Assembly (NCBI RefSeq): GCF_000384415.1
Contig: NZ_ARVU01000001.1
Location: forward strand, 1,054,001 to 1,118,000
Length of the DNA stretch: 64,000 nt
Source: Cycloclasticus pugetii PS-1
GTDB taxonomy: Bacteria; Pseudomonadota; Gammaproteobacteria; Methylococcales; Cycloclasticaceae
Reading direction: 5' to 3'
Position 1 is the stretch's first letter; each line of letters begins with the position of its first letter. Positions 1-64,000 of the stretch are shown here, one piece after another. The translations under genes and the position numbers were made by a program. The notes beneath the pieces are model-generated. The model was given only the letters and a program-made list of their open reading frames with translations, was not told where the DNA came from and ran no database searches.

Positions 1-722
1 AAAATATAAAAAAAAGCCCTAAGCACATTGCCATCATAATGGATGGCAATGGGCGTTGGGCTACCGCTCAGGGTAAACCTCGTACAGCAGGCCATAAAGC
101 GGGCGTTGATGCATTAAGAACCACTATCGAAACGTGCGCTAGCTACGGTGTAGAAGTGTTAACAGTGTTTGCATTTAGCAGCGAAAATTGGCGTCGTCCA
201 GCGAAAGAAGTTAATGTACTGATGGACTTGTTTATGTTGACGCTAAAAACACAAGCAAAACGATTACATAACAATAATATTCGTTTGAAAATAATTGGTG
301 ATAAAACCAAACTGTCCCAGTCGTTACAACAAAAAATTATAGATGTTGAGTTATTAACAGCTAAAAATACTGGTTTATTGCTGGTCATTGCAGCAAATTA
401 TGGTGGCCAATGGGATATTACGCAGGCAAGCCAATGTATGATGGCACATGCCGTCAGTCAAGACATTCCTTTAACAGACCTGAACATAGAAGACTTTTTA
501 TCCACTGCAGCTATACCAGACCCTGATTTATTCATAAGAACAGGTGGTGAACAGCGAATTAGTAATTTTTTACTTTGGCAAATAGCTTATAGTGAACTTT
601 ATTTTACAGACACACTTTGGCCAGATTTTGATAAGAATGCTCTTGATGTGGCCATTCAGTATTTCTCTTCTCGTGAGCGTCGGTTCGGACAGACAGGTGA
701 GCAACTTGATGAAGATGGTTAA
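1..722 (+). CDS. uppS: Undecaprenyl diphosphate synthase, 5' partial
   Basis: This cis-prenyltransferase extends farnesyl-PP with isopentenyl-PP to make undecaprenyl-PP, the lipid carrier for peptidoglycan and LPS. The N-terminal motif [10 protein letters not shown], carrying the catalytic Asp, and the C-terminal [15 protein letters not shown] region are both clear. The first in-window ATG (39) lies inside the conserved motif. The frame stays open upstream through K-H-I-A-I-I to the window edge, so the true start is outside the window and ATG 39 is not the start. It is followed 3 bases later by cdsA, the usual gammaproteobacterial order. Confidence 0.95.
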
Positions 723-725
723 GGA

Positions 726-1547
726 ATGACTAGTCTCGCTAAGAGGCTTCTAACAGCCATAGTATTGATTCCAGCTGTGGTCTGGATTGTAATGTATTCT
801 TCTGAACCATTTTTTATAGGGGTTCTAAGTCTAATTGTTTTGATAGCTGGCTATGAATGGGCTGCTTTAAGTGCTGTAAAAAGCAAGCTATATAAATCTA
901 TATTTGCGATAACTGGCTTGCTGTTTTCGTTTGGTTTAACGCTTTTAAATGAACCTTTTTTAAGTGGTTTTTTTTACGCTAGTTTAATATTTTGGTTATT
1001 GGCGATCGTGTTGCTGATAACTAAAGCGCAAGATTTACTGGCAAATAAAGTAGCGCGCCCTGTGATGCTTTTAATTGGCTATTTATTGCTTGGTTTAATA
1101 TTCATATCGCTTTACCAGTTGAGGCTCAATTTTGAACAAGGCCCTGAGCTTTTAATGTACCTATTATTGTTGATGTGGGTTGCTGATAGTGGAGCTTATT
1201 TTGCTGGCCGTTCATTTGGGCGTCATAAATTATCACCTCTTATTAGTCCTGGAAAATCTATAGAAGGCGTCATTGGTGGTGCATTAGCTTGTTTATTGTT
1301 GGCTTTTTTTGCAGATCAATATTTTGAAATTAACAACGGTACCATGTTTATAAGTGTGTCGGTGTTTGTTGCCTTTGTCTCGGTTTTTGGGGATCTATTT
1401 GAAAGCCTTATGAAGCGACGTGTAAACGTTAAAGATAGTGGGGCAATTTTACCGGGTCATGGTGGCGTTCTTGATCGTATTGATAGCCTTATTGCGGCGG
1501 CTCCTGTTTATGTTGCTTGTCTGTTAATGACAAAACTGTTCACATGA
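726..1547 (+). CDS. cdsA: Phosphatidate cytidylyltransferase
   Basis: This integral membrane enzyme makes CDP-diacylglycerol from phosphatidate and CTP, the entry to phospholipid synthesis. The protein is 273 residues, very hydrophobic, with about seven or eight membrane segments. The CdsA signature is visible near the C-terminus (KDSGAILPGHGGVLDRIDSL, with the conserved Asp residues). It starts 3 bases after uppS and its TGA overlaps the dxr start as ATGA, so the two are probably translationally coupled. Confidence 0.95.
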   Translation: MTSLAKRLLTAIVLIPAVVWIVMYSSEPFFIGVLSLIVLIAGYEWAALSAVKSKLYKSIFAITGLLFSFGLTLLNEPFLSGFFYASLIFWLLAIVLLITKAQDLLANKVARPVMLLIGYLLLGLIFISLYQLRLNFEQGPELLMYLLLLMWVADSGAYFAGRSFGRHKLSPLISPGKSIEGVIGGALACLLLAFFADQYFEINNGTMFISVSVFVAFVSVFGDLFESLMKRRVNVKDSGAILPGHGGVLDRIDSLIAAAPVYVACLLMTKLFT

Positions 1548-2722
1548 AAAATGTTTGCTTGCTTGGCTCAACTGGCTCAATTGGAGTTAGTACGCTTGAT
1601 GTTATAAGACTCAATAAGAATGCTTACAGAGTAGTTGCACTGACAGCTAATAAAAACATTGGGCGGTTATTAGAGCAATGTATAGAATTTAAGCCAACTT
1701 ATGCAGTGGTTCCAGATGCTGAGCTTGCAGATGCGTTTAGAGGGAAATTGGAACGCTCTGACGCATGTGAAACCCAAGTGTTATCTGGCATGGATTCTTT
1801 AGAGTTTGTTGCTAAACATTCAATGACTGATATTGTGGTGGCAGCCATTGTTGGAGCGGTTGGTTTATTGTCAACTTTAGCAGGTGCTAAGGCAGGTAAA
1901 ACAATTTTACTGGCGAATAAAGAATCTTTAGTTGTATCGGGTGATTTATTGATGTCTGTAGTGAAACAAAATGGTGCCACCTTGCTACCGTTAGACAGCG
2001 AACATAATGCTTTATTTCAATGTATGCCCGATGCATACAAGGCTGGGCAACGTGCTGAGGGCGTTAGAAAATTAATTTTAACGGCTTCTGGTGGGCCTTT
2101 TTTGAACCTTAATGCCAGTGAGTTGGATAATGTAACGGTCGAGCAGGCTTGTGCACACCCAAACTGGTCAATGGGGCATAAAATCTCTGTTGACTCAGCG
2201 ACTATGATGAATAAAGGTTTGGAGTTAATTGAAGCGAGTTATTTATTTGATATGCCCGCTGAATTAATAGATGTGCTGATACATCCTCAAAGTATTGTTC
2301 ATTCGATGATTGATTATGTGGATGGGTCTGTTTTAGCGCAACTTGGAAACCCCGATATGCGCACACCCATAGCACATGCATTAGCATGGCCAAAAAGGCA
2401 TGAGAGTGGCGTGTCAGCGCTGGATTTTCTAGTGAATAATCAATTAACATTTGAATCAGCCTCATATGAAAAATTCCCTTGCTTACGTTTAGCTTATGAA
2501 GCTTTAGATGCTAAAGGAACAGCACCAGCGATCTTAAATGCAGCAAATGAAGTTGCCGTTGAAGCATTTTTGGCAAAAGAATTAGCGTTCACTGGTATTT
2601 CCACATTGATTGAGCAGGTGTTGAGTATTACAACAGTGAGCCCTGCTGACTCAATTGAAAGCGTTTTAAGCGCAGATGCACAAGCACGTCAGGTTGCAAA
2701 AAATTGTTTGGAGAACGGTTAA
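1544..2722 (+). CDS. dxr: 1-deoxy-D-xylulose 5-phosphate reductoisomerase
   Basis: This enzyme catalyses the second step of the MEP isoprenoid pathway (DXP to MEP, NADPH-dependent). The N-terminal Rossmann motif GSTGSIG, the LLANKES segment and the metal/substrate-binding region LPLDSEHNALFQ are all present. I chose ATG 1544, giving 392 residues beginning MKNVCLLGSTGS, because it forms an ATGA overlap with cdsA and matches the family N-terminus. An in-frame upstream start at 1517 would add nine unrelated residues. ispD and ispF of the same pathway lie about 19 kb downstream. Confidence 0.95.
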   Translation: MKNVCLLGSTGSIGVSTLDVIRLNKNAYRVVALTANKNIGRLLEQCIEFKPTYAVVPDAELADAFRGKLERSDACETQVLSGMDSLEFVAKHSMTDIVVAAIVGAVGLLSTLAGAKAGKTILLANKESLVVSGDLLMSVVKQNGATLLPLDSEHNALFQCMPDAYKAGQRAEGVRKLILTASGGPFLNLNASELDNVTVEQACAHPNWSMGHKISVDSATMMNKGLELIEASYLFDMPAELIDVLIHPQSIVHSMIDYVDGSVLAQLGNPDMRTPIAHALAWPKRHESGVSALDFLVNNQLTFESASYEKFPCLRLAYEALDAKGTAPAILNAANEVAVEAFLAKELAFTGISTLIEQVLSITTVSPADSIESVLSADAQARQVAKNCLENG

Positions 2723-4077
2723 TGAGCATTATTATTTCAATGGCCTCTTTTATCTTGGCCTTAGGTATTTTGGTTACCGTTCATGAATTCGGCCATTTTT
2801 GGGTGGCGCGTAAATGTGGTGTGAAAGTATTACGTTTTTCTGTCGGTTTTGGTAAACCGTTAATTAAATTTAAAAGGAAAAATGACGAGACAGAATATGT
2901 CATTGCAAGTATACCGTTAGGCGGTTATGTGAAAATGCTCGATGAGCGTGAAGGAAACGTCGAAGAGAGTGAGAAAAAGCTAGCCTTTAATAATAAACCT
3001 CTGCTAAGTCGTTTCCTTATCGTTTTAGCGGGCCCTGTTTTTAATTTGGTGTTTGCCTTCTTGGTTTTTTGGCTAATTCTAACAGTTGGCGAAAGAGGTT
3101 TGAAGCCTGTGGTTGGTAAACTAGACCCGGCTGGTGTTGCTATTCATTCAGGTATTGAAGTTGGTGATGAAATTCTTGCTGTCAATGATCGTCCAGCAAC
3201 TATATGGCGTGTGGCCATTGGCTTAATTGCCAGTGAAATGATTGATAATGGCTCGGTTGATCTCACCGTTGAGACACCTGGTGGACAAACAAAAGACATT
3301 CAATTTAACGTCCAATCGGGAGATATTCCTGAGCCAAACGATATTGTTAATAAGCTTGGTATTGAGCCTTTTTTGCCGACATTAAAACCGATGATTGGCA
3401 ATATTGTTTCTGCTGAGCCAGCTGATTTAGCGGGGTTAAAGAGGGGTGATTTGATTCTGTCTGCCAATAATGAAGAGGTCGATAGTTGGCAACAATGGGT
3501 CTCAGTTATTCGTGCAAACCCAGAAAAAAGCATTTCTATAATAGTGCTAAGAAATAATGAGCGCTTAGCATTACGCCTTATTCCGCAAAAAATCATAGAA
3601 AATGATAGCCCGATTGGAAGAATTGGTGTGTCCCCATGGGTCGATGAGGTGTCAAATGACTTTTATACTACGTATTCATTGAATGGTTTTTCAGCGATAG
3701 TAGAAGCGGCCACTCAAACGGTTCATTATTCAATATTAACTGTTAAGTTAATTGGCAGAATGCTGATTGGAGAGGCATCTGTGCAGAACTTAAGTGGGCC
3801 TATTAGTTTGGCTCAATATGCAGGTAAAACGGCCACAATAGGTCTAATACCATTCTTAAAATTTTTGGCATTTGTCAGCGTTAGTTTAGGTGTTATGAAT
3901 TTATTGCCGATTCCTATGTTAGATGGCGGTCATTTGTTTTTTTACCTCATTGAAGCGGTTAAAGGTAAGCCTGTTTCTGAAAAGGCTCAAGGTCTGTTTA
4001 TGCGTGTGGGTTTATTTGTCCTACTTTGTATGATGGTGTTGGCCATTTTTATCGACATTGGTCGAATAATTGGTTAA
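2722..4077 (+). CDS. rseP: Site-2 intramembrane zinc metalloprotease RseP
   Basis: This protease cuts the anti-sigma factor RseA within the membrane after a first periplasmic cut, releasing sigma-E; it also clears signal-peptide remnants. The zinc motif HEFGH is at residues 21-25 and the second motif, with LDGG around 400-403, is near the C-terminus. Two PDZ domains lie between. The length of 451 is normal. ATG 2722 overlaps the dxr stop as TAATG, with a GGAG Shine-Dalgarno just upstream, and is preferred over an in-frame ATG at 2704. Its likely targets, rpoE-rseA, are at 53294-54358. Confidence 0.95.
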   Translation: MSIIISMASFILALGILVTVHEFGHFWVARKCGVKVLRFSVGFGKPLIKFKRKNDETEYVIASIPLGGYVKMLDEREGNVEESEKKLAFNNKPLLSRFLIVLAGPVFNLVFAFLVFWLILTVGERGLKPVVGKLDPAGVAIHSGIEVGDEILAVNDRPATIWRVAIGLIASEMIDNGSVDLTVETPGGQTKDIQFNVQSGDIPEPNDIVNKLGIEPFLPTLKPMIGNIVSAEPADLAGLKRGDLILSANNEEVDSWQQWVSVIRANPEKSISIIVLRNNERLALRLIPQKIIENDSPIGRIGVSPWVDEVSNDFYTTYSLNGFSAIVEAATQTVHYSILTVKLIGRMLIGEASVQNLSGPISLAQYAGKTATIGLIPFLKFLAFVSVSLGVMNLLPIPMLDGGHLFFYLIEAVKGKPVSEKAQGLFMRVGLFVLLCMMVLAIFIDIGRIIG

Positions 4078-4090
4078 ATAAAAATACGTA

Positions 4091-4119
4091 TTGAGTCAAT
4101 GGATTGTTTTATCTATACT
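4091..4119 (+). promoter_or_regulatory. Sigma-70-type promoter candidate for bamA
   Basis: TTGAGT (4091-4096) is followed after exactly 17 bases by TATACT (4114-4119), a near-consensus -35/-10 pair in the 83-base gap between rseP and bamA. Transcription would start near 4126, giving a leader of about 35 bases. This is inferred from sequence match only. Confidence 0.5.
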
Positions 4120-4160
4120 TGCTCGATACGCCTTAAACGAACATAACATTAAAACGCATT

Positions 4161-6455
4161 GTGATAAAAAAAATCAGAACACTATTTCTTCCAGTTTTTA
4201 TACTATTTGTTCTATTCAGCTCAAATGTGGCATTTGCAGAAGAACCGGTGCTGGTTAAAGATATACGGGTTAATGGATTGCAGCGGATCACAGCGGGTGC
4301 TGTTTTTAATGCGCTAAGTCTGAAAGTAGGTGATCAATTTGAAGAGGAGACATCTGGGGAGATTATCCGAGAACTCTTTGAAATGGGCTTTTTTAGCGAT
4401 ATCAATGTGGACCTGAATGATGACATAGTCATTATTAATGTAAAAGAACGTCCAGCGATTACCAGTATCGAAATTGAAGGCAACGATGATATCGAAAACG
4501 AAACATTGCTTGAAGCATTTGGTGATGTTGGTATGGAAGTAGGACGTGTATTTAACCCACTAGTTCTCGATAAAGTTAAAAACGAATTACTTCAGCAATA
4601 TTACAATAACGGTAAATATTCAGCAGAGGTTAGCAGTAAAGTGACAACACTTGAGCGTAATCGAGTGGCTGTATTAATCAGTGTTGTAGAAGGTTCAGCA
4701 GCAAGTATTAAGAAAATTAATATTGTTGGTAATAAGTCTTTTTCAGATGAAGAGATTTTGTCGGTATTTGAGTTAACAGGTCCAACTCTGATTAGTTTTT
4801 ATACGAATAGTAATCAATACTCAAAACAGAAATTATCGGCTGATTTAGAACGTTTGAACTCATTCTATCAAGATCGTGGTTACATCAATTTTAAAGTTGA
4901 ATCCACACAGGTCTCAATTAGTCCTGATAAAAATGGAATTTTCATCACTATCAATATCAATGAAGGGAAGGTGCACACAGTTAGTGAAGTAAAACTGGCC
5001 GGTGAGTTGATTGTTAATCCTGATAAGTTAATCCCTTACGTGATTGTTCAGCCAACAGATGTTTTTTCTAGGAAAAAAGCAACGCAAACATCAGAATACA
5101 TTACTACCATTCTTGGGCAGGCGGGCTACTCGTTTGCAAATGTCAATATGATTCCTGAAATTGATAATGAATCATCAACAGTCAAAGTAACGTTTTTTGT
5201 TGACCCTGGGAAACGTGTCTATGTTCGACGTGTGTTGATGGAAGGGAATACTAAAACACGTGACGAGGTTCTAAGGCGAGAAGTTAGACAAATGGAAGCG
5301 GCATCCATTTCAACCAGAGCGGTTGATCATTCTAAAGCTAGGTTGTCACGATTAGGCCACTTTGATGAAGTGGACGTGGAAACCTTACCCGTTGCTGGTA
5401 CCAGTGATCAGGTTGATATTAAATACACGGTTAAAGAAAAGTCATCGGGCAATATTTTAGCCGGCGCTGGGTTTTCTCAATCACAAGGAATTGTGTTAAA
5501 TGCGAGTATTAGTCAAAACAACTTCTTAGGCACTGGTAAGCGGATGAGTGCTAGCTTTAATAATAGCTCAGTTAACACTATTTATAGTTTGGGTTATACC
5601 AATCCGTATTACACAGTTGACGGCGTGAGCCGAGGCTATAACATCAGTTATAGAACAACCGACTATGATGAAGCCAACAGCTCAAATTACGAAACTGAAA
5701 CATTTAATATGGGCGTTAATTTTGGCTTGCCATTAAATGAAAGTGATAAGATTGGTCTAGGTTTGGATCTAGAGTTCACTGATATTCAGTTAGACAATAA
5801 TCTGTTTTTTGGTGAAATAAATAAATTTATTGTTGAAAATGGTAATTCTTTTACTAACTTAAAAGCTTCTGCTTCATGGGGCACTGATACAAGGAATCGT
5901 GCTGTGTTTGCAACGCGAGGTGGGTCAAAACGTTTATCTGGCATCATTACAGTACCGGGTTCCGATCTTGAGTTTTATAAGTTGTCATATAATCAAGAGC
6001 AATATTTCCCAATCAGTACTAATACAACACTCTATTTGAATGCTGATTTTGGTTATGGTGATTCATATGGCGATGCTGAGAGCTTACCGTTCTTTGAAAA
6101 TTATTATGCCGGCGGTAAAGGCTCTGTCAGGGGGTTTACAGATAATACACTAGGTCCTCGGGATATTTTTGACGATCCAATTGGCGGCAGTGTTAAATTA
6201 GTGGGTAATGCAGAATTCATCTTTCCTGTACCCTTTATGCCAGATAATAAAAGCGTCAGAATGAGTACTTTTGTTGATGCTGGTAATGTTTATGATGATG
6301 AGATAGACGTAGGTGAGTTACGTTACTCTGTTGGTGTGTCAGCAAAATGGTTGTCTCCATTTGGCGCATTATCCTTCAGTTTAGCAATGCCTATTAATGA
6401 TGGAGAAGATGATGAGGTGCAAACATTCCAATTTGCCTTTGGCTCAGGGATATAA
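4161..6455 (+). CDS. bamA: Outer-membrane protein assembly factor BamA
   Basis: This is the core of the BAM complex, which folds and inserts beta-barrel proteins into the outer membrane. A signal peptide is cut after about residue 26 (NVAFA|EE). Five POTRA repeats fill roughly 27-420 and an Omp85 barrel follows. The conserved VRGF loop motif is at 656-659. The start is GTG; no ATG is available because an in-frame stop lies about 27 bases upstream, and there is no clear Shine-Dalgarno. The 764-residue length is slightly short for the family. The last residue is Ile (FAFGSGI), not the usual aromatic. skp follows, as is typical. Confidence 0.95.
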   Translation: MIKKIRTLFLPVFILFVLFSSNVAFAEEPVLVKDIRVNGLQRITAGAVFNALSLKVGDQFEEETSGEIIRELFEMGFFSDINVDLNDDIVIINVKERPAITSIEIEGNDDIENETLLEAFGDVGMEVGRVFNPLVLDKVKNELLQQYYNNGKYSAEVSSKVTTLERNRVAVLISVVEGSAASIKKINIVGNKSFSDEEILSVFELTGPTLISFYTNSNQYSKQKLSADLERLNSFYQDRGYINFKVESTQVSISPDKNGIFITININEGKVHTVSEVKLAGELIVNPDKLIPYVIVQPTDVFSRKKATQTSEYITTILGQAGYSFANVNMIPEIDNESSTVKVTFFVDPGKRVYVRRVLMEGNTKTRDEVLRREVRQMEAASISTRAVDHSKARLSRLGHFDEVDVETLPVAGTSDQVDIKYTVKEKSSGNILAGAGFSQSQGIVLNASISQNNFLGTGKRMSASFNNSSVNTIYSLGYTNPYYTVDGVSRGYNISYRTTDYDEANSSNYETETFNMGVNFGLPLNESDKIGLGLDLEFTDIQLDNNLFFGEINKFIVENGNSFTNLKASASWGTDTRNRAVFATRGGSKRLSGIITVPGSDLEFYKLSYNQEQYFPISTNTTLYLNADFGYGDSYGDAESLPFFENYYAGGKGSVRGFTDNTLGPRDIFDDPIGGSVKLVGNAEFIFPVPFMPDNKSVRMSTFVDAGNVYDDEIDVGELRYSVGVSAKWLSPFGALSFSLAMPINDGEDDEVQTFQFAFGSGI

Positions 6456-6551
6456 AATCGGCTAAAACCGAGGCTACAGGCACCACTTCAACTTAACGAA
6501 ATATACCTTGATGGGTATTGATAATAGTAATGTAAACAGTAGGAGAACACA

Positions 6552-7061
6552 TTGAAACTTTTTAACCAGATCTTAATTGCTAGCATATTAACAGTAGGAC
6601 TTCTAAGTACCGCGCAAGCTGCCGACATCAAAATTGGCTTTGTTAACGTAGCTAGGATTTTAGAAAAAGCACCTCAGGCAGAAAAAGCAAAGGTGGCTTT
6701 GGAAAAAGAATTTTCTCCAAGAAATAAACGCTTATTAGCGAGTCAAAAGGAAATCAAAAAACTAGATGAAAAACTTGCTCGTGATGCCAAATTAATGAGT
6801 GAGTCTGAAACACGACGCTTACAGCGTGATGTGCTAGAAAAGAAGCGTGCACTCAATCGTGACCAAGAAGAGTTTAGAGAAGACTTTAATTTAAGACGTA
6901 ACGAAGAGTTAGCCAAGTTACAAAAATTGGTTTTCGAAGCAATTAAAGGGCTTTCAGAAGCTGAAAAATATGATTTAGTGCTTCATGATGGTGTTGTTTT
7001 TGCGAGTGGCGCAGTTGATATAACCAATAAAGTTCAAAACCGTCTATCTACTGGTAAATAG
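6552..7061 (+). CDS. skp: Periplasmic chaperone Skp/OmpH
   Basis: This holds unfolded outer-membrane proteins in the periplasm before BAM insertion. It has 169 residues with a cleavable signal peptide (STAQA|AD, about residue 23) and a long charged helical region (about 60-130) matching the coiled-coil tentacles of the trimer. The start is TTG, supported by an excellent AGGAGA Shine-Dalgarno at 6541-6546 with 5-base spacing. The position between bamA and lpxD is the classic arrangement. Confidence 0.92.
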   Translation: MKLFNQILIASILTVGLLSTAQAADIKIGFVNVARILEKAPQAEKAKVALEKEFSPRNKRLLASQKEIKKLDEKLARDAKLMSESETRRLQRDVLEKKRALNRDQEEFREDFNLRRNEELAKLQKLVFEAIKGLSEAEKYDLVLHDGVVFASGAVDITNKVQNRLSTGK

Positions 7062-7086
7062 CGTTAACCAAAATGGCTGTTGATTA

Positions 7087-8109
7087 ATGCTGACTTTACA
7101 AGAATTAGCGGTCGCTATTGATGCTGATTTAATCGGTGACCCAAACTATCAAATCAGTAGTTGTGCTACGCTTGAATCAGCTAGGTCTGATCAGCTATCG
7201 TTTATCTATAATAAAAAGTACATTACAGATTTACAGACAACCAATGCGGGCGTTGTTATCTTATCCGATGCTTTTTTAGCAGGATATGATGGCAATGCAT
7301 TGATTGTTAAAAACCCATATTTAGCGTACGCAAAAGCAGCAAATGTGATTCATGCCGCCCCTCCAAGATTGGGCAGTATTCATGCTTCGGTTGTAATTGG
7401 TGATAATGCAAATATTGCTGAGGATTGCGTGTTGGCTCCTCATGTTGTCATTGGTGATGATGTCACCATTGGTAAAGGTTGTTATATAGGGCCTGGATGC
7501 GTCATTGCCAATAAAGTAGTGATTGGTAATAATCTTAAGTTAGTCGCCAATGTAAGTCTTGGAGAAGAGACGAAAATAGGCGATAACGTTACGATTCACC
7601 CAAGTACTGTGATAGGTAGTGATGGCTTTGGCTATGCACCATACAATGATAAAAAAGGTTGGTGTAAAATACCTCAACTTGGACATGTTGTTATTGGTAA
7701 TGATGTTGAAATAGGGTCTAATACGTCGATTGATTGTGGTGCTTTAGATAATACAGTTATTGGTGATGGCGTTAAAATTGATAACCAAGTACAGATAGCA
7801 CATAACGTTGTGATTGGTGACCATACAGCTATAGCCGCTTGTACTGGTATAGCCGGTAGTACGAAAATTGGAAAATATTGCACATTTGCTGGTGGTGTTG
7901 GCCTAGTAGGGCATATATCGATAACAGATGGTGTGCATGTAACCGGCATGACAATGGTTACGCATTCAATTAATGAAGCCGGTGTTTATTCATCAGGTAC
8001 ACCGTTTCAAAAAAATACAGATTGGCTTAAGAATGCAGTTCGCTTTAAGCAACTTGATAAATTAACCAAAAAAATCAATTATTTAATAAAGTTAAAAAAG
8101 GAAAATTAA
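7087..8109 (+). CDS. lpxD: UDP-3-O-acylglucosamine N-acyltransferase LpxD
   Basis: This adds the N-linked 3-hydroxyacyl chain in the third step of lipid A synthesis, using acyl-ACP. The N-terminal uridine-binding domain is followed by a left-handed beta-helix of hexapeptide repeats (about 100-290). The catalytic His is H239 in [10 protein letters not shown], the same number as in E. coli. It has 340 residues. The stop shares one base with the fabZ ATG. Confidence 0.95.
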
Positions 8110-8558
8110 TGTCGCTTGATGATGTAAGAAAAGTAATGGAATTCTTGCCACACCGTTATCCTTTTTTAATGATTGATAGAGTTGTTGAGTATGAGGCCGG
8201 CGAAAGGTTGTTAGCCGTTAAGAATGTCACTTACAACGAACCCCAGTTTACCGGTCATTTCCCACATAACCCGATTATGCCAGGCGTATTGGTTATTGAA
8301 GCATTGGCACAAGCAACGGGTCTGTTGTCGATGAAAACATTAACAGATCGTGGTGAAGACTTTGGCGAATACTACTTGGTAGGTATCGATAAAGCGCGTT
8401 TTAAACGGTCTGTTGTACCCGGCGACCAATTAATGATAGAAGCGGTTTTCAAAAAGAATAAACGAAATATTTGGTCCTTTTCAGCGTCCGCAACAGTCGA
8501 TGGAGAATTGGTTGTGTCTGCTGAGATTATGTGTGCCTCAAAGGAGTCGACTAAATGA
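8109..8558 (+). CDS. fabZ: 3-hydroxyacyl-ACP dehydratase FabZ
   Basis: This hot-dog-fold dehydratase of fatty acid elongation competes with LpxA/LpxD for 3-hydroxyacyl-ACP, which explains its place inside the lpx cluster. It has 149 residues. The active-site pair is H50 and E64 in the stretch GHFPHNPIMPGVLVIEALAQ. It overlaps lpxD by one base and lpxA by four (ATGA). Confidence 0.95.
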   Translation: MSLDDVRKVMEFLPHRYPFLMIDRVVEYEAGERLLAVKNVTYNEPQFTGHFPHNPIMPGVLVIEALAQATGLLSMKTLTDRGEDFGEYYLVGIDKARFKRSVVPGDQLMIEAVFKKNKRNIWSFSASATVDGELVVSAEIMCASKESTK

Positions 8559-9325
8559 TTCACCAAACGGCTATTATCGACCCAACAGCGTCTATAGGTG
8601 AGAATGTAAAAATTGGTCCTTATACGGTTATCGGAGCGAATGTTTCGATAGGCACTGGAACGGTTGTTTCTTCTCACGTTACGATTAATGGAACAACAAC
8701 AATAGGCAAAAACAATCGAATTTATCAGTTTTCGTCTATTGGTGAAGACCCTCAAGATAAGAAGTATGCTGGTGAAGAGTCATTCTTAGAAATTGGTGAT
8801 AATAACGAAATCCGCGAATTCACAACAATTCACAGAGGCACAACACAGGATAAAAATATTACGAAAATTGGTAGTAATAATTTATTCATGGCCTATACAC
8901 ATGTTGCTCATGACTGTGTGATTGCCGACGATGTTATTCTTGCTAATGCTGCTTCATTAGGTGGTCATGTACATATTGGCAATAATGCTATCTTGGGCGG
9001 TTTCTCCATCGTCCATCAGTTTTGTCATTTGGGTGATCATTGTTTTTCAGCTATGGGTAGCGCGATTACAAAAGATGTGCCGCCTTTTGTAATGGTTGGT
9101 GGTCGACCTACCAAACCTCATGGGATCAATACGGTTGGATTAGATAGGCGTGGCTTTTCAGCGGACACTATTTTGCAGGTTAAACGAGCCTATAAATTGC
9201 TTTATAAATCAGGCTTAAAGTTAGCTGATGCTAAAGCAGAATTAGTCAATGTTGTAAAAGATCACCCCGAGTTAACCATCATGTTGGATTTTTTAGAGAA
9301 TTCTAGCCGCAGTATTTTACGATAG
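8555..9325 (+). CDS. lpxA: UDP-GlcNAc O-acyltransferase LpxA
   Basis: This catalyses the first step of lipid A synthesis, O-acylation of UDP-GlcNAc from 3-hydroxyacyl-ACP. It is a trimeric left-handed beta-helix built from hexapeptide repeats over residues 1-190, with a helical C-terminus. The catalytic His is the second His of THVAHDC (H119, equivalent to E. coli H125). It has 256 residues, and its start overlaps the fabZ stop as ATGA. Confidence 0.95.
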   Translation: MIHQTAIIDPTASIGENVKIGPYTVIGANVSIGTGTVVSSHVTINGTTTIGKNNRIYQFSSIGEDPQDKKYAGEESFLEIGDNNEIREFTTIHRGTTQDKNITKIGSNNLFMAYTHVAHDCVIADDVILANAASLGGHVHIGNNAILGGFSIVHQFCHLGDHCFSAMGSAITKDVPPFVMVGGRPTKPHGINTVGLDRRGFSADTILQVKRAYKLLYKSGLKLADAKAELVNVVKDHPELTIMLDFLENSSRSILR

Positions 9326-9365
9326 TTAGACAGGTAAGCTTCATAAGGATTACCGTGCGTTTACT

Positions 9366-10544
9366 ATGATGCCCACAATTATTGATAAACCTATAAAAGT
9401 TATGCTGGTTGCCGGTGAGCACTCTGGTGATATTTTGGGTGCTGGTCTAATAAAACGATTGAAAGAAAGGTACCCTAATGCAACGTTTTCCGGTATTGGT
9501 GGACCAAGAATGTTAGCTGAAGGTTTTCAATCGTATTATCCGATGTCTAAATTATCTGTTTTTGGCTTATTTGAAGTGATAAAACATTTACCGGAATTAC
9601 TGGGGATTAGAAAGCACTTAAAAAAAATCATAATCAGTGAGAACCCAGATGTTTTTATTGGGATAGATGCGCCCGATTTTAATCTAAAACTAGAACGCGA
9701 GCTCTATAAAAAAGGAATTAAAACAGTTCATTATGTCAGCCCAACCGTTTGGGCATGGCGGCCAAAACGAATTAAGAAACTAATTGGTTCGTTAAATGCC
9801 TTGTTATGTATTTTTCCTTTTGAAGAAACTTATTTTAAAGATACTGCTGTCCCAGCTTATTTTATAGGGCACCCATTAGCCGATAAGCATCAACATCCTA
9901 TCAATACACAGGCGGCTAGACAGTCTTTAGGATTACACAGTGAACAACCGGTATTAACAATAATGCCCGGTAGCAGGCTTGGTGAGCTTGAACGACATAG
10001 TTTTTTATTTTTACAGACCGCCTATAATTGCTCAAATAATATTTCTGGACTCAAAATTTTAGTACCAATGCCAGATCAAGTGGTTGCAGATAAATTTGAA
10101 GAATATTATAGAGCGTCGGGGTTGACGCTCGATTTAGAGATAAAAGTAAGGGCGACTACGGAAATGATTGCAGCTGCCAATATGGTGTTAGTGGCTTCTG
10201 GTACAGCAACGCTTGAGGTGATGTTGTTTAAAAAACCGATGGTGGTTGCCTACAAATTATCAGCACTAACTGCATGGGTCATTAAAACATTCGATTTACT
10301 AAAAGCACCCTTCGTATCGATGCCAAACTTAATAGCAGGCAAAGAATTGGTTAAAGAATATTTACAAGATGACATTAAAGTCGCTACGTTAACTGAAGAA
10401 TTGGTTAGTTTTTACCAAGATAAAGATAAGACTCAAACTATAGTGAATGAATTTAATAAAATGAAAATAAAATTGACACGTCAGGCTGATATTCAAGCTG
10501 CAAACATTGTGTCAGGCGTTATTAATGGTGATGTTTCATTTTGA
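9366..10544 (+). CDS. lpxB: Lipid-A-disaccharide synthase LpxB
   Basis: This family GT19 glycosyltransferase joins UDP-2,3-diacylglucosamine and lipid X to form the lipid A disaccharide at the inner membrane. The N-terminal AGEHSGD motif and the central VSPTVWAWRP and PGSRLGE motifs are intact. It has 392 residues. The start is ATG 9366 or the adjacent ATG 9369; neither has a well-spaced Shine-Dalgarno (AAGGA is 16 bases away). A GTG at 9355 is out of frame. It overlaps rnhB by four bases. Confidence 0.94.
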   Translation: MMPTIIDKPIKVMLVAGEHSGDILGAGLIKRLKERYPNATFSGIGGPRMLAEGFQSYYPMSKLSVFGLFEVIKHLPELLGIRKHLKKIIISENPDVFIGIDAPDFNLKLERELYKKGIKTVHYVSPTVWAWRPKRIKKLIGSLNALLCIFPFEETYFKDTAVPAYFIGHPLADKHQHPINTQAARQSLGLHSEQPVLTIMPGSRLGELERHSFLFLQTAYNCSNNISGLKILVPMPDQVVADKFEEYYRASGLTLDLEIKVRATTEMIAAANMVLVASGTATLEVMLFKKPMVVAYKLSALTAWVIKTFDLLKAPFVSMPNLIAGKELVKEYLQDDIKVATLTEELVSFYQDKDKTQTIVNEFNKMKIKLTRQADIQAANIVSGVINGDVSF

Positions 10545-11107
10545 ACAAGGTGGTTGTTGGCTTAGATGAGGTAGGTAGAGGCTGTATTGCAGGGCCTGTT
10601 GTTGCAGCGGCTGTCATTCTGGATGATGAAAAACCAATTGATGGCCTGATGGATTCAAAAAAGTTGACAAAAAAGAGACGAGAGGTGCTTGCACAACAGA
10701 TCATCGAGTCTGCTAAAGCATGGTCAATTGGTCGAGCAGAGGTGGCTGAAATTGATGAAATTAATATTTTACAGGCAAGTTTATTAGCCATGAAACGGGC
10801 ATTTGATGGCTTGGATATTAAGGCAGGTTATGCCAAAGTTGATGGGACATTCTATCCAGATATTGATCTGCCGGGTGAATGTATCAAAGGCGGTGATAAC
10901 CTTGTGGCTGAAATCTCCGCGGCTTCGATTATCGCAAAAGTGTATAGAGATGAGCAGATGGCCCTGCTTGATGTGTTATATCCCGGTTATGGCCTATCAA
11001 AACATGCCGGTTACCCGACCCCTGATCATAAAATGAAACTTGCCCAGCAGGGTGTTATTTCGATTTACCGACAATCATTTTCCCCAGTGAGAAAATTATT
11101 ACCATGA
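10541..11107 (+). CDS. rnhB: Ribonuclease HII
   Basis: This removes RNA from RNA-DNA hybrids and single ribonucleotides in DNA. The acidic active-site motifs are visible: GLDEVGRGCIAGP (Asp9, Glu10), the DSKKL motif and the ISAASIIAKVYRD helix. It has 188 residues. The start is TTG, overlapping the lpxB stop as TTGA, and depends on coupling since no Shine-Dalgarno is seen. The stop overlaps the dnaE ATG. Confidence 0.93.
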   Translation: MNKVVVGLDEVGRGCIAGPVVAAAVILDDEKPIDGLMDSKKLTKKRREVLAQQIIESAKAWSIGRAEVAEIDEINILQASLLAMKRAFDGLDIKAGYAKVDGTFYPDIDLPGECIKGGDNLVAEISAASIIAKVYRDEQMALLDVLYPGYGLSKHAGYPTPDHKMKLAQQGVISIYRQSFSPVRKLLP

Positions 11108-14100
11108 GTGAGGCCATCAAGTTTATCCACCTTAGGAACCATACCGAATATTCATTGGTAGATGGCATTATTCGTGTAAAACCATTGGTCAAACGTGTAG
11201 CTGAACTAGCTATGCCAGCTATCGGGGTGACCGATCAGTCTAATTTATTTGCCACGGTAAAGTTTTATCGTGCTGCCTTAGCTGCTGGCATCAAACCTAT
11301 TATTGGGGCGGATGTACAGATAAGAGATTCGGTGGGGCAAAAAAAGCCATATATCATCACCTTACTGGCCCAAAACCAACAAGGTTATTTAGCACTGTGT
11401 GAATTAATTTCTGAGGCGTATCTTAATGGTCAAGATAAAGGTGTTGCCTATCTAACCAGTAAAAAAATACTGGAGAAAAATGAAGGTTTAATTGCCTTAT
11501 CTGGCTGTTTGGACGGGTTGTTCTCAACATCGCTTCAGTCAAATGATACAGAGCAAGCAGATACTATGTTATCTACTTGGTTGCAGGTTTTTAAGGATCG
11601 TTTTTACATAGAGCTTCAACGTATTGGTCGATCAGGTGAAGAGGGGTTAAATAACCAGTTATTAGCCTTAGCTAGTAAGCATCATGCACCTATAGTGGCT
11701 ACTAATAGTGCATGCTTTTTAAAACCAGAGGAGTTTGATGCGCATGAGGCGCGAGTCTGCATTAATCAAGGGCGTGTATTATCTGATACTAGGCGGGTCA
11801 AAACGCATACCGAACAGCAGTATTTAAAAAGTCAGGAAGACATGTTGGCGCTTTTTTCTGATTTACCTGAAGCGCTTGAAAATACAGTAGAGATTGCAAA
11901 ACGTTGCAATGTTGAACTTAGTTTAGGGGAGAACTTTTTACCTGACTTTCCCGTTCCAGAAGGTATGACCATAGATGAATATTTCGCAGATTTATCACAA
12001 AAAGGGTTAGAGAAACGAATTCAAGAAACTTCTCATCGAATTAAGTTTGATGATGAAAAAAGGGCCCAGTATCAAGCCAGATTAAAGCGCGAATTAGACG
12101 TTATTTGTCAGATGGGCTTTCCTGGTTATTTTTTAATTGTTGCTGATTTTATTCAATGGGCAAAAGATAATGGCGTACCCGTTGGCCCGGGTCGTGGTTC
12201 TGGTGCTGGTTCTATTATTGCGTATGCATTAAGAATTACTGACCTAGACCCGCTAGAGTTTGATTTACTGTTTGAGCGATTTTTAAATCCTGAACGTGTG
12301 TCAATGCCTGACTTTGATGTGGATTTTTGTATGGATGGGCGTGATCGGGTGATCGATTATGTCGGTGAGAAATACGGACGAGATAAAGTGTCGCAAATTA
12401 TTACCTACGGGAGTATGGCTGCGAAAGCTGTTATACGTGATGTGGGGCGTGTATTAGGCCATCCTTATGGTTTTGTAGATCGTTTAGCAAAAGCAATCCC
12501 CTTTGAAATTGGTATGACCTTAACAAAGGCACTTGATGAAAGCCCTGATCTATTGAACGCATATAAAGAATCAGACGAGGTTCGTGAGCTAATAGACTTA
12601 GCTCTAATGCTTGAAGGGGTGGCAAGAAACGCGGGTAAACATGCGGGTGGTGTTGTCATCGCTCCGAGTAAGTTAACTGATTTTTCACCCTTATATTGCG
12701 AGGAAGGTGGTGCAAACCTGGTGACGCAGTTTGATAAAGACGATATCGAAGCTGTTGGTTTAGTTAAGTTCGACTTTTTGGGGTTACGAACATTAACAAT
12801 TATTGACTGGGCCTTACAAAATATAAATCAACGCTTAGCCGCAAAGGGCGAAAAGGCCGTTAATATTGACCTGTTACCTCGCGATGATGAATTAACGTAC
12901 GAGTTATTAAAAAATTACGCAACAACAGCTGTTTTTCAGCTTGAGTCTAGGGGCATGAAAGACTTGATTCGTCGTCTGCGCCCTGACACCTTTGAAGATA
13001 TTATTGCTCTAGTGGCTCTCTTTAGACCAGGGCCATTGCAGTCTGGCATGGTGGATGATTACATTAATGTTAAGCATGGTCGCAAAAAAGCAGAATATCC
13101 GCACCCAACCTTGATACCAATTTTAGAGCCAACTAATGGGGTTATTTTATATCAAGAACAAGTGATGCAAATTGCTCAGGATTTAGCTGGCTATAGTCTT
13201 GGCTCAGCTGACTTGCTGCGTCGAGCGATGGGCAAGAAAAAGCCCGAAGAAATGGCCAAGCAGCGTGAGATGTTTACCACAGGAGCGGTTGCTAATAATG
13301 TCGAAGAAAGTGTAGCGACCTATATTTTTGACTTAATGGAAAAATTTGCAGGCTACGGGTTCAATAAATCTCACTCCGCTGCGTATGCATTAATTGCCTA
13401 CCAAACCGCTTGGTTAAAAGCGCACTACCCATCAGAATTTATGGCCGCAGTGTTGTCTTCAGATATGGACAATACCGATAAAGTTGTTTTGTTCATCGAT
13501 GAATGTCGTGATATGGGGCTCAATATTCTTCCGCCTGATGTTAATAGCTCTTACTATCGATTTACGACAAATGAAGAAGGCGACATTATCTATGGCTTAG
13601 GGGCGCTTAAAGGTGTCGGTGAAGGAGCTATTGAATCAATTATTCAACAAAGAGAACTTAACGGCCCTTATTCTAGTCATGAAGACCTTGCCAATCGTAT
13701 AGATTTAAGAAAGGCAAATCGTCGTGTGCAAGAAGCTCTTATCAGAGCGGGTGCATTAGATTGTTTTGACACAAACCGTGCACAGCTGATGCAGCAATTA
13801 ACGAATGTACTTCAAGTGGCTGAGCAGCAGGGGAAAAGTGCGATGGCTGGGCAAAATGATTTGTTCGGCGTAAGCCTTGTTGAAACAACTCAAAAATCTA
13901 ATGCTGTTCGTGTAAAAGCTTGGAGCGAGCATGAGCGCCTTAAACATGAAAAGACAATACTTGGACTGTATTTAACCGGGCACCCATTTGATACAGTTCG
14001 AGATGAAATGAGCAATATTGTTTCAGGAAAATTGGCAGCCTTACATGATATGGAGTTAAGCTCCCCGGGGGGAGGCCAGTATCGGCGTGCAAAAGGAAAA

Positions 14101-14607
14101 CCGATTACCGTCTCTGGTTTGGTGTTAAATATCCGTACACGTCCAACAAAAAGTGGTGCTAAAATTGCCACCATTATTTTAGATGATGGAAGCGCTCGCA
14201 TGGAGGCTGTGGCCTATAGTGAGGTTTTTGAGACCTATAGCGAACAATTACAGGTCGAGCAAATTGTTGTTATTGAAGGCAGTATCTCTTTTGATGACTT
14301 TGCCGGGCAAAATAGAATTAGCATTGAGTCAGTGATGACAGTTGAGCAAGCACGTAAACGGTTCATAAAAGATGTATTGATAGAGTTAGACGCTGATGTT
14401 CTAAAACAAGACAATAAAATTAATCAATTACATACTGTTTTAAGTAAATACCGTGGTGGTGATTGCCCGGTTAAAATAAAATTGATGCTACCCGGTGCTT
14501 CATCCGCGCTTTTATTGCCGGATGAATGGAATATTAAACCTGAAGATGCATTGTTGACAGATTTACATAATGCATTGCCAGAACAACAAGGCTTTATTCG
14601 ATATTGA
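11104..14607 (+). CDS. dnaE: DNA polymerase III alpha subunit
   Basis: This is the replicative polymerase subunit. It has 1167 residues, the normal length. An N-terminal PHP domain begins HLRNHTEYSLVDG. The polymerase domain has GPGRGSGAGS (around 360) and catalytic aspartates D403 and D405 in PDFDVDF. A helix-hairpin-helix tract and an OB fold (around 1000-1070) follow. It overlaps rnhB as ATGA, the conserved lpxA-lpxB-rnhB-dnaE-accA order. Confidence 0.96.
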   Translation: MSEAIKFIHLRNHTEYSLVDGIIRVKPLVKRVAELAMPAIGVTDQSNLFATVKFYRAALAAGIKPIIGADVQIRDSVGQKKPYIITLLAQNQQGYLALCELISEAYLNGQDKGVAYLTSKKILEKNEGLIALSGCLDGLFSTSLQSNDTEQADTMLSTWLQVFKDRFYIELQRIGRSGEEGLNNQLLALASKHHAPIVATNSACFLKPEEFDAHEARVCINQGRVLSDTRRVKTHTEQQYLKSQEDMLALFSDLPEALENTVEIAKRCNVELSLGENFLPDFPVPEGMTIDEYFADLSQKGLEKRIQETSHRIKFDDEKRAQYQARLKRELDVICQMGFPGYFLIVADFIQWAKDNGVPVGPGRGSGAGSIIAYALRITDLDPLEFDLLFERFLNPERVSMPDFDVDFCMDGRDRVIDYVGEKYGRDKVSQIITYGSMAAKAVIRDVGRVLGHPYGFVDRLAKAIPFEIGMTLTKALDESPDLLNAYKESDEVRELIDLALMLEGVARNAGKHAGGVVIAPSKLTDFSPLYCEEGGANLVTQFDKDDIEAVGLVKFDFLGLRTLTIIDWALQNINQRLAAKGEKAVNIDLLPRDDELTYELLKNYATTAVFQLESRGMKDLIRRLRPDTFEDIIALVALFRPGPLQSGMVDDYINVKHGRKKAEYPHPTLIPILEPTNGVILYQEQVMQIAQDLAGYSLGSADLLRRAMGKKKPEEMAKQREMFTTGAVANNVEESVATYIFDLMEKFAGYGFNKSHSAAYALIAYQTAWLKAHYPSEFMAAVLSSDMDNTDKVVLFIDECRDMGLNILPPDVNSSYYRFTTNEEGDIIYGLGALKGVGEGAIESIIQQRELNGPYSSHEDLANRIDLRKANRRVQEALIRAGALDCFDTNRAQLMQQLTNVLQVAEQQGKSAMAGQNDLFGVSLVETTQKSNAVRVKAWSEHERLKHEKTILGLYLTGHPFDTVRDEMSNIVSGKLAALHDMELSSPGGGQYRRAKGKPITVSGLVLNIRTRPTKSGAKIATIILDDGSARMEAVAYSEVFETYSEQLQVEQIVVIEGSISFDDFAGQNRISIESVMTVEQARKRFIKDVLIELDADVLKQDNKINQLHTVLSKYRGGDCPVKIKLMLPGASSALLLPDEWNIKPEDALLTDLHNALPEQQGFIRY

Positions 14608-14649
14608 ATTTTGCTGGCTGAATTCATCGACTCAAGATAAAATAAGCTT

Positions 14650-15609
14650 ATGAACTTAGATTACTTAGATTTTGAACAACCGATTGTTGAACTTGAAGAA
14701 AAGCTTGAAGAGCTTCGTCGAGTTGGATCGGATAATGAAATTGATATCCAAAAAGAGATCGATAGGCTGCAAGAAAAAAGCCTGTCTTTAACGGAGTCGA
14801 CGTTTGCAAAATTATCTGATTGGCAAATATCAAAACTCTCGCGTCATCCTAAACGCCCATACTCTTTAGATTATATTGATGGTGTTGTTGATAACTTCAT
14901 CGAATTACACGGTGATCGCCATTATGCTGATGATGCGGCTATTGTTGGTGGATTGGCAAAACTAGATGGGATGCCTGTTATGGTGATTGGGCACCAGAAA
15001 GGACGAGATACAAAGGAAAAACTTAAACGTAATTTCGGTATGCCAAGACCTGAAGGCTACCGGAAAGCGCTACGTTTAATGCATATGGCAGAACGTTTTA
15101 ATTTACCAATTATTACGTTTATTGATACACCCGGTGCCTACCCCGGCGTTGGTGCTGAAGAACGTGGGCAAAGTGAAGCGATTGCAAGAAATCTTTTTGA
15201 AATGTCTAAACTTAAAACACCTGTTATCAGTATTGTAATTGGCGAAGGTGGTTCTGGCGGTGCGTTAGCATTGGGCGTATGTGATAAGTTGTTTTTATTA
15301 AAATATAGTACGTACTCGGTAATATCTCCCGAAGGCTGTGCATCGATACTATGGAAAAGCTCAGAAAAGGCATCTCAAGCTGCTGAAGCGATGGCAATCA
15401 CCTCAACGAAGTTATTAGCAAATGGCTTGATCGATGGTGTGATTGAAGAGCCGTTAGGGGGTGCGCATAAAGATTTAGCGTTAATGAAAAAAAGAATCAA
15501 AGAGGTTTTACTCAAAGAGGTCGCTGAGCTCAATAGTAAACCCATAGAAACTCTTTTAGCTGAGCGTTACGATCGTTTAATGAGTTATGGAAAATTCACA
15601 GAATCCTAA
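14650..15609 (+). CDS. accA: Acetyl-CoA carboxylase carboxyltransferase alpha
   Basis: This subunit, with AccD, transfers the carboxyl from carboxybiotin to acetyl-CoA to make malonyl-CoA. It has 319 residues. An N-terminal helical segment is followed by the crotonase-like carboxyltransferase core with [11 protein letters not shown] and the oxyanion-forming [10 protein letters not shown] motif. It stands 42 bases after dnaE and belongs with the fatty-acid and lipid A genes upstream. Confidence 0.96.
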
Positions 15610-15669
15610 TTCTATTTAGCTTCTTTATCACCTTAAACAACGCTAAACTTTATCAATTAAGGTGCTACA

Positions 15670-16998
15670 TTGGATGACCTTGTTAACACTGTTAAGCAGC
15701 ACCTCGATTCAATAGAGGGTGTTACAAAGGTCGTTGTTGCTTATAGTGGTGGTGTGGACTCACATGTTTTGCTGCATGCCTGTTCAATATTAAGGCAGCA
15801 GTTAAAATCACTATTTTTTTCGGCTGTGTATATTGATCATGGTTTACACGATGATTCTGTGCATTGGTCTGAGCATTGTAAAAAAATAACGGCTGAGCTT
15901 GGTTTTCCTTTTCATTCTATACAGGTGAATGCGCAGGACAAGCACGGTGATGGCCCAGAACAAGCGGCGAGAGTGGCAAGGTATGCTGCATTATCAACGT
16001 TTATAGATAAACACAGTGTTTTATTAACCGCCCAGCATGAGGATGATCAAGCTGAAACGCTAATGCTTCAATTACTTAGAGGTGCGGGTGTGGATGGTTT
16101 GGCTAGCATGCCCTCGTTTAATCAATTTAATGCAGGTTTTATTTCAAGACCCTTATTAAGGGTGAGCAAACAACACATTTTGCACTATGCAAAAAACAAA
16201 GGTTTGAAATGGGTTGAGGACTCAAGCAACTATGATGTGTCCTATGACCGCAATTTTCTACGCCAAGAAGTCATCCCTTTAATACAAAGCCGATGGCCTG
16301 CTTTTTCAAAAACCACTGCACGATCTGCTTCCCACTGTGCCGAAGCGTCTAAAGTCCTTGCTGAACTAAGTAAGGAGCTGTTGAGTGATTCGGTAGGACA
16401 TGAGTTAAGTATACAGTTACTTGCAGGCAATAAAGAAGAAACACAGCGTTTAATGATTCGGGAGTGGCTTAAAACACAGGGTGTACGTCTACCGTCTAAG
16501 AAAATCTTGCAACAAATACAGTCGATGCTAAAAATTGATAGTAATAAACCAACGCTGATTGCTTGGGCAGATCATCAAGTAAGACTGTTTGATAACCGTC
16601 TTTTTTACACACCAAAAACTGAACAGTTAATATTGCATAAAGTTAAATGGTGTGGAGAAGTCTTAACCTTGCCTAATTTGCTAGGGATACTCACAAGAAC
16701 GACGGCTGTTGGAGAAGGGATAGATAAGGCATTATGGGACTCATCAACTACCTCGGTTTGTTATAGGCTAGGTGGTGAACGGATTAAATTAGCAAAAAGA
16801 TCTGGCAGCAAGGCATTAAAAAAACTTCTTAATGAGGAAAAGATTTTTCCGTGGGTTAGAGATTCAATACCGTTGATTTATTTGGATGATCATTTAGTAG
16901 CAGTGGCTAATTTATGGTTGGATGAAAGGTTTTTAGCTAAAGAGGGCGAGCAAGGTTATGTTGTTGAATGGGATCATCCTGACTGGCGAATTAAATAA
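15670..16998 (+). CDS. tilS: tRNA(Ile)-lysidine synthase
   Basis: This modifies C34 of the CAU-anticodon tRNA(Ile) to lysidine so it reads AUA. The N-type ATP pyrophosphatase loop AYSGGVDS is at about residues 24-31, followed by the TilS substrate-binding and C-terminal domains. It has 442 residues. The start is TTG at 15670, supported by AAGGTG at 15659-15664 with five-base spacing; no closer ATG fits. tilS after accA is a common gammaproteobacterial pairing. Confidence 0.93.
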   Translation: MDDLVNTVKQHLDSIEGVTKVVVAYSGGVDSHVLLHACSILRQQLKSLFFSAVYIDHGLHDDSVHWSEHCKKITAELGFPFHSIQVNAQDKHGDGPEQAARVARYAALSTFIDKHSVLLTAQHEDDQAETLMLQLLRGAGVDGLASMPSFNQFNAGFISRPLLRVSKQHILHYAKNKGLKWVEDSSNYDVSYDRNFLRQEVIPLIQSRWPAFSKTTARSASHCAEASKVLAELSKELLSDSVGHELSIQLLAGNKEETQRLMIREWLKTQGVRLPSKKILQQIQSMLKIDSNKPTLIAWADHQVRLFDNRLFYTPKTEQLILHKVKWCGEVLTLPNLLGILTRTTAVGEGIDKALWDSSTTSVCYRLGGERIKLAKRSGSKALKKLLNEEKIFPWVRDSIPLIYLDDHLVAVANLWLDERFLAKEGEQGYVVEWDHPDWRIK

Positions 16999-17054
16999 GC
17001 GTTAAGTTTTACTTAATTATATCTTGCGAGTGCTTTCTTATTATTTGATTCGCG

Positions 17055-17060
17055 TATAAT
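17055..17060 (+). promoter_or_regulatory. Candidate -10 element for pyrG
   Basis: A perfect TATAAT lies in the 96-base gap between tilS and pyrG, 35 bases before the pyrG ATG. No good -35 hexamer is seen at 16-18 bases upstream, so this is a partial promoter match only. Confidence 0.35.
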
Positions 17061-17088
17061 ACTTGGCATTCAATTTTTCACTTCATAG

Positions 17089-20873
<3,785 letters not shown>

Positions 20874-20876
20874 TCT

Positions 20877-21161
20877 GTGAAAGCGCTTTTGATCATTCTT
20901 GTTATTGTCTTCAGTTATTTGCAGTATAAACTATGGATAGCTGAAGGCAGAGTTCAAGACTCATGGTCTTTAGAGCAACGAATAAACACCCTTGAAGCAG
21001 AAAACAAAATTCTGAGCGAGCGCAATAACGCCTTACAAGCCGAAGTTTCCAATTTAAAAAGTGGTTTAGAGGTCGTCGAAGAAAAAGCTCGAAATGAATT
21101 AGGGTTTGTAGGTAAAGACGAAACGTTCTTTCAGTATATTGAAGCTGGCGATGGTAAATAA
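20877..21161 (+). CDS. ftsB: Cell division protein FtsB
   Basis: This is a small bitopic divisome protein forming the FtsQ-FtsB-FtsL complex. It has 94 residues: a membrane segment at about 3-18, a coiled coil at about 30-72 and a short periplasmic tail with the typical ARNELGFV. The start is GTG at 20877, three bases after the eno stop. The eno-ftsB-ispD context is diagnostic for so short a protein. It overlaps ispD by 11 bases. Confidence 0.92.
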   Translation: MKALLIILVIVFSYLQYKLWIAEGRVQDSWSLEQRINTLEAENKILSERNNALQAEVSNLKSGLEVVEEKARNELGFVGKDETFFQYIEAGDGK

Positions 21162-21867
21162 ACCAGAAAAAGTTTGGTGTGTAGTGGCAGCCGCTGGCAT
21201 TGGTTCAAGAATGCAATCAGCAGTTCCTAAACAATATTTACCACTTGGTTCATCAACTGTTTTAGATGCAACATTGGAACGACTACTGTTATGCGAAAAG
21301 ATTGAGCATATTGTTGTTTGTATTCATCAGAATGATAACTACTGGCAACACAGTAAATTGGCACAGAATGACCGTATTAGCATAACGTTTGGTGGAAGTG
21401 AACGAGCTGATTCTGTTTTAAATGGTGTGTCTTTAGTCAAAGAGCATGCTGATTTAAATGATTGGGTTCTTGTTCATGATGCCGCACGACCCTGTGTTAG
21501 ATGTAGTGATATAAACGTGTTAATTAACACTGCATTAAAACAGCAAGTTGGTGCTATTTTGGCGACACCAATACACGATACGGTTAAAAAAGTAGTCAAT
21601 AAAAAATCCACACAAACGCTCGATAGGTCAATATTATGGAGAGCGCTGACACCACAAATATTTAAACTCGACATGCTAAATAATGCCCTAATCAATGCGA
21701 TCGAGTCTAATCGTGTAATCACGGATGAGGCCAGCGCTATTGAGCAGATGAATCAAGCTGTACAAATAGTAAAAGGACATGCTGATAATATCAAAATCAC
21801 TTCGCCATCAGATTTAGATTTGGCTCGTTATTATTTAGAACAACAAGAGAGGCAAGTATGCGCATAG
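21151..21867 (+). CDS. ispD: MEP cytidylyltransferase
   Basis: This makes CDP-methylerythritol from MEP and CTP in isoprenoid synthesis. The nucleotide-binding motif AAAGIGSRM and the VHDAARPC motif are present. I chose ATG 21151 (238 residues), which overlaps the end of ftsB; an in-frame TTG at 21139 is possible but less likely. The stop overlaps ispF by ten bases, consistent with coupled expression of consecutive or near-consecutive pathway steps. Confidence 0.93.
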   Translation: MVNKPEKVWCVVAAAGIGSRMQSAVPKQYLPLGSSTVLDATLERLLLCEKIEHIVVCIHQNDNYWQHSKLAQNDRISITFGGSERADSVLNGVSLVKEHADLNDWVLVHDAARPCVRCSDINVLINTALKQQVGAILATPIHDTVKKVVNKKSTQTLDRSILWRALTPQIFKLDMLNNALINAIESNRVITDEASAIEQMNQAVQIVKGHADNIKITSPSDLDLARYYLEQQERQVCA

Positions 21868-22334
21868 GCCACGGCTATGATGCACATCGGTTTGAAGCAG
21901 GGAAACCTCTCGTATTGGGCGGTGTGAAAATTTCTCATGACTATGGCTTATTAGCGCATTCAGATGGTGATGTGCTGTTACATGCGTTGTGTGATGCGCT
22001 GTTAGGTTCAATAGGTGAAGGTGATATTGGGCAACATTTCCCTGACAGCAGTGATGATTATGCCAATATCGACAGCCGTGTTTTGTTGCGGCATGTATAT
22101 GCTTTAGTCCAACAAAAAGGTTTTAAGCTAGGAAATGCTGATTTAACAATTATTGCGCAAGCCCCGAAGTTATCTCCTTATTTAAATAAAATGGCGTTAT
22201 ATATAGCCAAAGATTTAAATTCAGGCGCATCGCAAATAAATATAAAAGCAACCACTACAGAAGGAATGGGCTTCCCCGGAAGAAAAGAAGGTATTGAAGC
22301 GCATGCTGTGGTTATTGTCGTTTCTGCGCGTTAA
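21858..22334 (+). CDS. ispF: 2-C-methylerythritol 2,4-cyclodiphosphate synthase
   Basis: This closes the MEP cyclodiphosphate ring, releasing CMP. It has 158 residues. The zinc ligands are in GYDAHRF and the adjacent AHSDGDVLLHALCDAL segment, and the C-terminal TTEGMGFPGRKEGI loop is typical. GAGAGG just upstream serves as Shine-Dalgarno within the ispD end. Confidence 0.95.
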   Translation: MRIGHGYDAHRFEAGKPLVLGGVKISHDYGLLAHSDGDVLLHALCDALLGSIGEGDIGQHFPDSSDDYANIDSRVLLRHVYALVQQKGFKLGNADLTIIAQAPKLSPYLNKMALYIAKDLNSGASQINIKATTTEGMGFPGRKEGIEAHAVVIVVSAR

Positions 22335-22340
22335 ATTAAG

Positions 22341-23387
22341 ATGCTGTTTGAGAAACATATTGATGAGCTGGCTTATGCCCATGGCGGCACAGTTGGGGCT
22401 GGCCAACTAAAGCAACAAGCAGAAGATTTTATCGTAAACGAGCGCTTAACATTTACCCCGTCTGGCGAGGGAGAACATGAATTTGTGTATGTGCAAAAAA
22501 AAGGGCTCAATACCGATGAGGTGCTAAAAAAACTTGCTGTTCATGCAGGTGTAACCCGGCGTTCAGTCTCTTATGCGGGTATGAAAGATAAACATGCGGT
22601 TACCAAACAGTGGTTTAGTGTACATTTGCCAGGCCGAGCAGCACCGGATTGGCAGTTATTAGAAGATGATTCAATTAAAATCAAACGAAGTACTCGTCAC
22701 CTTAAGAAATTAAAAAGAGGGGTTATTCAGTTTAATGAATTTGAGATTGTTATTTCACAGTTAACAGTTGATCATGCCTTGCTGCAGCAACGTATTGAAC
22801 AAATAAAAATGTTTGGTGTGCCTAATTACTTTATGCAACAACGTTTTGGTTACTTATGCCAAAATCTAGATCGTGCGTATGGACTGTTTTCTAGAGGCGA
22901 GAAAATTAAGAATAAGCAGTTAAAAGGCCTATTGTTATCTTCAGCCAGATCGTTTCTGTTCAACCAAGTGCTGTCTGAGCGAGTGAAGGCTGAAAATTGG
23001 GATAAGGCGCTACCCGGTGATGCATTTATGCTCAGTGGAACGCGTCAGTATTTTACAGATGAAGCCAACTCAACAACGACTCATACACGTTTAATGGAAC
23101 ATGATATTCATCCAAGTGGTCCATTATTTGGAGTAAATGATAAAGTGGTTTCTGCTTCAGTTGAGCAGCTGGAAGACACAGTGTTTACGGCTAACAGTGT
23201 ATTTTGTAAGGGTTTATTGAAGGAAAAAGTTGACTCTGCTAGACGCGCTTTAAGGGTTGTGCCGACAGATTTTAAGGCAGAGTTGATATCCACTGATAAA
23301 CTTCGATTATCGTTTAAACTCCCTTCCGGCAGTTATGCAACCGCTGTTATTCGTGAGTTAATTAACATAACAAGTCATGTTAACTAG
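22341..23387 (+). CDS. truD: tRNA pseudouridine(13) synthase
   Basis: This converts U13 of tRNA(Glu) to pseudouridine. The catalytic Asp is D83 in the TruD motif YAGMKDKHAVTKQWF. A central family-specific insertion domain follows. It has 348 residues. It starts 7 bases after ispF, the same ispD-ispF-truD order as in E. coli. Confidence 0.94.
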   Translation: MLFEKHIDELAYAHGGTVGAGQLKQQAEDFIVNERLTFTPSGEGEHEFVYVQKKGLNTDEVLKKLAVHAGVTRRSVSYAGMKDKHAVTKQWFSVHLPGRAAPDWQLLEDDSIKIKRSTRHLKKLKRGVIQFNEFEIVISQLTVDHALLQQRIEQIKMFGVPNYFMQQRFGYLCQNLDRAYGLFSRGEKIKNKQLKGLLLSSARSFLFNQVLSERVKAENWDKALPGDAFMLSGTRQYFTDEANSTTTHTRLMEHDIHPSGPLFGVNDKVVSASVEQLEDTVFTANSVFCKGLLKEKVDSARRALRVVPTDFKAELISTDKLRLSFKLPSGSYATAVIRELINITSHVN

Positions 23388-23396
23388 GGTTTATTA

Positions 23397-24197
23397 ATGG
23401 ATTTTGAACATATCTTAGGCTTAGGGTTATTACAAGGGTTAACAGAGTTCCTGCCGATATCAAGTTCAGCACACTTAATTTTATTGCCCACTCTTTTAGG
23501 TTGGAAAGACCAAGGTTTAGCTTTTGATGTTGCTGTGCATGTGGGAACATTAATAGCAGTAGTTAGCTATTTTCAACACGATTTGAGGCAAATTATTAAA
23601 GGTTGGTTTGCATCTGTCTTCAAAAAAAATCATACGCAAGACAGTCGTTTAGCTTGGATGATAATCATAGCGACAATTCCGGTTGGTTTGGTTGGTTTAT
23701 TAGCGGGTCATTTAATTGAAATTTACCTTCGCTCGCCCATAGTTATTGCAATAGCGACGCTCTTTTTTGGCTTGCTTCTTTGGTATTCGGATACTAAGGC
23801 ACAGCGACATAAAGATGAATATGCAATATCGATTAAGACAGCCATTATTATTGGGTTATATCAGGTGTTGGCACTTATTCCTGGGACATCAAGATCGGGA
23901 ATTACCATGACTGGAGGCTTGCTGCTAGGGTTGACGCGTGAGGCAGCCGCAAGGTTTTCTTTTTTACTATCCGTCCCATTAATCTTTTTAGCAGGAAGTT
24001 TAAAGTCAGTTGAGTTGATGAGTAGCCCAAGCCAAATTGACTGGTTCTCTATTATTATGGGTGTATTTATTTCAGCGTTAAGTGCCTTTGCCTGTATTTC
24101 AATTTTCCTAAAGGTGCTAGAAAAAGTAGGGATGCTGCCTTTTGTGATTTACCGTTTAATACTGGGTTGTTTTTTATTGTATTTATATGCAGTTTAG
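23397..24197 (+). CDS. uppP: Undecaprenyl-diphosphatase
   Basis: This membrane phosphatase recycles undecaprenyl-PP to the monophosphate carrier, completing the cycle that UppS feeds. It has 266 residues and many membrane segments. Both active-site motifs are present: the QGLTEFLPISSSAH segment near residue 15 and PGTSRSG with its Arg (around 162-168). Its stop overlaps the stop of the convergent smr gene. It sits between truD and surE, where E. coli has no gene. Confidence 0.94.
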   Translation: MDFEHILGLGLLQGLTEFLPISSSAHLILLPTLLGWKDQGLAFDVAVHVGTLIAVVSYFQHDLRQIIKGWFASVFKKNHTQDSRLAWMIIIATIPVGLVGLLAGHLIEIYLRSPIVIAIATLFFGLLLWYSDTKAQRHKDEYAISIKTAIIIGLYQVLALIPGTSRSGITMTGGLLLGLTREAAARFSFLLSVPLIFLAGSLKSVELMSSPSQIDWFSIIMGVFISALSAFACISIFLKVLEKVGMLPFVIYRLILGCFLLYLYAV

Positions 24198-24742
24198 CGT
24201 TTTTGTCGTAACAAAACGTATAACGCCCCGGTTCCACCATCTTTAGGCTGGGCAGAGGCAAAAGCTAATACGGCAGAGTCATTTTTTAGTAGATTAACAC
24301 AAAGGTTTTTTAAAACAGGCGATTGATTGAGTGATCTTGTTCCCTTGCCATGTATAAGCAATAGATAACGCTGCTGAAGCTCAAGCTGTTCTCTAATACA
24401 CTCTCTAATGTAATGTTGTGCTTGTTGTTTATCTAAACCATGTAAATCAATTGTTTCATTAATTGTTATCGCGCCTCGTTTTAATTTTTTTATCGTTTTA
24501 GCTTGGACAGAGCTGTGGGCAAAGAAAACGTATTGCTCTGATGTAATGTCATTTGTGTGATCAACAATATATTCATGATCCGCTTTTAGAGGTGGAAAGC
24601 TTTTTTTTATTGGTTTTGGTTTCGACGTATCATCATAGAAATGCCGTTCTGTGTTCGAGAGTATGTTTACCTCTCCAATAAACTCACGGAATAATTGAGA
24701 ATCATTATCGGAACTTAGGCGTTTTTTTTTATCTTCAGGCAT
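24194..24742 (-). CDS. smrA: Smr-domain protein, probable DNA endonuclease
   Basis: This has 182 residues. The N-terminal half is charged and low in recognisable structure. The C-terminal Smr domain (about 95-180) carries the DLHGL and HGKGTRS motifs. The family includes SmrA/SmrB nickases; SmrB acts on stalled-ribosome mRNA, so the exact substrate here is uncertain. It is convergent with uppP and divergent from surE. No clear Shine-Dalgarno precedes the ATG. Confidence 0.85.
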   Translation of the reverse strand: MPEDKKKRLSSDNDSQLFREFIGEVNILSNTERHFYDDTSKPKPIKKSFPPLKADHEYIVDHTNDITSEQYVFFAHSSVQAKTIKKLKRGAITINETIDLHGLDKQQAQHYIRECIREQLELQQRYLLLIHGKGTRSLNQSPVLKNLCVNLLKNDSAVLAFASAQPKDGGTGALYVLLRQKR

Positions 24743-24805
24743 AATATGAGTTTATCAAATTTGAGCGCTAATTTTTTTATAAGTAACGGTATCTAGATAA
24801 ACTTA

Positions 24806-25558
24806 ATGCATATTTTAGTAAGTAATGATGATGGGTATTTAGCCCCTGGTTTGTCGGCATTGGCGAATAAACTATCTGAAGTAGCTCGTGTTACTGTGGT
24901 CGCGCCGGATAGAAACAGAAGCGCGGCGAGTAACTCTTTAACACTGGATATGCCGCTGCGAGTACAGCAAATGGATAATGGTTACTTTAGTGTTGATGGA
25001 ACCCCCACAGATTGCGTTCATTTAGCGATTACAGGCTTGTTAAAAGAAGACCCCAGTATTGTATTCTCTGGCATTAATAACGGAGAAAATATGGGTGATG
25101 ATGTTTTGTATTCCGGTACGGTTGCTGCGGCAACTGAAGGGCGCTTTTTAGGCTTACCGTCAATTGCTATTTCAATTACCTCTAGTAAGCCAAGATACTT
25201 TGAAACAGCGGCAAATATTGCTGTGCTGTTACTCAATCAATTGATGGTTAAAGAGCTTCCGGCCGATACAATTTTAAATGTTAATGTCCCTGATTTGCCA
25301 TTAACAGAGATAAAGGGTCTTAAAGCGACAAGGCTTGGTCAACGACATCGTTCAGAGCCGGTAATAGAGGGGCGTGACCCAAGGAATAAAAAAATATACT
25401 GGGTAGGGCCGCCTGGCGCGCAGCAAGATGCGGGTGAAGAAACAGATTTTTATGCTGTTGAAAATGGTTATGTTTCGATTACGCCGTTAAAAATTGATTT
25501 AACCAACTACCAGCGTTTAAATACATTAAATGATTGGCTTGAAGAGCTCGTTTTATGA
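24806..25558 (+). CDS. surE: 5'-nucleotidase SurE
   Basis: This is a metal-dependent phosphatase of nucleoside 5'- and 3'-monophosphates, linked to stationary-phase survival. The N-terminal [10 protein letters not shown] has the two metal-binding aspartates, followed by [11 protein letters not shown] and [10 protein letters not shown]. It has 250 residues. It overlaps pcm by four bases; surE-pcm-nlpD-rpoS is a conserved stress block. Confidence 0.95.
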
Positions 25559-26211
25559 AAGACCTAACAGGCATTGGGATGACTTCGCAGCGCACCCGAG
25601 ACAGGCTTATTGCTCATTTAAAAGAACTAGGTATTAAGGATGAGCGGGTGTTATCGGTAATGAGAAAAGTACCGCGGCACTTGTTTATGGCTGAAGCCTT
25701 ATCAAGTCGGGCTTATGAGAATACCTCGCTACCAATTGGGCATGGTCAAACCATTTCGCAACCGTATATGGTTGCGCGCATGACTGAACTATTGATTGAA
25801 GATGGTTTGCCTGAAAATGTCTTAGAAGTTGGAACTGGTTCGGGCTATCAATCTGCTATTTTGGCCAGTTTAATACCCAGAGTATTTTCAGTTGAAAGAA
25901 TCAGGCCGTTGCAAGAACAAGCAAAGAGAGTGTTGGCTGATATAGGGGTTAGAAATATAAGTTTCAAACATTCAGATGGCGGTTGGGGGTGGAAGGCATG
26001 TGGGCCTTATCAGGCTATTTTGGCGGCCGCCGCACCTGCTGAGATTCCTATGAAGTTATTAGAGCAACTAACCATTGGTGCTAGGCTGATTATTCCCGTT
26101 GGTAAAGAAGGGCAACAAGTTTTACAGCGAGTGACCAGAACAGAATCGGCTTATGAAGTTGAAACGATTGAAGAAGTTAGTTTCGTACCTTTTTTAAAAG
26201 GGCGTGCCTAG
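25555..26211 (+). CDS. pcm: Protein-L-isoaspartate O-methyltransferase
   Basis: This methylates isoaspartyl residues to start repair of aged proteins. It has 218 residues. It contains the substrate-side segment [16 protein letters not shown] and the SAM-binding motif [13 protein letters not shown]. The start overlaps the surE stop as ATGA. The stop TAG falls within the Shine-Dalgarno of the next gene. Confidence 0.94.
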
Positions 26212-26222
26212 GAGGCGTTAGA

Positions 26223-26798
26223 TTGTTTAAACGTTTATATCAGCAGGTTTTATTTTGGGCGGAGCACCCAAAAGCTAACAGGTACCTTTTTACTTTAAGC
26301 TTCGCAGAATCTTCATTTTTCCCCATTCCCCCAGATGTTATGTTGGCACCAATGTGTTTAGCAAAACCGTCGAAAAGTTTTTATTTTGCAATGATAACCA
26401 CTATTGGTTCAGTTATTGGCGGAGTATTTGGTTATTTAATTGGAATGTTTTCGTTTGAGTTGATAGAACCGATTATTGAAATGTTTCACTACCGTGAGAA
26501 ATTGGAACATGTAAACGCGTGGTTTATAGATTGGGGCTTTTGGGCAATTTTAATAGCTGGCTTCTCACCGATTCCCTATAAGTTGTTTACGATTGCTGCA
26601 GGCTTGCTCGGTATGATGTTTATCCCCTTTGTCCTTGCCTCTCTAGTCGGTCGTGGGGCACGGTTCTTTTTAGTGGCTTTCCTGGTGTCGTTAGGTGGTA
26701 ATAGTTTGAAAAACAAACTCAATGACTACATAGAGGTAACTGGTTGGATCGTGACAGCGATGATTGTTATGGGGTTGTTAATCTCTAGATTTTATTAA
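26223..26798 (+). CDS. yqaA: YqaA/DedA-family membrane protein
   Basis: This is a 191-residue SNARE-associated (DedA/VTT superfamily) protein with about five membrane segments. The FPIPPDV and FSPIPYKLFTIAAGLLG motifs match YqaA proteins. Some DedA relatives act in lipid or undecaprenyl-phosphate transport, but no substrate can be assigned here. The start is TTG, backed by a perfect AGGAGG at 26210-26215 with seven-base spacing. It lies between pcm and the nlpD-like gene. Confidence 0.85.
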   Translation: MFKRLYQQVLFWAEHPKANRYLFTLSFAESSFFPIPPDVMLAPMCLAKPSKSFYFAMITTIGSVIGGVFGYLIGMFSFELIEPIIEMFHYREKLEHVNAWFIDWGFWAILIAGFSPIPYKLFTIAAGLLGMMFIPFVLASLVGRGARFFLVAFLVSLGGNSLKNKLNDYIEVTGWIVTAMIVMGLLISRFY

Positions 26799-26799
26799 C

Positions 26800-27555
26800 G
26801 TGTTTAGCTTAAAAGCCATTAAAGATACTGTTACTTTAATAAGTGTTTTGCTCGTAATCTGCACGCTCATATCTTGTGGTGGCTCTAGTGTTCATGCGCC
26901 AGTCTATAATAATCATTTACCTACGAAATCAACTTCATCTAAAGTACATATCGTTCGTGCTGGCGATACCTTGTATTCAATTGCTTGGCAAAATGGTAAA
27001 GATTACCGAACATTAGCTCAATGGAATAATATCTCATGGCCTTATACAATTTATAAAGGTCAGAAATTGACCTTAATTGGCAGCAATTTAAAAACAAATG
27101 ATAAGAATAAATCATTAAAACCAGCCACAAAAACACTTAAAAAACAAAAGATAACGAAGAGTACTTCAAATAATTATCAAAAAAGGTTAAAGTTAAATTG
27201 GCAGTGGCCGATAAACGTTGCAAGCTTTGAGAAAGGCCTTGTTAAATCTGGTCTGGTGTTATTTGGAAAAACCGGTGAGCAGGTTAAAGCAAGTGAAAGT
27301 GGTAAGGTTGTGTATGCGGGCAGTGGTTTAAAGGGCTATGGTAACCTCATAATAGTAAAGCATAATGAAGAGTACCTAACGGCCTATGGTTATAACAAAC
27401 GTGTGTTAGTCAGTGAAGGCAGCGTTGTTAAAAAAGGTGAGGTTATAGCAGAAATAGGTGTCGACAATAAAAACCGTCGGGTTCTTTTTTTCGAAATGAG
27501 GCGTCACGGTAAGGCAGTTTCGATACTAGAGTATATGCCAGTATTAAGAAAGTAA
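26800..27555 (+). CDS. nlpD: NlpD-like lipoprotein, LysM + degenerate LytM
   Basis: NlpD proteins activate the septal amidase AmiC at the outer membrane. It has 251 residues: a lipoprotein signal with lipobox LISC (Cys26), one LysM peptidoglycan-binding domain (about 48-92), a basic linker, and a LytM/M23 domain (about 155-248). All metal-ligand positions of the peptidase are replaced: the Asp of GxDxxG is Val, and the His of YAH and of HFE are Tyr and Phe. It is therefore most likely a non-enzymatic activator. The start is GTG. Position immediately before rpoS supports the name. Confidence 0.88.
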   Translation: MFSLKAIKDTVTLISVLLVICTLISCGGSSVHAPVYNNHLPTKSTSSKVHIVRAGDTLYSIAWQNGKDYRTLAQWNNISWPYTIYKGQKLTLIGSNLKTNDKNKSLKPATKTLKKQKITKSTSNNYQKRLKLNWQWPINVASFEKGLVKSGLVLFGKTGEQVKASESGKVVYAGSGLKGYGNLIIVKHNEEYLTAYGYNKRVLVSEGSVVKKGEVIAEIGVDNKNRRVLFFEMRRHGKAVSILEYMPVLRK

Positions 27556-27583
27556 ATGCAAGGAAATGCTAACTAATAAATCA

Positions 27584-27600
27584 TCTGATAAAAAATCAGA
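27584..27600 (+). other. Small hairpin just upstream of the rpoS RBS
   Basis: A perfect six-base inverted repeat (TCTGAT / ATCAGA) with a five-A loop ends two bases before the GAGAG Shine-Dalgarno of rpoS. It could shape ribosome access, but so short a stem may be chance. Confidence 0.3.
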
Positions 27601-27613
27601 CTGAGAGAATACT

Positions 27614-28477
27614 ATGGACGATAATAAAAAATCAAAAACAACTACTAACGACCCAACCCAGCTTTACCTAAATCAATTAAGTGAGTCCTGCTTGTTAACT
27701 GCTGAAGAAGAGGTTTTCTTTGGTCGTCTTGTGCAAAAAGGTGATCACCCAGCAAGACAGCGAATGATTGAAAGTAATTTACGGTTAGTGGTTAAAATAT
27801 CACGACGTTATATGAACCGTGGTCTTCCTATGCTGGACCTAATAGAAGAAGGAAACTTAGGATTGATTCGTGCGGTTGAAAAATTTGACCCCGAAAAAGG
27901 GTTTAGATTTTCAACCTATGCAACATGGTGGATTAGACAAACAATTGAAAGAGCGATTATGAATCAAACCAGAACGATTCGTTTGCCAATTCATATCATC
28001 AAAGAGATGAATATTTATCTCAAAAAAGCCCGTGAACTCAGTCAACAACTCGATCGTGAAGCCAGTGCTGAAGAAGTGGCTGAAGTAACCGGTAAGCCTG
28101 TAGAGGTCATTGAAAAATTGTTTCGTATGCACGCTGATAATGTTTCATCACTGGATGTGTCTCTTTCCCAAGACTCTGACCAACAAGTCTTAGATACGGT
28201 TGTTGATCAAGATGCTAAAGAACCTACTGATATTTTACAGTCTGAAGAAGTCCGAGAGAACCTGACAGTTTGGCTCGAACTGTTGAACGATAAGCAAAGA
28301 GAGGTGATCTCTCGTCGTTTTGGTGTTCGTGGCTACCATGCATCTACTTTAGAGCAAGTAGCTAATGAAATGGGGGTAACTCGAGAGCGTGTTAGGCAGA
28401 TACAAATGAATGCACTTAAATCATTGCGCTCGATCCTTGAAAATGAAGGAATGTCAGCATCTGTTCTACTACATTAG
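27614..28477 (+). CDS. rpoS: RNA polymerase sigma factor RpoS
   Basis: This is the stationary-phase and general-stress sigma factor. It has 287 residues, shorter than E. coli RpoS (330), mainly at the N-terminus. The sigma-70 regions are in order: 1.2 (PTQLYLNQL), 2 ([28 protein letters not shown]), 3 and 4 ([22 protein letters not shown]). The nlpD neighbour distinguishes it from rpoH. The nlpD-rpoS gap is only 58 bases, so further promoters may lie within nlpD. Confidence 0.93.
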
Positions 28478-28483
28478 TGATGC

Positions 28484-28508
28484 AGGGCCTAGATTAGGTC
28501 CTTTGTAT
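28484..28508 (+). terminator. Probable rho-independent terminator after rpoS
   Basis: The arms AGGGCCTA and TAGGTCCT (one G-U pair) surround a three-base loop, followed by a T-rich run TTGTATT. It starts six bases after the rpoS stop. The T-tract is imperfect. Confidence 0.55.
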
Positions 28509-28587
28509 TACATTAATGTTGACAGTTAAAATGCAGATGAGTACTGTATCGCGCTCATCTCGTCTTACATAATGGCCCTGATACAAT

Positions 28588-29772
28588 ATGCATGATTTCG
28601 CTAGAATACAACGTCTCCCACCGTATGTTTTTAATATTGTTAATGATTTAAAGGCACAAGCGCGTGCAGCAGGCGAAGATATCATCGATTTTGGTATGGG
28701 TAACCCTGATCAGCCAACTCCTCAACATATCGTTGATAAAATGACCGAAGCCGCTCAACGTGGTGATACTCATCGATATTCCGTTTCACGAGGTATCCCT
28801 CGTTTAAGAAAAGCTATTTGTGGCTGGTATAAAACAAAATATGACGTAGACCTAGATTTTGACTCAGAAGCCATTGTTACCATTGGTTCTAAAGAAGGTT
28901 TGGCGCATTTAGCAATGGCGACTCTTGGTCCCGGTGATGCCGTACTGGTTCCCAACCCAGCTTATCCAATACACCCTTATGGTTTTGTTATAGCGGGGGC
29001 TGATATTCGACATGTTCCAATTAGCCCTGAAGTAGACTTTTTTAGTGAACTTGAAAAAGCAATAAAAACGTCGTATCCAAAACCCAAAATGTTGGTATTA
29101 AACTTTCCGGGTAACCCAACAACGCAGTGTGTTGATTTAGAGTTTTTTGAGAAAGTAGTAAAAATGGCTAAAGAGCATGACATTTGGGTCGTGCATGATA
29201 ATGCCTATGCAGAAATTGTATTCGACGGTTATAAGGCGCCGTCTATTCTTGAGGTTCCAGGTGCTAAAGATATTGCTGTTGAGTTTTATTCGTTGTCAAA
29301 AACGTACAATATGCCTGGTTGGCGAGTGGGCTTTATGTGTGGAAACAAAGAATTGGTGGGCGCATTAGCACGTATAAAGTCTTATTTGGATTATGGGATG
29401 TTTACACCTATTCAAGTAGCGGCAATTGCTGCACTAGAAGGTCCGCAAGATTGTGTTGATGAGATACGTACCTTATACAGAGAGAGAAGGGATGTATTGT
29501 GTGACGGGCTTAATGCAATTGGTTGGGCGGTTGAAAAACCTAAAGCAACCATGTTTGTATGGGCAAAAATCCCTGAACAATATCGCTCTCTTGGTTCTTT
29601 AGAATTCTCTAAAAAGTTGCTAAAAGATGCAAAGGTGGCGGTATCTCCGGGTATTGGTTTTGGTGATTTTGGTGATGAATATGTGCGCTTCGGGTTAATT
29701 GAAAATACTCACCGAACACGTCAAGCTGTTCGGGGTATTAAACAAATGTTTCGAAACGATAATCTGGCATAA
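28588..29772 (+). CDS. alaC: Alanine transaminase AlaC
   Basis: This PLP-dependent class-I aminotransferase makes alanine from pyruvate and glutamate. It has 394 residues. The N-terminus ([25 protein letters not shown]) matches AlaC/YfdZ. The Schiff-base lysine is K238 in [16 protein letters not shown]. It is followed by hom and thrC, a frequent gammaproteobacterial arrangement. Confidence 0.92.
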
Positions 29773-29800
29773 CTGCTTTTTCGTCCGAGGTTAAATCCTG

Positions 29801-29806
29801 TATAAT
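29801..29806 (+). promoter_or_regulatory. Candidate -10 element for hom-thrC
   Basis: A perfect TATAAT sits 30 bases before the hom TTG start in the 64-base gap after alaC. No convincing -35 hexamer is seen, so the call rests on the -10 alone. Confidence 0.35.
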
Positions 29807-29836
29807 CGCGCCCTTAATTGAACGAAGGGGAATCGC

Positions 29837-31147
29837 TTGAAAGTTGTAAAGGTTGGGCTATTAGGTCTAGGTACGGTAGGCGGCGGTACAGTTAATGTTT
29901 TAACTAAAAATGCTCAAGAGATATCACGTCGCAGTGGTTGTGAAATTGTTGTTAGTTCAGCAAGTGCACGGGATATAACGCGCCCACGAATTTGTAATAC
30001 CGATACGCTGCACCTAACGACAGATTCGCAAGAGATTATCAACGACCCTGATGTTCAGATAGTGGTCGAGCTTATGGGTGGTATAGAACCAGCGAAGTCT
30101 TTAATTCTTGAGGCTTTATCTAAAGGTAAGCACGTAGTCACAGCAAATAAGGCGCTTATTGCGAACCATGGTAATGAGTTGTTTGTTGCTGCTGCTGAAA
30201 ACAAAGTAACGCTGGCTTATGAAGCTGCTATTGCTGGTGGTATTCCAATTGTAAAAGCGATGCGTGAGGGGCTCAGCGCAAATAGCATAGAGTGGCTAGC
30301 CGGAATTATTAACGGAACGGGTAACTTTATACTGACCGAAATGTTTGAAAAAGGCAGTGTGTTTTCAGATGTATTGAAAGAAGCGCAAGAGCTAGGCTAT
30401 GCTGAAGCAGACCCAGAATATGATGTTGAAGGCATCGATGCCGCACATAAACTGTGTATTTTGGCCTCATTAGCTTTTGGTATGCCGCTTAATTTCGAGC
30501 GAGTCTATACAGAAGGTATTTCAACAGTCACCCCATTAGATATTGCCTATGCTGATGAGCTGGGCTACCGTGTTAAACATTTAGGTGTTGCGAGAAAAAC
30601 AAAGATGGGTGTGGAAATGCGTGTTCACCCAACGTTAATTCCAGAAAAAAGGCTTATTGCCAATGTGGATGGTGTGATGAATGCCGTTGTAGTGAAAGGC
30701 AATGCAGTTGGACCAACATTATATTACGGAGCAGGGGCCGGTGCAGAGGCAACAGCGTCAGCTGTTATCGCAGATATTATCGATATTTGTCGAGACTTAG
30801 ATACGCCTACAGTAAATGCTGTGCCTGCATTAGGTTTTGCAACCTCAGCGCTGGAAGAATTACCGATTCTTCCGATTGAAAGTATTACAACCGCATTTTA
30901 TTTGCGTTTGTCTGTCGAAGATAAACCCGGTGTTATGGCAGCAATTACGAAAATCTTAGCAGACCATGGTATTAGCATCGAAGCAGTTCAGCAAAAAGAG
31001 CCAGAGCAACATGGTGATAAGGCTCAAGTAATTTTACTGACAGATAGCGTTGTTGAAAAATCACTGATCAACGCGTTAACAGAAATTGAATCACTTGATT
31101 CAATCAATCAACCAGCGGTTCGTATTCGCGTCGAATCGTTACAATAG
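29837..31147 (+). CDS. hom: Homoserine dehydrogenase
   Basis: This reduces aspartate semialdehyde to homoserine for threonine and methionine synthesis. It has 436 residues. An N-terminal Rossmann fold (GLLGLGTVGGGTV) and the catalytic domain (GIINGTGNFILTEM, ELGYAEADPEYDVEGIDAAHK) are followed by a C-terminal ACT domain (about 355-430) that usually senses threonine. The start is TTG with AAGGGG six bases upstream. It is two cistrons with thrC. Confidence 0.95.
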   Translation: MKVVKVGLLGLGTVGGGTVNVLTKNAQEISRRSGCEIVVSSASARDITRPRICNTDTLHLTTDSQEIINDPDVQIVVELMGGIEPAKSLILEALSKGKHVVTANKALIANHGNELFVAAAENKVTLAYEAAIAGGIPIVKAMREGLSANSIEWLAGIINGTGNFILTEMFEKGSVFSDVLKEAQELGYAEADPEYDVEGIDAAHKLCILASLAFGMPLNFERVYTEGISTVTPLDIAYADELGYRVKHLGVARKTKMGVEMRVHPTLIPEKRLIANVDGVMNAVVVKGNAVGPTLYYGAGAGAEATASAVIADIIDICRDLDTPTVNAVPALGFATSALEELPILPIESITTAFYLRLSVEDKPGVMAAITKILADHGISIEAVQQKEPEQHGDKAQVILLTDSVVEKSLINALTEIESLDSINQPAVRIRVESLQ

Positions 31148-31155
31148 GAATGACT

Positions 31156-32298
31156 ATGCCAACAGGAAATCGTTATATCGGTCTAATCGACAAATTTAAA
31201 ACTGTGTTGCCAGTGTCTGACAGCACTCGCTTGATTAGTTTAGGTGAAGGGAATACGCCGCTTATTCAATTGCAGAATATTCCCGCGTTGATTGGTAAAA
31301 ATGTCGATATTTATGTTAAGTATGAAGGCTTGAACCCAACAGGTTCTTTTAAAGACCGTGGCATGACGATGGCGGTAACAAAAGCAGTCGAAGAGGGTAG
31401 TAAGGCTATTATTTGTGCATCTACAGGCAATACCTCGGCATCAGCTGCGGCCTATGCTGCTCGTGCAGGTATTAAAGCTTTTGTATTAATTCCTGAAGGA
31501 AAAATTGCGTTAGGTAAATTGGCACAAGCAATGATTCACGGCGCAGAAATAATACAAATTAAAGGTAACTTTGATCATGGGATGCAATTGGTTAAAGAGG
31601 TTGCAGAGCACGCGCCTGTAACCATTGTTAACTCTATTAACCCTTATCGTTTGCAAGGCCAAAAAACAGCCTCCTACGAAATTGTTGAGGCCTTAGGTAA
31701 AGCGCCAGATTATCATTGTTTACCCGTCGGTAACGCTGGAAACATTACAGCTCACTGGATTGGGTATAGTGAAATGGCACAACCAGCCGGTGAGCACGTA
31801 ACCGATTCATGTGCATTTTGTGAGGGTGATTGCGAATATGATCGTACACAATATGTAACCGCTAAGCGCCCTGTGATGGTGGGCTATCAAGCAGCTGGCG
31901 CAGCTCCTTTCTTAAAAGGTGAAATGATTGATGAACCAGAAACAGTAGCAACAGCAATTCGTATTGGGCGACCACAATCTTGGGATCAAGCGTGGGCGGC
32001 ACAAAAGGAATCAGGTGGTTGGTTTGACTTGCTGACTGATGAAGAAATTCTTGCAACACAAAAGTTACTCACTGAAAAAGAAGGGATTTTCTGTGAACCC
32101 GCGTCTGCTGCTTCTGTTGGTGGTGCTATTCGTGATATAAAAAACGGCAAAATCCCTGAGGGCAGTACGGTTGTTTGTACATTAACTGGACATGGGCTGA
32201 AAGACCCCGATACGGCCATTGCGCAGTGTGCGGTAAATCCTAACGCCATTGAGGCGTCATTGGATGCTGTTAAAGCGGCTATTTTAGACAAGTTATAA
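31156..32298 (+). CDS. thrC: Threonine synthase with Cys-rich insertion
   Basis: This PLP enzyme converts phosphohomoserine to threonine. It has 380 residues. The PLP lysine is K66 in LNPTGSFKDRGM, and the phosphate-binding glycine loop and TLTGHGLKDP are intact. ATG 31156 is preferred over ATG 31150 because TAGGA at 31145-31149 is then properly spaced. An unusual insertion (about 213-235) has cysteines C219, C222 and C226 as CX2CX3C just before VMVGYQAAGAAP. This could bind metal or form a redox site, but that is unproven. Confidence 0.93.
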   Translation: MPTGNRYIGLIDKFKTVLPVSDSTRLISLGEGNTPLIQLQNIPALIGKNVDIYVKYEGLNPTGSFKDRGMTMAVTKAVEEGSKAIICASTGNTSASAAAYAARAGIKAFVLIPEGKIALGKLAQAMIHGAEIIQIKGNFDHGMQLVKEVAEHAPVTIVNSINPYRLQGQKTASYEIVEALGKAPDYHCLPVGNAGNITAHWIGYSEMAQPAGEHVTDSCAFCEGDCEYDRTQYVTAKRPVMVGYQAAGAAPFLKGEMIDEPETVATAIRIGRPQSWDQAWAAQKESGGWFDLLTDEEILATQKLLTEKEGIFCEPASAASVGGAIRDIKNGKIPEGSTVVCTLTGHGLKDPDTAIAQCAVNPNAIEASLDAVKAAILDKL

Positions 32299-32305
32299 TG
32301 CCGTA

Positions 32306-34066
32306 ATGGCGGGCGAAACCGAACTAGCAAGCTCATCTATTGTTATAAAACATCGTGAATCAACTGACCATGATTCAGACGCTTTGCCAGATTTACATCC
32401 TGTTTTACGGCAAGTGTACTTAAATCGTGGGGTTACCCATGAGCAACAACTTGACCGTACATTAAAGAACTTACCGAATTATCAACGCCTTTCAGGTATT
32501 GATAAAGCTGTCAGCCTTATTAAGACGGCAATTAAAACAGATCAAAAAATACTCATTGTGGCTGATTTTGATGCGGATGGTGCCACTTCGTGTGCGGTAG
32601 CTATTAGAGGTTTACGGATGTTGGGTGCAACTAATTTAGACTTTGTTGTACCCGACCGCTTTAAATTTGGTTATGGGCTAACGCCTGAAATTGTTGATGT
32701 TGCACTAGAGTTAAAGCCAGATTTATTAATCACGGTAGACAACGGTATTTCTAGTGTGGAAGGGGTTGCGCATGCTATCAAGAAAGGCTGCCAAGTCATT
32801 GTTACTGATCATCATTTACCACCTAAAACACTACCAAATGCAGATGCTATCGTTAATCCACAGCTACAGGGTGATGAGTTTCCTAGTAAATCCTTAGCGG
32901 GTGTTGGCGTCATCTTTTATGTTTTATTGGCACTGAGAGCCGCCTTAAAAATTGAAGGTGTGTTTGATAAGCAACCAGTGCCTAATCTTGCAAACCTACT
33001 CGATATTGTAGCGCTTGGTACGGTGGCAGATGTGGTACCCCTAGATGAACTTAACCGTAAATTGGTCTATCAAGGCTTGCTTAGGATACAAGCAAAAAAA
33101 TGCGTTCCAGGGATTATTGCCTTACTTAATATTGCTAAGCGTGAACCAGAGCGTGTTGTTTCTAGTGATTTAGGTTTTGCTATTGGTCCACGGTTAAATG
33201 CCGCCGGGCGACTTGATGATATGTCTCTCGGTATTCAATGCTTGCTCACCGATAGTGAACAACAGGCACGCGATATGGCTGAGCAATTGGACATGTTGAA
33301 TATAGAGCGTCGTTCAATTGAAGAGGATATGAAGCAAGATGCATACAAGATTTTGGCTTCGTTAAAACCAAGTCAGCATCAACATGATCAATGGGGTGTT
33401 TGTTTGTTCGATGAATACTGGCATCAAGGTGTGATAGGTATACTGGCATCGCGAATTAAAGAAAAACTTAATCGACCAGTGATTGCTTTCGCAAAGGGTG
33501 ATGGTGAAGATGTAAAAGGCTCAGCACGTTCGATCCCCGGGTTACACATAAGAGATACGCTAGACGATGTGGCTAGTTTACACCCTGGGTTATTAAAAAA
33601 ATTCGGTGGTCATGCAATGGCGGCAGGGTTGACGATTGCTGAAAATAATTTAAGCCTATTTATCGAGGCGTTTAATGTAGCCGTTAAAAAACGTCTTAAT
33701 AATGAATTGCCTGATGATGTGTTATTAGTAGACGGAGAGGTGCCTGATAACGATATTAATTTAACATTTGCTGAAACACTTCGACAAGCTGGACCTTGGG
33801 GTCAAAACTTTCCGGAACCGGTTTTTGTTGGTCGTTTTAAGGTAAAGCAAGCGCGAATTTTGTCACAAAAACACGTGAAGTTATCTTTTGAGACGTTAAG
33901 TAACAACAGAGTGATAGACGCGATTTATTTTAATGTAGATAATCCAGACAGTATTATTGGTTTAAATGAGGTGGTTGTTGCTTATCAATTAGATGTTAAC
34001 ACCTATATGGGGCGCTCAAGGGTGCAATTATTAGTTAGGCATCTAGAAGAAGTGAAGCAATTTTAA
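32306..34066 (+). CDS. recJ: Single-strand DNA exonuclease RecJ
   Basis: This is a 5'-3' single-strand exonuclease for recombination and mismatch repair. It has 586 residues. The DHH-family motifs are intact: VADFDADGATS, VTVDNG, VTDHHLPP and the DHHA1-domain GGHAMAAGLT, with a C-terminal OB-like domain. It starts 7 bases after thrC. Confidence 0.95.
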   Translation: MAGETELASSSIVIKHRESTDHDSDALPDLHPVLRQVYLNRGVTHEQQLDRTLKNLPNYQRLSGIDKAVSLIKTAIKTDQKILIVADFDADGATSCAVAIRGLRMLGATNLDFVVPDRFKFGYGLTPEIVDVALELKPDLLITVDNGISSVEGVAHAIKKGCQVIVTDHHLPPKTLPNADAIVNPQLQGDEFPSKSLAGVGVIFYVLLALRAALKIEGVFDKQPVPNLANLLDIVALGTVADVVPLDELNRKLVYQGLLRIQAKKCVPGIIALLNIAKREPERVVSSDLGFAIGPRLNAAGRLDDMSLGIQCLLTDSEQQARDMAEQLDMLNIERRSIEEDMKQDAYKILASLKPSQHQHDQWGVCLFDEYWHQGVIGILASRIKEKLNRPVIAFAKGDGEDVKGSARSIPGLHIRDTLDDVASLHPGLLKKFGGHAMAAGLTIAENNLSLFIEAFNVAVKKRLNNELPDDVLLVDGEVPDNDINLTFAETLRQAGPWGQNFPEPVFVGRFKVKQARILSQKHVKLSFETLSNNRVIDAIYFNVDNPDSIIGLNEVVVAYQLDVNTYMGRSRVQLLVRHLEEVKQF

Positions 34067-34177
34067 ATGCGTTTAGCAGTAGAGAAGAAAATGATTAACG
34101 GCCTTTGTTTAGCTCCTAATTATTTGAATCATATTTAGATCTTTTGCTAATGATGTATCACAAATTCGGAGGATCAG

Positions 34178-34477
34178 ATGGTTGAACAATATTCAAAGTT
34201 AGAAATTGACAGGGAGCTTGCCCTCTTAAATCAGCTTACATCTGTTCATTGGATCTTGAAGAGTGGAAAGCTGGCTAAGACATTTACCTTCTCAAATTTT
34301 ATCGAGGCGTTTGGCTTTATGACAAAGGTGGCTCTTTATGCTGAGAAACTAGGTCATCATCCGGAGTGGTTTAATGTTTATAAAACAGTTAATGTGAATT
34401 TGATAACACATGAAGTAGGCGGGCTATCAAAAAAAGATTTTGAGTTAGCCAAAACTATGGAAATACTCAGTCATTAA
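34178..34477 (+). CDS. phhB: 4a-hydroxytetrahydrobiopterin dehydratase
   Basis: This is a 99-residue pterin-4a-carbinolamine dehydratase. The family signature is clear: EKLGHHPEWFNVYKTV followed by THEVGGLSKKDF. In pseudomonads PhhB works with phenylalanine hydroxylase, but no hydroxylase is in this window, so the role here is open. A strong CGGAGG lies nine bases before ATG 34178. The stop directly abuts the ATG of the next gene. Confidence 0.88.
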   Translation: MVEQYSKLEIDRELALLNQLTSVHWILKSGKLAKTFTFSNFIEAFGFMTKVALYAEKLGHHPEWFNVYKTVNVNLITHEVGGLSKKDFELAKTMEILSH

Positions 34478-35185
34478 ATGATGAAAGCTATTTTTAAACA
34501 TTTCTTCGTCATAGTAGTTATTAATTTACTAATAGCTTGTGCTGGTGCACCGAAAAACCCTCATTTAATAGATGGGATTAACCCTGAAACTCGACAGCGT
34601 GTTGAGGCATGGAAAACGCTGATAGAGCAAGGGGCTAAAAAGCCAGATATTGATAAATTGAATGCAGTTAATGATTTTGTTAACAAAGTTGAGTTTATTG
34701 ATGATATTTATCATTGGGGAAAGCAAGACTATTGGGCAACACCGTTACAAACTCTGGTGACTAAGGCCGGTGATTGTGAAGATCTATCAATTGCAAAGTA
34801 TTTTACTTTAACAGCGATGGGCGTCGAAGAAGAGAAACTTCGTCTAACCTATGTGAAAGCCTTAGATATTAATAGGGCGCACATGGTTGTAAGTTATTTT
34901 AACAAGCCAAATGCTGAACCGTTAGTGCTGGATAATTTAAACCCAAAAATACTTCCGGCATCTCAGCGTAATGATTTACTACCGGTGTATAGTTTTAATG
35001 CAAATGGTCTATGGCTTACAAAACGTAATGCAACGGCACGCTATGCAGGGAGCAGTGATCGAGTGGGGCTGTGGCAAGAATTGCTTCAAAGTATGAACGT
35101 CGAGGCTTCAAATGAACCTGCCATGATTTGTTTGTATCAGTATTATGATTTGCCAGACGAAAAAGCAAAAACATTTTGCCCATAA
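34478..35185 (+). CDS. LapG-like transglutaminase-fold protease, lipoprotein
   Basis: This has 235 residues of the bacterial transglutaminase-like cysteine protease family (Peptidase C93). The catalytic triad is C100 (GDCEDLS), H135 (RAHMVV) and D152 (VLDNL), spaced much as in Pseudomonas LapG. The N-terminus carries a lipobox LIAC (Cys21), so it is predicted to be a lipoprotein, whereas studied LapG is soluble periplasmic. LapG cleaves the biofilm adhesin LapA under control of the c-di-GMP receptor LapD. Neither a lapD nor a large adhesin is in the window. It starts at the base after the phhB stop. Confidence 0.8.
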   Translation: MMKAIFKHFFVIVVINLLIACAGAPKNPHLIDGINPETRQRVEAWKTLIEQGAKKPDIDKLNAVNDFVNKVEFIDDIYHWGKQDYWATPLQTLVTKAGDCEDLSIAKYFTLTAMGVEEEKLRLTYVKALDINRAHMVVSYFNKPNAEPLVLDNLNPKILPASQRNDLLPVYSFNANGLWLTKRNATARYAGSSDRVGLWQELLQSMNVEASNEPAMICLYQYYDLPDEKAKTFCP

Positions 35186-35201
35186 AGAGTTAATAATAAT
35201 T

Positions 35202-35423
35202 ATGATTGACGTTGAAATTCCAAAGGAACCAGTAGAGTTGTATAAAGTGTTGAAGTTTGAAAATCTGGTTGCCAGTGGTGGCGAGGCAAAATTGGTCATC
35301 AGTGAAGGGTTGGTCTTGTTAAATGGTGAGATAGAAACAAGGAAACGTAAAAAAATTGTTTCAGGCGATGTTGTGGAGTTTGCCGGTGAAACGTTGCGTA
35401 TTAAATTAGGGTCAGCAACGTAA
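35202..35423 (+). CDS. S4-domain RNA-binding protein (YbcJ type)
   Basis: This is a 73-residue protein that is essentially a single S4 RNA-binding domain (LVASGGEAKLVISEGLVLLN, RKRKKIVSGD), like E. coli YbcJ. The family is thought to bind RNA, but no target is known. I chose ATG 35202; an upstream in-frame start would overlap the preceding gene and add a basic tail unlike the family. Confidence 0.82.
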   Translation: MIDVEIPKEPVELYKVLKFENLVASGGEAKLVISEGLVLLNGEIETRKRKKIVSGDVVEFAGETLRIKLGSAT

Positions 35424-35550
35424 GGTTTATCATTTGGCACGTTTAGTTTTAGAATTTAACTGATTTCAATAATTAAAAAACAGGGCGCTAGCTCGTTGTT
35501 TTTAGGTGCATAACTGGCTCAGACTTACGATTTTAGGTGTACATTGAACC

Positions 35551-35577
35551 TATATAGTACTAAAATAGTCCTATATA
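35551..35577. promoter_or_regulatory. Palindromic operator candidate for SufR
   Basis: A 27-base near-perfect palindrome has arms TATATAGTACTA and TAGTCCTATATA, which pair at 11 of 12 positions, around a central AAA. It ends ten bases before the sufR ATG. Its core, ACTAAAATAGT, resembles the GACTAAAnnAGTC heart of IscR-type sites. A possible -35 TTGAAC lies just upstream (35544-35549). Binding by the adjacent Rrf2 regulator, giving feedback control by Fe-S status, is inferred. Confidence 0.65.
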
Positions 35578-35587
35578 TGAGGTTATT

Positions 35588-36058
35588 ATGTTAAGAGTCA
35601 GTAAACTTACAGATTACGCGAGCGTTATTTTGACGCATATTGCTCATCATCCAGATGCGCTTCATGCTGCTTCTGACTTAACCAATGCAACAGGTGTTGC
35701 GTTACCCACCGTGAGTAAGATTCTTAAATTGTTAACAAAAAATAACATTTTAGTCTCTCACCGTGGATCTAAAGGTGGTTACGCATTAGTAAACTCCCCC
35801 AGTGAAACAAACGTGGCTGACATAATTACCGCGATAGAAGGCCCAATTAGTATGACTGAATGCAGTACGATTTCAGGTCTATGTGAACAGGAAGCCTCGT
35901 GCGAAGTTAAGGGTAATTGGCATTTAATAAACAGAGCCGTCTATACCGCTATTGAGGCGGTTAGTCTGGCAGATATGATTACCCCGGTTAGGCAGCAAAC
36001 AGTTAATTTTAGTGTGCCAGAAATGGTCAAAACAAGTGATTTAAAAGTGGAGAGCTAG
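35588..36058 (+). CDS. sufR: Rrf2-family SUF operon regulator
   Basis: This has 156 residues. The N-terminal winged helix (LTDYASVILTHIA, TVSKILKLL, GSKGGYAL) is of the Rrf2/IscR family. Three cysteines, C92, C99 and C105, match the Fe-S cluster ligands of IscR (C92, C98, C104). It probably senses Fe-S demand with a [2Fe-2S] cluster and controls its own operon through the palindrome upstream. This SUF-linked Rrf2 type is known from Xanthomonas. It directly abuts sufB. Confidence 0.88.
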   Translation: MLRVSKLTDYASVILTHIAHHPDALHAASDLTNATGVALPTVSKILKLLTKNNILVSHRGSKGGYALVNSPSETNVADIITAIEGPISMTECSTISGLCEQEASCEVKGNWHLINRAVYTAIEAVSLADMITPVRQQTVNFSVPEMVKTSDLKVES

Positions 36059-37507
36059 ATGTCAGCATCTAATGAAAATTTAAAAGATAGGATAGGTCAA
36101 GCGTACAAAGATGGTTTTGTGACGGATATTGAATCAGATTCTTTTCCGCCAGGCCTAAATGAAGATGTTATCAGAGCCTTGTCAGCAAAAAAAGAAGAGC
36201 CTGAGTTTTTGCTGGAATGGCGATTAGAAGCATATCGGCATTGGCTAACAATGGAGCACCCCGAGTGGGCGTTTGTTGAATTTCCTAAAATAGATTTTCA
36301 GGATATCAGCTATTACTCAGCGCCAAAAAGTATGGAAGATGGGCCTAAGAGTTTAGATGAGGTGGACCCTGAACTTATCAGTACCTATAACAAATTAGGA
36401 ATTCCACTGGAAGAGCAAATGCGTCTTGCCGGTGTGGCCGTTGATGCTGTGTTCGATAGTGTTTCTGTCGCGACCACGTTTAAAGATAAACTAGCTGAAG
36501 CGGGTGTTATATTTTGTTCATTCTCAGAAGCAGTTAAAGACCACCCAGAGTTGATTAAACAGTACTTAGGCACTGTGGTTTCACAGTATGATAATTTTTA
36601 TGCAGCGTTGAATGCTGCGGTGTTTAGTGATGGCTCATTTGTATACATTCCTAAGGGCGTTCGCTGTCCAATGGAACTGTCTACTTACTTTAGAATTAAT
36701 GCGGCTAATACCGGACAGTTTGAGCGAACCTTAATTGTCGCAGATGAAGGTAGCCATGTCAGTTACCTAGAAGGTTGTACAGCGCCTATGCGAGATGAAA
36801 ACCAATTGCACGCAGCAGTGGTTGAATTGGTGGTTTTGAAAGATGCTGAAATTAAATATTCAACTGTTCAAAATTGGTATCCGGGTGATGAGAACGGCCT
36901 TGGTGGTATTTATAATTTTGTAACAAAACGCGCTGATTGTCGTGAAGACAATGCCAAAGTGTCTTGGACACAAGTTGAAACAGGTTCCGCGATTACGTGG
37001 AAATACCCCAGTGTTATCTTGAAGGGTGATAATTCTGTTGGCGAGTTTTATTCAGTTGCGTTGACAAATAATTACCAACAAGCAGATACCGGCACAAAAA
37101 TGATCCACCAAGGAAAGAATACGAGTAGTACAATTATCTCAAAAGGTATTTCGGCGGGGCATGGGCAAAATACGTATCGCGGTCTTGTTAAAGTAGGTCG
37201 AGGTGCTGAAAATGCTCGAAACTATACACAATGTGACTCGTTGTTAATGGGTGACCAATGTGGCGCGCACACCTTTCCGTATATAGAAACAAAAAACCCT
37301 ACTGCGACCATCGAACATGAGGCGTCGACCTCTAAGATCAGTGAAGACCAATTATTTTATTGCATGCAACGAGGCATTTCTGCCGAAGATGCTGTCTCGA
37401 TGATTGTGAACGGATTTTGTAAAGAAGTGTTTAAAGAATTACCGATGGAGTTTGCGGTTGAAGCGCAGGCCCTACTTGGCATTAGTCTTGAAGGCAGTGT
37501 TGGTTAA
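36059..37507 (+). CDS. sufB: Fe-S cluster assembly protein SufB
   Basis: This scaffold subunit of the SufBC2D complex is where the cluster is built. It has 482 residues. Typical SufB stretches are [49 protein letters not shown] and the C-terminal [11 protein letters not shown]. It starts on the base after sufR. Confidence 0.96.
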
Positions 37508-37534
37508 TAAATAAAATAGTTAAGGAATAAAGAT

Positions 37535-38287
37535 ATGTTAAAGGTTGAAAATTTACACGTCAGTGTAGAAGGAAAAGAAATTCTTAAAGGTATTAATTTA
37601 GAAATTGGCGCTGGTGAAGTACATGCGATTATGGGTCCAAATGGCTCTGGTAAAAGTACCTTGTCATACGTGCTCTCTGGTCGAGAAGGCTATGAAATAA
37701 CCGAAGGCCGTGTATTATTTAACGGTAAAGACTTGTTTGAAATGAGTGTAGAAGAGCGTGCTTGGGCAGGCGTATTTCTGGCTTTTCAATACCCGGTAGA
37801 AGTCCCAGGCGTGAGCAATATTTATTTCCTAAAGGCTGCACTTAATGGTGTGCGTAAATTTAACGGCTTACCAGAGCTTGATGCGATGGATTTTATTTCC
37901 ATGGTAAAGGGAAAAATGAAAGAGCTCGATATGGATGAAAAGTTTCTATACCGCGCCGTTAATGAAGGGTTCTCTGGTGGTGAGAAAAAGCGTAATGAAA
38001 TTCTTCAAATGTCAGTATTAGAGCCCTCATTATGTTTGTTAGATGAAACAGATTCTGGTTTAGATATTGATGCGCTTCAAGTCGTTGCTAAAGGCGTTAA
38101 CCGTCTACGTAACCCTGAACGTTCATTTGTTTTAGTGACTCATTACCAGCGTTTGCTAGATTATATTAAACCTGATTACGTTCATGTATTAGCTCATGGA
38201 CAAGTCGTTAAGTCAGGTGGTCCAGAACTAGCATTAGAACTTGAAAAACAAGGCTATGCTTGGGTTGACGAAAAATTAGCGAGTTAA
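37535..38287 (+). CDS. sufC: Fe-S assembly ATPase SufC
   Basis: This ABC-type cytosolic ATPase drives SufBC2D. It has 250 residues with Walker A GPNGSGKST, the signature FSGGEKKRNE and Walker B LCLLDETDSGLD. The Shine-Dalgarno is AAGGA in the 27-base gap after sufB. Confidence 0.96.
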   Translation: MLKVENLHVSVEGKEILKGINLEIGAGEVHAIMGPNGSGKSTLSYVLSGREGYEITEGRVLFNGKDLFEMSVEERAWAGVFLAFQYPVEVPGVSNIYFLKAALNGVRKFNGLPELDAMDFISMVKGKMKELDMDEKFLYRAVNEGFSGGEKKRNEILQMSVLEPSLCLLDETDSGLDIDALQVVAKGVNRLRNPERSFVLVTHYQRLLDYIKPDYVHVLAHGQVVKSGGPELALELEKQGYAWVDEKLAS

Positions 38288-38289
38288 TT

Positions 38290-39621
38290 ATGTCTGTTAC
38301 GCATTTACCAAATACTCATTACACTGGCTTAGTGCTAGATCAAAAAAAACAGCTTCTTGGTGAAGGGTTTGATTGGTTAGCTAATCTACGTAAACAAGCG
38401 GCAGAGCAATTTTCTGCTAGTGGTTTTCCAACGTTTCGTGAAGAAGAGTGGCGATATACGAATATTACGCCGATAGAAAAGAATCAATTTACACTGCCTG
38501 ATGTCGCTGGACAGGTCGATTCTGCATTTGTCGATAGTGTCTTGTTAGATGACTGCCATCACATCGTGTTTGTTGACGGCTTTTATCAAGCTGAGCTTTC
38601 TTCGCTTAAGGATATACCGAATGGTGTGATTGTTTCCGCTTTGAGTGATGGCCTAGTCGATAACGAAGCGCTTATTAAGTCATTATTGGATTCTGTAGTA
38701 GAAACACCAGCGTTAGGGTTCATTAATTTTAATACCGCTCTTTTTTCTGATGGTGCGTTGATTTGTATTGAGGAAAACACGGTGGTCGATAAACCGATTC
38801 AGGTAGCGTTTATCTCATCAAAACAAGGCGCATTAACACTGAGTAATACAAGAAACTTAATACTTGCTCAAGCATCATCAAAAGCACAAATCATTGAAAC
38901 CTATCATGCAGTTGATGACAGCTGTTATCTTACAAACGTTATCAGCGAAGTGGTTGTTGAGCCGAATGCAAACTTATCACACCACCGTTTACAATCTGAA
39001 TCTACAAGCGCCTATCATATTGGTGGTGTTTATTCACGGCTTGAGAAAAATGCAATATTTAATCAGAACAGTTACACTTTTGGTGCAAGTATCTCGCGCA
39101 CGGAGGCTCATGCAACCCTAGGAGAAGCCTCTGACTGTACTATGGATGGTTTATATGTTGGACAAGATCGTCAGCATATGGATCAACATACGCGCTTAAA
39201 TCATGCACAGCCGCACGCTGTTAGTAATGAGTTCTATAAAGGAATTTTAGGCGACCATTCAACGGGTGTTTTCCAAGGGCGTATTATTGTTGCGCAAGAT
39301 GCTCAAAAAACTGATGCAGCAATGAATAACAGAAATTTATTGTTATCCGATCGTGCCGAAGTTGACACCAAGCCACAATTGGAAATTTATGCTGATGACG
39401 TTAAATGTGCTCATGGTGTAACGGTTGGTCAGCTTGATGATGCAGCTGTTTTCTATTTGCAGTCTAGGGGCGTTGACAACCAGACTGCAAAAAATATGTT
39501 GACCTTCGCGTTTGCCAACGAAATGATTGAGCGAGTTAGTTTTGAACCATTAAGAATGGCCTTGTTAGCTAACTTGCTTAAACGCTTCCCACAGGCCGGT
39601 ATGAAAAAAGAGTGGTTATGA
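38290..39621 (+). CDS. sufD: Fe-S cluster assembly protein SufD
   Basis: This SufB paralogue pairs with SufB in the complex and helps iron entry. It has 443 residues. Motifs include FREEEWRYTN near the start and, at the C-terminus, YADDVKCAHGVTVGQLDDAA and FYLQSRGV. It overlaps sufS by four bases as ATGA. Confidence 0.94.
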   Translation: MSVTHLPNTHYTGLVLDQKKQLLGEGFDWLANLRKQAAEQFSASGFPTFREEEWRYTNITPIEKNQFTLPDVAGQVDSAFVDSVLLDDCHHIVFVDGFYQAELSSLKDIPNGVIVSALSDGLVDNEALIKSLLDSVVETPALGFINFNTALFSDGALICIEENTVVDKPIQVAFISSKQGALTLSNTRNLILAQASSKAQIIETYHAVDDSCYLTNVISEVVVEPNANLSHHRLQSESTSAYHIGGVYSRLEKNAIFNQNSYTFGASISRTEAHATLGEASDCTMDGLYVGQDRQHMDQHTRLNHAQPHAVSNEFYKGILGDHSTGVFQGRIIVAQDAQKTDAAMNNRNLLLSDRAEVDTKPQLEIYADDVKCAHGVTVGQLDDAAVFYLQSRGVDNQTAKNMLTFAFANEMIERVSFEPLRMALLANLLKRFPQAGMKKEWL

Positions 39622-40859
39622 ATCAATCAGTAGAAAATTTAGCCGCGTATGATGTTGATAAAATCCGTCAGGACTTTCCTGTCTTAGATCAGCAAGTTCG
39701 GGGTAAACCATTGGTATACCTTGATAATGCAGCGACAAGCCAAAAACCTAAGCAGGTGATAGATAGTATCGTTAACTATTATGAAAACGATAATGCTAAT
39801 ATCCATCGAGGTGTTCATACATTAAGTGAGCGGGCTACTTTATCGTATGAGAATGCGCGTAAAACTGTTCAACAGTTTTTGAATGCAGCATCAGAAAAAG
39901 AAATTGTTTTCACCCGTGGGGCGACAGAAGCTATTAACTTAGTCGCCAATGGCTTAGCAGAAACAATTAAACAAGGCGATGAAATATTGATCACCGCGAT
40001 GGAGCACCATTCCAATATTGTTCCTTGGCAGATGTTATGCAAAAAAACAGGGGCTAGCTTAAAGGTGGCACCAATTAATGAGCATGGTGAGCTGATGCTG
40101 GAAGAGTTTGAAGCATTGATAAGCAACAAAACTAAGTTTGCGGCTATATCGCACATGTCCAATGCGTTGGGAACAATTAACCCAATTAAGCAACTAATCG
40201 ACCAGCTTCATCAGCATGATGTTCCTGTTCTTGTGGATGGCGCTCAAGCAATTCCTCATATTTCAGTTGATGTGCAGGCGCTTGATTGTGAATTTTATGT
40301 GTTTTCTGGGCATAAATTGTACGCACCAACCGGTATTGGTGCTCTGTATGGAAAAATGGAGCAACTTGAACAAATGGCGCCTTATCAAGGTGGTGGTGAC
40401 ATGATCAGTGTTGTTACATTTGATAAGACGGTCTATAACAAAGTACCGTATAAGTTTGAAGCGGGAACACCAAACATTGCTGGAACGATTGGTTTAGGCG
40501 CAGCAATAGACTATGTAAACAGCATTGGGGTTGATGAGATAGCGGCGCATGAAAATGCATTATTAAACTATGCTGTAGCACAAGCTAAACGCATTGATAA
40601 ATTAAGAGTTATTGGTACGGCTAAAGAAAAAGGAGCGATTATGTCGTTCGTTTTAGACGGTATCCACCCGCATGATATTGGTACGATGATGGATCATCAA
40701 GGTATTGCAGTTAGAGCAGGGCATCATTGTGCAATGCCTGTGATGGATTTTTTTGGAGTGCCTGCCACTGCGAGAGCTTCATTTGCAATGTATAATACGC
40801 ATCAAGAAGTCGATGCTTTGATGGCTGGAATTGAAAACTTAATAGAGATGTTTGGCTAA
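39618..40859 (+). CDS. sufS: Cysteine desulfurase SufS
   Basis: This type-II PLP desulfurase supplies sulfur. It has 413 residues. The N-terminal YLDNAATSQKP, PLP lysine K233 (FSGHKLYAP) and sulfur-carrying C371 (RAGHHCAMP) are all visible. ATG 39618 overlaps the sufD TGA; the in-frame GTG at 39612 is less likely. It shares one base with sufU, its sulfur-acceptor partner. Confidence 0.96.
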   Translation: MNQSVENLAAYDVDKIRQDFPVLDQQVRGKPLVYLDNAATSQKPKQVIDSIVNYYENDNANIHRGVHTLSERATLSYENARKTVQQFLNAASEKEIVFTRGATEAINLVANGLAETIKQGDEILITAMEHHSNIVPWQMLCKKTGASLKVAPINEHGELMLEEFEALISNKTKFAAISHMSNALGTINPIKQLIDQLHQHDVPVLVDGAQAIPHISVDVQALDCEFYVFSGHKLYAPTGIGALYGKMEQLEQMAPYQGGGDMISVVTFDKTVYNKVPYKFEAGTPNIAGTIGLGAAIDYVNSIGVDEIAAHENALLNYAVAQAKRIDKLRVIGTAKEKGAIMSFVLDGIHPHDIGTMMDHQGIAVRAGHHCAMPVMDFFGVPATARASFAMYNTHQEVDALMAGIENLIEMFG

Positions 40860-41305
40860 TGTTGGATGATTTAAGAGATCTATATCAAGAAGTTATTTTT
40901 GATCATAATAGAAACCCAAGAAATTTCCGCGCGATGGACGATGCAGATCGTCAAATAGACGGCTTTAATCCATTATGTGGAGACCGATTAACGCTTTTTA
41001 TAAAATTTTCAGACGGTAAAATTAGTGATGCTAGCTTTCAGGGTCAAGGTTGCGCAATTTCAACAGCCTCCGCATCATTGATGACAGATATCGTTAAAGG
41101 GCAGACCGAAGAAGAAGCTCAACACCTATTTTCATTGTTCCATAAAATGGCAACGGGTGAGCATGTTGAAATGGACGAGCTTGGAAAACTAGCCGTATTA
41201 GCAGGTGTCTGTGAATATCCTGCACGTGTTAAATGTGCAACATTACCATGGCATACGTTAGATGCTTTGTTACAAGGGTCAGAAGAACCGGTAACAACCG
41301 AATAA
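40859..41305 (+). CDS. sufU: SufU-type sulfurtransferase/scaffold
   Basis: This has 148 residues. The zinc/sulfur ligands C40 and D42 (PLCGDR), C65 (GQGCAIS) and C126 (VKCATLPW) match SufU, as does the insertion before the last Cys that separates SufU from IscU. In Bacillus SufU accepts sulfur from SufS. Its presence explains why no sufE is seen. It is the last gene of the suf operon; no sufA or sufT follows. Confidence 0.92.
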   Translation: MLDDLRDLYQEVIFDHNRNPRNFRAMDDADRQIDGFNPLCGDRLTLFIKFSDGKISDASFQGQGCAISTASASLMTDIVKGQTEEEAQHLFSLFHKMATGEHVEMDELGKLAVLAGVCEYPARVKCATLPWHTLDALLQGSEEPVTTE

Positions 41306-41327
41306 CCACCTTTAGTAACTTTTAGCC

Positions 41328-42426
41328 ATGCGTGAGCTTAACCCAATCATTAATAAGATTAGTGACCTAAAAGAGCGTACTTTATCGCTTAGGGGGTACC
41401 TTTGACTTCGAAACAAAAGACGAGCGTTTAACCGAGGTTTTACGCGAATTAGAAGACCCTGACGTATGGAATGATCCTGATCGAGCACAAACATTGGGTA
41501 AGGAACGTGGCCAACTAGAACTTGTTGTCAATACTATTAATGAATTAACTAGCGCGTTAGCAGATGCAAGTGACCTGTTGGAAATGGCTGTTGACGAAGA
41601 TGATGATGAGACAGTCGCGACAATAGAAGAAGACTTATTATCTTTTGAAAAAAAAGTAGCGGCACTTGAATTTCAACGCATGTTTGCAGGTGAGATGGAT
41701 GCAAATAATGCTTTCTTAGATATTCAAGCAGGCTCAGGTGGCACAGAGGCCCAAGATTGGGCTGAAATGATTTTGCGTATGTACCTGCGGTGGGCGGAGC
41801 AACATGATTTTAAGACAGATATCATCGAGATTTCAGCTGGTGATGTGGCCGGTATTAAAAGTGCAACAGTGTCTATTCAAGGAGATTATGTATTCGGTTG
41901 GTTAAAAACTGAAATTGGTGTGCATCGATTAGTGCGGAAATCACCATTTGATTCAGGTAACCGTCGTCATACATCTTTTGCTGCTGTTTTTGTATCACCA
42001 GAAATTGATGATGATATTGATATTGATATCAATCCAGCTGATTTGAGAATTGATGTGTATAGGGCCAGTGGGGCAGGTGGGCAGCATGTTAACAAAACAG
42101 AGTCTGCTGTGCGCATTACACATGAACCGACCAATACGGTTGTTCAATGTCAAAATGATCGATCGCAGCATAAAAATAAAGCCACAGCAATGAAGCAATT
42201 AAAAGCTAAGCTGTATGAGCTAGAAATGCAAAAGAAAATGGCTGATCAACAAGAGCAAGAAGAAAGCAAATCAGATATTGGCTGGGGAAACCAGATTAGG
42301 TCTTATGTATTAGACCAATCAAGAATTAAAGATTTACGTACAGGTGTCGAAACTGGCAATACACAAGCAGTCCTCGATGGGTCGTTAGACCAATTTATTG
42401 AAGCCAGTCTAAAAAGTGGAATTTAA
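41328..42426 (+). CDS. prfB: Peptide chain release factor 2 (+1 frameshift)
   Basis: RF2 releases peptides at UGA and UAA. Translation starts at ATG 41328, reads 25 codons ending L-R-G-Y-L, and meets in-frame UGA at 41403-41405. A +1 shift that skips T41403 continues as D-F-E-T-K to 42426, giving 365 residues, as in E. coli. After the shift, the SPF anticodon-like motif falls at 205-207 and GGQ at 250-252, the exact E. coli numbers. The coordinates are join(41328..41402, 41404..42426). An ATG at 41494 is an internal codon and not the start. Confidence 0.96.
41391..41406 (+). promoter_or_regulatory. prfB programmed +1 frameshift site
   Basis: The canonical cassette is present: an internal Shine-Dalgarno AGGGGG (41391-41396), the spacer TAC, the slippery CTT, then TGA followed by C (41397-41406). 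Low RF2 slows UGA reading and favours the shift, so RF2 regulates its own synthesis. This is well established for the E. coli gene. Confidence 0.95.
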
Positions 42427-42429
42427 GTG

Positions 42430-43938
42430 ATGAGTGAACAAAAGAACAATAACCCAGAGCACGATGAGAATAAATTAATTGCGGTTCGTCGTGAAAAACT
42501 CGCTGAGATAAAAAAATCAGGCAATGCTTACCCTAATGATTTTAAGCGCCAACACTATGCTGAAAGCTTACAAGCCGACTATGATCAATTTGATAAAGAA
42601 ACATTAGAAACTAAAGCAGTTAACGTTTCTTTAGCTGGCCGCTTAATGGGTAAACGCGTTATGGGTAAAGCGAGCTTTGCTCACATACAAGATATGACTG
42701 GGCGTATGCAACTATTCGTTCAACGAGACAGCCTGCCTGAAGGGCATTATCAAACATTTAAAAGTTGGGATATCGGTGACATTCTAGCGGTTGAAGGCGT
42801 TTTATTTAAAACCAAAACGGGTGAGTTATCAGTTCGCGTTGCATCAATTAGATTGCTAACAAAGTCTTTACAGCCCTTACCTGAAAAATTTCATGGGCTC
42901 ACAGATCAAGAACAACGTTATCGCCAGCGGTATGTTGACTTGATTATGAACGAAGAGTCACGAAAGGTATTTCAAACACGTAGTAAAGTGGTTAGCTATA
43001 TTCGTCAATACCTCGTTGATCATAACTTTATGGAAGTTGAAACCCCAATGATGCATGTCATTCCAGGTGGTGCAACGGCTAAACCATTTGCAACGCATCA
43101 CAATGCCTTGGATATGGAGTTGTTTTTACGTATTGCCCCTGAATTGTATCTAAAACGCTTAGTCGTTGGTGGTTTTGAACGAGTTTTTGAGATTAATCGT
43201 AGCTTTAGAAATGAGGGACTTTCAACACGTCATAATCCTGAGTTTACAATGCTTGAGTTTTATCAGGCGTTTTCAGATTACAAAGATATGATGGATTTAA
43301 CTGAAGATATGCTTCGTTCACTGACTGAACGTGTTCTTGGAACAAATATCGTTCATTATCAAGGTGAGGATTATGACTTAGGTAAGCCTTTTAGGCGTAT
43401 GTCGGTTATTGAGTCTATTTTGCATTATAACAACGATATAACTCGGGAAAACTTGGCAACAAAAGAAGCTGCATTAGAAGTGACTAAACGCTTAAAAATT
43501 CCAGTTGAAGACAGTTATGGACTAGGGAAAATTCAAATTGAGATATTTGAAAAAACGGTTGAAGAGAAGCTTCATGAACCAACGTTTATTACTGAGTACC
43601 CAACAGAAGTGTCACCGCTTGCCCGTAGAAGCGACAAAGACCCGTTTGTAACCGATCGGTTCGAGTTTTTTGTTGGCGGGCGTGAAGTAGCTAATGGCTT
43701 TTCAGAGCTTAATGATTCAGAAGACCAAGCTGAACGTTTTAAACAGCAAGTAGAAGATAAGGAAGCAGGTGATGATGAGGCTATGCATTACGACGCAGAT
43801 TACATTCGTGCACTAGAAGTGGGTATGCCCCCAACCGCAGGTGAAGGAATTGGTATAGACCGTTTGGTTATGTTTTTAACTGATTCGGCTTCAATCAGGG
43901 ATGTAATTTTATTCCCTCATATGAAATTAGAAAACTAA
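42430..43938 (+). CDS. lysS: Lysyl-tRNA synthetase, class II
   Basis: This charges tRNA(Lys). It has 502 residues. An N-terminal OB fold (about 60-170) is followed by the class-II core: motif 2 is [20 protein letters not shown] and motif 3 is GIGIDRLVM. The start is ATG 42430; GTG 42427 immediately before it is an alternative. It follows prfB by three bases, the same prfB-lysS pair as in E. coli. Confidence 0.96.
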
Positions 43939-43968
43939 CCGTTTTACTCGATTTCTAAGGTGTATTTC

Positions 43969-44565
43969 TTAGGCATGGATTGGTGCTAGGCCCATTGCCC
44001 AAAGACTAACTGTCGCAACTAAAATTCCAACGATGGTTACTAAACCGATAGTAAGGACAGCACTGGCAAATAGAAAACCTCTTTCTTGATTAATTCCCAT
44101 TACAATGGGAATGCCGGTGTATAAAAGATAAACGGCATAAGCAATGGCGATAAGCCCCATAATAAAAATAAGCCAAGGGATGGGTGCGCTGGCAAAAATA
44201 CCACTCAGGAAGAAAGGTGAAAGTATCGTAATGCTTAATAACATACAGGTCGATAGATCTTTACTTGCCCCATATGTTGCTGCCATCCAATGGATTGCTT
44301 TACCTATAATCGCGGTGCCAATTATACAAGCCAAATAGAAAGCGACGGCTAGTGGAATGGTACTTTGATAAGTGAATCTAAAATTTCTGTCGCCAATATC
44401 CCAGCCAATTACTGCAGCACCAATGAAAGCAGATACTGCCGGGATTGCTGTCAATAAAAGGATATATTTATAAAAGCACTCAGCAATACTGATTTTTCTA
44501 TCACGGATCTTAATCCATTCTTTATCTGATCGTATGAATTTACCGGTAAGGTGTTTAAGTATCAT
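43969..44565 (-). CDS. Yip1-type multi-pass membrane protein
   Basis: This is a 198-residue hydrophobic protein with about five membrane segments, resembling the bacterial Yip1-domain (DUF1282) family. Its function is unknown. AAGGA precedes the start with good spacing. It is convergent with lysS and divergent from ctaG. An FNR-like site lies 87 bases upstream of its start, so oxygen-responsive expression is possible. Confidence 0.72.
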   Translation of the reverse strand: MILKHLTGKFIRSDKEWIKIRDRKISIAECFYKYILLLTAIPAVSAFIGAAVIGWDIGDRNFRFTYQSTIPLAVAFYLACIIGTAIIGKAIHWMAATYGASKDLSTCMLLSITILSPFFLSGIFASAPIPWLIFIMGLIAIAYAVYLLYTGIPIVMGINQERGFLFASAVLTIGLVTIVGILVATVSLWAMGLAPIHA

Positions 44566-44651
44566 TTGAATTCCTTTTTAAATTATTGGCTGATATCTCA
44601 GTAATAAGTATGAACTAATCTAAGTATCTATCTCTAAATATTAATACTTTC

Positions 44652-44665
44652 TTGATCTAGATCAT
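44652..44665. promoter_or_regulatory. FNR/Anr-like binding box
   Basis: TTGATCTAGATCAT matches the FNR consensus TTGATnnnnATCAA at nine of ten positions. It lies in the 197-base gap between the Yip1-type gene and ctaG. On the - strand a GATACT hexamer (44623-44628) would place transcription start near 44616, about 42 bases from the box centre, the class-II activator distance. The rest of the gap shows only the ctaG -10 element. No FNR gene is in the window. Confidence 0.45.
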
Positions 44666-44727
44666 TATTAATTTAATTGTTGTGCAATGAATATTTAAGA
44701 AGCTAATGCAGTACCGGGTAACACCTT

Positions 44728-44736
44728 TGTTATAAT
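44728..44736 (+). promoter_or_regulatory. Extended -10 promoter candidate for ctaG
   Basis: TGTTATAAT is a perfect extended -10 (TG-n-TATAAT), 26 bases before the ctaG ATG. There is no obvious -35, which extended -10 promoters can lack. Confidence 0.5.
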
Positions 44737-44762
44737 CTTGCTTTTTTACAATATTCATTTCA

Positions 44763-45593
44763 ATGCATTTACTTGATTTCCTTAAACCATGGGAGTTTTC
44801 ACCTGTCTTAATGGTGTCATTCTTATTGCTCTTTTGGTTATATACGCGTGGTTTTATGGCGATTAAGAGGGTGGATAGAACGGCTAAAACGTATTGGCAG
44901 GCAGTCAGTTTTTATATTGGTTTGTTCTCAATATATATTGTTTCTCATACCTACATTGATTACCTGTCTCAGTATATGTTTTGGGTGCATCGTTTCCAGC
45001 ATTTAGTTTTGCATCATTTAGCACCCATGTTAATGGTTCTGGGTGCTGTGGAAATTGTGCGTAAAGGCTTGCCGAATTACTGGCCGTGCTGGTCGTCTGT
45101 GCCAACACTTATTAGGTGGCCTTGTGAGCGTCTATACCACCTTATTCAACACCCTGTGTTAGCCCCTATTTTGTTTGTTGGTTTAATTTATTTGTGGCTA
45201 ATACCCGACATTCACTTTATAGCGATGCTCAGTAAGAAGTTGTATTATGTAATGAACTGGTCGATGCTTCTTGATGGCTTTTTATTTTGGTGGTTGGTAT
45301 TAGGCCCCGAATGGCGTGGGGAAGGGAAGGGGTTTAAAACGCGTATCATCATGATGTTCGTCGTTGTTGTTCCTCAACAATTATTAGGGGCTTATTTAAC
45401 CTTTAGTACCGATGTTATTTATGATGTATATGATGTGTGTGGCCGTGCATGGCCCATTAGCCCTATAGCTGATCAAATTTATGGTGGTATTATTACGTGG
45501 ATTCCAGCTAGCATGATGAGTGTTTTAGGGCTTGTTTTAGTATTACGTCGCCGTTTGAATTATCAAAAAAATGAAAATTATGAAAAAAATTAA
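44763..45593 (+). CDS. ctaG: Caa3-type CtaG oxidase assembly protein
   Basis: This is a 276-residue membrane protein of the Caa3_CtaG family (about seven segments) with the His-rich WVHRFQHLVLHHLAPMLMVLG segment. The family is needed for copper-site assembly of cytochrome c oxidases. It overlaps the SCO gene, another copper-delivery factor. No oxidase subunit gene is in the window, so the target oxidase lies elsewhere. The mitochondrial Cox11-type CtaG is a different family. Confidence 0.85.
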   Translation: MHLLDFLKPWEFSPVLMVSFLLLFWLYTRGFMAIKRVDRTAKTYWQAVSFYIGLFSIYIVSHTYIDYLSQYMFWVHRFQHLVLHHLAPMLMVLGAVEIVRKGLPNYWPCWSSVPTLIRWPCERLYHLIQHPVLAPILFVGLIYLWLIPDIHFIAMLSKKLYYVMNWSMLLDGFLFWWLVLGPEWRGEGKGFKTRIIMMFVVVVPQQLLGAYLTFSTDVIYDVYDVCGRAWPISPIADQIYGGIITWIPASMMSVLGLVLVLRRRLNYQKNENYEKN

Positions 45594-46161
45594 GTCCATT
45601 GCCGCTATAGCTATCCTTATCACATTATCAGCATGTGCTGAAGACGAGCCGACACGTTTAACCAATGTCAGTGGTTTAATACCAGACCTTAGTTTTGAAC
45701 TTATTGATGAAGATAATAAGGTGGTGACAGCAAGTGATTACCATGGTTACACAGTAGCGTTATTTTTTGGTTTTACCAATTGTCCAGGAATCTGTCCAAC
45801 GACCATGCACCAACTATCACAGGTGTTAGCCGACGTTGACCCTGAGGGTTCTTCGATGAAAGTTTTATTTGTCTCGGTTGACCCTAAGCGAGACACGGTA
45901 GAAAAACTTAAAAAATATACGGATATTTTTGGCCCAGCGTTTATTGGGCTTCGTGGCGATGAATCAGCGGTTAAAGAAATGACAAAAAAATACCGTGTGA
46001 CGTTTGGTTATGGTGATTCTGATGCCCAAGGCAATTACGAGGTTTCGCACAGTGGAGCGGTTTTTGTTTTTGATTCAAAGGGTGAGGCAAAGTTATTAGC
46101 AACTCAGTCATCAACGACAGAAGACATGATATATGATGTGAAAAAACTCGTTAATTTATAA
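45580..46161 (+). CDS. SCO1/SenC copper chaperone lipoprotein
   Basis: This thioredoxin-fold protein inserts copper into the CuA site of cytochrome oxidase. It has 193 residues. The lipobox LSAC (Cys19) predicts membrane anchoring. The copper ligands are C68 and C72 (NCPGICP) and H157 (SHSGAVFVF). The start is ATG 45580, which gives a clean lipoprotein signal; ATG 45571 in frame is an alternative. Both overlap the end of ctaG. Its last codons form the stem of the terminator. Confidence 0.92.
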   Translation: MKKIKSIAAIAILITLSACAEDEPTRLTNVSGLIPDLSFELIDEDNKVVTASDYHGYTVALFFGFTNCPGICPTTMHQLSQVLADVDPEGSSMKVLFVSVDPKRDTVEKLKKYTDIFGPAFIGLRGDESAVKEMTKKYRVTFGYGDSDAQGNYEVSHSGAVFVFDSKGEAKLLATQSSTTEDMIYDVKKLVNL

Positions 46162-46176
46162 ATTAACGAGTTTTTT
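46141..46176. terminator. Perfect palindromic terminator, likely bidirectional
   Basis: A 36-base perfect palindrome has left part AAAAAACTCGTTAATT and right part AATTAACGAGTTTTTT, with T-runs on both strands. It covers the last six codons of the SCO gene, and the TAA stop lies at its centre. It faces the convergent ygfZ gene, so it can end transcripts from the left and, as it is symmetrical, from the right. Confidence 0.85.
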
Positions 46177-46279
46177 AGTCACGATGCTCTGGCTGATTTT
46201 GATCGTCTGGTATCAGGGTTGATAAAAAGCAGCTTGTAAATATAGCCTCTTATCGTTACGCACTACATTATTGCAAACT

Positions 46280-47161
46280 TTATTCCCCTAAGCCGTAAGT
46301 TGGTTTATGTAGAGTTAGCTCACTTTTATCATCTAACTGCAGTGCTTCATCATTAATAAACGATGTTTTAAGGACGACTAGTCCGGTGTTGGTTTCACCA
46401 CCTATATTAAGTGAATTTAATATAGTCCCAACACTGTTAGGGTCGTCAGGACAATGGATGCTTTCACCTGCGGCGCGATCTTTTTCTGTGTGAAATTGAA
46501 CCAACCGCCTTTTAACGGTGCCTTTATAATGCATTCTAGCGACAACTTCCTGCCCCGTATAACAGCCTTTTTGAAAATTAATTCCATTCAAAAGGTCCAT
46601 ATTTAACATTTGTGGGATAAATAACTCGCTTGTCTCTGTTGTTATTTCTGGAATGCATTCATTAATCAATAGTAGCTGCCAATCTGTCTCGTTGCTCTGT
46701 AATGCTATTGATGGGTCTGTCTTAGCAGTCGTGTATTGTTGGGTTGCAACGATTAATAAGGAAAGCTCGCTATCAGATTGATATTTAATGCTTTTTAAAG
46801 GCGCTAATAAGCTGCTCATTGCTGGAGGGAGAGGCTGGTTTATGCCAAATACTTTGTAGTCATTTGATGCGTCAGTAATCTCAACCTTTGATCGAAATAC
46901 AAACATTTTCATACGTTTGATAATAATTGAGGCCATATCACTAGATAAAACCATGTAATAGGTTTCGTCGTGTTTTATTAGGTGAAATAATGTAATTACT
47001 CTGCCTTTTGGGTTACATACGGCTCCAAAAACAGCGTCAGAGTTTTTTAAAGTCAATACGTCACAAGTTGTTTGGCCTTGTAAAAAATGAGCTGCATCCT
47101 CTCCTGAAAAAGCAATAATTTTCTTACTACTTGAAAGGTCATATAGGGTAGTTGTATTCAT
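46280..47161 (-). CDS. ygfZ: YgfZ/GcvT-like Fe-S maintenance protein
   Basis: This folate-binding protein supports Fe-S enzymes and tRNA methylthiolation. It has 293 residues. The signature KGCYTGQEVVARMHYKG is intact, including the conserved Cys. The start is uncertain: ATG at 47161 gives MNTTTLYDLSSS, while an in-frame ATG at 47191 adds ten residues without homology; neither has a clear Shine-Dalgarno. It is divergent from the sdh locus, as ygfZ is next to sdhE in E. coli. Confidence 0.88.
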   Translation of the reverse strand: MNTTTLYDLSSSKKIIAFSGEDAAHFLQGQTTCDVLTLKNSDAVFGAVCNPKGRVITLFHLIKHDETYYMVLSSDMASIIIKRMKMFVFRSKVEITDASNDYKVFGINQPLPPAMSSLLAPLKSIKYQSDSELSLLIVATQQYTTAKTDPSIALQSNETDWQLLLINECIPEITTETSELFIPQMLNMDLLNGINFQKGCYTGQEVVARMHYKGTVKRRLVQFHTEKDRAAGESIHCPDDPNSVGTILNSLNIGGETNTGLVVLKTSFINDEALQLDDKSELTLHKPTYGLGE

Positions 47162-47297
47162 ATGCTTAGACTTACAATTCATGAGAGACATATTGTAACG
47201 TTAAAAAATTATGTTGCGGCACAAAAACCGTCAGTATATCCTTGAATATAAATGACTGATGTTTTAATCTAACGAGCTTCTGAATTGAGGTGTTTTA

Positions 47298-47459
47298 ATG
47301 CGCAAAGAACTGGAACCAGCAGAGCAATTAAAAAAAAATAATGCTGAAAAAGACAATAAGCCTACACCGGAATTAACAAAAGAAATCAATGGTCGTTCTG
47401 GTCCAGAACCAACTCGCTACGGGGATTGGGAAAAGAACGGAAGATGCATTGATTTTTAA
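47298..47459 (+). CDS. SDHAF4-like (DUF1674) small protein
   Basis: This is a 53-residue protein beginning MRKELEPAEQLKK. The C-terminal half, GPEPTRYGDWEKNGRCIDF, matches the DUF1674/SDHAF4 signature nearly exactly. Eukaryotic SDHAF4 binds flavinylated SdhA and promotes its joining to SdhB. GAGG lies seven bases before the ATG. It heads the sdh operon, 30 bases before sdhC, fitting an assembly role. The short length makes it easy to miss. Confidence 0.9.
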   Translation: MRKELEPAEQLKKNNAEKDNKPTPELTKEINGRSGPEPTRYGDWEKNGRCIDF

Positions 47460-47489
47460 TATATTTTTTACATCATCAAGAGGGTTTAC

Positions 47490-47885
47490 ATGAGTAGTAA
47501 TAACAGACCACTATCACCGCACCTAGATGTTTACAGGTTGCCATTATCAGCATTGCTTTCAATCGTTCATCGCGGTACAGGGGCTTTTTTAACGCTTGGG
47601 ACTCTTGTTCTAGTTTGGTGGTTAATGGCGTTAGCCGGCGGTGAAGAATCGTTTATCTCTGCACAACAGTTTATGGGGAGTTTTATAGGGCGATTGGTTT
47701 TGTTTGGTTGGACATTTGCTTTGTTTTTTCATTTATCAAACGGCATTAGGCACTTGGTTTGGGATGCTGGTTATTGTTTTGAAAAAGCTGACGTTGAAAA
47801 AACGTCTTATATTGTCTTAGGGGTATCTGCTTTCTTAACAATTGTTGTTTGGATTGTTGCCTTTTCATCTGGAGCGGGAGCATAA
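47490..47885 (+). CDS. sdhC: Succinate dehydrogenase cytochrome b556 subunit
   Basis: This membrane anchor binds heme b and quinone. It has 131 residues, three membrane segments, and an N-terminal RPLSPHLDVYRLPLSALLSI typical of SdhC. SIVHRGTG gives conserved Ser and Arg near the quinone site, and the heme-ligand His is in FFHLSNGIRHLVWD. Confidence 0.94.
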   Translation: MSSNNRPLSPHLDVYRLPLSALLSIVHRGTGAFLTLGTLVLVWWLMALAGGEESFISAQQFMGSFIGRLVLFGWTFALFFHLSNGIRHLVWDAGYCFEKADVEKTSYIVLGVSAFLTIVVWIVAFSSGAGA

Positions 47886-47886
47886 C

Positions 47887-48267
47887 ATGAGTTTAAGATC
47901 ACCACTTGGCCAGGCTAAAGGCCTAGGTTCAGCAAAAGACGGTTTACACCACTGGTGGGCTCAACGTGTAACGGCCGTTGCCCTTATTCCATTAACAATT
48001 TGGTTTGCGTTTAAAGTGGCTGTACTCAGCATGGCTGATTACACAACCGTTGTAGACTGTATTGGCACGCCTTGGTCTGCTGCTTTGATTGTTAGTTTAG
48101 TTGTTGCTGCTTTCTATCATGCCGCATTGGGTATGCAAGTTATTTACGAGGACTATATTGGTGCTAAGGCTGTACGAATTGCCGCCATTATGGGGACTAA
48201 CTTATTATTATTTTTATTGGCCGCTGCAAGCATTATTGCTGTGGTACGCATTGCTGTGGGAGGCTAG
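47887..48267 (+). CDS. sdhD: Succinate dehydrogenase membrane anchor
   Basis: This is the second membrane anchor of complex II. It has 126 residues and three membrane segments, with AAFYHAALGMQVIYEDY carrying the heme/quinone-side residues. I chose ATG 47887, one base after the sdhC stop; an in-frame start 45 bases upstream would lie within sdhC and is unlikely. Confidence 0.92.
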   Translation: MSLRSPLGQAKGLGSAKDGLHHWWAQRVTAVALIPLTIWFAFKVAVLSMADYTTVVDCIGTPWSAALIVSLVVAAFYHAALGMQVIYEDYIGAKAVRIAAIMGTNLLLFLLAAASIIAVVRIAVGG

Positions 48268-48273
48268 AGCTGT

Positions 48274-50067
48274 ATGAGTATTGAAGATTATAAAATAACC
48301 GAACACAAGTACGATGTTGTGGTGGTCGGTGCTGGCGGTGCTGGTTTACGTGCAACCTTTGGGATGGCGCAAAAAGGCTTAAAAACAGCGTGTATTACTA
48401 AAGTTTTTCCTACGCGTAGTCATACTGTTGCTGCGCAAGGTGGTATTAGTGCAGCGTTAGGTAATATGGGTAAAGATGATTGGCGCTGGCATATGTATGA
48501 CACCGTCAAAGGGTCTGATTGGTTGGGTGACCAAGATGCTATTGAGTATATGTGTCGTGAAGCGATTCCTGCAATTGTTGAGCTTGAACATTATGGTGTG
48601 CCATTTTCTCGTACAGAAGAAGGCAAAATCTATCAGCGTCCTTTCGGTGGGATGACCACTAATTATGGTGAAGGGACTGCACAACGTACTTGTGCAGCGG
48701 CTGACCGAACAGGTCATGCAATCCTTCATACGCTATATCAACAATCTTTAAAACATGATGCAGAGTTCTTCATTGAGTACTTTGCGCTTGATTTAATTAT
48801 GGATGACGACGGTGTATGTCGTGGTGTATTAGCACTTAAAATGGACGACGGTACGCTTCATCTGTTCCGTTCACACATGGCTGTCATGGCAACCGGTGGG
48901 TACGGGCGTTCATACTTCTCTTGCACCTCTGCGCACACCTGCACTGGTGATGGTAATGCTATGGCGTTAAGAGCTGGCTTGCCTCTACAAGATATGGAAT
49001 TTGTTCAATTCCATCCCACAGGTATATACGGCTCAGGTTGTTTGATTACTGAAGGTGTGCGTGGTGAAGGTGGCTATTTAACTAATTCTAAGGGTGAGCG
49101 CTTTATGGAGCGTTATGCGCCGAACGCTAAAGATTTGGCCTCTCGCGATGTAGTGAGTCGCTCCATGACGATTGAAATTAATGAAGGGCGTGGCGTTGGT
49201 CCAGATGGGGATCATATTAACCTTCATCTGGAACACTTAGGTCCTGAAGTTATTGAAGAACGTTTACCGGGTATTGCCGAAAGTGCAAAAATATTTGCAG
49301 GTGTAGATGTCAGCAAGGAACCTATTCCTGTTCTACCAACCGTGCATTACAACATGGGTGGTATTCCAACCAATTATAAAGGTGAAGTTGTTACTCTTGA
49401 TGGTGATAACCCAGATAAAGTTGTAGAAGGGTTGATGGCTATTGGTGAGGCTGCTTGTGTGTCTGTTCATGGTGCGAATAGATTAGGGTCAAATTCACTA
49501 TTAGATTTAGTAGTGTTTGGCCGTTCTGCAGCTATTAGAGCTGCTGAAGTGGTTAAACCTGGTACGGATCATCCAGACTTGGCAAAAACTGCCTGCGATA
49601 AAGCATTAACTCGCCTAGATAAGTTTAGAAATGCAAATGGTTCTAAAAGAACCTCAGAAGTTCGCCTAGATATGCAAAGAACCATGCAAAAGCATGCGGC
49701 TGTGTTTAGAACAGGTGAGTCTATGCAAGAAGGTGTTGAAAAACTTAGAGAAGTTCAAGAATCATTTAAAGACGTGTCGATCTCTGATCGTTCACTAATT
49801 TGGAACACTGATTTAATAGAAACACTGGAACTTGATAACTTATTGTCTCAAGCAGCGGTAACGATTGAAGGTGCTTTAAATAGAGAAGAAAGCCGTGGTG
49901 GTCATGCACGTGAGGATTTCCCAGATCGTGATGATGATAAATGGCATAAGCATTCAATTATGTGGTTTGACGATCAAAATAAGGTCAGTATTAAGTTCCG
50001 CCCTGTACATATGTATACATTGTCGGATGATGTGGATGTTGTTCCGCCTAAAAAGCGTGTCTACTAA
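48274..50067 (+). CDS. sdhA: Succinate dehydrogenase flavoprotein subunit
   Basis: This oxidises succinate with covalently bound FAD. It has 597 residues. The dinucleotide motif [12 protein letters not shown], the FAD-linking His in [15 protein letters not shown] and the active-site Arg regions ([25 protein letters not shown]) are present. Flavinylation would be aided by sdhE downstream. Confidence 0.97.
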
Positions 50068-50087
50068 GATTTAACGAGGATAAATAA

Positions 50088-50873
50088 ATGGCTGAATTTA
50101 CACTTCCAAAAAACTCTGTAGTACAAGAGGGTAAAACTTACCCTGCACCTGAAGGTGCTACCAATATTCAAGCAGTTGAAATTTATCGTTGGGACCCAGA
50201 TAGCGGTGAAAACCCACGCGTTGATAAATACTTTCTTGACCTAGATACTTGTGGCCCAATGGTATTGGATGCCATTATCAAAATTAAAGATGAGGTTGAT
50301 TCAACATTAACTTTTCGCCGTTCTTGCCGTGAAGGAATTTGTGGCTCTTGTTCGATGAATATTAATGGTAGAAACACCTTGGCCTGTACCAAAGATATTG
50401 GTGATATTGATGGGCCTATTAAGATTTACCCCTTACCGCATATGCCCGTTGTAAAAGACATTGTGCCTGACCTAACGCACTTCTATGCTCAATACGCCTC
50501 TATCAAACCTTGGATTCAATCAACAACACCACCTCCACCTGATAAAGAGCGGCTACAGTCAAAAGAAGACCGCGCACAACTTGATGGTTTATATGAATGT
50601 ATTCTTTGTGCATGCTGTTCAACATCATGCCCAAGTTACTGGTGGAATGGTGATCGCTACCTAGGTCCAGCTATCTTGCTGCAAGCTTATCGTTGGTTAG
50701 CTGATTCGCGTGATGAAAATGCAGGTGAGCGTTTGGACGAGCTTGAAGATCCTTTCAAATTGTATCGTTGCCATACCATTATGAATTGTACTGAAACCTG
50801 TCCGAAAGGTTTGAATCCAGCAAAAGCCATCGCTGAGATTAAAAAACTATTAGTTGAACGAAAGATTGCTTAA
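50088..50873 (+). CDS. sdhB: Succinate dehydrogenase iron-sulfur subunit
   Basis: This passes electrons from FAD to quinone through three clusters. It has 261 residues. The [2Fe-2S] ligands are in [16 protein letters not shown] and TLACTKD; the [4Fe-4S] and [3Fe-4S] ligands are in [16 protein letters not shown] and [17 protein letters not shown]. It overlaps sdhE by one base. Confidence 0.97.
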
Positions 50874-51109
50874 TGTCTGATAAATCAAAGCTCCTTTGGC
50901 GCTGCCGACGTGGCGTGAAGGAGCTTGATGTTCTTTTTACTCGTTTTGTAGATACCTCTTATGATGCGCTCTCAGCAGCTGAAAAAGAGGCATTTAATAA
51001 ACTACTAGAAATTGAAGACCCTGAAATATTAGGTTTCATGCTCTATGGTGATATTCCAAAGGATCAAAACGTAGCCCGTATCGTTGAAAAAATTTGTACC
51101 GACCTTTGA
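50873..51109 (+). CDS. sdhE: SdhA flavinylation factor SdhE
   Basis: This promotes covalent FAD attachment to SdhA. It has 78 residues, with the conserved surface motif RRGVKELD (about 12-19) used for SdhA contact. It sits directly after sdhB, confirming function by context. It overlaps ygfX by 26 bases. Confidence 0.93.
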   Translation: MSDKSKLLWRCRRGVKELDVLFTRFVDTSYDALSAAEKEAFNKLLEIEDPEILGFMLYGDIPKDQNVARIVEKICTDL

Positions 51110-51530
51110 AATAAACATACAACCATCGAATAGAATTAGGTGGTTTGCTTATAGCGTCTTTATATTCTCACTGATGGCTTGTTGGTTAAATGCCTTGGCT
51201 TTTCCAGCCCAAGTTATGTTGAGCGTATTTGTCATATTGATGATTTCCCATACCGTTCACATTGGTGCTTTAAATGTTGCTCAAGTCAAAAAAATACGCT
51301 GTAAGGAAAATGCTGATTGGCTGATAGAGAGAAATCATGTTAAACCTCATGTGTATCGTCTTAAAGAAACCACAAGACTCTTAGGTCCGCTTATTTTTCT
51401 ACATTTCCAGTCAGACACCAAGACCTTATATTTGGCATTAAGCAGTGACTCTATGACTAACGAGGAGAATAGAAAACTGCGTGTTGCGTTAAGGGTATAT
51501 AAAAACCAGCTGCTAAACCCTAAGGTTTAA
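51084..51530 (+). CDS. ygfX: YgfX (CptA-type) membrane protein
   Basis: This has 148 residues, with two membrane segments at about 22-60 and a cytosolic C-terminal half. It matches the YgfX family, encoded after sdhE in many gammaproteobacteria and described as a cell-shape-affecting toxin paired with SdhE (CptAB), although that role is disputed. TTG 51084 is the best start, inside sdhE. Its 3' end overlaps the end of nadB by 11 bases on the opposite strand. Confidence 0.78.
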   Translation: MKKFVPTFEINIQPSNRIRWFAYSVFIFSLMACWLNALAFPAQVMLSVFVILMISHTVHIGALNVAQVKKIRCKENADWLIERNHVKPHVYRLKETTRLLGPLIFLHFQSDTKTLYLALSSDSMTNEENRKLRVALRVYKNQLLNPKV

Positions 51531-53121
51531 GGATTGTATCTTTTTTAAAGTGCTTATCATCTAGGTTAGGATAATCTCGTGTGTAATGTAAGCCACGGCT
51601 TTCCTTACGTAGAAGCGCACTATCGATAATAAGTTCTGCGGCGGTAACGAGATTCCTTAATTCGAGAAAGTCACTGGTTACATGAAATTTACCGTAATAC
51701 TCTTGTATCTCTCGTTTTAATAGCTCAATACGATTTTTAGCTCGCTGTAACCGTTTGGTTGTTCGAACAATACCCACGTAATCCCACATGAACTGGCGCA
51801 ATTCAGCCCAGTTATGTGAAACGACAATGGCTTCATCTGAATTAATGACTTTTGAATCGTCCCAGGCTGGGATGTTGGGCTGTTTTTTGGTGTTTTTTAA
51901 GAAACGAGTGATATCAACACTGGCCTGTTTGGCGAAAACTAAACATTCAAGAATAGAGTTGCTGGCCATTCTATTAGCACCATGTAACCCAGTGAAAGCA
52001 GTCTCTCCAATAGCATATAAACCGGTAATGTCGGTTAGTCCGTTTTTGTCAGTCATTACGCCGCCACAAGTGTAATGCGCCGCAGGAACAACAGGTAACG
52101 GTTCTTTGGTCATATCAAAACCGAAATCAAGGCACCTCTCGTGGAGCATGGGGAAATGTGATTTTGTAAACTTAGCGGTACGATGGCTAATGTCTAAGAA
52201 CAAAGAAGAAACCCCTAAACGCTTCATTTCATGATCAATCGCACGGGCAACAATATCACGAGGGGCGAGTTCTGCACGTTTGTCAAAATTTGGCATAAAA
52301 CGTGTGCCGTCTGGCAATAATAAAAGTCCACCTTCTCCTCTAACCGCTTCGCTGATTAAAAAAGACTTGGCTTCTGGGTGAAATAAACAAGTCGGATGAA
52401 ATTGCATAAATTCCATGTTAGCGACTCTACAACCAGCGCGCCATGCCATAGCAATGCCGTCGCCAGTTGAAACATCGGGGTTGCTGGTATACAAATAAAC
52501 CTTGCTCGCTCCGCCTGTTGCGAGCGTAATGCAAGGTGCTTTCATGCTAAATACGATATCTTTTTTAGCGTCCAGTACATAACAACCGATGACCCTTTTT
52601 TTACCGCTTAGGGTGTCTGTTTCTGTGACTAAATCAATAACATTATGGTGTTCAAAAATCTTAATATTCGGCTTATTAAGCACTTGTTCGTTTAGTGCAA
52701 GTTGCACCGCTTTACCCGTTGAATCATCTGCGTGAACAACACGCCTATAGGAATGACCACCTTCTTTAGTAAGGTGCAATTGACTGTTTGATTGCGTGCT
52801 CTTATGAGTGGAAAACGCGACATTATTCTTCATGAGCCAATCAATACTGCTTTTACCGTTTGATACCACTAATTCAACAACATCGTCATGGCATAAGCCA
52901 GCACCAGCACGCATGGTATCTAGGCGGTGAGATTCTAATGAGTCAGCGCTGTCTAAAACGGCTGAGATGCCACCTTGGGCATAATAAGTACTGCCTTCAG
53001 ACATATTTAGTTTTGAAAGAATAGCAACTTGAAGGTGGTCAGGTAATGAAAGGGCAAGTCCTAGACCAGCGGCACCGCTACCTATAATGATAACGTCATA
53101 AGAAAGTGAATGATCAGGCAT
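51520..53121 (-). CDS. nadB: L-aspartate oxidase
   Basis: This makes iminoaspartate from aspartate in NAD synthesis. It has 533 residues. The FAD motif IIGSGAAGLGLAL, YYAQGGISAVL, the HGANRMASNS segment and the C-terminal RKESRGLHYTRDYP are typical. It is closely related to SdhA but groups with NadB by these motifs. It is divergent from rpoE, as in E. coli. No Shine-Dalgarno is seen. Confidence 0.94.
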   Translation of the reverse strand: MPDHSLSYDVIIIGSGAAGLGLALSLPDHLQVAILSKLNMSEGSTYYAQGGISAVLDSADSLESHRLDTMRAGAGLCHDDVVELVVSNGKSSIDWLMKNNVAFSTHKSTQSNSQLHLTKEGGHSYRRVVHADDSTGKAVQLALNEQVLNKPNIKIFEHHNVIDLVTETDTLSGKKRVIGCYVLDAKKDIVFSMKAPCITLATGGASKVYLYTSNPDVSTGDGIAMAWRAGCRVANMEFMQFHPTCLFHPEAKSFLISEAVRGEGGLLLLPDGTRFMPNFDKRAELAPRDIVARAIDHEMKRLGVSSLFLDISHRTAKFTKSHFPMLHERCLDFGFDMTKEPLPVVPAAHYTCGGVMTDKNGLTDITGLYAIGETAFTGLHGANRMASNSILECLVFAKQASVDITRFLKNTKKQPNIPAWDDSKVINSDEAIVVSHNWAELRQFMWDYVGIVRTTKRLQRAKNRIELLKREIQEYYGKFHVTSDFLELRNLVTAAELIIDSALLRKESRGLHYTRDYPNLDDKHFKKDTILKP

Positions 53122-53221
53122 ATTAATTTATTTGATTAGACTTACTCTTAAGGGTCATAATGGAAAAACTTTGTTACTTTACACGGAATAATTAATAAAT
53201 TGCTTTTTTCTTCTAAACAAT

Positions 53222-53249
53222 TGAACTCCTTCTTAATACGACTGTCTTT
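53222..53249 (+). promoter_or_regulatory. Weak sigma-E-like promoter candidate for rpoE
   Basis: TGAACTC (53222-53228), then 16 bases, then TCTTT (53245-53249) partly matches the sigma-E pattern GGAACTT-N15/16-TCTGA. Autoregulation of rpoE is common, but the match is poor. Otherwise the 172-base nadB-rpoE gap shows nothing clear. Confidence 0.25.
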
Positions 53250-53293
53250 AGGGCAAGCGTTAGAGTTATCTGTACAAGTTTATGTGAGCAGGT

Positions 53294-53863
53294 ATGTCTG
53301 ACCAAGATGATCAGCAATTAATCGCGCTTGTTAAAGAGGGTGATAAGAAGGCGTTTGATAGATTAGTTATTAAATATCAGCAGCGTATTATTCAATTGGT
53401 GAGCAGGTATATTAGTGATGCAAGTGAGGCTCAGGATGTGGCGCAAGAAGCATTTATTAAAACGTATAAAGCCTTGCCGAATTTTAGGGGAGATAGTGCT
53501 TTTTATACATGGTTATATCGTATTGCCGTTAACACAGCTAAAAATCACCTTGTTTCTAGAGCACGAAAATCTTCTGATCATACGGTGGATGTCAATGATG
53601 CAGAAAATTTTGAAGGCGCTTTTCAACTTAAAGAAGGCGACACGCCTGAACACCTGTTACTTAGTGAAGAGATTAGAAACACTATTCAACAGGCCATTAA
53701 CGACCTGCCAGACGAATTGAGAAATGCGATCAGCTACCGAGAACTAGATGGAATGAGTTATGAAGAAATTGCACAAAAGATGAAGTGTCCGGTTGGTACA
53801 GTTAGGTCACGCATATTTAGGGCTCGTGAAGCCGTGGATAAAATACTAAAACCATTGCTCTAA
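53294..53863 (+). CDS. rpoE: Envelope-stress sigma factor RpoE/AlgU
   Basis: This ECF sigma factor responds to misfolded outer-membrane proteins. It has 189 residues. Region 2 (FDRLVIKYQQRI, AQDVAQEAFIKTYKALPNFRG, FYTWLYRIAVNTAKN) and region 4 (LPDELRNAISYRELDGMSYE, CPVGTVRSRIFRARE) are clear. It is followed by its anti-sigma factor. Likely targets in the window (bamA, skp, lpxD, degP, rseP) were not shown to carry its promoters. Confidence 0.95.
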   Translation: MSDQDDQQLIALVKEGDKKAFDRLVIKYQQRIIQLVSRYISDASEAQDVAQEAFIKTYKALPNFRGDSAFYTWLYRIAVNTAKNHLVSRARKSSDHTVDVNDAENFEGAFQLKEGDTPEHLLLSEEIRNTIQQAINDLPDELRNAISYRELDGMSYEEIAQKMKCPVGTVRSRIFRAREAVDKILKPLL

Positions 53864-53887
53864 TTAGGTTATTGATTAGGAAAAAAA

Positions 53888-54358
53888 ATGAATGACACGC
53901 ATAAACAACAACTCTCATCGCTGCTTGATAATGAATTAAGTAATTATGAGATGAAAGAGTTATTAGCCGAAATACAAAGTGATCACGAGCTCAATCAAAC
54001 CTTAGATCGTTATGCACTTATTAGAGAAGTATTAAGTGAAGAACCAGATGTTCATCAACAATCATTTTTAAAGCAAGTTCAGGCGGCAATTGTTGCGGAG
54101 CCAACAGTTTTAGCCCCCCAACGTAATAAATCAGACAGCAAAACATATATAACGGCAGCCATAGCGGCCTCAGTGGCCATTTTCGCAGTCATTGTTTTTA
54201 ATATAAATAATGTGCCCTCCGTGTCCCCACAACAACAATCTATTGCATCACTTGACCCTCAAAAGGAAGAACATTTAGCCCTAGAAGAGCCCGTTGATGA
54301 TGAGTTAATAGTTAATGAAAATACATTACGTCCTCAGTTAGTTACCTTTGGACGGTAA
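53888..54358 (+). CDS. rseA: Anti-sigma-E factor RseA, short form
   Basis: This is an inner-membrane protein holding RpoE inactive. It has 156 residues: a cytosolic RseA/MucA N-domain (SSLLDNELSNYEMKELL, 9-25), one membrane helix (about 87-105) and a periplasmic tail of only about 50 residues. E. coli RseA is 216 residues, with a longer periplasmic domain that binds RseB. No rseB follows here. RseP (2722-4077) and a DegS-like protease would release sigma. Confidence 0.85.
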   Translation: MNDTHKQQLSSLLDNELSNYEMKELLAEIQSDHELNQTLDRYALIREVLSEEPDVHQQSFLKQVQAAIVAEPTVLAPQRNKSDSKTYITAAIAASVAIFAVIVFNINNVPSVSPQQQSIASLDPQKEEHLALEEPVDDELIVNENTLRPQLVTFGR

Positions 54359-54473
54359 TTGATTAACTCTCCGGTTTATCGGAATAACGTGGTGAATAAT
54401 TTGCTGTTTAATAACAGGTTTCAGTATTTTTAGTAAAAGCACTTAAAACTAATATAACCAAGTGGAAATAGAT

Positions 54474-54917
54474 GTGATTGAAGAAATAGCCGTCGTACAA
54501 TCGGTAGACCATTCATGGGTTAGTGTTGAAACCACTCAAAGCTCTTCATGCCAAAGTTGCAAAGAAGCGTCTTCCTGCTCGACTTCAACGTTATCAAAAT
54601 TTTTTGGGTCCAAAAAAATTCAACTTAAAATGCAATCAACGTTACCACTAAAAGAGGGTGATGAAGTTGTTATTGGTATTAGCGAAAAAGTGTTTTTGGG
54701 ATTAACCGGTTTAATATATTTTGTACCCTTATGTGCGCTATTTCTCTTTGCAATAGTAGGCCAATACCTAACCGAACAATTCAATTTAAATAATGAATTA
54801 TTAACTATCGTTCTAGCACTTATTGGTTTTGCTGGTTGCTATCAATTTATTAAAAAATTAATTGAGAGCTTTTTTGAAGTACAGAAAATTAACCCAGTAA
54901 TCTTGAAAAAAATTTAA
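54474..54917 (+). CDS. rseC: RseC/MucC family protein
   Basis: This is a positive regulator of sigma-E, also linked to electron-transfer (SoxR reduction) systems. It has 147 residues. An N-terminal CX2CX5C motif (C26, C29, C35) matches E. coli RseC, and two membrane segments lie at about 75-130. GTG 54474 (MIEEIAVVQ) aligns with the E. coli start; GTG 54462 in frame is an alternative. Confidence 0.87.
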   Translation: MIEEIAVVQSVDHSWVSVETTQSSSCQSCKEASSCSTSTLSKFFGSKKIQLKMQSTLPLKEGDEVVIGISEKVFLGLTGLIYFVPLCALFLFAIVGQYLTEQFNLNNELLTIVLALIGFAGCYQFIKKLIESFFEVQKINPVILKKI

Positions 54918-54958
54918 TGCTCCCCATTTATTTTGAATCGTTATAAAAAGGAAAACTT

Positions 54959-56356
54959 ATGTATACACGTTTGAGCCGAAGTATTTTTTTTATAGTTATG
55001 TTATCGGGGTTGTTTACGAATGCTGTAGCTAATGGTTTGCCTGACTTCACGGACCTAGTAGAGAAAAATAATAAAGCCGTTGTAAATATCAGCACAACGC
55101 AAAAAGCGCAACAGCACAGTGTCTTGCCTGAAGGTTTCGAGTTTCCAGAAAACCAGCCTTATAGTGATTTGTTAAAACATTTTTTTGGTGGCCAAGGGCA
55201 AAGGCCACGCCAACGCGAGTCTCGTTCATTAGGGTCAGGGTTTATTATTTCAAATGATGGGTTTTTGTTAACCAATCACCATGTTGTTAAAAATGCAGAT
55301 GAGATTTTCGTTAGGCTTCAGGACCGTAGAGAGCTTAAAGCCGAATTGATTGGTAGTGATGAGCGTACCGACGTTGCGTTACTAAAAGTAGATGCTAAAG
55401 ACCTCCCTGTTGTGAAATTAGGTTCATCTAAATCACTTAAAGTAGGGGAGTGGGTATTTGCGATAGGCTCACCCTTTGGTTTTGATAGCTCAGTGACGGC
55501 GGGAATTGTTAGTGCTAAGGGTCGAAGTTTACCTAAAGAGAATTACGTGCCTTTTATTCAAACGGATGTCGCGATTAACCCCGGCAATTCTGGTGGCCCC
55601 TTATTTAATCTAGAGGGCGAAGTGGTTGGTATCAACTCACAAATTTATAGTCGCTCTGGTGGCTTTATGGGTTTATCATTTGCAATTCCGATTGATGTTG
55701 CGCTAAATGTAAGTAACCAATTGAAGGAATCTGGTCATGTTATTCGCGGCTGGCTAGGTGTTCGTATTCAGGATGTTACTCGTGAACTAGCAGAATCCTT
55801 TGAGATGGATAAACCTCAAGGTGCCTTAGTGGCTCAAATTGTTCCTGATAGCCCAGCAGAAAAAGCAGGCATTCAAGTCGGCGACGTTATCATAAGTTTT
55901 AACGGTGAAAGTATAAGTCGCTCATCCTCTTTACCTCCTTTAGTAGGTGCCGCTAATATCAAAAATAAGGCTCGAGTAACCGTTATTCGCAATAAGAAAA
56001 CTAAAGTGCTTACGGTCACGCTAGAAAATTTACCAGAAGATGAACAAGCATCAGCTACCGATGTAATTGAGTCAAAGGGTAATAGTATTCTTGGCATGTC
56101 TATAAAAAACTTAACAAAACAGATGCGTGATGAGCTAGGAATTAAGCAATACGGTGTTCTTGTTGCCTCTGTTGATAATGGGAATGCATCAAATGCGGGT
56201 ATTCGTGCCGGTGATATTATTATGCAACTTGATGGCCAGTCAGTTAAAAATACCCAGCACATGAAAAAGTTGGCTTCTAAAATAAAAGAAGGAAAGTTTA
56301 TTTCTGTGTTAATAAATCGACAAGGGAACCCAATTTTCCTCGCATTGAAAAAATAA
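54959..56356 (+). CDS. mucD: DegP/MucD periplasmic serine protease
   Basis: This is a Do-like HtrA protease and chaperone that degrades misfolded envelope proteins. It has 465 residues. The signal peptide ends about residue 24 (AVA|NG). The catalytic triad is H108 (TNHHVV), D138 (TDVALLKV) and S211 (NPGNSGGP). Two PDZ domains occupy about 260-355 and 370-460. AAAGGAAAA precedes the ATG. As in Pseudomonas, mucD ends the rpoE cluster. Confidence 0.94.
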   Translation: MYTRLSRSIFFIVMLSGLFTNAVANGLPDFTDLVEKNNKAVVNISTTQKAQQHSVLPEGFEFPENQPYSDLLKHFFGGQGQRPRQRESRSLGSGFIISNDGFLLTNHHVVKNADEIFVRLQDRRELKAELIGSDERTDVALLKVDAKDLPVVKLGSSKSLKVGEWVFAIGSPFGFDSSVTAGIVSAKGRSLPKENYVPFIQTDVAINPGNSGGPLFNLEGEVVGINSQIYSRSGGFMGLSFAIPIDVALNVSNQLKESGHVIRGWLGVRIQDVTRELAESFEMDKPQGALVAQIVPDSPAEKAGIQVGDVIISFNGESISRSSSLPPLVGAANIKNKARVTVIRNKKTKVLTVTLENLPEDEQASATDVIESKGNSILGMSIKNLTKQMRDELGIKQYGVLVASVDNGNASNAGIRAGDIIMQLDGQSVKNTQHMKKLASKIKEGKFISVLINRQGNPIFLALKK

Positions 56357-56381
56357 TAGGTACAATACACGCTATAAAATT

Positions 56382-56405
56382 AAACGCCTCTTTTGAGGCG
56401 TTTTT
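56382..56405 (+). terminator. Rho-independent terminator after mucD
   Basis: A perfect stem of AAACGCCTC and GAGGCGTTT with loop TTTT and a trailing T-run lies 26 bases after the mucD stop. It closes the rpoE operon before lepA. Confidence 0.9.
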
Positions 56406-56481
56406 AACTATGTGAATCGGATGATTTATATACGATTTAGCCTACATTTACGGTCTATGACCCCGATTGACGAGTAAAAAC

Positions 56482-58284
56482 GTGCCTGATATTAGCTTAA
56501 CAAGAAATTTTTCTATCATTGCCCATATTGATCATGGGAAATCTACTCTTGCAGATCGCTTAATCCATATATGTGGAGGTTTGAGTGAACGTGAAATGGA
56601 GGAGCAAGTCCTTGATTCAATGGATATTGAACGTGAACGTGGTATTACCATTAAAGCGCAAAGTGTTACCTTGCATTACAAAGCAAACGATGGAATAACC
56701 TATCGATTGAATTTTATTGATACACCTGGTCATGTAGACTTTTCATATGAAGTATCACGTTCTTTAGCAGCCTGTGAAGGAGCTTTATTGGTGGTTGATG
56801 CCGCGCAAGGAGTTGAGGCGCAAAGTGTAGCGAATTGTTATACCGCTATTGATTTAGGGCTAGAAGTTCTACCGGTACTAAATAAGATAGATTTACCCTC
56901 TGCAGAGCCTGAACGTGTTGCAGAAGAAGTAGAAGAAATTATAGGTATTGAAGCAATTGATGCGCCTCAAATTAGTGCTAAAACTGGATTGGGTGTTGAA
57001 TTGGTTTTAGAAGATATTGTAAAGAATGTGCCTGCGCCTAAGGGGGATCCTGATGCCCCTTTACAAGCGTTAATTATTGATTCTTGGTTTGATAATTACC
57101 TGGGTGTTGTCTCTTTGATTCGTGTTGTTAATGGCACGATAAAAAAGAAACAGAAAATCAAAATGATGTCTTCAAATAATATTCATTTAGTCGATCAAGT
57201 TGGTGTTTTTACGCCCAAAAGGGAGGTGCTTGATGCACTGTACCCTGGTGATGTGGGGTTTATGGTTGCTGGCATTAAAGATATTTATGGGGCTCCAGTT
57301 GGTGACACGATCACCTTTTCGAGCCAGCCTGCGGAAAACTCATTGCCGGGTTTTAAAAAGGTTCAAGCACGTGTGTTTGCCGGCTTGTTCCCTTCAAGTT
57401 CTAATGATTATGAGAACCTTCGAGAAGCATTAAATAAATTAAAGCTTAATGATGCCTCTTTAAATTATGAACCAGAAACGTCTGATGCACTGGGTTTTGG
57501 GTTTCGCTGTGGTTTCTTAGGTATGCTGCATATGGAAATCATTCAAGAACGTCTTGAACGTGAATATGACTTGGACCTAATAACTACCGCACCAACGGTT
57601 GTTTATGAAGTGCTATTACATAACGGCGATATTATTGAGGTAGATAACCCAGCAAAGCTGCCTGATATTTCAACAATTGCTGAAATTCGTGAGCCGATAA
57701 TTGAAGCCCATATACTGGTTCCTCAAGAGTATTTAGGAAATGTGATTACGTTATGTATTGATAAACGTGGCGTACAAACAAAAATGCAATACATGGGCAA
57801 ACAAGTGTCATTAAGCTATGAGATACCTATGAGTGAAGTGGTATTAGACTTTTTTGATCGTTTAAAATCTGTTAGTCGCGGATATGCATCGTTTGAATAT
57901 GAGTTTAGACGTTTTCAAGCTGAGCCCTTAGTAAAATTGGACGTGCTTATTAATGGCGACAGGGTCGATGCCTTATCCCTAATTGTACATCGAGATATTA
58001 GCCAAGGGCGTGGCCGCGAGTTGGTTGAAAAAATGAAAGACCTTATTCCAAGGCAGATGTTTGAAATTGCCATTCAAGCCGCTATTGGTGCGAAAATTAT
58101 TGCACGCTCCTCAGTCAAAGCACTTAGAAAAAATGTGACGGCTAAATGCTATGGTGGTGATGTTTCTCGTAAACGTAAACTATTAGAAAAGCAAAAAGCC
58201 GGGAAAAAACGTATGAAACAAGTTGGTAATGTTGATATTCCACAAGATGCCTTTCTTGCGGTGCTTAAACTAGGAAGTGACTAA
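56482..58284 (+). CDS. lepA: Elongation factor 4 (LepA)
   Basis: This ribosome-associated GTPase affects initiation and elongation fidelity. It has 600 residues from GTG 56482, the family length. The G motifs are [17 protein letters not shown] and NKIDLP. The LepA-specific C-terminal domain ([20 protein letters not shown]) is present. TTG 56467 in frame would add five residues, but neither start has a strong Shine-Dalgarno. It overlaps lepB by one base. Confidence 0.95.
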
Positions 58285-59057
58285 TGCATTTTGACTTTTC
58301 TGCCGCACTAACACTCGCCACCTTTATAACTGGGTTTATTGCCGCTATTTATTGGCTTATAAAACGGTTGAAAAAAAGCCAAACCGCCCGTAAAGAGCCA
58401 CTGATTGTTGAGTATTCAAAATCATTTTTCCCAGTGCTTTTATTCGTTTTGGTTTTGCGCTCGTTTATTGTAGAGCCATTTAGAATCCCCTCCAGCTCGA
58501 TGATGCCAACATTACTAATAGGTGACTTTATTTTGGTTAACAAGTTTTCCTACGGCATACGGTTGCCTGTTGTTGATACAAAAATAATTGATATCGGAAA
58601 GCCAGAACGAGGTGACATTATGGTTTTTCGTTACCCCCAAAACCCCTCATTAGATTACATTAAACGCGTGATTGCCTTACCTGGTGATAAAGTCGGCTAT
58701 TTCGATAAACATATTTTTATTAATGGTGAGAAAATAATACAAAAACCCTTAGGTCTGTACAAAGGTGTTGGCCAAGGGGAGAATATGACAGGTGCCTTAT
58801 TGCAGCATGAGCAACTACAAGCGAAAGAACACGAGATACTTATTATGCAACAACGTCCGTCAGTTGAAGGTGAAATAATAGTGCCTGATGGACATTACTT
58901 CATGATGGGAGATAACCGTGATAACAGTAATGATAGTCGATACTGGGGTACGGTCCCTGAAGAAAATATAGTCGGTAAAGCGTTTATGATTTGGATGAAC
59001 TGGGATGCTGATAATAAAGGTGTCGATTGGTCAAGATTAGGTTCAATAATACAGTAG
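58284..59057 (+). CDS. lepB: Signal peptidase I
   Basis: This removes signal peptides from secreted proteins. It has 257 residues with two N-terminal membrane segments (about 8-27 and 48-64). The catalytic dyad is S72 (PSSSMMPTL) and K127 (DYIKRVIALPGD). The GDNRDNSNDSRYWG box is intact. lepA-lepB is the E. coli order. Confidence 0.95.
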   Translation: MHFDFSAALTLATFITGFIAAIYWLIKRLKKSQTARKEPLIVEYSKSFFPVLLFVLVLRSFIVEPFRIPSSSMMPTLLIGDFILVNKFSYGIRLPVVDTKIIDIGKPERGDIMVFRYPQNPSLDYIKRVIALPGDKVGYFDKHIFINGEKIIQKPLGLYKGVGQGENMTGALLQHEQLQAKEHEILIMQQRPSVEGEIIVPDGHYFMMGDNRDNSNDSRYWGTVPEENIVGKAFMIWMNWDADNKGVDWSRLGSIIQ

Positions 59058-59083
59058 GATTAATTATAAAAAGGAAATATGGT

Positions 59084-59452
59084 ATGAATTCATCAAAGCA
59101 AAAAGGGTTTACTCTTGTCGGGTTAATTTTAGTTTTCGGCTTAATAGGCATTATTACATTAAGTGTTTTGAAGGTATTCCCTGTTTATATGGAACACCTT
59201 GCTGTTAAAAAGGCAATGGAAGCGATCGAGATGGATCAAGACTTAAGTAAAATGAGTGTTGGGCAGATAAGGGGCTTGTTTCAGAAAAAACTGGATATGA
59301 ATCAGGTGAACAGTATTAACGCCAAAAACGCCAAAATCAACCGTTCTCTTAGCGACATTACGATGAAAGTTGACTATGAGGTTCGTAAAGACTATATCGG
59401 CAATGTTGATTTAATCCTCTCATTTAGTGATGAGTTTGAAGTACCTATTTAA
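59084..59452 (+). CDS. DUF4845 protein with prepilin-like N-terminus
   Basis: This is a 122-residue protein of unknown function, DUF4845 type, found between lepB and rnc in many proteobacteria. The N-terminus, KQKGFTLVGLILVF, looks like a type IV prepilin leader: Gly before Phe and a hydrophobic helix, but with Gly in place of Glu at +5. ATG 59084 has AAGGA eight bases upstream; an earlier in-frame start would overlap lepB and break the leader pattern. Confidence 0.82.
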   Translation: MNSSKQKGFTLVGLILVFGLIGIITLSVLKVFPVYMEHLAVKKAMEAIEMDQDLSKMSVGQIRGLFQKKLDMNQVNSINAKNAKINRSLSDITMKVDYEVRKDYIGNVDLILSFSDEFEVPI

Positions 59453-59467
59453 AGTAAATTAGATGAT

Positions 59468-60145
59468 ATGTTGAGCTTTGATGCTAGCAGGCTGCAAAAA
59501 AAAATAAATACAATATTTGATGATCATGCTTTACTCGAACAGGCATTAACGCATCGAAGTATTAGTAAAAATAATAATGAGCGTTTAGAGTTTTTAGGCG
59601 ATGCTATTTTAGGGTTTATTATTGCCGATGCAATCTATGAGAAATTTCCTGCGGCTGATGAAGGCGTGATGAGTCGGCTTCGTGCGCATTTGGTTAATGG
59701 AGAATCGTTAGCAAATATTGCTAAAATGCTGCAGTTAAGCGATGAATTGGTACTGGGGCCGGGCGAGATGAAAAGTGGTGGTAAACACCGAGCTTCGATT
59801 CTTTCTGATGCTGTTGAAGCATTAATAGGTGCCATGTATAAAGATAAAGGGCTCAACGAAACGAGATCTTGGGTGTTGACGATATTCAAAACACAATTAG
59901 ATTCATTAAGTTTAGATACCGCTTCAAAAGATCCAAAAACTCAATTACAAGAATATCTACAAGCGCGTGGTATAGCGGTACCTCGCTATAATGTAATCTC
60001 AACCACAGGACTGGATCATAATCAGCAATTTAAAGTTGAGTGCCAGGTTGACGGTGTGGAAGAAGTGGTATGCGCAACAGCTAGCTCTCGGAAAAAAGCC
60101 GAGCAAAAGGCTGCATCAAAAATTTTAGAGGGTTTATTATCATGA
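59468..60145 (+). CDS. rnc: Ribonuclease III
   Basis: This cleaves double-stranded RNA in rRNA and mRNA processing. It has 225 residues. The signature NERLEFLGDA is at 37-46, the second catalytic acid is in DAVEALIGAMY, and the dsRNA-binding domain covers about 155-224. It overlaps era as ATGA. Confidence 0.96.
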   Translation: MLSFDASRLQKKINTIFDDHALLEQALTHRSISKNNNERLEFLGDAILGFIIADAIYEKFPAADEGVMSRLRAHLVNGESLANIAKMLQLSDELVLGPGEMKSGGKHRASILSDAVEALIGAMYKDKGLNETRSWVLTIFKTQLDSLSLDTASKDPKTQLQEYLQARGIAVPRYNVISTTGLDHNQQFKVECQVDGVEEVVCATASSRKKAEQKAASKILEGLLS

Positions 60146-61044
60146 CAAAAAAATCATTCAAAAGTGGTTTTGTTGCCCTTATAGGTGCACCAAATGCAGG
60201 TAAATCAACCCTTTTAAATAATATATTAGGGCAAAAGATCAGCATTACTTCTAGACGACCACAAACGACGCGTCATCGGATATTAGGCATTAAAACAACG
60301 GAAGCATCGCAAGTTGTGTATGTTGATACGCCAGGTATGCATTTAGGTGGTAAAAGGGCGTTAAATAAATACTTAAACAAAACCGCAGACACCAGCCTAA
60401 TGGGGGTTGATGTGATTGTTTGGGTTAAAGATGATATGCAATGGGATGCTATTGATATCTCTATTCTTGAGAAGTTAAAAAACGAAGGAGCACCTGTCGT
60501 TTTAGCGATTAATAAAATTGATAAGGTTGCTGACAAAGAAAGCTTATTGCCATTTATTCAGAAAATTAGCCTCGAACACGATTTTCAGTCGATTATCCCT
60601 ATTTCTGCTTTAACAGGTAAACAATTAGGTGAGTTTGAACAGTTGCTTCTAACGTTACTTCCTGAGGGTGAGTTGATGTTTCCGGAAGATCAAGTAACCG
60701 ATAGCTCTGAACGATTTATGGCAACAGAAATTATTCGAGAAAAGCTTATACGTCGTCTAGGGCAAGAAATTCCTCATTCATTAAGCATTAGTATTGATCA
60801 ATACAAAGTGGAAGAAAAAATAACCCGTATTCATGCTGTTATTTGGGTGGAAAGGGATGGGCAAAAGAATATAGTCATAGGCGATAAAGGCGTAGGGCTT
60901 AAAGAGGTTGGTACGCAGGCCCGTCTGGATATTGAGAAAATGCTCGAATCAAAGGTTTATTTGAATTTATGGGTAAAGGTTAAGAAAAACTGGTCGGACA
61001 ATGAACGAGAATTGATCAGTTTAGGGTATCGGGGTATCGAATAA
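60142..61044 (+). CDS. era: Ribosome-assembly GTPase Era
   Basis: This helps mature 16S rRNA and the 30S subunit. It has 300 residues. The G1 motif is GAPNAGKST (15-23), G3 is DTPGMH and G4 is NKID. The C-terminal KH domain has VIGDKGVGLKEVG. It is coupled to rnc by a four-base overlap. Confidence 0.96.
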   Translation: MTKKSFKSGFVALIGAPNAGKSTLLNNILGQKISITSRRPQTTRHRILGIKTTEASQVVYVDTPGMHLGGKRALNKYLNKTADTSLMGVDVIVWVKDDMQWDAIDISILEKLKNEGAPVVLAINKIDKVADKESLLPFIQKISLEHDFQSIIPISALTGKQLGEFEQLLLTLLPEGELMFPEDQVTDSSERFMATEIIREKLIRRLGQEIPHSLSISIDQYKVEEKITRIHAVIWVERDGQKNIVIGDKGVGLKEVGTQARLDIEKMLESKVYLNLWVKVKKNWSDNERELISLGYRGIE

Positions 61045-61087
61045 CTGACTATATAAGGAACAGCGTTAATTCGTTTACACAAATGCG

Positions 61088-61783
61088 ATGAATAGAGTGG
61101 AGCATCAGACGGGCTTTATTTTAAAAAGTCAGGGGTTTAAGGAAAACAGTTCAATTCATCAAGTGTTTACGCGCGATTATGGTGTTTTGTCGATTCTTTC
61201 CAAAGGCTCAAAAAAAAATAATTCTAAATACGGTTCTTTGTTGCAAGCCTTTCGAGCATTATCGCTGTCTTGGATCGGTAAGAGTGATCTTAAAACGCTT
61301 ATCTCTATCGAGGACCCTGAAAATATACCTCAATTGAAAGGAGCTGCTTTGTATTGTGGCTTTTATGTTAATGAATTAATTCTATGTTTACTTCATAAAC
61401 ACGATGCGCACCCTTATTTATTTGATGCATATAGAGACGTTATTGTTTTGCTGTCAAAGGGCCTATCGCTGGAAGTACACCTGAGAGAGTTTGAAAAAAA
61501 GTTATTTGACGGAATCGGCTATGGGCTCATGCTGGAATATGACAGTGAATATCAACGACCGATAGACCCTAGTAAATATTACATCTATCATCCAGGGCAG
61601 GGGCCTCGGTTGACTAATAATGAAAATCATCCTGATACCGTTCTTGGTAGTACTCTAATTAACCTTAACAATAATAACCTACAAGGCAAAACAGAGCTAA
61701 AGCAAGCAAAACGTCTTATGCGACGGTTAATCGATAACCAGTTGGATGGTAAAATACTTAAAAGTCGCGATTTGTTCGCTTAA
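61088..61783 (+). CDS. recO: DNA repair protein RecO
   Basis: This loads RecA on gapped DNA with RecR. It has 231 residues. The N-terminal OB fold ([23 protein letters not shown]) is followed by a helical domain. Several zinc-site cysteines of other RecO proteins are absent, as in E. coli. Identification also rests on the era-recO-pdxJ order. Confidence 0.9.
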
Positions 61784-61800
61784 TTTTCTACTTTATTACT

Positions 61801-62541
61801 ATGCATAAAAATTCTCTCTTTTTAGGTGTTAATATTGACCACGTTGCCACATTAAGAAATGCACGAGGCACAGACTACCCGTCCCCACTTGATGCCGCCT
61901 TTATCGCTGAGCGAGCTGGCGCCGATGGCATCACTATTCATTTACGAGAGGATCGCCGCCATATTAGAGATCAAGATGTATACGACATCGCGTCCAATAT
62001 ACACACTCGGTTAAATTTAGAGCTGGCTATTACCGATGAGATGATTGATATTGCTTGTAGAACAAAGCCAGCGTCTTGTTGTTTGGTGCCTGAAAAACGT
62101 GAAGAATTAACCACGGAAGGTGGCTTAGATGTTTCTGGGAACTTTGAGCGATTAAGACAAGCTTGTTTATCACTATCATCAGCTGGCATTTTGATCTCCC
62201 CTTTTATCGACCCAGATAAAGAACAAATAGATGCTGTAAAAGAAACGGGTGCCTCGATGCTTGAATTGCATACCGGTTGCTACGCAGATGCAAAATCATT
62301 ATCCGAGCAAGAAGCAGAATATAACAGAATTGTAACGGCTGCTAATTATGCCGATAGTTTGGGTTTGCAAGTTAATGCGGGCCATGGTTTGCATTATCAT
62401 AATGTAGAACCCATTGCTAAAATTCCAGAAATTGTAGAGCTTAATATTGGTCACTCAATTATTTCAAGGGCGCTAATAACGGGACTTGAGTTAGCCGTAC
62501 GTGATATGAAAACATTGATGCATAACGCACGTGTTAACTAG
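61801..62541 (+). CDS. pdxJ: Pyridoxine 5'-phosphate synthase
   Basis: This closes the pyridine ring from 3-amino-2-oxopropyl phosphate and DXP, giving vitamin B6. It has 246 residues. The motifs [32 protein letters not shown] and [11 protein letters not shown] are intact. It shares DXP with the dxr branch of isoprenoid synthesis. Confidence 0.95.
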
Positions 62542-62551
62542 GCTGTATTAA

Positions 62552-63361
62552 ATGATGAAATTTGCTGTTGGGGTTGAGTATGATGGAAGTTGCTACCATG
62601 GTTGGCAACGGCAAAAAAACACTCCTCAGACGGTTCAAGAGAAACTAGAGTCTGCCTTGTCTGTGCTTGCATCGAGTCCTGTATCTGTTGTTTGTGCAGG
62701 GCGGACCGATGCTGGCGTGCATGCTTTAGAGCAAGTTGTACACTTTGAAACCAGTAAGCAACGAGAATTACATCAATGGGTATTTGGTACAAATGCTAAT
62801 TTACCCGACGATATTCGTGTTGTGTGGATTAAACCGGTTACGGAAGATTTTCATGCTCGTTTTTCAGCGGCTGCGCGTTACTACCGGTACGAGATTTTAA
62901 ATCGTTGGGTAAAATCTGCCTTAAGTCGACATCATGTCACCACTATTTTTAACCCCTTAGATGAAAACTTAATGCAGAAAGGGGCTAATTATTTATTGGG
63001 TACTCATGATTTTACTTCATTTCGTGCACAAGCTTGCCAAGCAAAATCTCCGGTTAAACATATTCATTCGATTGTTATTAAACGTATCGATGATAAAATC
63101 ATCATCGATATCATCGCCAATGCTTTTTTACATCATATGGTGCGAAATATAGTTGGCACCTTATTACCTGTTGGGACAGGGGAGCGACCTCCCGAATTCG
63201 TACATCATGCACTGAAGGCTAAAGATCGTCGACAGGCAGGCGTAACTGCTTTGCCTAATGGTTTGTATTTTAAAGGCGTGTACTACCCTGAAGCGTTCGG
63301 TTTAGATAATCTTGAGGCGTTTTCACCTTTTAGTGATGCCATTGAAAAAAAACAGAGCTAA
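62552..63361 (+). CDS. truA: tRNA pseudouridine(38-40) synthase
   Basis: This modifies U38-U40 in the anticodon stem. It has 269 residues. The catalytic Asp is D53 in AGRTDAGVHA. The start is ATG 62552 or the adjacent ATG 62555. truA-trpF is common among gammaproteobacteria. Confidence 0.94.
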   Translation: MMKFAVGVEYDGSCYHGWQRQKNTPQTVQEKLESALSVLASSPVSVVCAGRTDAGVHALEQVVHFETSKQRELHQWVFGTNANLPDDIRVVWIKPVTEDFHARFSAAARYYRYEILNRWVKSALSRHHVTTIFNPLDENLMQKGANYLLGTHDFTSFRAQACQAKSPVKHIHSIVIKRIDDKIIIDIIANAFLHHMVRNIVGTLLPVGTGERPPEFVHHALKAKDRRQAGVTALPNGLYFKGVYYPEAFGLDNLEAFSPFSDAIEKKQS

Positions 63362-63369
63362 GTAAAAAA

Positions 63370-63999
63370 ATGCCATTTAGAACACGTGTGAAAATTTGTG
63401 GAATTACTCGGCCTGATGATGCCTATGCAGCGATAGAAAATGGTGCAGATGCGTTAGGTTTTGTCTTTTATGATAAAAGTCCAAGAAGTATAGAAATACA
63501 AAAAGCTGAAATTCTATTTTCTAATATATCGCCATTTATCAATAAGGTAGCGCTTTTTGTTAACCCAGATTATGATTATGTTAATCACGTCTTAAGTAAA
63601 CTTCCGGTTGACCTTCTTCAATTTCATGGTGATGAAGATGAAGTATTCTGCTCATCTTTTAACAAGCCCTATTTAAAAGCGATTAGAATGCGTAACAGCA
63701 TAAATTTAGATGAGGTAGCTGATACTTATCACTCAGCATCTGGGTTATTGCTTGACGCTTTTGACAGCAGCCAATACGGTGGTACTGGACAAACATTCGA
63801 TTGGGATCTAATACCAAAAAAATGTAAATTACCTATCGTATTAGCCGGTGGGCTTAATCCGAGTAATGTCTCTAAAGCCATACAGAATACTAACGTATTT
63901 GCCGTAGATGTTAGTAGTGGGGTTGAAAAAAGCAAAGGGGTCAAAGACCACCAATTAATAAAACAATTTATGCAAGAGGTTAAACGTGCCAACGAGTGA
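63370..63999 (+). CDS. trpF: Phosphoribosylanthranilate isomerase
   Basis: This catalyses the third step from chorismate to tryptophan. It has 209 residues. The active-site Cys lies in KICGITRPDDA, and the Asp in LLLDAFDSSQYGGTG. The gene is complete, ending one base before the window end. trpB and trpA would be expected next. Confidence 0.94.
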   Translation: MPFRTRVKICGITRPDDAYAAIENGADALGFVFYDKSPRSIEIQKAEILFSNISPFINKVALFVNPDYDYVNHVLSKLPVDLLQFHGDEDEVFCSSFNKPYLKAIRMRNSINLDEVADTYHSASGLLLDAFDSSQYGGTGQTFDWDLIPKKCKLPIVLAGGLNPSNVSKAIQNTNVFAVDVSSGVEKSKGVKDHQLIKQFMQEVKRANE

Positions 64000-64000
64000 C

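Follow-up and report, generated by a model that had tools for sequence, protein, structure and literature searches.

A conserved palindrome before sufR is the probable operator of the adjacent Rrf2 regulator in Cycloclasticus pugetii

Introduction

RisR of Myxococcus xanthus is a cluster-binding Rrf2 protein with a footprinted site, TkGAC-N7-GTCCw, set in AT-rich flanks. Its sites cover the -35 and -10 elements of suf and the -10 element of isc, and the holo form represses both (available text of PMC9973013). For IscR, the type-1 consensus is ATASYYGACTRWWWYAGTCRRSTAT (available part of PMC6599224), and the Escherichia coli type-2 motif is xxWWWWCCxYAxxxxxxxTRxGGWWWWxx (available part of PMC4055776). 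Marker residues of IscR are S40, E43, and Q44, and its ligands form a Cys3-His1 set (PMC9973013, PMC11475020, and PMC5411485, each in part). In Streptomyces coelicolor NsrR, the [4Fe-4S] ligands are Cys93, Cys99, and Cys105, together with Asp8 of the other subunit (available text of PMC5411485). The cyanobacterial and actinobacterial proteins called SufR share the name and the role, that of a holo repressor of suf, with the TIGR02944 protein considered here but belong to another protein family, with the operator CAAC-N6-GTTG (PMC8593673). A search of the open-access literature turned up no described operator for TIGR02944 proteins.

Results and discussion

The suf operon and its regulator

The window, the whole 64-kb stretch of C. 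pugetii PS-1 DNA that was analyzed, carries a suf operon headed by sufR (Table 1): sufB begins one base past the sufR stop codon and is followed by sufC, sufD, sufS, and sufU. SufR scores 158.6 bits against TIGR02944 (SUF Fe-S assembly regulator, Rrf2), over the curated cut-off of 110.65, and is thus a member of that family; against the IscR profile TIGR02010, its 62 bits fall below the curated cut-off of 207.55. At an E value of ≤0.001, SufR was the only Rrf2 protein detected in the PS-1 genome. The suf system is probably the main cluster machinery in Cycloclasticus, because no IscU match was found at E ≤1e-30 in 18 genomes of the Cycloclasticus group, some of them incomplete, and a dedicated feedback sensor fits such a role.

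Table 1. Features of the suf locus, in window coordinates
Feature	Position	Strand	Basis
-35 hexamer TGTACA, sufR promoter	35538..35543	+	promoter scan
Proposed SufR operator, 27-bp palindrome	35551..35577	.	sequence reading, inverted-repeat list, upstream-region comparison
-10 hexamer TAAAAT, within palindrome	35561..35566	+	promoter scan, upstream-region comparison
Likely sufR ribosome-binding site GAGG	35579..35582	+	sequence reading
sufR, Rrf2-family regulator, NCBIfam TIGR02944; Cys92, Cys99, Cys105, Asp9; recognition helix P40 T41 V42 S43 K44	35588..36058	+	profile search, alignment
sufB, target operon	36059..37507	+	profile search
sufC	37535..38287	+	profile search
sufD	38290..39621	+	profile search
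sufS-family cysteine desulfurase	39612..40859	+	profile search
sufU	40859..41305	+	profile search

A palindrome over the predicted sufR promoter

The sequence-only reading had described a 27-bp palindrome with arms around AAA ending ten bases before sufR, and re-reading of 35551-35577 agreed with it exactly. The letters are TATATAGTACTA-AAA-TAGTCCTATATA, with 12-nt arms that are 92% complementary (11/12 positions) across a 3-nt gap (inverted repeat I2), and 10 nt (35578-35587) separate them from the sufR ATG at 35588. The frame conserved among relatives is 25 bp long (35552-35576), and its center, 35564, serves as position 0 for the dyad positions given below. No other dyad in the window matches at 11/12 positions with a 3-nt gap. 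With any letter accepted at the three central bases and as many as 3 mismatches allowed, the palindrome matched only itself on both strands of the window, and 100 shuffles gave 0 matches. Symmetry alone nevertheless proves little, because 3 comparable dyads turned up among 10 windows simulated with a first-order Markov model (about 0.3 per 64 kb). The strong evidence is that of position and conservation.

The palindrome overlaps a predicted sigma-70-like promoter, TGTACA-17-TAAAAT (35538-35566), which has 9/12 consensus letters; the promoter scan of 301 bases returned two promoter-like matches, and shuffles a mean of 1.0. Among the 137 sufR upstream regions compared below, the spacer between a -35-like T[TGA]TAC and the -10 element is 17 nt in 131 and 18 nt in 6. 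Since the predicted -10 hexamer is covered by the palindrome, bound SufR should block RNA polymerase. The same placement bears on whether the dyad functions instead as an RNA hairpin at the 5' end of the sufR message. An inverted repeat near a start codon would suit that role, but because the predicted -10 hexamer falls within the dyad, transcription would begin downstream of its left arm, and we find an RNA hairpin scarcely credible.

Within the Cycloclasticus genus, the G/A-rich positions at the putative sufR ribosome-binding site are kept. In two relatives, G016 (L045) and G033 (L062), the 17-bp core stops only 2 and 4 nt, respectively, short of the sufR start codon, and because of these short distances sufR is possibly transcribed without a leader in both. 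The window also holds an inverted repeat with 14-nt arms, 79% complementary (35476-35503), in the interval from the S4-domain gene upstream to sufR. It is possibly a terminator; the terminator scan, which included this repeat, called none.

Conservation in the order and the phylum

Conservation in relatives had been set beforehand as a check on which the operator proposal could fail, and the site proved to be kept in every region read. From 151 genomes of the host's order, 139 with a TIGR02944 match at E ≤1e-25, we read 137 sufR upstream regions, leaving out G102 (partial gene) and G149; 15, including the window, are from the Cycloclasticus genus and 122 are from other genera. The core is present in the same promoter frame in 137/137. 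The best match to AGGACTAAAATAGTCCT has 12 to 17 of 17 letters throughout and at least 14 in 127 regions, and mononucleotide shuffling of these regions (n = 2740) never gave more than 13. The 10 regions scoring 12 or 13, a level reached by 67/2740 shuffles, rest on position.

Counted position by position, with our own placement of the site in G120, where the scan-picked site was displaced, the letters A-12, A-5, C-4, T-3, A-2, T+2, G+4, and T+5 are invariant (137/137), and C+7 (132/137), T+12 (128/137), and G-7 (122/137) are nearly so. Within the genus, ATATAG at -12 to -7 and ATAT at +9 to +12 are kept in 15/15. The rest of the order is looser at ±10 to ±12, though mostly A or T, so the flanks TATATAG/CTATATA appear to be the genus version of a wider, loosely A/T-flanked site. 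These flanks had been held to set the palindrome apart from IscR sites; the difference is real but lies at ±7 to ±9, and the end letters, A-12 and T+12, are those of IscR type 1.

The -10 hexamer accounts for part of the core conservation, and the conserved block might be nothing but core promoter and start region, its symmetry accidental. The -10 element within the block, the conserved spacer to the -35, and the rate at which such dyads arose in simulation all suit this explanation, as does the lack of clear covariation across the dyad: in the 137 regions, nothing clear exceeded independence (98 complementary pairs versus 91.2 expected at ±6, 57 versus 49.2 at ±9, 42 versus 35.9 at ±10, and about equal numbers elsewhere), and the symmetry rests on fixed letters. 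At positions 4 to 12, dyad partners are complementary in 849/1233 cells, compared to 164-421 after a shift of the partner by 1 or 2 bases. Against a block conserved as promoter only, the invariant or near-invariant positions -12, -7, -5, -4, +4, +5, +7, and +12 all fall outside the -10 hexamer and the other promoter hexamer, and GnAC-N7-GTnC is retained, with different intervening letters, before many distant TIGR02944 genes. We consider that explanation improbable.

The distant genes come from 299 genomes drawn across the phylum, of which 98, the host's own included, have TIGR02944. Forty-nine of the other 97 genomes supplied 49 upstream regions (29 from loci that came with the top-scoring matches and 20 picked to spread over families), and each was scanned for its best GnAC-N7-GTnC dyad within 150 nt upstream of the TIGR02944 gene. 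All six letters were found in 18/49, five or six in 35/49, and fewer than five in 14/49. With 50 shuffles each, at most one scored as high in 28/49 and more than one in 21/49, and some of the best matches lie far (>65 nt) from the start codon. Upstream of the TIGR02944 gene, the Rhodanobacter locus has GTAC-CATTTTA-GTCC and the Commensalibacter locus GGAC-TTATACA-GTCC; GTAC/GGAC-N7-GTAC was seen by eye in two alphaproteobacteria, a member of the Rhodospirillales, and two gammaproteobacteria. A Krumholzibacteriia locus (L100) fits the site in part, and L103 and L104, weak matches with 26% and 22% identity, were left aside. In three loci of one family (L272, L274, and L278; f40), two SufR-like boxes seem, by eye, to stand end to end before sufR.

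Copies elsewhere in the genomes

A genome scan for further copies, proposed with the sequence-only reading, gave no further convincing copy in PS-1. With as many as 3 mismatches allowed, the 23-bp version was found at a single place in the 2.38-Mb genome. At up to 2 mismatches, the 17-bp core gave 12 forward and 4 reverse matches, and its backward control gave 5 and 7. As a second genomic target we rejected the sole match with 1 mismatch, which falls within a 504-codon open frame. One match with 2 mismatches lies at window position 48149.

We looked for exact matches to GKACTARAATRGTMC in 61 genomes, the host's and those of 60 relatives. There was a single match in each of 51, and all 51 matches lie 3 to 31 nt before sufR on the sufR strand; the backward control gave 2 matches in the 61 genomes. 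The pattern is absent from 10 genomes. Six of these have a sufR with variant letters in the site, among 57 genomes with sufR, and the other four (G003, G006, G010, and G045) have no TIGR02944 match over the family cut-off.

The SufR protein

We compared the 137 SufR proteins with 20 IscR proteins of the same order. The three cysteines of a cluster-binding Rrf2 protein, noted earlier in the adjacent regulator, are C92 (137/137) and C99 and C105 (136/137 each, one row being cut short). Asp9 is present in 137/137, where IscR has Arg in 20/20. The recognition helix is nearly invariant, with K44 and K47 in 137/137, and is unlike that of IscR: the commonest SufR letters are P40 T41 V42 S43 K44, and IscR has S40 Y41 L42 E43 Q44 in 20/20. 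Wing residues R59 (135/137 SufR), G60, G63, G64, and Y65 are common to both. SufR thus carries P40, S43, and K44 instead of S40, E43, and Q44, and does not have the IscR S40/Y41/E43/Q44 set. Nor does it have the Cys3-His1 ligands: no His occurs at the IscR His107 position in the SufR alignment (n = 137), and the window SufR has Lys108.

In the match table of the SufR profile with the NsrR structure 5n07, the match starts at SufR residue 2 paired with NsrR residue 1; because of this pairing, SufR Asp9 should correspond to NsrR Asp8. The three cysteines and the invariant Asp9, likely counterparts of the three Cys ligands and the N-terminal Asp of S. coelicolor NsrR, suggest that SufR is an NsrR-like [4Fe-4S] switch with these residues as ligands. 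NsrR differs in being an NO sensor with other targets and in its cysteine spacing, C-x5-C-x5-C versus C-x6-C-x5-C in SufR (available text of PMC5411485). The AlphaFold model of SufR has a mean pLDDT of 77, with residues 97-102 below 50. A structure search with this model matched Rrf2 proteins of the CymR, IscR, RsrR, and NsrR kinds and did not single out NsrR, and the first 60 residues of SufR gave no match among solved structures.

Comparison with described operators

The M. xanthus RisR operator (GAC-N7-GTC), rather than that of E. coli IscR, comes closest among the published sites that we found. The window core, TAC-N7-GTC, is one letter off, and both halves are exact in 91/137 relatives. 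Like SufR, RisR is an Rrf2 protein with three cysteines and without the IscR base-reading residues, and its core and AT-rich flanks lie over promoter hexamers. The systems differ in that RisR controls both isc and suf, whereas for SufR we see a single operon and a single site, and in the cysteines, C92/C102/C108 in RisR and C92/C99/C105 in SufR (as far as the available text of PMC9973013 goes). By analogy, the SufR site would work like the RisR operator, a likeness drawn between the operators.

The resemblance of the core to IscR-type sites claimed in the sequence-only reading holds in part, and the RisR operator is nearer. E. coli/Pseudomonas type-1 sites share with the SufR boxes the 25-bp frame, A-12/T+12, the center ACT-N5-AGT, and a winged-helix Rrf2 protein; they differ at ±7 to ±9 (available part of PMC6599224). 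The palindrome itself has the frame and most of the center of ATASYYGACTRWWWYAGTCRRSTAT and departs from it at ±7 to ±9 and at -6, which is T in the window. Given this frame and the GACT-N5-AGTC center of the consensus, the palindrome could be a type-1 operator bound by IscR instead of SufR. However, at E ≤1e-20 IscR is absent from 18/18 Cycloclasticus-group genomes, some incomplete, and the site is kept in 15/15 promoters of the genus; the complete PS-1 genome has its single Rrf2 match in SufR; the letters at ±7 to ±9 differ; and the iscR promoters of relatives carry a site different from the SufR palindrome. Binding by IscR is in our judgment very improbable.

A proposed one-operator feedback loop

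The palindrome is best read as the operator of the adjacent SufR, which would repress sufR-sufBCDSU in a one-operator feedback loop; we put the probability of this at roughly 0.86. The likely autoregulatory operator first suggested from the DNA alone is thereby supported as the best reading by the 137/137 conservation. We infer binding, repression, and holo-SufR as the binding form. A cluster-loaded SufR dimer would bind the 25-bp dyad and, by covering the sufR-sufBCDSU promoter at its -10 element and start region, block RNA polymerase sterically. When Fe-S clusters run short, SufR would lose its cluster and leave the DNA, inducing the suf operon. The signal would be the cluster occupancy of SufR, and the control would be negative autoregulation through one operator. 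As a control element the palindrome is solid but largely expected; for TIGR02944, an Rrf2 regulator of wide occurrence, the analysis adds a precisely defined candidate operator, set out as a one-site feedback loop.

A second, IscR-like box in relatives

In most relatives, the -35 element of the suf promoter is overlain by another box, which is IscR-like. Near the -35 in the 122 promoters from other genera, A-38 is conserved in 95, C-34 in 112, C-33 in 97, and A-31 in 112, TTTACT in 116-122 of 122 per position, and G-18 in 116/122, for a consensus of roughly ATAACCnAGTnCTTTACTnGGnAAT. CC and GG are spaced as in the E. coli type-2 IscR motif (CC-N13-GG), and the letters beside CC differ (available part of PMC4055776). 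In Cycloclasticus, the left half of the box is missing. G-18, which belongs to the right half, is found in the genus too (14/15), so that the left half alone is diagnostic of the box.

We scored the left half with a half-site matrix built from 18/20 iscR promoters (one was masked and one scored too low) and no suf promoters; the iscR-promoter sites were located with a consensus written after inspecting those promoters. IscR at E ≤1e-20 was present in 127/151 genomes and absent from 24/151, with G025 and G031 counted as positive on partial matches alone; in G019, G026, G055, G076, G095, and G100, a whole-Rrf2 search gave SufR as the sole strong match. The left half was the best of all positions in 80/116 suf promoters of IscR-positive genomes, and in the top three in 100/116; it was found in 2/21 promoters of IscR-negative genomes. 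With a one-base frame slip allowed, it scored above 0 in 110/116 and 3/21, respectively. The association of the box with IscR presence has a Mann-Whitney p of 2e-9 with kinship ignored.

On the SufR tree, 6 changes account for the distribution of IscR and 7 for that of the box. Among 5 independent IscR-differing pairs on supported branches, the box was on average concordant in 1.9, opposite in 0.0, and equal in 3.1, a nonsignificant result; pairs selected on the box (n = 3) differed the same way in 1.0, the opposite way in 0.0, and not at all in 1.9. Loss of the box along with IscR thus leans the expected way and is not significant after phylogenetic correction. Exceptions are six IscR-positive genomes without the box (G044, G058, G064, G080, G086, and G101) and three IscR-negative genomes with it: G076 and G100 (98% and 78% complete, in many contigs) and G005, whose box scores -9.1 in frame and is positive only with the slip.

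IscU exceeded its curated cut-off in only 19 of 151 genomes, compared to 127/151 for IscR; another 61 IscU-like matches (110-139 bits, in frames of at least 300 aa) are possibly NifU. In this order, IscR apparently persists after the ISC machinery has gone. The suf promoter of the order may be a two-regulator device, an idea to which we give somewhat less than an even chance: separate Rrf2 sensors would each read one operator, SufR (probably [4Fe-4S]) the one on the -10 and IscR ([2Fe-2S]) an IscR-like one on the -35, loss of IscR would let the -35 box decay and leave SufR alone, as in Cycloclasticus, and IscR might persist in many genomes without a recognizable IscU because it still serves suf. 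Comparing IscR and SufR sites in the same promoters makes two questions testable, namely, how paralogous sensors with near-identical frames avoid cross-talk and what becomes of a shared promoter after one sensor is lost.

Downstream of suf, the apparent start of prfB is the ATG at 41328 (window 41328-41406), and the open reading frame list gives a start only at 41494, downstream of that ATG. The prfB stretch AGGGGGTACCTTTGAC, at about 41391-41406, resembles what we take to be a programmed-frameshift motif.
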